Assembly (NCBI GenBank): GCA_025964675.1
Contig: JAOPYI010000293.1
Coordinates: 1-41,799, forward strand
Source: Sphaerisporangium sp.
GTDB lineage: Bacteria > Actinomycetota > Actinomycetes > Streptosporangiales > Streptosporangiaceae
Reading direction: 5' to 3'
DNA length: 41,799 nt
Every line of letters begins with the position of its first letter. Positions within the stretch are counted from its first letter, which is position 1. Both the position numbers and the translations under genes were made by a program. The notes beneath the pieces are model-generated. The model worked only from the letters and a program-made list of their open reading frames with translations. It ran no database searches and was not told the DNA's origin. This document shows, piece by piece, positions 1 to 41,799 of the stretch.

Positions 1-471
1 TGCCATCTGCTCGACCGCGGCTAGACCCGCCGCGGGAGGCATGAAGTCGTCCCAGTCGCGGTGGAGGGCGTCCAACCAGACCAGCCCGGCCACGTCCTGC
101 GGGTACAGCTGCGCGAACCGATGCGCGTAGAAGCCGCCGAGGGAGTGCGCCACCAGCACGTATGGGGAGGCGATGTCCTGGGCGCGCAGCAGCTTGTGCA
201 GTTCCGTGGCGACCGCGGCGGCGGTGCGCGGCAGCGGGAGCGGGTCGCTGTAGCCGGTGCCGCCACGGTCGTACACCACAGCGGTGGTGAACTGCGAAAC
301 CCCCTGCTGGACACCGAAGTAGTCCAGGCCGACCGCGCTGGCGCCCGGCAGGAACACGACGGCTGGTCCGCCGCTGCCCGACCGATGCACGAAAATGCGA
401 CGGCCGTCGATCTCCTGGAACCCTCCGATCGGCGGAGCGAGCCGAGCCGAGGAAGTGATGTTGTTCATCAT
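1..471 (-). CDS. alpha/beta hydrolase, C-terminus cut off by window edge
   Basis: The 157 visible codons run open to the first base of the window, so the C-terminal half is missing. The protein is an alpha/beta-hydrolase-fold enzyme: a beta strand ending VVFLPGAS (oxyanion region, about residues 38-45), the YDRGGTGYS loop (67-75), and the nucleophile elbow AHSLGG with Ser110. The catalytic His and probably the acid lie outside. The substrate cannot be told; ester, lactone and epoxide hydrolases and non-heme peroxidases share these motifs. The start is a double ATG (471, or 468) with GGAG nine bases upstream. It lies 86 bp after the FGGY kinase on the same strand but has its own promoter-like dyad at 478-509, so it may be only loosely tied to the sugar operon. 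Confidence 0.85.
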   Translation of the reverse strand, partial: MMNNITSSARLAPPIGGFQEIDGRRIFVHRSGSGGPAVVFLPGASAVGLDYFGVQQGVSQFTTAVVYDRGGTGYSDPLPLPRTAAAVATELHKLLRAQDIASPYVLVAHSLGGFYAHRFAQLYPQDVAGLVWLDALHRDWDDFMPPAAGLAAVEQMA

Positions 472-477
472 GCGACA

Positions 478-509
478 ATGCTCCAACCCTGACGCAGGGT
501 CAGGGTCAA
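478..509 (-). promoter_or_regulatory. MerR-type promoter/operator for the alpha/beta hydrolase
   Basis: On the minus strand a TTGACC -35 (504-509) is followed 20 bp later by a weak -10 GAGCAT (478-483). The long spacer holds a perfect inverted repeat, ACCCTGAC-N5-GTCAGGGT (486-506). A dyad inside a 19-20 bp spacer is the usual layout for MerR-family activators. If the -10 is right, transcription would begin at or next to the ATG at 471, giving a leaderless or nearly leaderless mRNA. No merR gene is visible; it may lie beyond the window's left edge. Confidence 0.55.
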
Positions 510-557
510 CGGAGCCGCGCGACCTTGCGCGAGAGTCCTTTCGGGCATGATCGCCGG

Positions 558-2099
558 CTACATCTCTGGCATGAAAGCGTCTTCGAGCCCCGCCAGGCGA
601 TGCGCGATGTCGGCGGTCTGCCGATAGCCTGCCTTGTACAGGGAGAACATCTCGTCGTACTGGGCCTTGGCGGCCTGGTCCGGCCGCACGCTGGTCGAGT
701 GGTCGATGGTCGAGACGGCCTCGCTGAGCGAGGCGAAAACGCCCACGCCCACCGCGGCTCGGAGGGCGTCGCCCAGGCTCGCACCAATGGTCTGCGAGGG
801 GATCCACTGTTCGACGCCGCACACGTCCGACACGATGTGCATGAGCAGATCGTTCTTCGTTCCGCCGCCGACCGCCAGCACGCGGGTGACGGGGAATCCT
901 TCCGCGAGCAGTGCTTCGAGGTTGTGCCGAATCCCGTAGGCGATCGCCTCCAGAACGGCGCGGCACAGGTCGGACCGGGTGTGGCGCAAGGTGAGACCGA
1001 TGAACGCCCCGCGGGCCGCCGGGTCGAAGAACGGCGTCCGCTCGCCCGCGAAGTAGGGAAGGGCCAGCAGACCGCGGGAACCGGGAACGGATTCCCGCGC
1101 CAGCGCGACGATGTCGCCGTAATCGAGCTCCGACCCGTCATCGAGGCGGCGGCCGAGCAGGTCGCGCAGCCAGGTGATGAGACCACCGGACGTGGCCATG
1201 CCTCCAGCGACGGCGTACGTGCCCGGTTCATGAAAGTGGGACGGCCAGAAGCGGGTGCTGGCGGAGGGAGCGTCCGTGCGCAGGATGAAGAACGTGCTGG
1301 TGCCGTACATCACCATCAGGTCGCCGGGCTGCCGCATCCCGGCACTGAGCGCCTCCGCCGCCGCGTCGGCGGTCCCCGCGACCACAGGCGTTCCTGCGGC
1401 GAGGCCGGTCGCGCGAGCCGCCTCCCGCGTGACCTCTCCGACGACCTCGCACCCCCAGGCCAGCCTTGGGAGCAGCGAAGGCGGGCACAGCTCGGCGGCG
1501 GAGTCGGACCAGCGCGTTCCTGAGGCATCGATCAGCGGAGCGTATGCGGCGGAGGCGTCGTAGACATCGATCACCGACTGGCCGGTGAGCCTACGGACGA
1601 CATAACCCTCCGCGCCGAGCACGCCTCGCGTCTTGGCCCAGACCTCCGGCTCATGGCGCTGCAGCCACCGAATCTTCGGCGCGACCGACTGCGAACTCAG
1701 GCCCCTGACACGGTCATCGGTGCCGTCGAACCGGGCGATCAGCTCGCCGATCTCCTCGGTGGCCCTGGTGTCGATTCCATAGAGGATTCCGGGTCGCAGC
1801 GGCACCCCGGCCGCATCGACAGGCAGCACGCAGGGAGCGATGGCGCTCACGCCGATCCCGGCGATCCGGTCCGGTGCCACACCGGAGCGCTGGAGAAGTG
1901 AAGAGGTGAGGACACGGAAGTCGTGCCACCACACCCCGTCCGCGTCCTGCTCGAAGAAGCCGGGACGCGGCATCTGGACGCCGTGCGCGACGCTCGCCTC
2001 CGCGACGACGACACCCGCGCCGTCGACCAGGGCGCCCTTGGATGAGGAAGTCCCGATGTCGATGCCGAGGGTGTAACGCTCCATCGCCAGGACCGTCAT
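558..2099 (-). CDS. FGGY-family carbohydrate kinase (xylulokinase-like)
   Basis: A 513-residue ATP-dependent kinase that phosphorylates a sugar or sugar-like compound in the cytoplasm. Visible features are the N-terminal phosphate-binding loop DIGTSSSKG (14-22), the GTAD motif whose Asp245 should be the catalytic base, a second loop MYGTST, and C-terminal VGGGTKND (407-414) for adenosine binding. The length is normal for FGGY kinases such as XylB, GlpK, AraB and LsrK; the substrate within that family cannot be read from motifs. The ATG at 2099 is chosen because GGAGG sits six bases upstream; a second Met lies five codons in. It starts 10 bp after the M29 gene and is the last of the eight tightly linked genes, so it probably phosphorylates what the upstream ABC transporter imports or a product of it. 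Confidence 0.9.
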   Translation of the reverse strand: MTVLAMERYTLGIDIGTSSSKGALVDGAGVVVAEASVAHGVQMPRPGFFEQDADGVWWHDFRVLTSSLLQRSGVAPDRIAGIGVSAIAPCVLPVDAAGVPLRPGILYGIDTRATEEIGELIARFDGTDDRVRGLSSQSVAPKIRWLQRHEPEVWAKTRGVLGAEGYVVRRLTGQSVIDVYDASAAYAPLIDASGTRWSDSAAELCPPSLLPRLAWGCEVVGEVTREAARATGLAAGTPVVAGTADAAAEALSAGMRQPGDLMVMYGTSTFFILRTDAPSASTRFWPSHFHEPGTYAVAGGMATSGGLITWLRDLLGRRLDDGSELDYGDIVALARESVPGSRGLLALPYFAGERTPFFDPAARGAFIGLTLRHTRSDLCRAVLEAIAYGIRHNLEALLAEGFPVTRVLAVGGGTKNDLLMHIVSDVCGVEQWIPSQTIGASLGDALRAAVGVGVFASLSEAVSTIDHSTSVRPDQAAKAQYDEMFSLYKAGYRQTADIAHRLAGLEDAFMPEM

Positions 2100-2109
2100 G
2101 GGCAGCCTC

Positions 2110-3198
2110 CTAGAAAGCGAACGCTCCGCGCTCCAGCACTGTGCGCCCGTCGATCAGGACGGCGCCTTCCGTACGAAGGTCCTTGACGATGTCCCAGTGG
2201 ATCGCCGAGACGTTGGTCCCTCCGCATTCCGGATACGCCCGCCCGAGCGCGATGTGAACGGTACCCGCGATCTTCTCGTCGATCAGGATGTCGTTGCAGA
2301 AACGGTCGATATGGGGATTCGTGCCAATCCCGAACTCGCCGATCGCTGTCGCGCCCTCGTCGGTGGCCAGCACCGACCGCAGGAAATCCTGATTCGTCTT
2401 ACTGGTCGCTTCGACGAGCGTCCCATTGTCCCAACGCAGGGTCACGCCCTGGATGAGACGGCCGCCGAAGACAGCGGGATGCTCAAACGTGATCACGCCG
2501 TCCACGGTCTCCGTGACAGGCGCCGTCATCAGCTCGCCGTCGGGGTTGTTCGTCCCGCCGGCACCGACCACCCACGAACGGCCCGCGATGGAGAAGCGGA
2601 GATCGGTGCCGCGCCCGACGATCCGCACCGACCGCGCGTCACGGATGTTGTCGATCCATCCCTGCCATTCCGCGGCCGCGGCCTCCCAATCGAGCAGGCA
2701 GGCGCGGAAGAACATCTCCGTGATGTCGTCGAGGCTGGATCCGGCCTGCTCCGCGAACGCCTGGTTCGGCACCCGGACGAGGGTCCAGCGAGTCTTCCGC
2801 CAGCGCAAGGACGAGATGACCCCCTGAGCGGCCTGGTTGACGGCGAGCCGGTCAGCCGGGATGTCGTAGTGGATGTCGAGGGGGAATGCGCCGCGGAGGG
2901 CGATGTACACGTCCGCCCATTCCATACCGTGAGCCTCGACCTCCGGAACCCACTCGAGCTGCTCGGGAGTGCCGAGCCGCAGCAGCGATTCCCGGAGGGT
3001 CTCGGAAAGGAACTGCACCTGCGGAAAGGCGCCGGCGCGGATGCAGGCCTCGTACACCCCGCGCGCCAGGGGGAAGGACTCGATCTCTCCCATGGCGATC
3101 ATGACGCGCTCGCCGGGCTGGACCTTGGTCGCGTGACGGACCAGGTGGGCGCCGAGTTCGAACCAGCGGGGGTCGTCGGCCGACACGAGGTTCGTCAT
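2110..3198 (-). CDS. M29-family (aminopeptidase T/AmpS-like) metallopeptidase homologue
   Basis: A 362-residue protein with the full set of M29 metal-site positions: Glu222 in NPDGE, Glu288 in GEFGIGTN, His315 in TVHIALG, Tyr322, and His334/Asp336 in the HWD motif. The family consists of two-metal cytoplasmic aminopeptidases, but the same fold also gave NicX, an iron dioxygenase for 2,5-dihydroxypyridine, so peptide hydrolysis is not certain. Its ATG overlaps the stop of the BtpA-family gene (ATGA) and the kinase follows 10 bp later, so it belongs to the sugar operon. An aminopeptidase-like protein there suggests cleavage of an amide or similar bond in a conjugated substrate. That role is inference. 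Confidence 0.85.
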   Translation of the reverse strand: MTNLVSADDPRWFELGAHLVRHATKVQPGERVMIAMGEIESFPLARGVYEACIRAGAFPQVQFLSETLRESLLRLGTPEQLEWVPEVEAHGMEWADVYIALRGAFPLDIHYDIPADRLAVNQAAQGVISSLRWRKTRWTLVRVPNQAFAEQAGSSLDDITEMFFRACLLDWEAAAAEWQGWIDNIRDARSVRIVGRGTDLRFSIAGRSWVVGAGGTNNPDGELMTAPVTETVDGVITFEHPAVFGGRLIQGVTLRWDNGTLVEATSKTNQDFLRSVLATDEGATAIGEFGIGTNPHIDRFCNDILIDEKIAGTVHIALGRAYPECGGTNVSAIHWDIVKDLRTEGAVLIDGRTVLERGAFAF

Positions 3199-4013
3199 GG
3201 AACCAGCGTCTCCCGCGCGGCCCTTGCGTTGGCGGTGAGTTTCGCCACTCGCGACTCGTCGACCTCGTTCCAGATGTAGCCGTCGCGCTTGAAAGCCGTG
3301 CCGATGACGGCCCCGTCCGCGACCGCCAACTGCTGGGCCACCGTCTCGGCGGTGACACCGGTGTTCGCGAAGACCGGTGTGTCCGGCACCGCCGATTTGA
3401 CCTCGCCGAGCGTTTCGGTGCTCGTCGTGGCCCCCGCGGTAAGCCCCGACACGCAGAGGGCATCCGGGCGCGTGTTGAAGACGGTGGAGCGCGCGATCGA
3501 AGCGATGTCGCGGTCGGCGAGGTAGACGGCGGACTCGGGGACGATGTTGTACAGCAGGCGGACGTCCTGGCCGTCCACCGCGCGACGGTGCCGCGCGACG
3601 CGGCCGCTGTCGGTATTCCACAGGCCGTAGTCGCTGGCGTACACGCCGGAGAAGATCTCGCGGACGAACCGGGCACCGGTACCCACGGCGAGGTCGATCG
3701 ACGCGGTGGGATCCCAGAGCACGTTGACCCCGAACGGCACAGTGATCTGTGAGGACAGTTCACCGATGATCCTGGCCATGGTGATCGCCGTGATCGGTTC
3801 CGTCTTCAACAGGTACGGCAGGCTCGCCTCGTTGGAGAACATGACGGCGTCCACCCCGCCGTTCTGCAGCGCCCTGAGATCGCGCCGCGCGGCTTCCAGA
3901 ACCCCTTCGACACCCGCTTCCGGGTCGTAGCCGGGATCGCCCGGCAACGCGCGGAAATGACACATCGCGATAACGGGCTTGGACACGCCGAAGACATCTT
4001 TGATCCAGTTCAT
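3195..4013 (-). CDS. BtpA/SgcQ-family TIM-barrel protein
   Basis: A 272-residue protein of the BtpA family. Recognisable segments are ALPGDPGYDP (22-31), GGVDAVMFSNEAS, VPFGVNVLWDPTAS, ARFVREIFSG and, near the C-terminus, ADGAVIGTAFKRDG, which looks like the phosphate-binding end of a beta/alpha barrel. BtpA was named for photosystem I assembly in cyanobacteria. SgcQ is the homologue in the E. coli sgc sugar operon; as far as I know no reaction is established for it. Here it follows the DeoR regulator by 32 bp and overlaps the M29 gene by 4 bp. A lyase, aldolase or isomerase acting on a phosphorylated sugar is a reasonable guess from fold and context, but only a guess. Confidence 0.85.
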   Translation of the reverse strand: MNWIKDVFGVSKPVIAMCHFRALPGDPGYDPEAGVEGVLEAARRDLRALQNGGVDAVMFSNEASLPYLLKTEPITAITMARIIGELSSQITVPFGVNVLWDPTASIDLAVGTGARFVREIFSGVYASDYGLWNTDSGRVARHRRAVDGQDVRLLYNIVPESAVYLADRDIASIARSTVFNTRPDALCVSGLTAGATTSTETLGEVKSAVPDTPVFANTGVTAETVAQQLAVADGAVIGTAFKRDGYIWNEVDESRVAKLTANARAARETLVP

Positions 4014-4045
4014 TCTTCCCCTACTTTTCTGTGAATCCCAGGTGG

Positions 4046-4810
4046 TCAGGAGGCGACGACGACTTTCACGCCCGCTGCTTTGAGCGCGGCCTGAAGTTGC
4101 CCGGACGGCTCCTCGTCGGTGACGAGCATCGCGACGGCTTCAAGGCCGGCGATCCGCGCGAATGCGATCTGGTCGAATTTGCGGGAGTCGGCGACGAGGA
4201 TCACTTCCTTGGCGGAACGGATCATCGCCTGCTTGACGAGGACGTCGTCCCAGTTGTACTCGGAGAGCCCGAACGCCGCGTCGATGCCGCCGACGGCGAG
4301 GATCAGCCGGTCCACCGACAGCTCGCTGAAGGCGTGTCTGGCGAGTTCTCCGATGAGGGACGCTTCGCCGGGGCGGGCGATGCCCCCTGCCACGATCAGG
4401 CGGATGTCCGGTTCGTCGACCAGCAGCCCCGCGATCCGCAGCCCCGGCGTGATCACCGTCAGATTCCTGCGTCCCTGCAGGTTCCGCGCGACTTCGAGAC
4501 AGGTCGAGCCGGTGTCGATGGCCACGCTGTCTCCTTCCGCGATGAGGCCGGCCGTGAGCGCGCCGATGTTCTTCTTGACCTCGCTGTTCTCGGTCGTGCG
4601 AACCATGTACGGCGGCTCGTAACTTCGCCCCCGGCCGGCGACGGCGCCTCCGTGTACCCGGCGCGCCAGGCCTAGCCGTTCCAGTTCGAGCAGGTCACGG
4701 CGGATCGTCATGGGCGACACCGCGAAGCGTTCGGCGAGGTCGACCACCGTGACCGAGCCGACCTCTGCGAGGTCTTGCAGGATCTGTGACCGGCGGACCG
4801 CGGACTTCAT
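4046..4810 (-). CDS. DeoR/GlpR-family transcriptional regulator
   Basis: A 254-residue repressor-type regulator. Residues 5-60 form the DeoR winged helix-turn-helix (VVDLAERFAVSPMTIRRDL, then RRVHGGAV). The rest is the DeoR sensor domain, whose ligand is normally a phosphorylated sugar; GDSVAIDTGSTCLEVA and the DRLILAVGGIDAAFG segment are typical. The ATG overlaps the stop of the preceding permease (ATGA), so the regulator is encoded inside the operon it most likely controls. The kinase product is a plausible inducer. Candidate binding sites lie in the 460-base region upstream of the binding-protein gene. Confidence 0.92.
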   Translation of the reverse strand: MKSAVRRSQILQDLAEVGSVTVVDLAERFAVSPMTIRRDLLELERLGLARRVHGGAVAGRGRSYEPPYMVRTTENSEVKKNIGALTAGLIAEGDSVAIDTGSTCLEVARNLQGRRNLTVITPGLRIAGLLVDEPDIRLIVAGGIARPGEASLIGELARHAFSELSVDRLILAVGGIDAAFGLSEYNWDDVLVKQAMIRSAKEVILVADSRKFDQIAFARIAGLEAVAMLVTDEEPSGQLQAALKAAGVKVVVAS

Positions 4811-5895
4811 GGCCGGCTCTCCCTCGCGGCCGCCGCCGGTTCGGGGACGGGGTGCCCGGGCTCCTTGGTGTCAGATACCCGTCGCCCGCGGCGGAAGCGC
4901 TGGTAGGAGATCCGGCTGGCCGAGACGACGGCCAGGAGCAGCACCCCCCAGGCGAAGTTCTTGAAGAAGTTGCTGCCGCCGGAGCCGACGAGGATCATGT
5001 TCAGGCCGGTCGACAGCATCTGCAACGTCACCAGCGAAAGCACGACTCCCGCCACCCTGCCCGAACCGCCGGCGACGGAGACACCGCCGAGCACCGCGAT
5101 GAGAATGGTCAAGAGAATGTAGGAAGCCCCGTAGGTCGGGTTGGCCGAGTTCGTACGGGCCATATTGATGATGCCGGCGACTCCCGCGAGGAGACCGCTG
5201 ACGGTGTAGACCGCCACGGTGACCTTGCCGTTGTTCACCCCGGAGAAGAGCGAGGCTCGCGAGTTCGCGCCGAGGAGATAGGCCTTGACCCCGAGCGGGC
5301 TGCGGTTGAGCAGCAGCCACACCGCGATGACGCAGACGATCAGGATGAGCGTGGGGACCGGCACCAGGGCGAAGGCCTGCGTGCCGAGCTGTTCCAGGGC
5401 GACGGAACCGCCGGGGACCGAGACGCCGCCGGTCAGCACCGTGGCGACCCCGCCCCACAGCGTCATGGTGGCCAGGGTCGCGAGGATGGGCGGGACCCGC
5501 AGGTAGCCGATGACGACCCCGTTGCCCATCCCGGCCAGGACACCCACGACGAGACCGACCAGGACAGCCACCAGGGTGGTCAACCCGTCGGCCGCTCCGG
5601 CGGAGGCGAGCTTCGTCGCGGACAGCGCACTGAGGATCGAGGACAGGTTGGCGACGGCGACGATGGACAGGTCGATGCCGGCCAGGATCATGGCGAGCGT
5701 CATCGCCAGGCTGAGCACGCCGAGATCGGATATCTGCAGGGCCATCGAGGTGAAGTTGCTCGCCTGCGGAAAGGTGCCGGGCTCCCATGCGGAAAGACTC
5801 GCGAGGACCACGGCGAACACGGCGATGAGCACCCGCAGATGGGGATCCGCCGGCCACAGCGTGCGACCGATCGCCTCTCGTATCCGGATGCCCAT
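4807..5895 (-). CDS. sugar-type ABC transporter permease (RbsC/LsrC/D-like), second subunit
   Basis: A 362-residue hydrophobic membrane protein of the BPD_transp_2 family, with roughly eight to ten predicted membrane segments and a basic cytoplasmic tail (about the last 35 residues, starting RISYQRFRRGRR). The conserved stretches GMGNGVVIGYLRVPPILATL and ILIAVLGGVSVAGGSG mark the ribose/AI-2/rhamnose permease group. It forms the pore with the 336-residue permease upstream, overlapping it by one base (TGATG). It has an unusually long serine- and lysine-poor first half with LSAWEPGTFPQASNF near the N-terminus, typical of this group. The stop overlaps the DeoR start by 4 bp. Confidence 0.9.
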   Translation of the reverse strand: MGIRIREAIGRTLWPADPHLRVLIAVFAVVLASLSAWEPGTFPQASNFTSMALQISDLGVLSLAMTLAMILAGIDLSIVAVANLSSILSALSATKLASAGAADGLTTLVAVLVGLVVGVLAGMGNGVVIGYLRVPPILATLATMTLWGGVATVLTGGVSVPGGSVALEQLGTQAFALVPVPTLILIVCVIAVWLLLNRSPLGVKAYLLGANSRASLFSGVNNGKVTVAVYTVSGLLAGVAGIINMARTNSANPTYGASYILLTILIAVLGGVSVAGGSGRVAGVVLSLVTLQMLSTGLNMILVGSGGSNFFKNFAWGVLLLAVVSASRISYQRFRRGRRVSDTKEPGHPVPEPAAAARESRP

Positions 5896-6905
5896 CAGAA
5901 CCCTCCCGCCAGTCGCCTGCGCCTGATCGCTCGAACGGCCGGCACGATCGTGCCCGCGAGCAGCACGATGCCAACGGCGACGTTCTGCCAGGTCGTCGGG
6001 ACACCGACGAGCACAAGGCTGTTCTCGACGATGCCGATGAGCAGGACCCCGAGCAGGGTGCCCGTCACGGTGCCCTTCCCGCCGGTGATGAGCGCACCGC
6101 CGAGGACCACGGCCGCGATGATCCCCAACTCGTGGCCTTGCAGGCTGACCGGGTTGGCGTTGCGCAACAGCGACGCGTTGGTCGCTCCAGCGATGCCGGC
6201 GAGGGCTCCTACCGCGGCGTACACGAAGTACCGCACCATGCCGACCCGCACACCGGACCGCTCCGCGACGACGGGGTTGTCACCCAAGGCGTAGATGGTA
6301 CGGCCGAGCGTCGTCTTGTTGAGCAGCAGGGAAACCGCGGCGGCGAGCACCACCAGGATCAGGATCGAGGGATGCAGCGCGGTGGTGCCCACGCCGCTCG
6401 CCGTGTGCACGGTCGCCAGGGCGGCCTTGGAGTAGGCGATGGTGCCCTCCGGCAGGTTGAAGATGGAAACGCCGCCGAAGAAATACAGTTCCGCGCCGTA
6501 GAAGAGGCTGGAGGTGCCCAGGGTCACGATCAGCGTCGGTAGCCGGAAACGTGCGATGAAGAACCCGTTGAGCAACCCCATCACGATGCCGAACGGGAGG
6601 GCGACCAGGTACAGCACCATCGCGGAGCCGGTGAAGTGGGCGGCCACCAGTATGGTCGCCGCGACGAAGACCGACGTGTTGGCGATCGCCGGGAACGAAA
6701 CGTCCACGCCGCCCGAGATCAGCACCAGCAGGACACCAAGGGCGAGGATGCCGCTGACCGTCACCAGCCGGAGGATTTCGAATACGTTCGACAGGCTCAG
6801 GAACGCCGGGTTCAGCGCCTGTATGACGGCGCAGAGGACGACGATGGCCGTCGCTACCGCGAACTCCTGCGACCGGACCGCATGGCGAAGAGCTACGGTG
6901 GTCAT
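5895..6905 (-). CDS. sugar-type ABC transporter permease (RbsC/LsrC-like), first subunit
   Basis: A 336-residue integral membrane protein of the BPD_transp_2 family; family marks are GLLNGFFIARFRLPTLIVTL and AAVVLGGALITGGKG. The ATG at 6905 overlaps the stop of the ATPase gene (ATGA), which fixes the start; a longer open frame upstream is only the shadow of the ATPase gene. It differs clearly from the following 362-residue permease, so the transporter core is a heterodimer as in LsrC/LsrD rather than a homodimer as in RbsC. Confidence 0.9.
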   Translation of the reverse strand: MTTVALRHAVRSQEFAVATAIVVLCAVIQALNPAFLSLSNVFEILRLVTVSGILALGVLLVLISGGVDVSFPAIANTSVFVAATILVAAHFTGSAMVLYLVALPFGIVMGLLNGFFIARFRLPTLIVTLGTSSLFYGAELYFFGGVSIFNLPEGTIAYSKAALATVHTASGVGTTALHPSILILVVLAAAVSLLLNKTTLGRTIYALGDNPVVAERSGVRVGMVRYFVYAAVGALAGIAGATNASLLRNANPVSLQGHELGIIAAVVLGGALITGGKGTVTGTLLGVLLIGIVENSLVLVGVPTTWQNVAVGIVLLAGTIVPAVRAIRRRRLAGGF

Positions 6906-8398
6906 GCCGCCACCAGAAGCTCGTTGAGGCGCTGCTCGTCGATGTCGGCGCGCTCGAACTCGTCGCTGATGCCGCCTTCGCGCATCAGGACGATGCGATG
7001 GCATACCTCGAGCAGCTCGGGAACGTCGTCGGAGATCACGATGATGCCCATGCCGCCTGCGGCGAGTTCCCTGAGGAGCCGGAGGATCTCGGACTTGGAA
7101 CGGACGTCGACACCGACGGTGGGGCCGTTGAGGATGAGGATCTTCGGTGCGGCGGACAGCCACTTGGCCAGCACGACGCGTTGCTGGTTGCCGCCTGAGA
7201 GGGTGCTCACGGCGCGGGTGACGTCCGGCGTCTTGATCTGGAGCTCTCCAACCCAGTGATCGGCCAGCTTCTCCGCCCGTTGTGAGTCGAGCAGCCCCAT
7301 GCGGTTACGAAGTGAGTCCACCGTCCGGATGATGATGTTGGCGGCGATGGAGTGGTCGAGGAACAGTCCCTCGGTGAGCCGGTCCTCGGGGACGTAACCG
7401 ATCCCATGCCGCATCGCCGTTCTCGGCGAGTCGAGGGTCACCTCCGCGCCGTCGATGGTGACGGTGCCGGAGGTCATGGGAAGCAGGCCGAACAGCGCCA
7501 GCGCGAGGGTGTCGCGCCCGGACCCGAGCAGGCCGGTGACGCCGAGAATCTCACCGGCCCGTAGGCGGAGGTCGACATCGTGGAAACAACCGGGCCTGCT
7601 CGCGCCCCGCACGGTCAGTACCGTGCGGCTGGAGCCGGGCACCGGAGCGACCGCGTGGGCGCCGAATTCAATCTCGCGTCCGGTCATGGCACTGACCAGT
7701 GTCCGGCGGTTGAACTCGGCCGCCGGCTGATCGGCGACCTTGACCCCGTTCCTGAGCACGACGGTGTGATCGGAGATCGCGGCGACCTCGTCGAGCTTGT
7801 GGCTGACGAAAAGGGTGGAGACGCCTTCGGCCTTCAGCCCGACGATGATGTCGAGCAGCACGCGCACCTCCTTCTGGGACAGCGCCGTCGTCGGCTCATC
7901 CATCACGATCAAGCGCGCGTCCTTGGCCAACGCGCTCGCGATGGCGATCAGCTGCCTGTCGACCATCGGAAGATCTCGCACAAGCGCGTCGACGTCGATG
8001 CTCACGCGCATCCGATCGAGCACCTTCTGTGCCGCCTCCCTCGCCTTCGCGCGCCGGAACCAGCGCACCCTGCCGCTGATCTGGCTGCCGAAGACGATGT
8101 TCTCGGCGACGGTGAGATGAGAGAAGAGCGAAAAATCCTGGTAGATGACCTGAAATCCCGCGCGAATGGCATCAGGCGGCCTGAACGAGTCCCGAGGCAA
8201 GCCGTCGATGACCATCTCACCGGACGTGGGGGCGTGCACACCCGCGAGGATCTTGATGAGGGTGGACTTTCCCGAGCCGTTCTCACCGACAAGGCAGCAG
8301 ACCTCGCCCTGCGCGATCGACAGTGACACGCGGTCGAGCGCGTGGACACCGGCGAATTCCTTGCTGATCTCTCGCAGCGTCACCAGCGCTGCCGTCAT
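6902..8398 (-). CDS. sugar-type ABC transporter ATPase with two fused ABC domains, one degenerate
   Basis: A 498-residue ATPase of the RbsA/MglA/LsrA type. Domain 1 has an intact Walker A, GENGSGKST (38-46), and Walker B, LIVMDEPT (163-170), but its signature is altered (LPMVDRQ, about 143-149). Domain 2 has a degenerate P-loop, GLLGSGRD (289-296), an intact signature STLSGGNQQR (398-407), and a Walker B reading LILNGPT (421-427), where Asp424 and the catalytic Glu425 have become Asn and Gly. Across the dimer one ATP site should be canonical and the other dead. The ATG at 8398 is chosen because AGGAG lies six to seven bases upstream. It follows the binding protein by 77 bp and overlaps the first permease. 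Confidence 0.93.
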   Translation of the reverse strand: MTAALVTLREISKEFAGVHALDRVSLSIAQGEVCCLVGENGSGKSTLIKILAGVHAPTSGEMVIDGLPRDSFRPPDAIRAGFQVIYQDFSLFSHLTVAENIVFGSQISGRVRWFRRAKAREAAQKVLDRMRVSIDVDALVRDLPMVDRQLIAIASALAKDARLIVMDEPTTALSQKEVRVLLDIIVGLKAEGVSTLFVSHKLDEVAAISDHTVVLRNGVKVADQPAAEFNRRTLVSAMTGREIEFGAHAVAPVPGSSRTVLTVRGASRPGCFHDVDLRLRAGEILGVTGLLGSGRDTLALALFGLLPMTSGTVTIDGAEVTLDSPRTAMRHGIGYVPEDRLTEGLFLDHSIAANIIIRTVDSLRNRMGLLDSQRAEKLADHWVGELQIKTPDVTRAVSTLSGGNQQRVVLAKWLSAAPKILILNGPTVGVDVRSKSEILRLLRELAAGGMGIIVISDDVPELLEVCHRIVLMREGGISDEFERADIDEQRLNELLVAA

Positions 8399-8475
8399 GA
8401 GCCACTCCTGTCGCCAGATGGGAGGTTCGGGCGGAGGTCGCCCTTCCGGAACACACCGGATGGGCAACCAGCGGG

Positions 8476-9540
8476 CTAGAAGTTGTACTGACCCATATTG
8501 GACTTGGTGATGTCCACCCAGCCGGAGCCGTAGATCGTCTTGCCGTTGAGGGTGACGTTGGTGTAGCCCGGGACGCCGAGGTCGGTTCCGGTCGTGATCT
8601 GCTTGCCCTGCAGCACGAACTGGGCGACCTTGTTGCCGACGTAGCCGTGATCCGCAGGGTCCCAGGTCGAGATCTGGGTGATCGCGCCGCTCTTGAGGAG
8701 GTCGCCGGCGTAGGAAACGATGCTCGTGCCCATCACGGCGATCTTGCCGGTCAGCCCGGCCTCTTGCACCGCTTGCCCCGCGCCTACCACGTCGTACGCG
8801 TCCGCCCCCAGCACGCCGCCGAGATCGGGGTACTTCTGCATCAGTTGCTTCATCTCGGCGTAGGACTTGGACTGGTCCGAGCCGGTCACGTTGATGTCAC
8901 CCACCATCTGCATGTTGGGGTATTTCTGCTTCTGGTGGGCGATCGCGGCGTTCGTCCACTCCATCTGGGACTGGCTGTTGAGAGCGCCGACGAACATGCC
9001 GTACTTGCCCTTCTCGCTCATGCTCTTCGCGAGTCCGTCCATCATGTGCTCGCCGTACGCCTTGTTGTCGAAGGGTTCGACGTCGTAGACCGCGTTCTTG
9101 ACACCAGGCGACTCCAGCGCGACGACCGGGACGCCCTGGCTCATGGCCTGCTTCATCACGGACTCCGCTGTGGAGACCTCGATCGGATCGATGATCAGCG
9201 CGTCCGGGTTCTGCGCGAGCATGTCCTGGGCCACCTGGTTCTCCTGGGCGGGGTCCGCTTCGGAGGGGCCCTGCTCGAATGCCGAGATGCCGGTGTCCTG
9301 GCCGAACTTCTTGACGCCGACTTCCATTCGCTTGAACCAGTTGAAGCCCATGGACTTGACCACGGTGCCGAACTTCAACGAGGAGGCGCTCTTGCCCGCG
9401 CCTTTCCACGTTGGCGCACCGGACGTTGCACCGGGAGTTCCAGCGGTCGCGCCGGGGGCGGCGGTCGTGCTCGAACACGCGGCGACTGAGATCGACAACG
9501 CGGCTGCGAGCGCGCAGGCCGTGACACGAGACCTCTTCAT
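8476..9540 (-). CDS. LsrB/RhaS-like sugar-binding lipoprotein
   Basis: A 354-residue solute-binding lipoprotein: signal peptide with lipobox SVAAC (Cys25), a short linker rich in T, A, G and P, then a Peripla_BP_4 domain. By-eye comparison places it with LsrB (autoinducer 2) and RhaS (rhamnose); the LGADAYDVVGAGQAVQEAG region and the final DITKSNMGQYNF match LsrB's end (TKENIDKYNF). The LsrB residues contacting AI-2 do not seem kept: the Asp-Gln pair is Ser-Gln here, and the Pro of the PDA turn is Ala. The ligand is therefore probably different. The ATG at 9540 has AAGGG seven bases upstream; a TTG five codons earlier would put this ribosome site inside the gene. First gene of the operon. Confidence 0.92.
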   Translation of the reverse strand: MKRSRVTACALAAALSISVAACSSTTAAPGATAGTPGATSGAPTWKGAGKSASSLKFGTVVKSMGFNWFKRMEVGVKKFGQDTGISAFEQGPSEADPAQENQVAQDMLAQNPDALIIDPIEVSTAESVMKQAMSQGVPVVALESPGVKNAVYDVEPFDNKAYGEHMMDGLAKSMSEKGKYGMFVGALNSQSQMEWTNAAIAHQKQKYPNMQMVGDINVTGSDQSKSYAEMKQLMQKYPDLGGVLGADAYDVVGAGQAVQEAGLTGKIAVMGTSIVSYAGDLLKSGAITQISTWDPADHGYVGNKVAQFVLQGKQITTGTDLGVPGYTNVTLNGKTIYGSGWVDITKSNMGQYNF

Positions 9541-9612
9541 GACAGAACCCTTCAATGAGGCCAGAAGGTGATCGCTCGAACACCAAAAATGTTGCTTTGT
9601 GCGAGTGAGCGG

Positions 9613-9642
9613 AACCTAGCAACGGCCCCTGAGGGGTGTCAA
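9613..9642 (-). promoter_or_regulatory. promoter of the sugar ABC/kinase operon, with palindrome in the spacer
   Basis: On the minus strand there is a perfect TTGACA -35 (9637-9642), an 18 bp spacer and a TAGGTT -10 (9613-9618), a good primary-sigma promoter for a high-GC actinomycete. The spacer contains the perfect palindrome CCCCTGAGGGG (9626-9636). Transcription should start near 9606, giving a leader of about 65 nt before the ATG at 9540. A protein bound at the palindrome would block RNA polymerase directly. Confidence 0.75.
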
Positions 9643-9947
9643 TGACGAAAGGACAAGATCAGTCGGCGGCGAGGTGTCATGTATTTCCAGGCGATATCTA
9701 TTGCGTTTCGATTCGATTAAGAAAACGTTCACTCGCCGGTCAAACGAACATTCGCGGCCTAACTGAACACCGTGGTGAAGGTCGAGAGCAAAAAACGTGC
9801 CCCACGTAAAATCTCCGGTAATTGGTCGGGGGACGCATCAGCAACCATGCCTCCATGCCGCCGACGCGTCAGAACGCCGAGCTGAAGTCGCCGCCGCTGC
9901 CGTACGCGGGGCGATCACTGGCCGAGCACGAAGGCTCCGAGGCCGGA

Positions 9948-9974
9948 GGGGCTCATCCGTTCAGGACGAGCCCC
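9948..9974 (-). terminator. terminator hairpin after the unassigned lipoprotein gene
   Basis: GGGGCTC (9948-9954) pairs with GAGCCCC (9968-9974), and an inner TCC/GGA pairing continues the stem around a GTTCA loop. It lies 26 bases beyond the lipoprotein stop codon. There is no T-run, as is usual in actinomycetes. It could stop transcription from either side. Confidence 0.55.
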
Positions 9975-10000
9975 GTCTACTATGAGCCGGTCCCCGGCGG

Positions 10001-10609
10001 TCAGCCGGCGCCGGGCACCGTGACGTTCTGCTCCTTGAAGTCGTAGCCGTTCTTGGAGGCGTCCTGTTGCAGGCCGTCCATGGACCTCTTGCCGGCGTCG
10101 AGGTCGGCCTCCGTGGCGGTGCCGCCCTTCAGCTTGTCGGTGAGGCTGGTGAACTTGCTGCTGACGCCCTCGACGGCCTTGCACAGAGTGGGGTTGGCCA
10201 CGGCGAAGCCCTTGGCGACCTTCAGCTCGTGCAGGGCGAAGGCTCCCGCCACCGCCGCCTTCAGGAAGGTCCGCGTACGCTTCTCAGCCCCGGCGTTGAA
10301 GCCGCCGCTCCGCAGGGGCTTGTAGATGTAGCGATGGAAGGCCCCGAGCGCGAGGCCCGCGTGCAGCGCGAAGCGGGTCTTGGCGAACGGCTTGGCGTTG
10401 CCTCCCGTCGGGCACTCGGCGTTGTACTCGCTCTCAGTGCCCGCGGAAGGCGCCGCACCCGCCGCCTGGCTGGTCGCGACCGCCCCCTCGGGCGTCATGC
10501 CGGCGGTCTTGTTCCCGCCGCAGCCGCCGAGCAGCGCCACCGCCAGGAAAGCCGCCGCAGCCGGTACGGCAACGGCTCGCGGACTCCGTACAGCCACTTC
10601 TACCCCCAT
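10001..10609 (-). CDS. unassigned lipoprotein (about 202 aa)
   Basis: I do not recognise the function. The protein starts with a positively charged N-terminus and a hydrophobic signal segment ending LLGGCGG, a plausible lipobox, followed by a low-complexity linker rich in A, G, T and S up to about residue 60. The mature domain is largely alpha-helical by composition, with FAKTRFALHAGLALGAFHRY and a C-terminal section with SKFTSLTDKLKGG. The ATG at 10609 has no clear ribosome site; a GTG at 10597 preceded by GGGGG is an alternative. It is 233 bp from pgl, so it probably has its own promoter, and it is likely anchored on the outer face of the cell membrane. Confidence 0.75.
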   Translation of the reverse strand: MGVEVAVRSPRAVAVPAAAAFLAVALLGGCGGNKTAGMTPEGAVATSQAAGAAPSAGTESEYNAECPTGGNAKPFAKTRFALHAGLALGAFHRYIYKPLRSGGFNAGAEKRTRTFLKAAVAGAFALHELKVAKGFAVANPTLCKAVEGVSSKFTSLTDKLKGGTATEADLDAGKRSMDGLQQDASKNGYDFKEQNVTVPGAG

Positions 10610-10842
10610 GGAACTTCGCGCGCGACGGTCCGCACCTCTGTGGGGGCATCTCAGATGCTGGACCACGCCAGGTGTACAGCTCGTCGCCGTTCGACGTGAC
10701 CTTCCTTACTTTTCCCCATGTAGTGCTTTCGACACTCTCTGTAACCGTCGCTTTGCATGAAGCACCCCACGACCACCTGGCCGATCCTCCCGAGGCCCTG
10801 GTCGGCTTCGGGCTCGCCGGGATCGAGCAGGAGACGCCGGCG

Positions 10843-11616
10843 TCACGGGGAGGCGGGGCGGCCGAGACCAGGCGGGATCTTGGAGGCGGCGGCCCGGTCC
10901 AGCAGGAACAGCGTGCGCCGCCGCCCTCGCGCACCGGCCGCAGGCACCTGGACCGGCCCGGACTCCTGGAGGGCCAGGCGTACGGCTCCGGCCTTCTCCT
11001 CGCCCGCCGCGATCACCCAGACCTCGCGCGCCGCCCTGATCGTGGGCAGCGTCATCGAGATCCGGGTCGGCGGCGGCTTGGGCGCACCGTGCACAGCAAC
11101 GACGGGACGCTCGTCGTACAGGGCGGGCATCCCGGGGAACAGCGACGCCACGTGGCCGTCCGGGCCGAGACCGAGCATGAGGATGTCGAAGGACGGCACC
11201 GGGCCGTGGTCCTCGGGCCTCGCGGCCCTGCGAAGCTCGCCGGCGTAGCGCTCCGCCGACTCCTCGGCGGTGAGACCCGAGTCGGGCCCGAGCATGGGAT
11301 GCACCCGGGCCGGGTCCACGTCGACGCGGTCCAGCAGGGCCTCGCGGGCGCCCGTCTCGTTGCGCTCGGGATCGCCGGTGGGCAGGAAGCGCTCGTCACC
11401 CCACCAGATGTCCAGGCGCGGCCACTCCACCGCGTCGTGCGCCGGGGTGGCGGCCACCTCGGCCAGCGTGGAGATGCCCATGCCGCCGCCCGTCAGCACC
11501 AGGTGCGCCGACCCCTTGGCCGCCTGCGCGTCGGTCAGGCCGGTGATCAGGCGTGCGGCTACGGCCTTGGCCAGCACGTCGGCGTCCCGGTGGACGAGAA
11601 CCGAGGGAACACTCAC
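10843..11616 (-). CDS. pgl: 6-phosphogluconolactonase
   Basis: A 257-residue DevB-type enzyme that hydrolyses 6-phosphoglucono-1,5-lactone to 6-phosphogluconate, the step after glucose-6-phosphate dehydrogenase. Family marks are LVLTGGGMG, the WWGDERFLP motif, RNETGAREALLDRV, and the signature MLGLGPDGHVASLFPG. The start is a GTG at 11616, giving the usual length; AAGGA lies about 11 bases upstream, slightly far. It follows opcA by 178 bp on the same strand and closes the oxidative pentose phosphate group. Confidence 0.93.
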   Translation of the reverse strand: MSVPSVLVHRDADVLAKAVAARLITGLTDAQAAKGSAHLVLTGGGMGISTLAEVAATPAHDAVEWPRLDIWWGDERFLPTGDPERNETGAREALLDRVDVDPARVHPMLGPDSGLTAEESAERYAGELRRAARPEDHGPVPSFDILMLGLGPDGHVASLFPGMPALYDERPVVAVHGAPKPPPTRISMTLPTIRAAREVWVIAAGEEKAGAVRLALQESGPVQVPAAGARGRRRTLFLLDRAAASKIPPGLGRPASP

Positions 11617-11794
11617 GAGAAGAACCGTCCTTCTATTGCGGAAGTGCCCGGCACCGGCCCACGACCAGAGATTTCCGGGAACGGGGGTCACTGCCGGGCT
11701 GATAGATGAGGCCAGTGCCGGGGTCGCCGGCTCAGGTCGGGTTCGGGCTGTCGACCGGGCCCCGGCTTTCCCGCTCAGCGCCGGGTCGCCGGAG

Positions 11795-12706
11795 TCAGAG
11801 ACCGTCGTACTGCGCGACGCCCCTGATGGTCTCCTCGTACACCTCGTCGGGGTCGAGACGCCGCAGCTCCTCGGCCAGCAGGTCGGAGGTGGGCCGGCGG
11901 GCCAGGGCGACCTGCCGGTTGGGCTGCCCCGGCCGTACCAGGGTGGCGGTGCGGGAGTCATGCCGCTCCACCACCACCTCGCCGCCGTCCAGCCGCAGGC
12001 GGACGGCCGTCAGGCCGGGGCCCTTGGATTCGGTCACCCTGATCGGGGCGTCCAGCTTCTGGGAGAGCCACACGGCCAGCAGCGCCGCGCTGGGATGGTC
12101 AGGCTCGGCCTCGACGTAGCCGTCCAGGATCTTGCCGACCGGCTGGTCGAACGCCGCGGCCAGCAGGCTGCGCCACGGCGTGATCCGCGTCCATGCCAGG
12201 TCGGTGTCTCCCGGCGTGTAGCCGTCGATGCGGCTCCTGATCGCCGCCACCGAGTCGCGGGCGGAGCGCGCGTCGGTGACGCGGCGCTGGCCGTAGCCCC
12301 CGACGGGGTCCTTCGCCGGCGCCTCGGGAGCGTCGCCGGGCCACCACACGACCACGGGGATGTCGGCGAGCAGCAGCGGGGACAGCACCGAGTCGGCGTG
12401 CTCGCGGAGCTCGCCGTACAGGCGGAGCAGGACGACCTCGCCGGTCGTCAGCTCGCCGACACGGATCTCGGCGTCGAGCCGCGTCGCCTCCTCGCGCTCC
12501 CTCGGGATCACCGCGAGGATGCGCGAGGGGTGTTCGCGGGACGCCTCGGAGGCCGCGCGGACCGCGTCGTACTGGTGGCTTTCGTCGCAGACCACCACCA
12601 GCGTGAGCACCATGCCGACGGCGGGCGCCCCGACCTGGTGCCGCAGCCGGGTGAGCTGGGAGGAGATCTCGGAGGCCGTGGTCGACCCCATGAGGAAACT
12701 GGTCAC
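11795..12706 (-). CDS. opcA: glucose-6-phosphate dehydrogenase assembly protein OpcA
   Basis: A 303-residue OpcA homologue, known from cyanobacteria and actinobacteria to be needed for full activity and oligomerisation of glucose-6-phosphate dehydrogenase. Supporting features are the length, the segment LSPLLLADIPVVVWWPGD in mid-protein, SRIDGYTPGDTDLAWTRITPWR, and the position directly after zwf. The start is a GTG at 12706 with GGAG five to six bases upstream; an ATG five codons later lacks a ribosome site. It is 94 bp downstream of zwf. Confidence 0.95.
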   Translation of the reverse strand: MTSFLMGSTTASEISSQLTRLRHQVGAPAVGMVLTLVVVCDESHQYDAVRAASEASREHPSRILAVIPREREEATRLDAEIRVGELTTGEVVLLRLYGELREHADSVLSPLLLADIPVVVWWPGDAPEAPAKDPVGGYGQRRVTDARSARDSVAAIRSRIDGYTPGDTDLAWTRITPWRSLLAAAFDQPVGKILDGYVEAEPDHPSAALLAVWLSQKLDAPIRVTESKGPGLTAVRLRLDGGEVVVERHDSRTATLVRPGQPNRQVALARRPTSDLLAEELRRLDPDEVYEETIRGVAQYDGL

Positions 12707-12800
12707 AGCGTCTCCAGAGTTCCATTGCGAAGCCCCGCGGCCGGGTTCGTGCCGCCGTTCGGGGGCCTGAAAGGCGCCTGTGGCCGGACGCTCACGTGGA

Positions 12801-14519
12801 TCACAGTCTCCTCCAGGCGCGGCCGTCGCGCGCCATCAGCTCGTCGGCCGACGTAGGGCCTCCGGTGCCGGCGGGGTAGCCCTCCGGCTGCTCGTCGCTC
12901 TTGGCCCAGAACTCCTCGATCGGGTCGATGACCTTCCAGGAGAGCTCGACCTCGCGCTGGTGCGGGAACAGCGGGGGATCGCCGATGAGCACGTCCAGCA
13001 GCAGCCGCTCGTAGGCCTCGGGGGAGGACTCGAGGAACGCCTCGCCGTAGGCGAAGTCCATGTTGACGTCCCGGACCTCCATGGCGGTGCCGGGGACCTT
13101 GGAGCCGAAGCGCACCGTGATGCCCTCGTCCGGCTGGATCCGGATGACCAGGGCGTTCTGCCCGAGTATCTCGGTGTCGGTCTTGCTGAACGGCAGGTGG
13201 GGCGCCCGCTGGAACACCACGGCCACCTCGGTCATCCGCCGGCCGAGCCGCTTTCCCGTACGCAGGTAGAACGGCACGCCGGCCCAGCGGCGGTTGGCGA
13301 TCTCGAGCTTGATGGCGGCGTAGGTCTCGGTCTTGGAGTCCGGCGGGACGCCTTCCTCCTCCAGGAAGCCCCTGACGGGCACGCCGCCCTGCCAGCCCTT
13401 GGTGTACTGGCCTCGGGCGGTGGAGAGGCCGAGGTCCTCCGGCAGGGTGACCGCCTCGAGAACCTTCTCCTTCTCCCTGCGCAGCGGCGCCGCGCCGAAG
13501 GCCGTGGGGTCCTCCATCGCGACGAGCGCCAGAAGCTGGAGCAGGTGGTTCTGGATGACGTCCCTGGCCGCGCCGATGCCGTCGTAGTAACCGGCCCGGC
13601 CGCCGACCCCGATGTCCTCGGCCATCGTGATCTGCACGTGGTCGACGTAGCCGCGGTTCCAGATCGGCTCGAACAGCGTGTTGGCGAACCGCAGCGCCAG
13701 GATGTTCTGGACGGTCTCCTTGCCCAGGTAGTGGTCGATGCGGAAGACCGAGTCGGGTTTGAAGGCCGAGTCGACGACCTGGTTGAGCTCGCGTGCGCTC
13801 TTGAGGTCGTGCCCGAACGGCTTCTCGATCACCACCCGGCGCCACGAGCCCGCGGGGGGCTTGGTGAGGCCGGTGCGCTTGAGCTGCTGGATGATGACCG
13901 GGAAGGCCTTCGGCGGCGTCGAGAGGTAGAACGCGTAGTTGCCGCCGGTGCCCCGGGTCTCGTCGATCTCCTTGAGCGCCATGACGAGGGCGTCGAAGGC
14001 CCCGTCGTCGTCGAAGGAGCCGGGGACGAAGTGGAGCCCCTCACAGATCTGCTTCCAGACCTCCTCCCGGAAGGGAGTGCGGGCGTGCTCCTTGACGGCG
14101 TCGTGAGTGATCTGGGCGAAGTCCTGGTGGGCCCAGTCGCGCCGGGCGAATCCCACCAGCGAGAACCCCGGGGGCAGCAGTCCGCGGTTGCCGAGGTCGT
14201 AGATGGCGGGCAGGAGCTTGCGTCTCGCCAGGTCGCCTGTCACGCCGAAGATCACCAGCACGCATGGGCCGGCCACCCTCGGCAACCGCTTGTCGCGGGG
14301 GTCGCGCAGCGGATTCGCCTCCATCACTTCCATCGTGGTCGCGGTGCTCGCCGCGGCCTGGGCGGCCGCCCGCGAGTCGTCGGGAGGGACATTCAGGGAC
14401 TCCCCGGCGTGGACCGCGAGCTCGATCTCATGTGCCGTCGGCGACGGTACGCTCTCGGGCTCGGCCGGGCCCGCGGGCCCAGCGGGGCCCGCCGAGGACG
14501 GCTGCTCGCTGTCGTTCAT
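12801..14519 (-). CDS. zwf: glucose-6-phosphate 1-dehydrogenase with long N-terminal extension
   Basis: Oxidises glucose 6-phosphate to 6-phosphoglucono-lactone with NADP. The core has the cofactor loop FGVTGDLARRKL (91-102), EKPFGHD (232-238) and the active-site signature RIDHYLGKE (260-268). The 572-residue product is about 65 residues longer than usual at the N-terminus; the family's normal start would be near MEANPLRDPRDKRLP (66-80). The extra part is rich in Gly, Pro and Ala and probably disordered. The long start is preferred because its ATG overlaps the pgi stop (TGATG) and has GGAGG four bases upstream, while the Met codons at 14333 and 14324 have no ribosome site. It is translationally coupled to pgi and followed by opcA. 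Confidence 0.95.
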   Translation of the reverse strand: MNDSEQPSSAGPAGPAGPAEPESVPSPTAHEIELAVHAGESLNVPPDDSRAAAQAAASTATTMEVMEANPLRDPRDKRLPRVAGPCVLVIFGVTGDLARRKLLPAIYDLGNRGLLPPGFSLVGFARRDWAHQDFAQITHDAVKEHARTPFREEVWKQICEGLHFVPGSFDDDGAFDALVMALKEIDETRGTGGNYAFYLSTPPKAFPVIIQQLKRTGLTKPPAGSWRRVVIEKPFGHDLKSARELNQVVDSAFKPDSVFRIDHYLGKETVQNILALRFANTLFEPIWNRGYVDHVQITMAEDIGVGGRAGYYDGIGAARDVIQNHLLQLLALVAMEDPTAFGAAPLRREKEKVLEAVTLPEDLGLSTARGQYTKGWQGGVPVRGFLEEEGVPPDSKTETYAAIKLEIANRRWAGVPFYLRTGKRLGRRMTEVAVVFQRAPHLPFSKTDTEILGQNALVIRIQPDEGITVRFGSKVPGTAMEVRDVNMDFAYGEAFLESSPEAYERLLLDVLIGDPPLFPHQREVELSWKVIDPIEEFWAKSDEQPEGYPAGTGGPTSADELMARDGRAWRRL

Positions 14520-16144
14520 CAAACCTCCCGTGCGGCGGTGAGCAGGTGCCTGACACCGGCCTCGCGATCGGTAAGGTGCAGGCGTACGGCCGGACGCCCC
14601 CGCTTGCTGAGGGCGTCGAGGTCGCCGAGCGCCTGGGCGAGCTGGAGCCTGCCCAGGGTGTACGGCTTGCCCGGCACCTCGAGGTCGTTCTCCACGGCGC
14701 CGGTGATCTGTAGGAAGACGCCGTTCTGCGGGCCGCCCTTGTGGTACTGCCCGGTCGAGTGGAGGTAGCGGGGGCCCCACCCGAACGTGATCGGCCGGTC
14801 GGTCCTGATCGAGAGCAGCCCCTGGAGGCTCGCGGGGTCGTGCGCGGCCCAGATGTCGGTGATCTCCTCGAAGGACGCCTCCTCCGGGACCGGCACGTCG
14901 AACGCGGCCTCGCGGTCGAGGAAGGCCAGGATGGCGAGGTACCCGCGGTCCGGGATGTCCTCCAGCAGCGCGGTGAGGACGCCGGGGAGGTCCTTGACGT
15001 GCTCGGGCAGGTCGCCGTAGACCTCCACCGGGCCGTCGACCAGCACCGGGGTGCCGGTCGGCAGCGGGCCGTCGCCCGCCTGCTGGAGGATGCGGGCGGT
15101 GTTCTCCTTCGACTCGGAGACGTTCGGCTGGTCGAAGGGGTTGATGCCGAGCAGCCGCCCGGCGACGGCGGTGGCGTACTCCCAGACGAGGAACTGCGCG
15201 CCCAGGGGCCCCTCGATCTGGACGTCGCCCTCGGTGTCGATCCCCGCGACGATCTCGTCGTCGGCGTCGGTGGGGTCGGTCCCGACGACGGGCAGGATGC
15301 CCTTGCCCTGCTTGCCGGTGGACTCGGCGATCAGCTGCTCGGTCCAGTCGGGCAGCCCGTTGATCTCCGACAGGCTGTCGTCCAGCAGGAGCTTGTCGCG
15401 TCCCGCCAGGGCGGCGGTGCCGAGCGCGGCGCCCAGCTCCAGGCCGGGGTTGCCCTCGCTCTCGCCGAGCCGGGGGCCGACCTCGGCGGCCTGGTCGAGC
15501 AGGCGTCCGACGTCGGCCCCGGCCAGCGCGCTCGGCACCAGTCCGAACGCGGTGAGCGCGCTGTAGCGGCCCCCCACGGTCGGGTCGGCCAGGATGACGG
15601 GGTAACCGGACTCGATCGCGAGCTGCTCCAGCGGCGAGCCAGGGTCGGTCACAACGACGATCCGGTCGGCGGGGTCGATACCGGCGTCGCGGAAGGCCTT
15701 CTCGTAGATGCGCCGGTGGCTGTCGGTCTCGACCGTCGAGCCGCTCTTGCTGGACACGACCAGGATCGTCTGCTGGAGCCGGTCGGCGAGGGCCCGGCGC
15801 ACCTGGCCGGGGTCGGTCGTGTCGAGGACCGTCAGCGGCACGTCGGCCGTGGCGCAGATGACCTCGGGGGCCAGGGACGAGCCGCCCATGCCCGCGAGCA
15901 CGACATGCTCCAGGCCCTCGGCGCGGGCACGCTCGACCAGCTTGGCGATCTCGGGCAGCAGCTCGCGCGAGGTGGTGGGGAGGTTCAGCCAGCCGAGCCG
16001 GACCCTCGCCTCCTCCTCGGCCTCGGGCCCCCACAGGGTGGGGTCGCCGTTGGACAGCGCCTGAGGCACGCCCTCCTCGACGAGATTCCGTACGGCCTCG
16101 GAGGCCTCCGCGGCTAGTGCCTCGTCACCGAACGATACGGACAT
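14519..16144 (-). CDS. pgi: glucose-6-phosphate isomerase
   Basis: Interconverts glucose 6-phosphate and fructose 6-phosphate. The 541-residue protein shows two sugar-isomerase domains: VVSSKSGSTVETDSHRRIYE binds the sugar phosphate, TVGGRYSAL is the PGI signature, and GWGPRYLHSTGQYHKGG near the C-terminus carries conserved active-site basic residues. The chosen ATG (16144) has AAGGA five bases upstream; an ATG two codons earlier (16150) is the alternative. The stop overlaps zwf's start, so the enzyme feeding glucose 6-phosphate and the one consuming it are made together. It lies 129 bp after tal with a hairpin between. Confidence 0.95.
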   Translation of the reverse strand: MSVSFGDEALAAEASEAVRNLVEEGVPQALSNGDPTLWGPEAEEEARVRLGWLNLPTTSRELLPEIAKLVERARAEGLEHVVLAGMGGSSLAPEVICATADVPLTVLDTTDPGQVRRALADRLQQTILVVSSKSGSTVETDSHRRIYEKAFRDAGIDPADRIVVVTDPGSPLEQLAIESGYPVILADPTVGGRYSALTAFGLVPSALAGADVGRLLDQAAEVGPRLGESEGNPGLELGAALGTAALAGRDKLLLDDSLSEINGLPDWTEQLIAESTGKQGKGILPVVGTDPTDADDEIVAGIDTEGDVQIEGPLGAQFLVWEYATAVAGRLLGINPFDQPNVSESKENTARILQQAGDGPLPTGTPVLVDGPVEVYGDLPEHVKDLPGVLTALLEDIPDRGYLAILAFLDREAAFDVPVPEEASFEEITDIWAAHDPASLQGLLSIRTDRPITFGWGPRYLHSTGQYHKGGPQNGVFLQITGAVENDLEVPGKPYTLGRLQLAQALGDLDALSKRGRPAVRLHLTDREAGVRHLLTAAREV

Positions 16145-16194
16145 ATCCATCCTTAGAGTTTTCTCCTCGCGCGAGGGCGGGCCGGTGGTCGCCT

Positions 16195-16215
16195 CCGTGC
16201 GCGCACCGCGCACGG
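16195..16215 (-). terminator. hairpin between tal and pgi
   Basis: CCGTGCGC (16195-16202) and GCGCACGG (16208-16215) form a perfect 8 bp stem with a 5-base loop. In the tal-to-pgi direction it could terminate or weaken transcription, or protect the 3' end of a tkt-tal transcript, so the two halves of the cluster may be expressed at different levels. No T-run follows. Confidence 0.45.
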
Positions 16216-16273
16216 GCCCGGATGGCCGGGCACGTGGCCTACCTGGGAATCAGCGGTCGACGTCCGCCGGCGC

Positions 16274-17383
16274 TCAGCCGGCCTTCTTCAGCTCCGACTC
16301 AAGGGTGCCGAGCAGCTCGTTCCATGAGGTGACGAATTTCTCCACGCCTTCCTCCTCCAGCGCCTTCACCACGTCGTCGTAGTCGATGCCGGCCTGCTTG
16401 AGCGCGGCCATGGTGTTCCATGCCTGCTCGTAGTAGGGACGGACGGTGTCGCCGTTGATGTTGCCATGATCGGCGACCGCGTCGAGGGTCTTCTCGGGCA
16501 TGGTGTTGACCGTGCCCGCCGTGACGAGCTGGTCGACGTACATGGTGTCGGGATAGTCGGGGTTCTTCACCCCCGTGGAGGCCCACAGCGGGCGCTGGGG
16601 GCGGGCCCCGGCGGCCTTGAGCGCCTGCCAGCGCGGGGTGTTGGTGACCTCTTCGTACGCGGCGAACGCCAGGCGGGCGTTGGCGATGGCGGCCTTGCCC
16701 TTGAGCTCGAGGGCCTCGGGGGTGCCGATCTTGTCGAGCCGCTTGTCGATCTCGGTGTCGAAACGGCTGACGAAGAACGACGCCACCGACTCGATCTTGG
16801 ACAGGTCGAGCCCGTTGGCCTGCGCGAGCTCCAGGCCGGCAAGCCAGGCGTCCATGACCGCGCGGTAGCGCTCCAGCGAGAAGATCAGCGTGACGTTGAC
16901 GCTGATGCCCTCCGAGAGCGCCGTCGTGATCGCGGGCAGCCCGTCGAGGGTGGCCGGGATCTTGATGAACACGTTCGGCCGGTCGACCAGCCACCACAGC
17001 GCCCTGGCCTCGGCGATGGTCTTCTCGGCGCTCTCGTTGGCGAGGCGCGGGTCCACCTCGATGGAGACCCGGCCGTCCACGCCGTTGGTGGCGTCGAAGA
17101 CGGGCCTCAGCACGTCGGCGGCCCAGCGGATGTCGAAGGTCGTGATGGCCCTGACCGCCTCGCCCACGTCCACGCCGCGCGCCGACAGGTCACGCAGCTG
17201 GGCGTCGTAGGCGTCCCCCTTGCTCATGGCCGAGGCGAAGATCGTCGGGTTGGACGTGACGCCGACGACGTACTTGTCGCGGATGAGGGACTCGAGGTTG
17301 CCGGTGCGCAGGCGTTCACGGCTGATGTCGTCGAGCCAGATCGACACGCCCTGGTCGGTCAGGCGCTTCAGGTTTTCACTCAT
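16274..17383 (-). CDS. tal: transaldolase
   Basis: Transfers a dihydroxyacetone unit between sugar phosphates in the non-oxidative pentose phosphate pathway. The 369-residue length fits the long bacterial/actinobacterial TalB-like group. Visible features are GVTSNPTIF (41-49), the Schiff-base lysine Lys141 in NVFIKIPAT, and the [13 protein letters not shown] strand. The ATG at 17383 is preceded by AGGGGA, which overlaps the stop codon of tkt 12 bases upstream, indicating one transcript with tkt. Confidence 0.96.
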
Positions 17384-17395
17384 GACTAAGGTCCC

Positions 17396-19507
17396 CTAGT
17401 TTCCGGTTGTCTGGCCCTTGTCGGCCCCGGTCTTGGCGAGGCTGCCCTTCGCGGCGGCGGCCACACGCTCGGCGGTCAGGCCGAACTGCTCGTACAGCGT
17501 CTTGTAGGGCGCGGACGCGCCGAAGTGCTCAAGGCTCACGACCTCACCCTCCTCACCTACGAACTGCAGCCAGCCCAGGGCGATTCCCGCTTCGACCGCC
17601 ACCCGGGCGCGGACCGCCGGAGGCAGGATCGTCTGCTTGTAGGCGTCGTCCTGCGCGTTGAACCACTCGACACACGGCATGGAAACCACGCGGGCCGGGA
17701 TGCCCTCGTCCTCGAGAAGCTTGCGCGCCCCGACGGCGAGCTCGACCTCGCTGCCGGTGCCGATGAGGATCACGGCCGGCTGGCCGTTGGAGGCCTCCTC
17801 CAGGATGTACGCGCCCTTGGCGACCTTCTCGAAGTCGGCCGAACCCTCGTACACGGGGAGGTTCTGCCGGGTCAGCGCCAGCGCCGCCGGTCGGTCGGTG
17901 TGCTCCAGGACGGTCTTCCACGCGGCCGAGGTCTCGTTGGCGTCGGCGGGACGCACGACGTCGAGGCCGGGGATCGCGCGCAGCGCCCACAGGTGCTCCA
18001 CCGGCTGGTGCGTCGGGCCGTCCTCGCCGAGGCCGATGGAGTCGTGCGTCCAGACGTAGGTCACCGGCAGCCCCATCAGCGCCGCCAGGCGTACTGCCGG
18101 GCGCATGTAGTCGCTGAAGACGAGGAACGTGCCGCCGTACGGGCGGGTGCCGTCGTGCAGCGCGATGCCGTTCAGGATCGCGCCCATGCCGTGCTCGCGG
18201 ATGCCGAAGTGCAGCGTGCGGCCGTAGCGGTTGCCGGGGAAGTTCTTGGTCTGGTGCTCCTCGGGGATGAAGGACGGCTCGCCCTCCATCGTGGTGTTGT
18301 TCGACTCGGCGAGGTCGGCGGAGCCGCCCCACAGCTCGGGCAGCACCGGCGCCAGGGCGTTCAGCACCTCGCCGGAGGCCTTGCGGGTCGCCACCGACTT
18401 GCCGGCCTCGAAGGTCGGGAGCGCCTTCTCCCAGCCCGCCGGGAGCTTGCGCGCGCTCATGCGGTCGAACAGGGTGACCCGGTCGGAGTTGGCTGCCCGC
18501 CAGCTCTCGTAGGCCTTGTTCCACTCGGCGTGCAGGGCGCGTCCGCGCTTCACCACCTCACGGGCGTGCTGCAGGATGTCCTCGGGCACGTCGAAGCTCT
18601 TCGCGGGGTCGAGGCCGAGCACCCGCTTGGTGGCCGCCACCTCGTCGGCGCCGAGCGCGGAGCCGTGGATCTTGCCGGTGTTCTGCTTGTTCGGCGCCGG
18701 CCAGCCGATGATCGTGCGCAGCTTGATCAGCGTCGGGCGCTCGGTCTCCTCCACCGCGGCCTTGTAGGCGCGGTACAGCTCCTCGACGTTCTCGACGTAC
18801 TCGCCGGTCTCGGTCCAGTCGACGGTGACCACGTGCCAGCCGTACGCCTCGTAGCGCTTGGCGACGTCCTCCGACAGGGCGATGGCGGTGTCGTCCTCGA
18901 TGGAGATGTGGTTGGAGTCGTAGATGACGTTGAGATTGCCCAGCTTCTGGTGGCCCGCGATCGAGCTCACCTCGTGGCTGATGCCCTCTTCGATGTCACC
19001 GTCGGAGACGATGGCCCAGATCTGGTGGTCGAACGGGCTGGCGCCCTGCTCGGAGTCGGGGTCGAACAGGCCCCGCTCGCGCCGCTGGGCCATGGCCATG
19101 CCCACGGCGTTGCCGAGGCCCTGGCCGAGCGGCCCGGTGGTCGTCTCCACGCCGATCGTGTGGCCGTGCTCCGGGTGACCCGGGGTCAGGCTGCCCCACT
19201 GGCGCAGCGACTCCAGATCGTGCAGGGTCAGGCCGTACCCGGACAGGAAGAGCTGGATGTAGAGGGTAAGGCTGGAGTGCCCGGCGGACAGCACGAAACG
19301 ATCACGCCCGGTCCACCCGGGATCCGAGGGGTCGTGACGCAGGACCCGCTGGAACAGCAGGTACGCGGCGGGTGCCAGGCTCATCGCGGTGCCGGGATGC
19401 CCCGATCCCGCCTTCTCCACCGCGTCCATCGCCAGCGCGCGTATGACGTCGACCGTGCGCCGATCGAGGTCGCTCCACTCAAGGTCTGGCACGAGTTCGC
19501 TGCTCAA
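17396..19507 (-). CDS. tkt: transketolase
   Basis: Thiamine-diphosphate enzyme moving two-carbon units in the non-oxidative pentose phosphate pathway. The 703-residue protein has the N-terminal [20 protein letters not shown], the TPP motif beginning [12 protein letters not shown], the catalytic region [14 protein letters not shown] with the conserved Glu, and the C-terminal transketolase domain. The start is a TTG at 19507 with AGGAG nine bases upstream; an in-frame GTG at 19492 is a weaker alternative. It heads the minus-strand cluster and is divergent from ctaB. Confidence 0.95.
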
Positions 19508-19923
19508 CTGCTCGATCTCCTATTGGTAATTGGCGCCGGCTCGGCTCCCCGCCCGCCCGGTCTGGTCTACCTCCCCACACCGGACCTTAACGGGTCGATC
19601 CCCTCACCGTAGATGCACCGTGCATGCAACGTGTGACCGGGGGAAAGCGGCGCCCGCGTCGATAGAACCTTGCCCCACGGAGGCCGTCTGGAACGCGATC
19701 CATCTCACGGACCGCGACCCGGATGGCCGGGCGCGGAAGGAGCCGTTCACCAGCACGGATGAAAACGTGATCCGAGCCACCCGCATCGACGGCATTCGCC
19801 CCCGATGCCGGGACCGACGACCCCCCGCACTACAGTGAGTCCTCAGCGTCGGCTCATGCCCGCAATCACGGATCCGCTCTATATCAGAGGTTACGCGTTG
19901 ACCCCGCACCCGCTGGAAGCGCC
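19508..19923 (+). promoter_or_regulatory. 416-base divergent intergenic region between tkt and ctaB
   Basis: The region must carry promoters for tkt (minus) and ctaB (plus). It contains a 13-base palindrome, ATGCAC-C-GTGCAT (19613-19625), about 110 bases before tkt, and a possible ctaB -10 TACAGT (19831-19836) without a convincing -35. No gene is evident; a 101-codon open frame on the minus strand (19604-19909) has no family resemblance and an arginine-rich composition typical of chance frames. Confidence 0.5.
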
Positions 19924-20859
19924 TTGACGGTGCTGACTACCAAGCCACCGACGGTTCCGCTCGCAGGAGAGCGCCGATCGCCGCTCGCGACCCTGCGGGC
20001 GTACGTCGCGCTGACCAAGCCGCGGATCATCGAGCTGCTCCTGATCACCACGCTCCCGGTGATGTTCCTCGCCGCCCACGGACTCCCCCCGCTGTGGACG
20101 GCCGTCGCCATCCTGGTCTTCGGCACCCTGTCGGCGGGCAGCGCCAACGCGCTCAACTGCTACATCGACCGGGACATCGACGCCACCATGCGCCGCACCC
20201 GCCGCCGTCCCCTGGCCATGGCGGAGGTCTCGCCGAGGAACGCCCTGATCTTCGGCATCGTGCTGGGAGCCCTGTCCACCCTCGGGCTGGGCCTGGCCGT
20301 GAACTGGATGTCCGCGGGGCTCTCGCTGGCCGCGATCCTCTTCTACGTCTTCGTGTACTCCATGCTGCTCAAGCGCCGCACCTCGCAGAACGTCGTCTGG
20401 GGCGGCATCGCGGGCTGCATGCCGGTGCTCATCGGCTGGGCGGGCATCACCGGGCGGGTCGACTGGGCCCCGGTGGTCCTGTTCGGCGTGGTGTTCTTCT
20501 GGACGCCTCCCCACACCTGGACCCTCGCCATGCGCTACCGCGAGGACTACGCCGCGGCCAAGATCCCGATGCTGCCCGTGGTCGCCACCGAGCGCCGGGT
20601 CGTGCTGGAGAGCATCGCCTACACCTGGGCCACCGTGATCTGCTCGCTGCTGCTGTGGCCGATCGCCGGCACCACGCCGTTCTACGCGGTCGCCGCCGCG
20701 GCCCTCGGGGTCATGTGCCTGTGGGAGGTCTACCGCCTGCTCGGACGGGTCAACGCCGGCAAGACCGGCGTCGCCCTGCGCCCCATGCGCTTCTTCCACT
20801 GGTCCAACGCCTACTTGGCCCTGCTCTTCCTCGCCGTGGCCGTCGACTCCCTGCTCTGA
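19924..20859 (+). CDS. ctaB: protoheme IX farnesyltransferase (heme O synthase)
   Basis: A 311-residue UbiA-family membrane prenyltransferase that attaches a farnesyl group to heme B to make heme O for cytochrome oxidase. The prenyl diphosphate/Mg site is [20 protein letters not shown] (78-97); [20 protein letters not shown] covers a second conserved loop, and about nine membrane helices are predicted. The start is a TTG at 19924 with GGAAG four bases upstream; a GTG two codons later is possible. Its neighbour tkt is the usual actinomycete arrangement. The partner ctaA lies 11 kb away. Confidence 0.95.
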
Positions 20860-20976
20860 CGCCCGCGCGTACGTCCCTGCGTCCGGGTGGCGGCCGGTGG
20901 ATCCCCGAGAAACGCGTACATATTTGACCATTTCGGTCATCCGCTGTCGCATCTTTCGGCAGAATGATCAACCGGA

Positions 20977-21000
20977 CGTCACCCCGGCAGGCGGGTGACG
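20977..21000 (+). repeat. hairpin in the leader of the SapA-like gene
   Basis: CGTCACCC (20977-20984) and GGGTGACG (20993-21000) form a perfect 8 bp stem with an 8-base loop, ending 20 bases before the ATG and just upstream of its ribosome site AAGGG. It could stabilise the mRNA or shield the site. A further repeat, TGACC-ATTTC-GGTCA (20925-20939), sits at a possible TTGACC -35. Confidence 0.45.
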
Positions 21001-21019
21001 GTTGAGAAGGGAAGACTGG

Positions 21020-21499
21020 ATGCGCAGGTCCACGAAGACGATCCTCCTCGCCGCGGCACTCTCTATCGGAGGGGTGGTGGCCAACCCCGCGTACGCGGTG
21101 GCCTCCGCCTACAGCCCGGAAGGGGTGTGCGGGTCAGGCTTCGGCCGGGTCGCCGACGGCAAACGCGTGGTGAAGACCTCCTCCGGAGACGTGTTCGGGT
21201 ACGTCTACCTGCTCTACAACCGCAGGACCGGCTACAACTGCGTCACCACGATCAAGACGTCGTACGTCGGCACCGCCACCTTCACCTCCGCCACGCTCAA
21301 GACGCAGACGAAGCGGGTGCGCGACGAACCCGTCCGCACGGCCAGCAAGACCGACGAGCGCAAGTACAAGTACTTCGCGGGTCCGGTGAAGCTCTACGCC
21401 AAGGGCCGGTGCGTCAAGTACTCCGGCATCATCTGGGACACCCGGCGCGACGCCGCCATCGCCACCGGCGGCCGGAGCTCGTGGGGCAACTGCGGCTGA
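21020..21499 (+). CDS. small secreted protein resembling spore-associated protein A
   Basis: A 159-residue exported protein. A classic signal peptide (basic MRRSTK, hydrophobic core, cleavage after NPAYA) is followed by a domain of about 130 residues with four cysteines (in VCGSG, YNC, GRC and GNC) that probably form two disulfides. The pattern CGSGF, then VYLLYNRRTGYNC, then YFAGPVKLYA and a C-terminal NCG resembles the SapA-type proteins found on Streptomyces spores; this is from memory of the family, not a search. The ATG at 21020 has AAGGG eight bases upstream, whereas the longer frame from the TTG at 21002 would spoil the signal peptide. Probably a stand-alone gene. Confidence 0.75.
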   Translation: MRRSTKTILLAAALSIGGVVANPAYAVASAYSPEGVCGSGFGRVADGKRVVKTSSGDVFGYVYLLYNRRTGYNCVTTIKTSYVGTATFTSATLKTQTKRVRDEPVRTASKTDERKYKYFAGPVKLYAKGRCVKYSGIIWDTRRDAAIATGGRSSWGNCG

Positions 21500-21579
21500 G
21501 CCCGCAACGGAAAAGCGCGAAATCCGGCATACATCCCCTGGTCCGGCCCGGGTAGAGATCCCACGGGGGCCGCACGCGT

Positions 21580-21597
21580 CCGGCGGGCACACGCCGG
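21580..21597 (+). terminator. hairpin downstream of the SapA-like gene
   Basis: CCGGCG (21580-21585) and CGCCGG (21592-21597) enclose a 6-base loop, 81 bases after the SapA-like stop and 41 bases before the next start. It is a modest candidate terminator or leader structure. Confidence 0.35.
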
Positions 21598-21637
21598 GAG
21601 GCGCGGCGAGAACGTTGGACCAGGGGGCGCGACGGCC

Positions 21638-21988
21638 ATGGCGGTAAGTCTCAACCTGAAGGCGTACGAGCAGGCCAGGAAGCTGGTCAAGGAGAAGAAG
21701 ATCGTCCTTGATCAGCGGGCCGACTGGGACGCGCACCGGCCATCGGCTGAGCAACAGAACCAGTTCCTCGCCGACCACGGCTTCGGCGAGTACTCTAAGT
21801 GGTTCCTCGGCATCGACGACGAGCGCGACGAGAACACCAAGGACCGGTACAAGTTCCCGTACGGCGACTTCGACAAGCTGCACAAATGTGCCGTTCTCTC
21901 GGCCGAGGTCCGGGCCGCGCAGTACAACTACGAGGACATCGAGACCGCGGCCGCCCACCTCCACGGCATGCTGACCGCCCTGGAGTGA
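21638..21988 (+). CDS. small conserved-looking cytoplasmic protein of unknown function
   Basis: A 116-residue soluble, charged protein that I cannot assign. It is mainly helical by composition, with an N-terminal Lys/Glu-rich helix (YEQARKLVKEKKI), a central aromatic segment EYSKWFLGIDDERDEN, KDRYKFPYGDFDKLHKCAVL, and a C-terminal helix. Residues such as WFLGID and FPYGDF are specific enough to suggest a real protein, and codon use (GC third positions) matches coding sequence. No signal peptide or membrane segment. It ends 4 bp from the convergent FAD oxidoreductase stop. Confidence 0.75.
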   Translation: MAVSLNLKAYEQARKLVKEKKIVLDQRADWDAHRPSAEQQNQFLADHGFGEYSKWFLGIDDERDENTKDRYKFPYGDFDKLHKCAVLSAEVRAAQYNYEDIETAAAHLHGMLTALE

Positions 21989-21992
21989 GGTC

Positions 21993-23423
21993 TCAGCGGC
22001 CCGAGATCAGGTTGGCCAGGCGGGCGTAGGCGGAGGTGCGTCCCATCTGCGCGTTCTCGTGGCGGTCGGCGGCGCGGAACAGCGCGTAGATCGCCTGCAC
22101 GCCGATCCAGCGCAGCGGCTCCGGCTCCCACTGGCGTACCTGGCGGCCCACCCACGGCAGGGCGGTCAACTCCGTGTCGCGCCGCAGCACGAGGTCGCGG
22201 AGCGTACGACCGGCCAGGTTGGTCGTGGTGACCCCGCTCCCGACGTACCCGCCGGCCCAGCCGAGGCCGGTGGTGTGGTCGAGGTGGACGGTGGAGCACC
22301 AGTCCCGGGGCACGCCCAGCACGCCGCACCACGAGTGGTCGATCCTCGCCCCGGCGGTGGCCGGGAACAGCGTGGTCATGATCTTCCTGAGCGCGGCGAC
22401 GGTCTGCGGCTGCGTGGCGCCGCGCACGTCGGTCCGCGAGCCGAAGCGGTACGGCACGCCGCGCCCGCCGATGGCGATACGGCCGTCGGCGGTCCGCTGG
22501 GCGTAGCAGTAGGCGTGCGCCTCGTCGCCGAGCAGCTCGTAGTCCCGCCAGCCGATCCGTTCCCACACCTCGTCGGGAAGCGGCTCTGTGACGATCATCG
22601 AGCTGTTCATGGGCAGCCACTGGCGGTGCTGGCCCTGGATGCTCGCGGTGAAGCCCTCAGTGGCGCGGATGACGTACTCGGCGGTGACCGTGCCCCGGTC
22701 GGTCACGGCCGCCGCCTTGCCTGCTGTCCGAGGGTGGATCTCGGTGACGGTGGTGCCCTCGAAGATGTCCACGCCCAGGCCCGTGACGACGCGGGCCAGG
22801 CCTACCGCGAGCTTCGCCGGCTGGATGCGCGCGCAGTGGGGGCTGTAGGTGGCCGACAGCGTCCCGGCGACCCGGATGCGGTCCTGCTGCTCCTCGCGGG
22901 TCAGCAGCCGCATGTCCTGCTCGGCGAAGCCCCACGTGCGGAGGTCGGCGAGTTCGGCGTGCAGGCGGCGGTTCTGCGCCGGGTTGGTGGCGACGTGCAT
23001 CAGGCCGCCCTTGTGGATGTCGGCGTCGATGCCTTCGGTGCGCGCGACCTCGATCACCTCGTCGACGGCCGTGAACATGGCGTGCTGAAGATCGATCATC
23101 GCCTGCCGCCCGCGCGCGGCGGCGTGCCGCTCGCGCGATCCGGCGAACTCGGCCGAAAGCCAGCCCCCGTTGCGACCGGAGGCGCCGAAGCCGGCGAACT
23201 CCTTCTCCAGGATCGCGATCCGCAGGTCCGGCTGGGCCTTCTTCAGGTAGTACGCGGTCCACATGCCGGTGTAGCCACCGCCCACGATCACCATGTCGTA
23301 CTCGCACGACCCCGGCAGCGCGGCACGGCGTTCCGGTACGCCGATCTGCCGGTACCAGAACGAGACACCGCCGTTGGCGAAGCCGTCCGTCAAAGGGGTG
23401 CCGTTCAATCCGTTGCCGCTCAT
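21993..23423 (-). CDS. FAD-dependent amine/amino-acid oxidoreductase (DAO family, PuuB-like)
   Basis: A 476-residue flavoprotein of the D-amino-acid-oxidase fold. The dinucleotide-binding GGGYTGMWTAYYL starts at residue 48, and GASGRNGG (80-87) is the second FAD loop typical of the gamma-glutamylputrescine oxidase/sarcosine-oxidase-like group. Further family marks are THSPHCARIQPAKLA-like YSPHCARIQPAKLA, and GYVGSGVTTTNLAGRTL at the C-terminus. The ATG at 23423 has GGAGGAG five bases upstream. It is the distal gene of the polyamine-type transporter cluster, 125 bp after the ATPase, so it likely oxidises the imported amine or its conjugate. PuuB-like activity is inferred from context and resemblance; the substrate is unproven. 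Confidence 0.88.
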   Translation of the reverse strand: MSGNGLNGTPLTDGFANGGVSFWYRQIGVPERRAALPGSCEYDMVIVGGGYTGMWTAYYLKKAQPDLRIAILEKEFAGFGASGRNGGWLSAEFAGSRERHAAARGRQAMIDLQHAMFTAVDEVIEVARTEGIDADIHKGGLMHVATNPAQNRRLHAELADLRTWGFAEQDMRLLTREEQQDRIRVAGTLSATYSPHCARIQPAKLAVGLARVVTGLGVDIFEGTTVTEIHPRTAGKAAAVTDRGTVTAEYVIRATEGFTASIQGQHRQWLPMNSSMIVTEPLPDEVWERIGWRDYELLGDEAHAYCYAQRTADGRIAIGGRGVPYRFGSRTDVRGATQPQTVAALRKIMTTLFPATAGARIDHSWCGVLGVPRDWCSTVHLDHTTGLGWAGGYVGSGVTTTNLAGRTLRDLVLRRDTELTALPWVGRQVRQWEPEPLRWIGVQAIYALFRAADRHENAQMGRTSAYARLANLISGR

Positions 23424-23548
23424 ATGATCTCCTCCGCCGGCCGCATGACCAGGGTGCTGTGCTTGCTGACGATCTCGCCGCGCTGGGTGCGGTACCCCGC
23501 TTGTGATCACCGCGCTCGGTGCGGTGCCTTACGACCCCCTGCGCTCGG

Positions 23549-24718
23549 TCATGTGAACACCGCCTCCACATCGGGATCGTCGGGGAGAAGTACCGAGTCC
23601 TCGACGCGCCAGGTGAGGGTGACCTCGTCGCCTTTGCGCACGTCGCTCAGAGCCCCCGCCTGCTCGCGTACCAGCGCGGGGGAGCCGTCGGGCAGGGTCA
23701 GCTCCAGCTTGCGGCTCGAACCGAGGTAGATCTCCCCGGCGACGGTGGCGGGCAGGGCGTTCCAGCCGGGCTCCGGACGGTCACCGGCCGGTCGTACGGC
23801 GAGCCGCTCCGGCCGTACGATGATCGCGGCCCGCGGGCCCTCGATGTGCCCGGGGGCGCGGAGCGTACGGGCGCACACGCCGACCGCCGAGCCGTCGCCG
23901 TCGCGGGTCGTGTCCCCGCGCAGCACGGTCGACTCGCCGAGGAACTTGGCCACGAACAGGGTGCCGGGCCGCTCATAGAGCTCGCCGGCCGGGCCGACCT
24001 GCTCGATGCGGCCGTGGTTGAAGACGGCGATCCGGTCGGAGAGGACCAGAGCCTCCTCCTGGTCGTGGGTGACGTAGACGAACGTCGTTCCGAGCTGGGC
24101 GTGGATGCGCTTGATCTCCAGCTGCAGCCAGTCGCGCAGCTTCTTGTCCAGCGCGCCGAGCGGCTCGTCCATCAGCAGCACGCGCGGGCTGTAGACGATG
24201 GCGCGGGCGACCGCGACCCGCTGCTGCTGGCCGCCGGAGAGCTCGCGCGGGTAGCGGTGCCCGTACTCGCCCAGGTGCACGGTGTCGAGCGCTGTGCCGA
24301 TGAGCTCCGCCCGCCGGGCCTTCGGGATGCCGCGCCGCTTCAGCGGGTAGGCGATGTTCTCGGCGACGGTGAGGTGCGGAAACAGCGCGTAGTGCTGGAA
24401 CACCACGCCCATGTCGCGCTTGTGCGCGGGCGTCGACTCAATTGCGGCGCCGTCGACCTTCAGCGAGCCGGACGTCGGGCCGACGAACCCGGCGACGATG
24501 TTGAGGGTCGTCGTCTTGCCGGACCCGCTCGGACCGAGCAGGGTCATGAACTCCCCGGGCTCGACGACCAGCGAGACCTCGTCCACCGCCGCGAAGTCGC
24601 CGTAGCGTTTCGACAGGTCGATCAGCTCGATGCGGGCGCCTCGACCGGCGAGCCTGTTGCCGCCTCGGCCGCGCGGGGCTGCGCCGGAGAGCGGCGCCGG
24701 GGTGGTGCTACTGGGCAC
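23549..24718 (-). CDS. polyamine-type ABC transporter ATPase (PotA-like)
   Basis: A 389-residue ATPase. Walker A LGPSGSGKTT (61-70), signature LSGGQQQRVAVARAI, Walker B VLLMDEPLGALD, and a C-terminal TOBE domain (about the last 100 residues) place it with PotA/spermidine-putrescine importers. The first 28 residues are a low-complexity extension (Pro, Gly, Arg). The start is a GTG at 24718 preceded by AGGAGG at four to five bases, and it overlaps the end of the PotC-like permease by 11 bases. All catalytic motifs are intact. Confidence 0.93.
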   Translation of the reverse strand: MPSSTTPAPLSGAAPRGRGGNRLAGRGARIELIDLSKRYGDFAAVDEVSLVVEPGEFMTLLGPSGSGKTTTLNIVAGFVGPTSGSLKVDGAAIESTPAHKRDMGVVFQHYALFPHLTVAENIAYPLKRRGIPKARRAELIGTALDTVHLGEYGHRYPRELSGGQQQRVAVARAIVYSPRVLLMDEPLGALDKKLRDWLQLEIKRIHAQLGTTFVYVTHDQEEALVLSDRIAVFNHGRIEQVGPAGELYERPGTLFVAKFLGESTVLRGDTTRDGDGSAVGVCARTLRAPGHIEGPRAAIIVRPERLAVRPAGDRPEPGWNALPATVAGEIYLGSSRKLELTLPDGSPALVREQAGALSDVRKGDEVTLTWRVEDSVLLPDDPDVEAVFT

Positions 24719-25574
24719 GGTTCCTCCTGGCGACGAAGAACGTGGCCGTGAAGACGAGCGTCGTCGTGAGAACGATGATCATCGTGGCGGCCGCGGCGAT
24801 GGTGGGGTCGGTCTCCCGGGTCACGCTGGCGTACATCTTGACCGGCAGGGTCTGCAGGTACGGGCTCTGGATGAACAGGGACACCACGACCTCGTCGAAG
24901 CTGGTCACGAACGCGAACAGCGCGCCCGACGCCACACCGGGAGCCACCAGCGGCAGCGTGACGGACCGGAAGGTCGTCCAGCTCCCGGCTCCGAGGCTCG
25001 CGGCGGCATTCTCCAGGCGGCGGTCGAAGCCCCGCAGGCTCGCGGTGACCGGGATCATCACGAAGGGCAGCGCTAGCACGGTGTGCGCCATGACGAACCC
25101 GGCCAGCGTGCCCACGAGCTGCAGCTTCAGGAAGACCGAGTACGTGCCGATCGCGAGCACGACACCCGGCACGATCATCGGCGCGAGCATCGCCCCCTGG
25201 GCCGCGCCGAGCCCGCGAACGCGTGCCCGCGTCAGGCCCAGCGCCGCGGCGGTGCCGAGCGCCGTGGCGACCACGGTGACCAGCAGCGCGACCTCTACAG
25301 AGGTCCAGAGGGCCGAGGTCCAGGCGGTGTCGGCGAAGAAGTTCGCGTACCACCGGGTGGACCAGCTGTCCGGCGGGAACTTCAGCGACGGCTTGCCGGT
25401 GAAGCTGAGCGGGATGACGACCAGGACGGGCACGATCAGCCAGAGGCCGACGATTCCGCACAATCCCCACAGCAGACCGCGTCCCAGCCGGGAAGTACCC
25501 ACCGCCGGGGTCCGGCGCCGGGGAGTGGACATGCTCGTCTCAGGGGCTTGCCGCAGAGGAGCCGAGGTGCTCAT
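24708..25574 (-). CDS. polyamine-type ABC transporter permease (PotC-like)
   Basis: A 288-residue inner-membrane permease with about six helices after a 30-residue cytoplasmic N-terminus. The EAA loop, ENAAASLGAGSWTTFRSVTL, is the ATPase-contact site, and SFDEVVVSLFIQSPYLQTLP is characteristic of PotC. The ATG at 25574 has AAGGAGG eight bases upstream and overlaps the stop of the PotB-like gene (ATGA). An open frame continues far upstream but only mirrors the PotB gene. Confidence 0.93.
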   Translation of the reverse strand: MSTSAPLRQAPETSMSTPRRRTPAVGTSRLGRGLLWGLCGIVGLWLIVPVLVVIPLSFTGKPSLKFPPDSWSTRWYANFFADTAWTSALWTSVEVALLVTVVATALGTAAALGLTRARVRGLGAAQGAMLAPMIVPGVVLAIGTYSVFLKLQLVGTLAGFVMAHTVLALPFVMIPVTASLRGFDRRLENAAASLGAGSWTTFRSVTLPLVAPGVASGALFAFVTSFDEVVVSLFIQSPYLQTLPVKMYASVTRETDPTIAAAATMIIVLTTTLVFTATFFVARRNRAQ

Positions 25575-26461
25575 CCGTTCACCCTCCTTCCGGCGCGGCG
25601 CAGCGAGACGGCCAGCAGCGCGATCATCGCCAGCGTCAGGCCGAGCAGGACCACGCCCATGGCGCCGCCGCGCCCCCACTTGAGCAGGCCGTTGACCTGC
25701 GTGAAGATCTGCTGCGAGATCATCGCGTCGGTCGGTGAGCCGAGCAGCGCAGGGGTGATGTAGAACCCGAGAGCGCTGATGAACACCGTCAGGCAGCCCG
25801 CGGAGACGCCTGGCAGCGACAGCGGCATGTAAACCGTGGCGAACGCCGTCGCCGGTCGGGCGCCGAGGCTGCGGGCGGCCGGTAGCAGCCGCTGGTCGAT
25901 GCCGGACATCACGGCGTACAGCGGAAGAACCATGAACGGCATGAGCAACTGCACCATGCCGATGATCACACCGGTCTGCGTGCGGATCAGGCTGAACGGG
26001 CCGAGGCCGAACGCGCCGAGGATCTGGTTGATCACACCGGTGTCCTGTAGCAGGATCACCCAGGCGAAGGTCCGCACCATGAGGCTGGTCCAGAACGGCA
26101 GCAGCACCAGCATCGTCAGCACGCCGCGGACGCGCGGCCCCGCCACCGTCATCGCGTACGCGTAGGGGTACGACAGCACGAGCGAGATCAGCGTCACCCA
26201 GAGAGCCGTGGTGAACGTGCGGGTCAGCGTCCTGAGGTTGCCCGGTTCGCCGAAGAACCATGTGAAGTTGCCGAGCCCGGGGGCCGGGTCGGTGAAGGCG
26301 CTCCACGCGACCACGGCAAGCGGGTACAGGAAGAACACGGCGAGGGCGATCAGCGCGGGAAGGATCAGCAGCGCCGGGCGGCGCCCGCCGGGCTCGCGGG
26401 CCGCCGCCCGCCCCTTGGTCGCGGAGCGGGCGGTGCCGGACAGTTCGTCCAGAAGGACCAT
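25571..26461 (-). CDS. polyamine-type ABC transporter permease (PotB-like)
   Basis: A 296-residue permease with about six membrane helices after a basic N-terminus. The EAA-type loop is AARSLGARPATAFATVYMPL, and FWTSLMVRTFAWVILLQDTG is typical of PotB. It pairs with the PotC-like protein to form the channel. Its ATG at 26461 lies 18 bases after the stop of the binding-protein gene; the ribosome site is weak, so it may rely on coupling. Confidence 0.92.
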   Translation of the reverse strand: MVLLDELSGTARSATKGRAAAREPGGRRPALLILPALIALAVFFLYPLAVVAWSAFTDPAPGLGNFTWFFGEPGNLRTLTRTFTTALWVTLISLVLSYPYAYAMTVAGPRVRGVLTMLVLLPFWTSLMVRTFAWVILLQDTGVINQILGAFGLGPFSLIRTQTGVIIGMVQLLMPFMVLPLYAVMSGIDQRLLPAARSLGARPATAFATVYMPLSLPGVSAGCLTVFISALGFYITPALLGSPTDAMISQQIFTQVNGLLKWGRGGAMGVVLLGLTLAMIALLAVSLRRAGRRVNG

Positions 26462-26479
26462 GTCAGATCAGATCCCGCC

Positions 26480-27595
26480 TCAGCCGCCGAGCCAGGCGGA
26501 CCACTTCTCGATCAGCGCCGACTGGTTGTCGGCCCACCACTTGGCGTCGATCGGCAGGGCCGTGGAAGCGATGTCCGGCCGCGTGGTGAGGAAGGACTTG
26601 CCGAGGTCGTCCAGGGTCGGCTTCGCGTCGGTGTTGACGGGGGAGTAGGAGGTCAGCTCGGTCAGCTTGGCCTGCTGCTGCGCCCCCAGGTAGTAGTTGA
26701 TCAGCGCCATGGCGGCCTTGGGGTTCTTGGTGCCCTTGGGCACGCTGATCGCGTCCATGATCGGCATCCACTGGTTCCACTGGATCTGGAACGACGCGCC
26801 GTTCTTGACCGCCGCGTACGCCCGGCCGCTCCAGAGCATGGCCATGTCGACCTCGCCCGACTCGAGGAGCTGCTGCGACTCGGCGCCGGTCTTCCAGAAC
26901 ACGAGGTTCGGGCGGATGGTGGTCAGCTTCTTGCCGGCGCGGTCGGCGTCCAGGGGGTACAGCTTGTCCGGCGCGACGCCGTCGGCGATCAGCGCCGCCT
27001 CCCACGGGCCGGGAGCCGCGTCACCGGGCACGCCTGGGACGGCACGCTTGCCGGGGAACTTCGCGGTGTCGAAGAAGTCCTTCCAGTCCTTGGGCGGGTT
27101 CGCGCCGAACTTCTTGGCGTTGTAGGCGAACACCATGCCGTACTGCATCGCCGGGACGCTGCACTGGGTGGCGAGGCCCGCCGGCACCTTCGACTTATCG
27201 ATGATCGAGTAGTCGAGCGGCTGGAGCAGCTTGCCGCACTGCGCCTGGGACCAGATCGCGTCGCTGTCCACCACGTCCCAGGTCACGTTGGAGGAGTCGA
27301 CCTGCGCCTTGACCTTGGCGTAGTCCGTCGGGCCGTCCTGCAGCACCTGGGCGCCGGACTCCTTGGCGAACGGGTCCACGGCCGCGTCCTGCTGGCCCTT
27401 CTGGTAGACGCCGCCGTAGGACACGAAGGTCAGGTTGACGCCCTTCAGGGCGTCCTTCTTGATCGTCCCGGCTTTGGCCGGCCCGGAACCCAGGTCGACC
27501 TTCGCGGGACCGGCCGTACCGCCGCCACAGGCGGCCGCCAGGAGCAGAGACGCGGCGACGGCGGCGAGCGAGACGGATCGTGGGAGTTTTGACAT
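26480..27595 (-). CDS. polyamine-type substrate-binding lipoprotein (PotD-like)
   Basis: A 371-residue extracytoplasmic binding protein. The signal peptide ends LLLAAAC (lipobox), and the mature protein begins after a short G/P-rich linker. NLTFVSYGGVYQKGQQDAAV, the WDVVDSDAIWSQAQ segment and VPAMQYGMVFAYNAKKF are typical of the PotD/PotF fold. The ATG at 27595 is preceded by AAAGGGGGG at four bases; a GTG fifteen codons earlier would break the signal peptide. First structural gene of the transporter operon, 163 bp downstream of the regulator. Ligand specificity (putrescine, spermidine or another amine) cannot be read off. Confidence 0.93.
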   Translation of the reverse strand: MSKLPRSVSLAAVAASLLLAAACGGGTAGPAKVDLGSGPAKAGTIKKDALKGVNLTFVSYGGVYQKGQQDAAVDPFAKESGAQVLQDGPTDYAKVKAQVDSSNVTWDVVDSDAIWSQAQCGKLLQPLDYSIIDKSKVPAGLATQCSVPAMQYGMVFAYNAKKFGANPPKDWKDFFDTAKFPGKRAVPGVPGDAAPGPWEAALIADGVAPDKLYPLDADRAGKKLTTIRPNLVFWKTGAESQQLLESGEVDMAMLWSGRAYAAVKNGASFQIQWNQWMPIMDAISVPKGTKNPKAAMALINYYLGAQQQAKLTELTSYSPVNTDAKPTLDDLGKSFLTTRPDIASTALPIDAKWWADNQSALIEKWSAWLGG

Positions 27596-27649
27596 GGTTC
27601 CCCCCTTTGGTAGCGGGTGATCACAAGACGCGTGGGGCACGTCCCGTCG

Positions 27650-27673
27650 CGCACCCGCGGAGCTGCGGGTGCG
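27650..27673 (-). terminator. hairpin between the XRE-cupin regulator and the PotD-like gene
   Basis: CGCACCCGC (27650-27658) pairs with GCGGGTGCG (27665-27673) around a GGAGCT loop: a 9 bp GC stem without T-run, 86 bases after the regulator's stop. It may terminate the regulator transcript or form a leader structure for the transporter operon. No clear promoter motif was found between it and the PotD-like start. Confidence 0.5.
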
Positions 27674-27758
27674 TCGAGGTTGTAGGCGCCGTTTCCCTGG
27701 GGGGTGCCGGCGGACTGTGAATGAAGAAGCGCGCCGGCCGCGGGAACGCGTCGGCGGG

Positions 27759-28361
27759 TCAGGAGGGCGTCGGCGGGCTGATCACCCAGAGCACCTCGAG
27801 CGACTCCGGGCCCTCGTTGACGACGCGGTGCGGCGTCGAGGTCCGGTACTCGATGCTGTCCCCGGTTTCCAGCTCGTAGGAGGCGGCCGACTCCGGTGGG
27901 CCGATCCACAAGGTGGCCCAGCCGCGGAGCACCAGGAGGATCTCCTGGGAGTCGCCGTGGGTGTACAGCTCTTCCCCGGTGGAGGCTCCGGGGTCGAACT
28001 CGCCGCTGTACACCTCCATGTTCTGAAGGGGCCGTTGCGAGATCAGGTACTTGCGGGTTCCGGGGCTGGTGTGTAACTCGGGGCGATCGGATCGGCGGAC
28101 GATGCGGTGCTCGACGACATCACCCTCGCTGAACAGGTCGGCCACCGTGAGCCCGAGGACCCCGGCGATCCGCCGGAGCATCCCGATGCTCGCGCTGGTG
28201 CGCCCGCGCTCGAGCTGGCTGATGAAGCCGGGGCTGGCCCCCGCCTGGCCGGCGAGGTCCCGTAGCGTCATCTGGCGCATGGCCCGGTACGCCCTGATAC
28301 GCGCCCCGAGGCGTACGGTGTCCGCCTCGGCAGCGTTCTCAGTCGGGGGCTCAGCCGCCAT
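27759..28361 (-). CDS. XRE-cupin transcriptional regulator (PuuR-like)
   Basis: A 200-residue regulator. Residues about 18-72 are an XRE helix-turn-helix (MTLRDLAGQAGASPGFISQL, then ERGRTSASIGMLRRIAGVLG), and the C-terminal half is a cupin (YTHGDSQEILLVLRGWATLW, then YELETGDSIEYRTSTPHRVV). This layout is that of PuuR, which represses putrescine catabolism in E. coli. Lying upstream of PotDBCA-like genes and an FAD oxidase, it probably controls them in response to the amine. The ATG at 28361 is used; a TTG directly before it is possible. The ribosome site is weak. Its own leader contains three AAACA-type half-sites, so autorepression is likely. Confidence 0.9.
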   Translation of the reverse strand: MAAEPPTENAAEADTVRLGARIRAYRAMRQMTLRDLAGQAGASPGFISQLERGRTSASIGMLRRIAGVLGLTVADLFSEGDVVEHRIVRRSDRPELHTSPGTRKYLISQRPLQNMEVYSGEFDPGASTGEELYTHGDSQEILLVLRGWATLWIGPPESAASYELETGDSIEYRTSTPHRVVNEGPESLEVLWVISPPTPS

Positions 28362-28398
28362 CAAACAATCCGATCTTCTTTACTAAACATATTGTTTG
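28362..28398 (-). promoter_or_regulatory. probable operator of the XRE-cupin regulator
   Basis: Three half-sites lie between the predicted transcription start and the ATG: CAAACA at 28362-28367, TAAACA at 28384-28389 (exactly 22 bp further) and its inverse TGTTTG at 28393-28398. The last two form the palindrome AAACA-TAT-TGTTT (28385-28397); the first and third give an 8 bp inverted repeat, CAAACAAT/ATTGTTTG. The strong local A+T content stands out in this GC-rich DNA. Confidence 0.6.
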
Positions 28399-28412
28399 GT
28401 AGCAATGAAGGG

Positions 28413-28441
28413 ACTGTATAGAGGTGTGACCTGCTTCTCAA
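28413..28441 (-). promoter_or_regulatory. promoter of the XRE-cupin regulator
   Basis: On the minus strand TTGAGA (28436-28441) and TACAGT (28413-28418) are separated by 17 bp. Transcription would start near 28406, about 45 nt before the ATG, placing the AAACA half-sites in the early transcribed region where a bound protein would block elongation or initiation. Confidence 0.55.
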
Positions 28442-28689
28442 AGGCCCCAAGGGTAACGAAGCGGTCACAGCCGACATGAGCCCCGAAAAGCGACATGCAA
28501 CGCCGCCCGCCGATGGCCAGGCGAGGACCGTCGGCTTCACCGGGAGATCGTGAAGTCCAGAAGTTCGCCGGTTCATAGAGGTGTGGGAGTGTTGATCCGG
28601 GGAAAGCCTGAAGCCCCGGGGAGCTGGTCAGGTGCGGGGTGGTGCGGTGATCACGGGGTACGGGCCGTACAGGTGCGGTGGGGGCGAGG
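28442..28689 (+). other. non-coding part of the divergent region between regulator and prsW-like gene
   Basis: The whole gap between the two divergent starts is 364 bases (28362-28725). Apart from the regulator's promoter and operator at its left end and the prsW-like promoter at its right end, I see no gene, repeat or structured RNA in these 248 bases. Confidence 0.5.
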
Positions 28690-28718
28690 GGGACACCTCG
28701 TGCCCGGTCGATTACGCT
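28690..28718 (+). promoter_or_regulatory. promoter of the PrsW-like gene, predicting a leaderless mRNA
   Basis: A TACGCT -10 (28713-28718) lies 17 bp after GGGACA (28690-28695), and the ATG is at 28726, eight bases beyond the -10. The start of transcription therefore falls on or next to the A of the ATG. No ribosome-binding site precedes the ATG, which agrees with a leaderless transcript. Confidence 0.6.
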
Positions 28719-28725
28719 CGCGAAC

Positions 28726-30126
28726 ATGACGAACCTTGATCCCCGCTGGGTGCTGAAGGAGCGCCCCTCCGTCGGATTGATCATCGGGCTCGTCGTGGCC
28801 GGCATGTGCACGCTGGTGTCGTTCTCCTTCGACATCTTCAACGGGGAGCCCGTCCAGTTCTTCATCGCGCTCACCCTCGCCCTAGCGCCGGTGCCGCTGC
28901 TGCTCGCCGGGCTGCTCGCGCTCGACCGCATGGAGCCGGAGCCGCGCAAGGACCTGGCGTTCGCGTTCATGTGGGGCGCCGGCATCGCGGTGCTGGTCGC
29001 GGGCATACTGAACACCCTCAACCTGAAGTACGTCACCATCGCCACCCAGGACGCGGTCAGCGCCCGCAACCTGGTGGCCACTTTCGGGGCGCCCGTGGTG
29101 GAGGAGACCATAAAGGGCCTGGTGCTCCTCGGCCTGCTGCGGTGGCGCCGCCAGGAGCTGGACGGCCCGACCGACGGCATCATCTACGCCGGCATGGTCG
29201 GCCTCGGCTTCGCCATGAGCGAGAACGTCAGCTACTACATCATGGCCCAGGACCAGCACGGCGTGCAGGGCCTGGCGGTCACCGTGGTGCTCCGCGGCAT
29301 CCTGTCGCCGTTCGCCCACCCGCTGTTCACCTCCATGATCGGCATCGCCGTGGCGTACGCCGCGCAGAGCCGGGGCCGGGTGCGGCGCAGTGTGGTCTTC
29401 CTGGGCTGGATGGGCGCGATCACCCTGCACGGCATCTGGAACGGCTTCACCTCCTACGGCGGGTTCCAGGGCCTGGCACTGGCCTACCTGCTGCTGATGA
29501 TCCTGTTCTTCGTCGAGCTCGGAGTGATCGTCAAGGACCGCAAGCGCATCGTGGGCCTCATCCAGCAGTACCTTCCGCCGTACGGAGGGCTGGGGCTGGT
29601 CACCGACATCGACGTCTTCATGCTGTCCTCGCTGCAGGGGCGGCGGCAGGCCCGGCAGTGGGCGAAGGCCTATGGCGGTCCCGCCGGACTGCTCGCCATG
29701 CGCGACTACCAGCTCTCCGCGACCGAGCTGGGCCTGCTCCACGAGCGCGGCATCCGGGGCGTGATCGGCAGGGACACCTTCGAGACGCAGCGAGAAGCCC
29801 TCCTGGCATGCATGAGCGCGGCCAAGGCGGCGTTCCCCGTGCCCGAGAGGCACCAGACCACGATCGCCAAGGGGATGGCCCCTCCCGGATACGCCCCCGG
29901 GCACGACACGCGGCACTCCGCCTCGCCGTACCCTCCGTCCGACGGCTTCCCACGCGATCCGTATCCGTCGGACGGCCCGCACGGTCCCCAGGCGTGGCAG
30001 GGTCCTCAGGGACCGCCGGAATGGCAGGGCCCGCAGCGTCCGCCCGGCAACCCGGCGCCGCCCCGGCGTCCCGACGGCTGGGGCCCGTACGGCACGCCAC
30101 CGGCCAACCCGGGCGGCAGGCAGTGA
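28726..30126 (+). CDS. PrsW-family intramembrane metalloprotease
   Basis: A 466-residue polytopic membrane protein with about eight helices. The PrsW family's conserved sites are present: Glu126-Glu127 in VEETIKGL, Glu166-Asn167 in MSENVSYY, His198 in FAHPLFTS and His235 in LHGIWNG. In Bacillus, PrsW cleaves an anti-sigma factor; here the substrate is unknown and no sigma/anti-sigma pair is visible nearby. After the membrane domain come about 80 residues of soluble sequence, then a tail of about 90 residues very rich in Pro, Gly and Gln that is probably cytoplasmic and disordered. The ATG at 28726 is chosen on the promoter geometry and family alignment. Confidence 0.9.
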   Translation: MTNLDPRWVLKERPSVGLIIGLVVAGMCTLVSFSFDIFNGEPVQFFIALTLALAPVPLLLAGLLALDRMEPEPRKDLAFAFMWGAGIAVLVAGILNTLNLKYVTIATQDAVSARNLVATFGAPVVEETIKGLVLLGLLRWRRQELDGPTDGIIYAGMVGLGFAMSENVSYYIMAQDQHGVQGLAVTVVLRGILSPFAHPLFTSMIGIAVAYAAQSRGRVRRSVVFLGWMGAITLHGIWNGFTSYGGFQGLALAYLLLMILFFVELGVIVKDRKRIVGLIQQYLPPYGGLGLVTDIDVFMLSSLQGRRQARQWAKAYGGPAGLLAMRDYQLSATELGLLHERGIRGVIGRDTFETQREALLACMSAAKAAFPVPERHQTTIAKGMAPPGYAPGHDTRHSASPYPPSDGFPRDPYPSDGPHGPQAWQGPQGPPEWQGPQRPPGNPAPPRRPDGWGPYGTPPANPGGRQ

Positions 30127-30129
30127 AAC

Positions 30130-30178
30130 CGGCCTCATAGGCCGAACCCCGGAATGACATCGACCGGCCGGGCCGGTC
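30130..30178 (+). terminator. tandem hairpins between convergent prsW-like and DUF218 genes
   Basis: The first hairpin is CGGCC-TCATA-GGCCG (30130-30144). The second is a near-loopless palindrome, GACCGGCC-G-GGCCGGTC (30162-30178), that overlaps the stop codon of the convergent gene. Together they fill the 50-base gap and should act on both transcripts. Confidence 0.55.
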
Positions 30179-30938
30179 AGGGGTGGGAGGCGAGGAACCG
30201 GTCGAGGGAGGTCTCGCGGGGGCCGGGGAAGACCGGCGGCGACTTGAGCACCACCGAGTCGAGGAACCCCTTGGCCGTCGCCGCGAACTCCCGCGCCGCG
30301 TAGATGTAGGTGCGGCCCGGCCACGTGACGGCGGAGTCGTCGCCGACCCCGAAGGCGTCCAGGCCCGCCGTACGGCACAGCGCGACGGCACGCGGCAGAT
30401 GGAAGCTCTGCGTGACGACCGTGAGGCGCCGGACCCCGAACACGTCGCGGGCGCGGACGCAGGAGTCCCAGGTGTCGAACCCCGCGTAGTCGAGGACCAG
30501 CACGTCCCCTGGCACTCCATGGGCGATGAGGTAGTCACGCATGACCGAGGGCTCGTCGTACCCCACTCGGCTGTTGTCGCCCGACAACAGCAGGGCCCGG
30601 ACCTTGCCGCCGTGGTAAAGCTCGGCGGCGACGTCCAGGCGCGTGGCCAGCATCGGCGTGGGGGAGCCGTGGTACAGGCCCGCTCCCAGCACCAGGCCAA
30701 CGGGGGCCGCGGGAACCTCGCCCATCCACCCGGTGGCCGCGCCGGCCGTGACCCTGTAGCCGGTGGTGGACAGCCAGGCCCAGGTCATCGGCGCGAGGCC
30801 GAGCAGGCTGAGCGCGACGGCCCCGAGGAACGCGCGGCGGCGCGCGGCCCGTGACCAGCGGGGAAGGCGAAGCTGAGCCACCCGGAGGAGGCGGAGCCGT
30901 GCCGCCCGTGGCGACCGGGGGGTGCGGAGGCGAATCAT
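30177..30938 (-). CDS. DUF218 (SanA/YdcF/ElyC-like) membrane-anchored protein
   Basis: A 253-residue protein with a very basic N-terminus (about 35 residues), one membrane helix (about residues 37-57) and an extracytoplasmic DUF218 domain. Family marks are VLGAGLYHGSPTPMLATRLD, ALLLSGDNS and VTQSFHLPRAVALCR. Relatives SanA and ElyC affect envelope integrity and vancomycin sensitivity in enterobacteria; the biochemical role is not settled. It follows ctaA by only 6 bp without a clear ribosome site, so it is probably cotranscribed and translationally coupled to ctaA. Confidence 0.87.
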   Translation of the reverse strand: MIRLRTPRSPRAARLRLLRVAQLRLPRWSRAARRRAFLGAVALSLLGLAPMTWAWLSTTGYRVTAGAATGWMGEVPAAPVGLVLGAGLYHGSPTPMLATRLDVAAELYHGGKVRALLLSGDNSRVGYDEPSVMRDYLIAHGVPGDVLVLDYAGFDTWDSCVRARDVFGVRRLTVVTQSFHLPRAVALCRTAGLDAFGVGDDSAVTWPGRTYIYAAREFAATAKGFLDSVVLKSPPVFPGPRETSLDRFLASHP

Positions 30939-30944
30939 GGAAGG

Positions 30945-31988
30945 TTAGACGCTCAGAGCGTCGAGTTCGTTGTGACCGGAGGCGATCGATCCGGCCGTGC
31001 CGCGCGAGCGCATGAGGAAGACCACCCGCAGGGTCGCGATCCAGACGAGCGTGGCCCCGAGCACGTGCAGCCCGACCAGCAGCGCGGGTACGGCCAGGTA
31101 GTACTGCACGTAGCCGATCACGCCCTGGACCAGCTCGACGCCGAGCAGGATCAGCGCGCCGCGCCTCGCCCGGCCGGGGGAGTCGGTCACGTGCAGCGCG
31201 AACAGCAGCGCGAAGGTCAGCCCGAGCACGATCCACACCACGTCGGTGTGCAGCCGGGCCACCATCTCGATGTCGAAGCCGAAGCGCGACGCGGCCTGGT
31301 CACCGGAATGCGGCCCGGTGCCGGTGACGACCACCCCCGCGATCACCAGCACGAACACGGCGGCGACCAGGAAGAAGCCGAGCGTGCGGACGTCGCGGTG
31401 GACCAGCCGCCGTGGCGGGGCGTCGCCCTCGCCGGAGCGGGCGTACAGCGTGAACGTCGCCATGATCAGGCCGATGGACAGCAGGAAGTGGACGCTGACC
31501 GTGACCGGGTTGAGGAGCGTCCGCACGACCAGGCCGCCCCACAGCGCCTGGGCGGCGATGCCGATCGGCTGGACCCACGCGAGGCGGACCAGGCCGGGGC
31601 GGCGTGGTGCGACCCGGAGCACGGCGACCACGCAGCCCAGGGCGACGGCCAGGACAAGGAAGCCCACCAGCCGGTTGCCGAACTCGATCATCATGTTCAC
31701 CGGCGAGTGCGTGTCGTGCAACGTCGGCACGAAGCTGTCGGGCGTGCAGCGCGGCCACGTCGGGCAGCCGAGCCCCGAACCGGTGAGCCGCACGGCCGCG
31801 CCCGTGATGGTGACGCCGACGTTGACGACCACGCTGGCCAGCGCCCACCGCCTGACGGTGACGGGAGTCGCGGACCACGCTGAGTGGAAGAAGCCGAGCG
31901 CGCGGCTTGGGACCTGGTCGAGGAGGGCGCGCGCCCGCGTGTGCCCGGCGCGGCTCTGGGGTTGGTCTGCTACGGTCACGGCACACAT
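30945..31988 (-). CDS. ctaA: heme A synthase (CtaA/COX15)
   Basis: Oxidises the methyl group of heme O to make heme A for cytochrome oxidase. The protein has about eight membrane helices with the paired conserved histidines: EFGNRLVGF in an early helix, VSVHFLLSIG, MVARLHTDVVW and VGLHVLGATLVW. CPTWPRC holds a Cys pair as in Gram-positive CtaA. The ATG at 31988 (347 aa) is listed, but no ribosome site precedes it. A -10-like TACGAT at 31987-31992 would make the GTG at 31979 a leaderless start instead. It is separated from ctaB by an inserted 11 kb. Confidence 0.93.
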   Translation of the reverse strand: MCAVTVADQPQSRAGHTRARALLDQVPSRALGFFHSAWSATPVTVRRWALASVVVNVGVTITGAAVRLTGSGLGCPTWPRCTPDSFVPTLHDTHSPVNMMIEFGNRLVGFLVLAVALGCVVAVLRVAPRRPGLVRLAWVQPIGIAAQALWGGLVVRTLLNPVTVSVHFLLSIGLIMATFTLYARSGEGDAPPRRLVHRDVRTLGFFLVAAVFVLVIAGVVVTGTGPHSGDQAASRFGFDIEMVARLHTDVVWIVLGLTFALLFALHVTDSPGRARRGALILLGVELVQGVIGYVQYYLAVPALLVGLHVLGATLVWIATLRVVFLMRSRGTAGSIASGHNELDALSV

Positions 31989-32163
31989 CGTAGGCGGCCA
32001 TGGCACCGGTCCCACCGTGAACCCTTCTGTCCGGTGATACCGGTTCAGCCCCGGCTTCCGCCCTCCCGCCTCGCGGGCCGCTCGTCCCATGCCGGCCGCC
32101 GTCTTACCTCTCGTCGGCCTTCACATGTTCGCCGGGGTGCCCGGAATGCACCGGACAAGAGCA

Positions 32164-32193
32164 TTGAATGGGTAAATGGATATGTGACATATT
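32164..32193 (+). promoter_or_regulatory. promoter and 13-base palindromic operator of the hydroxyproline operon
   Basis: TTGAAT (32164-32169) and CATATT (32188-32193) are 18 bp apart. The perfect palindrome ATATGT-G-ACATAT (32180-32192) covers the -10, where a repressor would block transcription. The same word TGTGACAT recurs in the transporter promoter at 37311-37318. GntR-type regulators commonly bind GT/AC-based palindromes of this kind, but no regulator gene is in the window. Confidence 0.6.
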
Positions 32194-32211
32194 ACTGGCG
32201 TGAGGGTGGGG

Positions 32212-33348
32212 ATGACCGACGTCGTGGTGGTCGGTGCGGGAGTCGTCGGAGCGGCCTGCGCCTACTTCGCCGCCCGGGCGGGTCTTTCCGTCACCGTCGT
32301 CGACAGGGGCCCAGTCGCGGCCGGCACGACCGGGTCGGGTGAGGGCAACATCCTCGTCTCCGACAAGGAGCCGGGTCCCGAGCTGGAGCTGGCCCTGCTG
32401 TCCAACCGCCTGTGGCGCGAGCTGGCCTGCCTCGGCGGCTTCGACTTCGAGCCCAAGGGCGGGCTGGTCGTCGCCGAGACCACCGAGATCCTCGATGCCC
32501 TCGCCACGCTCGCCGATGGACAGGCTGGCCGGGGCGTGGAGCACACGCTCGTGGCCGAGGAAGAGCTGCCGGGATACGAGCCGCACCTGACACGCGACGT
32601 GGCCGGCGGGGTCTTCTACCCGCAGGACGCGCAGGTCCAGCCCATGCTGGCCGCCGCGAGGCTCGTCCAGCACGGTCCCGGAGCCACGCTGCGGACCGGG
32701 ACGACGGTCACCGGATTCCTGCGCGAGGGCGACCGGGTCACGGGTGTCCGTACCGACAAGGGCGACATCCCGGCTGGGGCCGTGGTGAACGCGTCCGGCA
32801 CCTGGGGCGGCGAGCTCGCCGCGCTCGCCGGCCTCGACCTGCCGATCCTGCCGCGCCGGGGCTTCATCCTGGTCACCGAGCCCATCTCAGGACGCCTCGG
32901 CGTGCCGCTGATCAGGCACAAGGTCTACACCGCCGCCTACGTCACCGACGTGGCCAGCGACTCGGCCGGCCTCTCCACCAGCGCGGTCGTCGAGGGCACG
33001 CCCGCCGGCACCGTGCTCATCGGCGCCAGCCGCGAGCGGGTCGGCTTCGACAGGACCGTCTCCATCCCGGTGCTGGAGACGCTGGCACGCCAGGCCGTCC
33101 GGCTGTTCCCCGTGCTCGCCGCTCGCCGGGTGATCAGGACCTACTGCGGCTTCCGGCCGTACTGCCCGGACCACCTGCCCGTGATCGGCGCGGATCCCCG
33201 GGCTCCGGGCCTCTACCACGCCTGCGGGCACGAGGGCGCCGGCATCGGCCTCGCCCCGGCCACCGGGCACCTCATCGCTGGGCAGCTCACCGGCGCGGCG
33301 CCCGAGATGGACCTGAGTCCCTTCCGCCCGGAAAGGTTCGCGGCGTGA
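32212..33348 (+). CDS. FAD-dependent oxidoreductase, catalytic subunit of a D-hydroxyproline-type dehydrogenase
   Basis: A 378-residue DAO-fold flavoprotein: GAGVVGAACAYFAARAG near the N-terminus binds FAD, TTGSGEGNILVSDKEPG is the second FAD loop, and YCGFRPYCPDHLPVIG with GHEGAGIGLAPATG closes the C-terminus. With the adjacent 2Fe-2S and FAD/BFD subunits it matches the three-part D-hydroxyproline dehydrogenase (LhpBEF) of Pseudomonas, which oxidises D-hydroxyproline to pyrroline-4-hydroxy-2-carboxylate. The ATG at 32212 is chosen because of the AGGG upstream; GTGs at 32200 and 32206 are in frame, and the first would be leaderless from the predicted promoter. First gene of the operon. Confidence 0.87.
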   Translation: MTDVVVVGAGVVGAACAYFAARAGLSVTVVDRGPVAAGTTGSGEGNILVSDKEPGPELELALLSNRLWRELACLGGFDFEPKGGLVVAETTEILDALATLADGQAGRGVEHTLVAEEELPGYEPHLTRDVAGGVFYPQDAQVQPMLAAARLVQHGPGATLRTGTTVTGFLREGDRVTGVRTDKGDIPAGAVVNASGTWGGELAALAGLDLPILPRRGFILVTEPISGRLGVPLIRHKVYTAAYVTDVASDSAGLSTSAVVEGTPAGTVLIGASRERVGFDRTVSIPVLETLARQAVRLFPVLAARRVIRTYCGFRPYCPDHLPVIGADPRAPGLYHACGHEGAGIGLAPATGHLIAGQLTGAAPEMDLSPFRPERFAA

Positions 33349-33713
33349 CGACCTCACAGCATCCAGAGCGGCCGCGTCCCGCCGCCGGGGATCCGCTGCA
33401 TGGAGAAGCGGAGCGCTCCGGGGTCACGCAGCCGCCGCACGCCGGTCACGTGGTCCGGGCACGGCCGGAGCCCGGCTTCGAGATCAGCGTGGACGGGCGC
33501 CCCGCCACCGCCGTGCCGGGCCAGACCCTCGGCGCCGTCCTGTACGCCAACGGCATCAGGTCCTGGCGTACGACCCGGATCGGCGGGCGTCCACGCGGCC
33601 TGTTCTGCGGCATCGGCGTGTGCTTCGACTGCCTGGTCACCGTCAACGGCGAGGCGTCCCTGCGTGCCTGCCAGACCGAGGCGCTCCCCGGAGACGAGGT
33701 GACGACCGGTTGA
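33345..33713 (+). CDS. 2Fe-2S ferredoxin-like small subunit
   Basis: A 122-residue protein ending in a plant-type ferredoxin fold. The cluster ligands are Cys88, Cys93, Cys96 (CX4CX2C) and Cys109. After about 40 variable residues it shows ISVDGRPATAVPGQTLGAVL, as in the small (2Fe-2S) subunits of sarcosine/hydroxyproline/opine dehydrogenases. It passes electrons between the flavin subunits. The start is the GTG at 33345, which overlaps the previous stop (GTGA) and has GGAAAGG eight bases upstream. Confidence 0.87.
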   Translation: MTTSQHPERPRPAAGDPLHGEAERSGVTQPPHAGHVVRARPEPGFEISVDGRPATAVPGQTLGAVLYANGIRSWRTTRIGGRPRGLFCGIGVCFDCLVTVNGEASLRACQTEALPGDEVTTG

Positions 33714-33794
33714 GACACCGAGCCGGCGGCCTCACGAAGCACGGATCTGACGGCCATATGAGAAGCCGAGGTGGCGGGCTGTGGTGACGTCTCG

Positions 33795-35180
33795 ATGAAG
33801 GATCTGGCGATCGTCGGAGCCGGTCCCGCCGGGATGGCGGCGGCCGTCGCGGCCTCCGGAGCGGGGCTGAGCGTCGTGCTGATCGACTCGGCGCAGAGGC
33901 TCGGCGGCCAGTACTTCCGGCACCCGCCCGAGGGCTTCCATGCCCGGCGTCCAGGAGCGCTTCACCACGGTTTCGCGCGGTTCACCCGGCTGTCGGACGC
34001 GCTGGGGCCGGGAAGCGGTGTCGAGGTCCGCCTCGCCCACCGGGTGTGGGCGGTGGAGAAGGTCGCCGGGGAAGCCGGGGATGGTGCCGTGGCTGTGCAT
34101 TGCCTGGTGGGGGCGAGGGACGAGCGGCGCGAGACCGTCCTGGCGCGGAGGCTGCTGGTCGCGACCGGCGCCCACGACCGGTCGCTTCCCTTCCCCGGCT
34201 GGGACCTTCCCGGCGTGTTCACGGCGGGAGGGGCGCAGGCGCTGCTCAAGGGCGATCTCGTGGTCGCCGGGCGCACGGTCGTCGTCGCGGGCACCGGGCC
34301 GTTCCTGCTGCCGGTCGCGGCGGGGCTGGCCGCCGCGGGGGCGCGGGTCGCCGGGGTCTTCGAGGCCAACGGCAGGTTCGGCCTCGCGCCCGCCGTGCTG
34401 GCCCATCCGGGCAAGCTGGCGGAGGCCGCCGGATACGGCTACCGCCTGGCCAGGCACGGGGTTCCGTACATCGGCGGCCACGCCGTGATCGCGGCCCACG
34501 GGCAGGGCGAGCTGACCCACGTCACCGTCGCGAGACTCGACCGCCACTGGGATCCCGGGCCGGGCCGCACCATCGAGTGCGACGCGCTCGCCGTCGGCTA
34601 CGGCTTCGTCCCGCAGATCGAGCTCGCCACGCAGCTCGGCTGCGCCACCCGGGCCGCCAGGGACGGCACCCCGGTCGTCGCCGTGGACGACGGGATGCGC
34701 ACCAGCGTCCCCGGCGTCTACGCGGCAGGCGAGCCGACCGGTGTCGGCGGCGCCGAGCTGGCCGAGGTGGAGGGCTGGATCGCGGGACGCGCGGCCGCCG
34801 CCGACCTGGGCGGAACGGTGAGGCCCGCGCCCGGCCTGCCGAGAAAGAGGGCACGGCTCTCGGCGTTCGGGAGGGCGCTCCAGGACGCCTACCCCGTCCG
34901 TGACGGCTGGAAGGGCTGGCTGCGTGACGACACGCCGGTCTGCCGCTGCGAGGAGGTGCCCTACGCGCGGATCAAGGAAGCGCGAGTCCTCGGAGCCGTC
35001 GACGCCCGCTCGCTCAAACTGCTGGCCCGCCCCGGCATGGGCTGGTGCCAGGGCCGCGTCTGCGGCTACGCCGTGTCGTGCCTGGCGGGCGAGGACCAGC
35101 AGGCGCCGCGCAGGCCGATCGCCCAGCCCGTACGGCTCGGCGATCTCGCAGGAGACCCACCAGGAGAGGACCCCCGATGA
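33795..35180 (+). CDS. NAD(P)/FAD oxidoreductase subunit with BFD-like 2Fe-2S site
   Basis: A 461-residue protein. The N-terminal IVGAGPAGMAAAVAASGAG binds FAD; a second Rossmann motif, VVAGTGPFLLPVAAGLAAAG, sits in mid-protein; GVYAAGEPTGVGGAELAEVE closes the FAD site. The C-terminus has CRC (383, 385) and C418/C423 in CQGRVC, a BFD-type 2Fe-2S site. This is the large electron-transfer subunit partnering the DAO and ferredoxin subunits. The ATG at 33795 is chosen from the family N-terminus; a GTG at 33771 is in frame and neither has a strong ribosome site. It is separated from the small subunit by 81 bp. Confidence 0.87.
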   Translation: MKDLAIVGAGPAGMAAAVAASGAGLSVVLIDSAQRLGGQYFRHPPEGFHARRPGALHHGFARFTRLSDALGPGSGVEVRLAHRVWAVEKVAGEAGDGAVAVHCLVGARDERRETVLARRLLVATGAHDRSLPFPGWDLPGVFTAGGAQALLKGDLVVAGRTVVVAGTGPFLLPVAAGLAAAGARVAGVFEANGRFGLAPAVLAHPGKLAEAAGYGYRLARHGVPYIGGHAVIAAHGQGELTHVTVARLDRHWDPGPGRTIECDALAVGYGFVPQIELATQLGCATRAARDGTPVVAVDDGMRTSVPGVYAAGEPTGVGGAELAEVEGWIAGRAAAADLGGTVRPAPGLPRKRARLSAFGRALQDAYPVRDGWKGWLRDDTPVCRCEEVPYARIKEARVLGAVDARSLKLLARPGMGWCQGRVCGYAVSCLAGEDQQAPRRPIAQPVRLGDLAGDPPGEDPR

Positions 35181-36070
35181 CGACCCGTGAGAAGCCATGG
35201 CGCGGAGTGATGGTGGCGACGGCGCTGCCGCTGCGCGCGGACCTGACCGTCGACGAGGAGGGGTACGCCGAGCACTGCCGCTGGCTGGTCGGCCAGGGGT
35301 GTGACGGGGTGGTGGCCAACGGCTCGCTCGGGGAGTACCAGACGCTGACCCCGAAGGAGCGCGCCCGCGTCGTGGAGACGGCCGTCGCGGCGGTCGGCGG
35401 TGACCGCGTGATGCCGGGCGTGGCGGCGTACGGGGCGGCCGAGTCCCGCCGCTGGGCCGAGCATGCCAGGGACGCGGGCTGCCGGGTCGTCATGCTGCTC
35501 CCGCCGAACGCCTACCGCGCCGACGAGCGCGCGGTGCTCGCCCACTACCGGGAGGTGGCCAAGGCGGGCGTGCCGATCGTCGCCTACAACAACCCGATCG
35601 ACACCAAGGTGGACCTCGTCCCCTCGCTGCTGGCGAAGCTGTACGACGAGGGCCTGATCGTGGGCGTCAAGGAGTTCACCGGGGACGTCCGGAGGGGGTA
35701 CGAGATCGCGGAGCTGGCCCCCGGCCTGGACCTGCTGATCGGCTCGGACGACGTGGCGCTGGAGCTGGCCCTCGCGGGGGCGGTCGGCTGGGTCGCGGGG
35801 TATCCGAACGCGCTGCCCGCGTCGTGCGTGGCCCTGTACCGGGCCGCCGTCGAGGGGGACCTGGCCGCCGCGCTGCCGCTTTACCGTACGCTGCATCCAC
35901 TGCTGCGCTGGGACGCCAAAATCGAGTTCGTCCAGGCCATCAAGCTGTCGATGGACCTCGCCGGACGGTACGGCGGACCGTGCCGCCAGCCGCGGGTGCC
36001 GCTGTCCACCGAGCAGGAGGCCGTCGTGCGCGCGGCCACCGAGAAGGCGCTGGCCGAAGGGTTGCGGTGA
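35177..36070 (+). CDS. DapA-family aldolase/deaminase, probable pyrroline-4-hydroxy-2-carboxylate deaminase
   Basis: A 297-residue (beta/alpha)8 protein of the dihydrodipicolinate synthase family. The catalytic pair is Tyr137 (VAYNNP) and the Schiff-base Lys165 (GVKEFTGD). The GS(L)GE loop at 49-53 replaces the usual GTTGE. In hydroxyproline degradation a DapA-type deaminase converts pyrroline-4-hydroxy-2-carboxylate to 2-oxoglutarate semialdehyde and ammonia, and this gene lies between the dehydrogenase and epimerase genes, as in Pseudomonas lhp clusters. Its ATG overlaps the previous stop (ATGA), with AGGAGAGGA upstream. The specific reaction is inferred from context. Confidence 0.87.
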   Translation: MTTREKPWRGVMVATALPLRADLTVDEEGYAEHCRWLVGQGCDGVVANGSLGEYQTLTPKERARVVETAVAAVGGDRVMPGVAAYGAAESRRWAEHARDAGCRVVMLLPPNAYRADERAVLAHYREVAKAGVPIVAYNNPIDTKVDLVPSLLAKLYDEGLIVGVKEFTGDVRRGYEIAELAPGLDLLIGSDDVALELALAGAVGWVAGYPNALPASCVALYRAAVEGDLAAALPLYRTLHPLLRWDAKIEFVQAIKLSMDLAGRYGGPCRQPRVPLSTEQEAVVRAATEKALAEGLR

Positions 36071-36074
36071 GGTC

Positions 36075-37079
36075 ATGGTGAGGACCAGGAAGATCTTCCA
36101 CGTGGTCGACTCGCACACCGAGGGGATGCCCACCAGGGTCGTCACCGGGGGAGTGGGCGTCATCCCCGGCGCGACAATGGCGGAGCGCAGGGAGTACTTC
36201 GTCGCGAACCTCGACCACGTCCGCAAGCTGCTGATGTACGAGCCGCACGGCCACTCGGCGATGAGCGGGGCGATCCTGCAGCCGCCGACCCGCCCGGACG
36301 CCGACTACGGCGTGCTCTACATCGAGGTGTCCGGCTGCCTGCCGATGTGCGGCCACGGCACGATCGGCGTCGCGACGGTCCTGGTGGAGACCGGGATGGT
36401 CGAGGTCCTGGAGCCGGTCACGACCGTGCGGCTGGACACGCCGGCCGGGCTGGTGGTCGCCTCGGTGCGTGTGCAGGACGGCGCGGCGAGGGCGGTGACG
36501 ATCCAGAACGTCCCCTCGTTCAGCGTCGGGCTCGACCGCACGGTGAAGGTGCCCGGCTTCGGCGAGGTGACCTACGACCTGGCGTACGGCGGCAACTTCT
36601 ACGCCATCCTGCCGATCGAGTCGGTCGGGCTGCCGTTCGAGCGCTCCCACGGCCAGCGGATCCTCGACGCAGGGCTGGCGATCTCGGCGGCGATCAACGA
36701 GGCCGGCGAGCCGGTCCACCCCCTGGACCCCGGCATCCGGGGCTGCCACCACGTGCAGTTCGTCGCCCCCGGCTCCGACGCGCGGCTTTCGCGCCACGCG
36801 ATGGCCATCCACCCCGGCTGGTTCGACCGCTCGCCCTGCGGCACCGGGACCAGCGCCCGGATGGCGCAGCTCGACGCCAGGGGGGAGCTCGGGCTCGGCG
36901 TGGACTTCGTCAACGAGTCCTTCATCGGCACCAGGTTCACCGGGCGGCTGGTCGAGCGTACCGAGGTGGCCGGGCGGCCGGCGGTCGTCCCCACGATCAC
37001 GGGCAGGGCCTGGGTGACGGGCACGGCACAGCACTTCGTCGACCCCACGGATCCCTTCCCGGAAGGTTTCCTGCTGTGA
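36075..37079 (+). CDS. 4-hydroxyproline 2-epimerase / proline racemase family
   Basis: A 334-residue member of the proline racemase family with both catalytic cysteines, Cys92 in MCGHGTIG and Cys255 in SPCGTGTSARMA. Two Cys means a racemase or epimerase; the related dehydratases have Thr in place of the second or Ser at the first. It should invert trans-4-hydroxy-L-proline to cis-4-hydroxy-D-proline, the substrate of the dehydrogenase upstream. It starts 5 bases after the DapA-family gene. Proline racemase activity cannot be excluded by motif alone, but the surrounding genes favour hydroxyproline. Confidence 0.9.
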   Translation: MVRTRKIFHVVDSHTEGMPTRVVTGGVGVIPGATMAERREYFVANLDHVRKLLMYEPHGHSAMSGAILQPPTRPDADYGVLYIEVSGCLPMCGHGTIGVATVLVETGMVEVLEPVTTVRLDTPAGLVVASVRVQDGAARAVTIQNVPSFSVGLDRTVKVPGFGEVTYDLAYGGNFYAILPIESVGLPFERSHGQRILDAGLAISAAINEAGEPVHPLDPGIRGCHHVQFVAPGSDARLSRHAMAIHPGWFDRSPCGTGTSARMAQLDARGELGLGVDFVNESFIGTRFTGRLVERTEVAGRPAVVPTITGRAWVTGTAQHFVDPTDPFPEGFLL

Positions 37080-37111
37080 CGTCCGCCTGCTCTTCACGTG
37101 GCGGTGAGCGT

Positions 37112-37160
37112 CCCCCCGGCCGGGGGCGAGGGCGTTGCCGAGGCGGTGCGGCGCGCGCCG
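37112..37160 (+). terminator. GC-rich palindromes after the epimerase gene
   Basis: CCCCC-GGCC-GGGGG (37113-37126) and CGGCGC-GCGCCG (37149-37160) follow the stop by 34 and 70 bases. They may end the enzyme transcript before the transporter operon's own promoter. There is no T-run and palindromes arise easily in such GC-rich DNA. Confidence 0.35.
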
Positions 37161-37283
37161 GCCGTGCGGGGCGAGGGGCCAGGGCGAACGCCGCGGATCG
37201 CGCGCGAACCGCTCGCACACCCTCGCCCTCGGGCCCGTCGGGAGCTGATCGGCGTCAGGGGGGCAACGGTCTGGTCTCGGACC

Positions 37284-37319
37284 TTGACGGTGACTTTGAG
37301 TGCATATGCAATGTCACAC
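37284..37319 (+). promoter_or_regulatory. promoter and operator of the HAAT transporter operon
   Basis: TTGACG (37284-37289) and TGCAAT (37307-37312) are 17 bp apart. ATGTCACAC (37311-37319) overlaps the -10 and start point and matches the operator of the enzyme operon (ATGTCACAT when read on the other strand) in eight of nine bases. A separate palindrome, TGCATATGCA (37301-37310), fills the end of the spacer. Confidence 0.6.
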
Positions 37320-37358
37320 ACCATGCTGAGACGGTGTTGTTTCGCTAGGAGACACAAG

Positions 37359-38525
37359 ATGGGCAAATCGCGTGTAGCGGCGGTCTGGTCGCTGGCAGTG
37401 TCCGTGGGCATGCTGACGGCCGGGTGTGGCCAAGGACTCCTCGGCGGTGGCTCGGACGCCGGAGGAGACAAGGGTCCCATCACCCTCGGGATGCTGATCC
37501 CGCAGTCCGGCAGCGAAGCGGCCGTCGGACCGTATATGAAGAACGCGGCCCAGCTCGCGGTGGACGAGATCAACGGCAAGGGCGGCGTCCTCGGCCGCAA
37601 GCTGGAGCTGAAGGTCGCCGACGACGCCTGTGACGCCCAGACTGCCGTCGCCGGCGCCAACAAGCTCGTCACCGAGGGCATCGACGTCTCCGTGGGCGGC
37701 TACTGCTCGGGTGCCACGCTCCCCACCCTGCCGGTCTTCGGCAAGGCGAACATCCCGATGATCATCCCGGCGGCCAACTCGCAGGAACTCGTCGATCAGC
37801 ACCTCAAGCACGTCTTCCTGATCAACGGCACCGGCACGCAGCAGGCGACCGCCGCCATGGCCTGGATCACCAAGCAGGGCGCCACGAGCGTCGCGCTGGT
37901 GCATGACAACACCAGTTATTCCAAGGACATCGCCGTCCGCACGCAGAAGCTGCTCGACGAGCCAGGCGGCGCGGAGACCGTGATCCTGGAGGCGGTCACG
38001 CCCAAGGAGAGCGACTACAGCGCGAACATCCACAACATCCTCGCCAAGAAGCCGGACTTCGTCTACTGGACCGGCTACTTCCAGGAGGGCGGCCTGATCA
38101 CCCGGCAGCTCCGCCAGGCCGGGTACACGGGCAGCATCATGGTCGGCGACGGCTCGGTGTCGGAGAAGCTCGCGCAGATCGCGGGCGGTGACGCGGCCGA
38201 AGGCGTCTACGCCACGATGACGCAGACCCCGGACACCTTGCAGGGCGCCGAGGGCTGGATCGCCGGTTACAAGAAGAAGTTCGGCGCCGGTCCCGGCCCG
38301 TACTCCAACCAGGCCTACGACGCCGTGCGGCTCGCCGCCGAGGCCGTCAAGCAGGCGGGGTCGACCGACGGCGCGAAGGTCATCTCCGCGCTGGAGGGGA
38401 TCAGCGGGTTCCAGATGTTCTCCGGCCCGTTGAAGTTCACCTCCGACCACACGCTCGCCACCGGAGGCTTCCAGATCCTGGTCGTCAGGTCCGGGAAGTT
38501 CACCCTCCAGGACGCGCTCAAGTGA
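37359..38525 (+). CDS. branched-chain-amino-acid-type substrate-binding lipoprotein (LivJ-like)
   Basis: A 388-residue type I binding protein. The signal peptide ends MLTAGC (lipobox, Cys about 25); the mature domain begins ITLGMLIPQSGSEAAVGPYM and has GAAELAVDEIN-like AAQLAVDEINGKGGVLGRKL, typical of LivJ/HAAT proteins. The ATG at 37359 has AGGAG seven bases upstream. It captures the substrate outside the membrane for the permeases that follow. Given the shared operator with the enzyme operon, hydroxyproline or a related imino acid is a likelier ligand than leucine; this is inference. Confidence 0.92.
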   Translation: MGKSRVAAVWSLAVSVGMLTAGCGQGLLGGGSDAGGDKGPITLGMLIPQSGSEAAVGPYMKNAAQLAVDEINGKGGVLGRKLELKVADDACDAQTAVAGANKLVTEGIDVSVGGYCSGATLPTLPVFGKANIPMIIPAANSQELVDQHLKHVFLINGTGTQQATAAMAWITKQGATSVALVHDNTSYSKDIAVRTQKLLDEPGGAETVILEAVTPKESDYSANIHNILAKKPDFVYWTGYFQEGGLITRQLRQAGYTGSIMVGDGSVSEKLAQIAGGDAAEGVYATMTQTPDTLQGAEGWIAGYKKKFGAGPGPYSNQAYDAVRLAAEAVKQAGSTDGAKVISALEGISGFQMFSGPLKFTSDHTLATGGFQILVVRSGKFTLQDALK

Positions 38526-38553
38526 CCCTGCGCGCTGATCAGGGAAACCGGGC

Positions 38554-39447
38554 ATGTCACAGCTGATCTGGAACGGGCTGTTCGTCGGCTCGTTCTACGC
38601 GCTGGTGGCGCTGGGCTACAGCATGGTCTACGGGATCATGAAGCTGCTCAACTTCGCCCACGGGGACATCTACATGCTCGGGGCCTTCACCGGGTTCGCC
38701 GTCCTCGGCGCGGTGGGAGGCGTCTCGCCCGGCATGGCGCTGCCCGTGCTGCTCGGCGTGCTCGTCGTCACGATGGCCGTCACCGGCCTGTCCGGAGTCG
38801 TGCTGGAACGCATCGCCTACCGCCCACTGCGCCACGCGCCCCGGCTGTCGCTGCTCATCACCGCCGTCGGCGCCTCGTTCGCGCTGGAGTACGGGATGCG
38901 CGCCGGCGCCGGGCCCGATCCCCAGGTCTACCCTCTACGGCTCGGCGGCAGCGCCGTCGAGCTGCTGGGGGCCCGGATCACGCTCCAGCAGATCGCCCTC
39001 ATGCTCGTGGCCGTCGCCCTCATGGCGGGGCTGAACCTCCTGGTCACCCGGACCCGTGAGGGGCGGGCCATGCGGGCCATCGCGCTCGACCCGCGCACCA
39101 GCGCGCTGATGGGCATCAACGTCGACGCGGTGATCTCGCGGACGTTCTTCCTCGGTTCCGCCCTCGCGGGCGCGGCCGGGGTGATGGCCGGGGTCTACTA
39201 CGGGAAGATCGACTTCTTGATGGGCTTCCTGATCGGGCTCAAGGCGTTCACCTCGGCGGTCATCGGCGGCATCGGCAACATCCCCGGCACCATGCTCGGC
39301 GGCCTTCTCCTCGGGTTGCTGGAGTCCTTCGGCACGTACTGGCTCGGCGGTGAATGGCGTGACGTGTTCGCGTTCGGCGTGCTGATCCTCTTCCTGTCCG
39401 TGCGGCCGACCGGCCTGCTCGGCGAGCGCGTGACGGAGCGCGTATGA
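38554..39447 (+). CDS. HAAT-family ABC permease (LivH-like)
   Basis: A 297-residue membrane protein with about eight helices. ALGYSMVYGIMKLLNFAHGD near the N-terminus and KAFTSAVIGGIGNIPGTMLG near the C-terminus are characteristic LivH sequences. The ATG at 38554 has AGGG upstream and lies 28 bp after the binding-protein stop. It forms the channel with the LivM-like protein. Confidence 0.94.
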   Translation: MSQLIWNGLFVGSFYALVALGYSMVYGIMKLLNFAHGDIYMLGAFTGFAVLGAVGGVSPGMALPVLLGVLVVTMAVTGLSGVVLERIAYRPLRHAPRLSLLITAVGASFALEYGMRAGAGPDPQVYPLRLGGSAVELLGARITLQQIALMLVAVALMAGLNLLVTRTREGRAMRAIALDPRTSALMGINVDAVISRTFFLGSALAGAAGVMAGVYYGKIDFLMGFLIGLKAFTSAVIGGIGNIPGTMLGGLLLGLLESFGTYWLGGEWRDVFAFGVLILFLSVRPTGLLGERVTERV

Positions 39448-40409
39448 CGTCCACCCGTAGCGGGACACGCGGGCCGGTCACGGCGCTCGGCCGCGCCACC
39501 TCACGGCTTCTGGAGGGCAAGTGGGCGCTCGCGGGGCTGGCCGTCGCGCTCCTCGCTCCGTTCGTGATCGCCACACCGTACGCGATCTTCGTCATGACCA
39601 GCGCGGCGATCTTCGTGATGCTCGCGTCCGGGCTGAACATCGTGGTGGGTTTCTGCGGGCTGCTCGACCTCGGATACGTCGCCTTCTTCGCCGTCGGCGC
39701 CTACACCAGCGGGGTGCTCAGCACCAGATTCGGGCTTCCCCTGCTGGCGACCGTGCCGGCCGTCATCGTGGTCACCGTCATCGCGGGCGTGGTCATCGGG
39801 GCGCCCACGCTGCGGCTGCGCAGCGACTACCTGGCCATCGTCACGCTGGGCTTCGGCGAGATCATCCGCATCACGGCGAACAACCTGGACGTCACGGGCG
39901 GCCCGGCCGGGATCTACGGCATCCCCGGCCTGACCGGCGACCCCGTCGTCTTCTACTACCTCACCGTGGGGATCGTCTCGATCGCCGTGATCGGGGCCTC
40001 CCGCCTCGGCCGCTCCCGGCTCGGGCGGGCGTGGAGGTTCGTCAGAGAGGACGAGGACGCCGCCGAGGCCATGGGCGTGCACACCTACAAGATCAAGCTG
40101 GCGGCCTACATCGCGGGAGCGGTCTGGGGCGGCCTGGCCGGGGTGCTGTTCGCCGCGCAGCTCTCGGCGATCTCCCCGGGCAGCTTCACGTTCCTGCGGT
40201 CCGCCCTCGTGCTCATGGCCGTGGTGCTGGGCGGCCTCGGATCCACTCCCGGCGTCGTCGTCGGAGCGATCGTCATCTCCCTGCTTCCCGAGGTGCTGCG
40301 TGACTTCGCCGACTACCAGTACTTCGCCTTCGGTGTGCTGCTGATCGTCTTCATGCTGGTACGCCCGCAGGGGCTGTGGCCCCACCGCTCCCGGGAGGCG
40401 AGCTCATGA
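39444..40409 (+). CDS. HAAT-family ABC permease (LivM-like)
   Basis: A 321-residue permease with about nine helices. MLASGLNIVVGFCGLLDLGY, LRLRSDYLAIVTLGFGEIIR and AVVLGGLGSTPGVVVGA are the LivM marks. The ATG overlaps the LivH stop (ATGA), so the two halves of the channel are produced in equal amounts. The first 30 residues are a polar cytoplasmic tail. Confidence 0.94.
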   Translation: MTSTRSGTRGPVTALGRATSRLLEGKWALAGLAVALLAPFVIATPYAIFVMTSAAIFVMLASGLNIVVGFCGLLDLGYVAFFAVGAYTSGVLSTRFGLPLLATVPAVIVVTVIAGVVIGAPTLRLRSDYLAIVTLGFGEIIRITANNLDVTGGPAGIYGIPGLTGDPVVFYYLTVGIVSIAVIGASRLGRSRLGRAWRFVREDEDAAEAMGVHTYKIKLAAYIAGAVWGGLAGVLFAAQLSAISPGSFTFLRSALVLMAVVLGGLGSTPGVVVGAIVISLLPEVLRDFADYQYFAFGVLLIVFMLVRPQGLWPHRSREASS

Positions 40410-41224
40410 CCCTGCTCGCGGTCGAGGAGCTGAGACTCTCCTTCGGCGGCCTCCTGGCCATCGACGGCCTGTCGTTCACGGTGGGGGAAGCCGAGATCGT
40501 GTCGGTCATCGGGCCCAACGGCGCAGGGAAGACCTCCGCCTTCAACTGCGTGACCGGCTTCTACCGGCCCACCGCGGGGCGGATCGTCCTTCGGGACCGT
40601 GAGGTCACCGGGATGCGGCCGTCCCGGATCGCGGGCCTGGGCGTGGCTCGGACGTTCCAGAACACGCGCCTGTTCGGCGAGATGTCAGTGCTCGACAACG
40701 TACGCGCGGGAGCCCACCTGTGGCTCAAGCAGAACTTCATCGACGCGCTGCTGCATACCCCGCGCTACCGGCGTACCGAGCGCGAGTGCACCGAGCAGGC
40801 CCACCACTGGCTCGACTTCGTCGGCCTGCGCGGCGACCGGTTCGGCGAGGCGCGGGCGCTGCCGTACGGCGAGCAGCGCCGCGTGGAGATCGCCCGCGCC
40901 CTGGCCCGCAGGCCGGAGCTGCTGCTGCTCGACGAGCCGGCGGCCGGGCTCAACCACGGCGAGAAGGCCGAGACCCTCGACCTGATCCGGAGGATCCGCG
41001 AGCTGGGCATCGCCATCGTGCTGATCGAGCACGACATGAGCCTGGTCATGGAGGTGTCCGAGCGCGTGGTCGTGCTGAACTTCGGCCGCGAGATCGCCGA
41101 CGGCCGCCCAGAGGACATCCGCCGCGACCCCGCCGTCATCGAGGCCTACCTCGGCAAGGACGACGACGACTCCGGGACGGGCGCCGGTACCAAGGCGGGG
41201 GGAGGCCACGATGGCGGCGCTTGA
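40406..41224 (+). CDS. HAAT-family ABC ATPase (LivG-like)
   Basis: A 272-residue ATPase with Walker A GPNGAGKTSAFN, Walker B LLLLDEPAAGLN, and a signature that is altered from LSGG to LPYGEQRRVEIARAL, as is common in LivG. The ATG at 40406 overlaps the LivM stop (ATGA) with GGGAGG upstream. The C-terminal 25 residues are Asp/Gly-rich and non-conserved. It works as a heterodimer with the LivF-like ATPase. Confidence 0.94.
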   Translation: MTLLAVEELRLSFGGLLAIDGLSFTVGEAEIVSVIGPNGAGKTSAFNCVTGFYRPTAGRIVLRDREVTGMRPSRIAGLGVARTFQNTRLFGEMSVLDNVRAGAHLWLKQNFIDALLHTPRYRRTERECTEQAHHWLDFVGLRGDRFGEARALPYGEQRRVEIARALARRPELLLLDEPAAGLNHGEKAETLDLIRRIRELGIAIVLIEHDMSLVMEVSERVVVLNFGREIADGRPEDIRRDPAVIEAYLGKDDDDSGTGAGTKAGGGHDGGA

Positions 41225-41799
41225 GATCGACGCGCTCGACGTCCACTACGGCGGCGTGCACGCCCTGCGGGGGATGTCGCTCACCGTCCGGGACGGCGAG
41301 ATCGTCGCACTGCTCGGCAACAACGGTGCCGGCAAGACGACCACGCTCTCAGCCGTGTCCGGCCTCGTACGGCCGACCTCCGGAAAGATCGTGTTCGACG
41401 GCGAGGACGTGACCCGGGCCAGGCCCGAAGCGATCGTCCGCGGCGGCCTGGTACACGTCCCCGAGGGGCGCAGGGTGTTCAGCACGCTGACGGTGCACGA
41501 GAACCTCCAGATCGGCGGCTACCTGGTCCGCGACAAGGCGGAGATCCGCAAGCGCGTCGACCGGGTGTACTCCCTGCTGCCGCGCCTGGCCGAACGGCGG
41601 TCGCAGCAAGGCGGCACGCTGTCGGGCGGTGAGCAGCAGATGCTCGCGATGGGTCGCGCGCTGATGGCCCAACCGCGCCTGCTCCTGCTCGACGAGCCCT
41701 CGATGGGCCTGGCACCCGTGTTGGTCGACGTCGTCTTCGAGATCATCGAGCGCGTGAACGCGCAGGGCACCACGATCCTGCTGGTCGAGCAGAACGCCA
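41211..41799 (+). CDS. HAAT-family ABC ATPase (LivF-like), C-terminus cut off by window edge
   Basis: The first 196 residues are visible. Walker A is LLGNNGAGKTTTL, the signature is TLSGGEQQMLAMGRALM, and Walker B is LLLLDEPSMGLAP; VPEGRRVFSTLTVHENL is a typical LivF sequence. The ATG at 41211 is preceded by GGGGGAGG and overlaps the end of livG by 14 bases. A full-length LivF would need about 40 more residues beyond the window. Confidence 0.94.
   Translation, partial: MAALEIDALDVHYGGVHALRGMSLTVRDGEIVALLGNNGAGKTTTLSAVSGLVRPTSGKIVFDGEDVTRARPEAIVRGGLVHVPEGRRVFSTLTVHENLQIGGYLVRDKAEIRKRVDRVYSLLPRLAERRSQQGGTLSGGEQQMLAMGRALMAQPRLLLLDEPSMGLAPVLVDVVFEIIERVNAQGTTILLVEQNA

Follow-up and report, generated by a model that had tools for sequence, protein, structure and literature searches.

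What would an actinomycete do with a sugar importer, a carbohydrate kinase, a BtpA-type barrel protein and a peptidase homologue encoded side by side? This question is raised by a locus on contig JAOPYI010000293.1 of Sphaerisporangium sp., of which positions 1 to 41,799 (hereafter the window) were analyzed.

Gene content and control region of the operon

Profile searches of the open reading frames of the window recovered eight real genes on the minus strand at 558–9555 (Table 1). Their families and close linkage were those named in the original prediction, as the junctions proved to be short gaps or overlaps. ATPase and permease 1, permease 2 and the DeoR gene, and BtpA and M29 overlap by 4 bp each, the two permease genes overlap by 1 bp, and the remaining junctions of the operon are gaps of 77, 32, and 10 bp. 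The Peripla_BP_4 binding protein, the fused double ATPase, and the BPD_transp_2 permeases identify the importer as CUT2 type. An ATG at 9540 is the likely start of the binding protein, whose nearest solved chain is 5bra (E=1.3e-71). For the FGGY kinase, the nearest solved chain is 3ifr and the top equivalog is XylB (xylulokinase, TIGR01312), at 299.6 bits against a cut-off of 380.25. The truncated alpha/beta hydrolase gene at the contig end is a possible ninth member, so the operon may continue past the kinase; over exactly 127 bases, that end matches the beginning of contig C160. No open reading frame similar to the hydrolase was found in the compared loci at E 1e-3, and the window held no RNA families at gathering scores and no tRNAs.

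Table 1. Features of the locus (positions in the window)
Feature	Coordinates	Strand	Remarks
CUT2 importer binding protein (LsrB/RhaS-like)	8476..9555	-	PF13407 (Peripla_BP_4) E=1e-57
Double ABC ATPase, CUT2 type (AraG/XylG/RbsA-like)	6902..8398	-	
CUT2 permease 1 (BPD_transp_2)	5895..6905	-	
CUT2 permease 2 (BPD_transp_2)	4807..5895	-	
DeoR/GlpR-type regulator, SgcR-like	4046..4810	-	29% identity to SgcR, E=3e-26
BtpA/SgcQ-type TIM-barrel protein	3195..4013	-	PF03437 E=1e-82; SgcQ 59% identity
M29-family metallohydrolase, peptidase-type metal site intact	2110..3198	-	
FGGY carbohydrate kinase	558..2099	-	PF00370/PF02782; below every characterised equivalog cut-off
Alpha/beta hydrolase gene, 5' part, cut by contig end	1..471	-	Starts 86 bp past kinase stop
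Candidate promoter TTGACA-18-TAGGTT	9613..9642	-	TTGACA 9642-9637, 18-bp spacer, TAGGTT 9618-9613
ATGTTC half-site, candidate DeoR operator	9746..9751	-	

The operon had been described as lying behind one good promoter, a description that was supported only in part. Both boxes are present, and TAGCTT occupies the position matching the -10 box in loci L002 and L004, the latter also having TTGACC 17 bp before it; the consensus promoter scan, however, did not list the site. Upstream of the binding protein gene, the ATGTTC half-site recurs in L002, L004, and L048. The four upstream regions hold 8 such half-sites, a number reached by 0 of 2000 mononucleotide shuffles, for a motif picked after inspecting the same upstream alignment.

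The importer and kinase had also been likened to lsr and rhamnose systems, a resemblance that held at the superfamily level only. The binding protein scored weakly with RhaS (TIGR02637, 108.2 bits) and LsrB (90.8 bits), and the kinase with AI-2 kinase (135.6 bits); these matches speak for a system that imports and processes AI-2 (Lsr-like) or rhamnose, but they lie far under the respective cut-offs of 342.25, 384, and 528. The LsrB ligand residues, which we take to be K35, D116, D166, Q167, P220, and A222, correspond to K, E, S, Q, A, and A here when aligned to 1tjy, so that three of six are kept and three differ. Moreover, LsrF, LsrG, LsrR, rhamnose isomerase, and aldolase are absent from the eight genes. 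Based on the model cut-offs and ligand residues, this reading was rejected as very improbable.

The M29 protein has the fold and metal ligands of its family (E222, E288, H315, Y322, H334, and D336, whose roles we assume by analogy with M29 peptidases), and E222 and E288 are invariant in the family alignment. No signal peptide was evident. Ring opening by this protein had been suggested as well. As a NicX-like ring-cleaving dioxygenase, it would make the operon a route for degrading a glycosylated heterocycle. NicX, however, has F and H in place of E222 and E288 (weak profile alignment, E 0.34); there, a mononuclear iron site presumably replaces the two glutamates. The metal ligands make this alternative hardly credible, and a dihydroxypyridine (NicX-type) reading of the operon appears disfavored at the level of sequence.

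Conserved neighborhood and the SgcQ clade

The relation to the enigmatic sgc operon of E. coli that had been claimed for this locus was borne out by BtpA, whose match to SgcQ extends over 267 aa (E=2e-120). In a quick tree, both fall into one 57-row clade (SH-aLRT 99); 100 of the 107 rows collected were used, rows of at most 230 aa and those of L003 and L005 being dropped, and most rows had been found via the M29 search, so their M29 association reflects how they were ascertained. SgcQ keeps 32 of the 32 residues invariant in the BtpA family alignment. The conserved residues include H19, E62, E119, and E160, whereas the 15 outgroup rows carry N (12) or H (3) at the E119 position and K (12) or V (3) at the E160 position. 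Fold neighbors of the AF2 model (pLDDT 94.9) are mostly phosphate-binding barrels, with TrpF, TrpC, HisF, and TrpA in the Foldseek list. A class I aldolase with a strand-6 lysine was unsupported because the sole invariant lysine, K242, follows strand 8; metal or acid–base catalysis may apply instead. The photosystem I biogenesis BtpA shares Pfam PF03437 with our protein, which nevertheless reaches only 137.7 bits against the NF045918 cut-off of 400 and was not assigned to that function. The same name is also borne by an unrelated Brucella protein.

One of the two findings that would have refuted the original prediction, a lack of conservation of the M29 and BtpA genes beside this transporter, was not borne out by the neighborhood search. 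All eight genes recur in this order in L002, L004, and L048, showing that the operon is a conserved unit. Of 165 confirmed M29 loci, the best 80 were compared. A BtpA gene stands no more than 8 kb from M29 in 62 of them, spread over 11 named phyla; 71 have an FGGY kinase within that distance (55 with at least 38% identity), and 59 have both. The 43 loci with 8 kb on both sides gave 36, 37, and 33, respectively. BtpA is scarce, found in 15 of 296, 3 of 295, and 12 of 299 genomes with the centre genomes counted, so its linkage to M29 is far above chance. A CUT2 permease lies within 8 kb in 37 of these best 80 loci (permeases only; a count of 48 had included distant ATPases that belong to other kinds of importer), and BtpA, FGGY kinase, and CUT2 permease occur together in 32. 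CUT1 or Opp permeases were found in 26 of the 80, suggesting that the imported compound may differ among loci. BtpA and M29 were absent from the 10 other searched genomes of the genus, and the GC content of the operon is lower. The operon was therefore probably acquired by its host. A plasmid search with M29 returned 15 records, with a best identity of 36.8% among the matches listed.

Several relatives combine features of this operon and of sgc. L147, from the order of Enterovibrio, reads SgcQ (71% to E. coli)-binding protein-ABC-permeases-M29 (55%)-FGGY-SgcR (42%); it thus shares BtpA, the CUT2 importer, M29, the FGGY kinase, and the SgcR-like regulator with the window but differs in gene order. 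L148 is a canonical sgc operon, L149 reads M42-FGGY-M42-SgcQ (64%), and L144, L152, and L153 join CUT2, DhaKL, M42, and BtpA. L053 has two BtpA genes, M29, and an SgcC-like PTS gene. L059 carries M42, FGGY, SgcQ (64%), and three M29 genes, and was the only one of the best 80 of 165 M29 loci with M42 next to M29, as expected for alternative enzymes. M29 and M42 therefore swap places beside BtpA, and the PTS is swapped for a CUT2 importer plus FGGY kinase. Other amide-bond hydrolase families also appear near the core, namely an amidase in L002 and, by cluster, in L006; M24 plus creatininase in L015 and, by cluster, in L024 and L050; and a PIG-L deacetylase adjoining BtpA in L165 and L166. The BtpA proteins of L165 and L166 are 68–69% identical to SgcQ, and tblastn over about 10 kb on either side found no FGGY, M29, or M42. 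An SgcC-like PTS gene is close by in only 4 of the 57 rows of the SgcQ clade, with a mannose-type PTS in L158 as a further case, whereas most rows adjoin FGGY kinases and many of those also ABC importers. SgcQ is therefore more likely a pathway enzyme.

Proposed pathway and its alternatives

The comparison established the gene content and its conservation, the clade of BtpA, the conserved residues, and the exchange of modules. On this basis, we favor with moderate confidence the view that the operon is an ABC-importer/FGGY-kinase counterpart of the enterobacterial sgc. Both would serve one catabolic pathway centred on SgcQ-clade BtpA, with exchangeable uptake/phosphorylation modules and metallo-hydrolases under DeoR-type control. 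The catabolic character that had been proposed is supported, and literature searches found no paper on the function of the BtpA/M29/FGGY/CUT2 set, in line with the claim that no described pathway uses it.

A likely substrate and set of reactions can be inferred. The CUT2 importer would take up a small compound of ketose or polyol type with an amide (aminoacyl or N-acyl) group, and the FGGY kinase would phosphorylate its sugar part. BtpA, through H19, E62, E119, and E160 in its phosphate-binding-like barrel, would cleave or isomerise the phosphorylated compound. M29 would hydrolyze the amide bond. The simplest order puts this step behind phosphorylation, since the PTS in sgc would deliver a phosphorylated compound; the reverse order, proposed originally, loses weight should sgc be the same pathway. 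The products would feed into triose-phosphate or pentose-phosphate metabolism; in some versions, DhaKL would take over a dihydroxyacetone-like fragment. In favor of this scheme, a 2026 study links sgc induction to nitrogen-containing substrates; against it, the study reports no growth defect of sgc mutants on the substrates tested, and it gives the sgc substrate as still unknown (PMC13343008). Taken further, this could be a cross-phylum pathway for amide-bearing (aminoacyl or N-acyl) ketoses or polyols, a nutrient class not yet recognized. Its key would be a new phosphosugar enzyme, the SgcQ-clade BtpA with a His/Glu/Glu/Glu site; sgc would be its PTS version, and M29, M42, and perhaps PIG-L would have been recruited for one amide-cleaving step. 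We advance this broader proposal only tentatively.

M29 and M42 might instead be ordinary peptidases or have accessory roles, with no action on the substrate itself, leaving an importer, an FGGY kinase, and BtpA for plain polyol or ketose catabolism. When searches started from BtpA, M29 or M42 lay within 8.5 kb in only 7 of the 27 wide regions fetched (weaker matches in part of the searches were kept as short loci), and L150 (L071) adds one at about 10 kb; others are operons of polyol type that carry SDR and CUT1 genes. BtpA thus can do without an amide hydrolase in some cases. Shinella, Rhizobium, Labrenzia, and Thermus plasmid regions share BtpA (46–51% identity), DeoR, an FGGY kinase, and a sugar ABC importer with the window; unlike it, they have a CUT1 importer and an SDR dehydrogenase, with no M29/M42 found by tblastn, and look like polyol use. 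L071 carries DhaKL, TIM-like, and class II aldolase genes. Against this, M29 overlaps BtpA and stays near it in most of the best M29 loci across phyla, its metal ligands are kept, and the unrelated family M42 takes its place in sgc, L144, L149, L152, and L153. We consider this alternative unlikely, though less so than the others weighed. An apiose-type pathway was also considered, as L012 has a RuBisCO-like protein, and was dropped with an OiaX score of 80.3 against a cut-off of 700.

The alternation of two unrelated aminopeptidase families next to BtpA would also suit an Amadori-type pathway. Ketosamines or glycated peptides would be imported and phosphorylated, M29 or M42 would trim the amino-acid part, and BtpA would break or rearrange the C–N bond like HisA/TrpF-type barrels, consistent with its Foldseek neighbors. 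The nitrogen-linked induction of sgc would fit as well. However, the fold neighbors are generic phosphate-binding barrels, and no SIS or PfkB domain occurs in the eight genes. To our knowledge, no FGGY kinase acts on ketosamines. Glycation products are accordingly a distinctly doubtful substrate, and the amide-bearing ketose or polyol remains our preferred reading.

Relation to known systems

At least 80% of the sgc operon is present in 1649 of 5426 complete E. coli genomes. It is present in E. coli K-12, yet has long been unexplained, hence the interest of an ABC counterpart. The ABC version offers what sgc lacks, namely a purifiable binding protein for ligand screening and a separate, assayable kinase. 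Similar gene sets in several phyla provide a practical route to the function of both operons.

Among single enzymes, the M29 aminopeptidases PepS, AmpS, and AmpT share fold and metal ligands with our M29 protein. They are longer (408–418 aa against 362 aa) and only 21–26% identical to it, and ours lies in a sugar-type operon. The Lsr (AI-2) operon likewise has a CUT2 importer, a Peripla_BP_4 binding protein, and an FGGY kinase, but the set in the window has BtpA and M29 and none of the dedicated Lsr proteins. The closest comparison is with sgc (sgcXBCQAER). Both operons encode an SgcQ-clade BtpA, a DeoR-type regulator, and a metallopeptidase-family hydrolase, and both tie uptake to likely sugar phosphorylation. 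They differ in that sgc uses PTS IIABC (SgcABC), with no real match to SgcA, SgcB, or SgcC among the eight window proteins, where the window has a CUT2 importer and an FGGY kinase. SgcE (ribulose-phosphate-epimerase-like) has no counterpart among the eight genes, although some spirochaete loci have an Rpe-family gene close to the core. Finally, as the original prediction had pointed out, the peptidase families differ, with M29 standing in for the M42 protein SgcX.

Operon layout, upstream region and genomic setting

The predicted eight-gene minus-strand operon was borne out, with all eight genes and their named families identified between 9555 and 558. Adjacent genes overlap by 1 to 4 bp at four of the seven junctions and one gap measures 10 bp, as would be expected of one transcription unit. 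The identical gene order was found in L002, L004, and L048, three of the genome loci compared.

Genes of the operon and of the adjoining contig end
Gene	Product	Strand	Position
1	Peripla_BP_4 binding protein	minus	first of operon, 9555 side
2	Fused double ABC ATPase	minus	
3	BPD_transp_2 permease	minus	
4	BPD_transp_2 permease	minus	
5	DeoR regulator	minus	
6	BtpA/SgcQ protein	minus	
7	M29-family protein	minus	
8	FGGY kinase	minus	last of operon, 558 side
Beyond kinase	Alpha/beta hydrolase	minus	1-471, cut at base 1 by contig end

The case for one good promoter was weaker than originally put. TTGACA and TAGGTT are present 18 bp apart, and the site was absent from the list of the promoter scan. 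At the position matching this −10 (TAGGTT), L002 and L004 carry TAGCTT, preceded in L004 by TTGACC at 17 bp. ATGTTC/GAACAT half-sites total eight across the four upstream regions compared, each region having some. This count was reached in 0 of 2000 mononucleotide shuffles, a test made on the very alignment from which the motif had been picked by eye, so the half-sites are only candidate DeoR operators.

At the contig end, the window and the start of C160, another contig of the same genome (L184:1-127), have exactly 127 bases in common. Carried into C160, the alpha/beta hydrolase frame reaches a stop after 75 codons; thus, either the gene itself is short or a repeat accounts for the join. Because 127 bases may merely be the assembly word length, the join is supported mainly by synteny: in the relative G302, a single stretch contains the pgk end together with the lipoprotein gene and the same amidohydrolase. 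From their translations, we take genes on C160 to be secG, tpi, pgk, and gap.

The operon looks to have been acquired from elsewhere. On one side, it is flanked by pgi, tal, and tkt, beside genes that we take from their translations to be pgl and opcA. Its GC content is 66.7% versus 70.3% for 10000-41799, and its third-position GC is 0.85-0.90 versus 0.94-0.95 in tal, tkt, and opcA. Of the 60 relatives searched at E 1e-20, 10 belong to the window's genus, and none of these 10 gave a match to BtpA or M29. Besides the window's own genome, both genes occurred only in relative G350 (BtpA 65%, M29 41% identity). Gene order, GC content, and related genomes suggest that the host is actinobacterial.

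Conservation around the M29 gene

With the M29 protein as query, a scan of genome contigs confirmed 165 relatives; neighborhood counts use the best 80 of these 165. The anticipated conservation held. When genes no more than 8 kb from M29 are counted, 62 of the 80 loci have BtpA, 71 have a kinase resembling the window's (identity of at least 38% in 55), 59 have both, and 32 have both plus a CUT2 permease. Of the same 80, 37 had a CUT2 permease in that range, 26 had a CUT1 or Opp permease, and 35 had a DeoR-type regulator; M42 was near M29 in only 1. The 43 loci whose sequence covers the full 8 kb in each direction gave BtpA in 36, kinase in 37, both in 33, CUT2 permease in 21, DeoR in 22, and the triple in 19. 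The best 80 of 165 loci span 13 named phyla (4 loci without assignment), and those with BtpA span 11 (3 without assignment).

BtpA was found in 15 of 296 genomes from the window's phylum (E 1e-20). At E 1e-60, 3 of 295 genomes in the order to which an Enterovibrio genome belongs had it, as did 12 of 299 in the phylum of a Murdochiella genome; the center genome is counted each time. Because BtpA is scarce yet strongly linked, the M29-BtpA linkage is beyond chance. In the window's phylum, 90 of the 296 genomes (the window's own counted) had more distant M29 relatives, and 83 of these 90 lacked a BtpA match; nine of these M29 loci, when compared, showed 32-40% identity.

Some M29 loci carry variant gene sets. 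Nine (L054, L056, L057, L058, L063, L064, L065, L069, L076) have two tandem IF-2B/ribose-1,5-bisphosphate-isomerase-like genes directly ahead of M29; Opp or CUT1 importers often accompany them, as do SnoaL-like or luciferase-like genes. Seven (L017, L018, L019, L031, L032, L071, L079) have ureidoglycolate-lyase-like genes (PF04115) near DhaK, DhaL, and CUT2 genes. The operon-like run of L071, comprising DhaKL, ribulokinase-like FGGY, M29, YjbQ-like, class II aldolase, and TIM-like genes, is suggestive of short-chain ketose chemistry.

BtpA operons lacking the hydrolase

A fair test of the M29/M42 link has to start from BtpA, and the searches that did so count against it. M29 or M42 lay within 8.5 kb in 7 of the 27 regions fetched, and an FGGY kinase was present in 15. 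Inside the 57-row BtpA clade that contains SgcQ, M29/M42 occurred in 4 of 9 regions, or 5 of 9 counting L150, where M29 is about 10 kb off (L071). Two of the four clade misses, L159 and L163, have contigs ending nearby. Several further BtpA operons contain SDR, FGGY, and CUT1 genes and lack an M29/M42-type hydrolase. These regions make BtpA and a DeoR-type regulator, usually with an FGGY kinase, a wider theme in which the hydrolase marks a subset.

Plasmid regions of Shinella, Rhizobium, Labrenzia, and Thermus (L167, L168, L169, L170) hold polyol-type DeoR-BtpA-FGGY-SDR-CUT1 sets, and M29/M42 was not found in them. On Sinorhizobium and Phyllobacterium plasmids (L165, L166), BtpA (61% to the window's, 68-69% to SgcQ) is accompanied by a PIG-L deacetylase, Gfo/Idh/MocA, a sugar phosphate isomerase, and a CUT1 importer; FGGY, M29, and M42 were all absent by tblastn. 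In L158, an SgcQ-clade BtpA (52% to SgcQ) adjoins a mannose-family PTS (IIB, IIC, IID) and a sigma-54/PRD-type activator, and M29/M42 was not found.

Relationship to the sgc operon

The link to SgcQ is our main new result, and we regard the operon as a variant of the sgc type. The window's BtpA is 59% identical to E. coli SgcQ across 267 aa (E=2e-120), and both fall in the 57-row clade with support of 99 (quick tree, SH-aLRT only). SgcQ keeps all 32 residues invariant in the family alignment A1. In 15 distant BtpA proteins (L089-L099, L114-L117), E119 is replaced by N (12) or H (3) and E160 by lysine (12) or V (3); the change of E119 to N/H and of E160 to lysine suggests a reaction different from that of the SgcQ clade.

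Intermediate operons occur in relatives. L148 is a canonical sgc operon, and L147, from the order of Enterovibrio, combines SgcQ (71%), a CUT2 importer, M29 (55%), an FGGY kinase, and an SgcR-like regulator. L149 carries M42, FGGY, M42, and SgcQ (64%); L059 carries M42, FGGY, SgcQ (64%), and three M29 genes; L053 carries two BtpA genes, M29, and an SgcC-like PTS gene. L144, L152, and L153 have CUT2, DhaKL, M42, and a BtpA that sits just outside the 57-row clade in the tree. The uptake module and the hydrolase are thus each exchangeable around, or near, one BtpA clade. The weight we give to an sgc counterpart comes from the similarity of the window's BtpA to SgcQ and from the linkage of M29 to BtpA.

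In the literature searched, we found no publication dealing with what this gene set does. The sgc passages of one source report induction on nitrogen-containing slow-growth substrates, mutants without a growth defect, and an unknown substrate (PMC13343008); a passage in another describes sgc as a PTS for an unknown sugar (PMC5797941). With its binding protein and separate kinase, the ABC version makes the sgc question testable.
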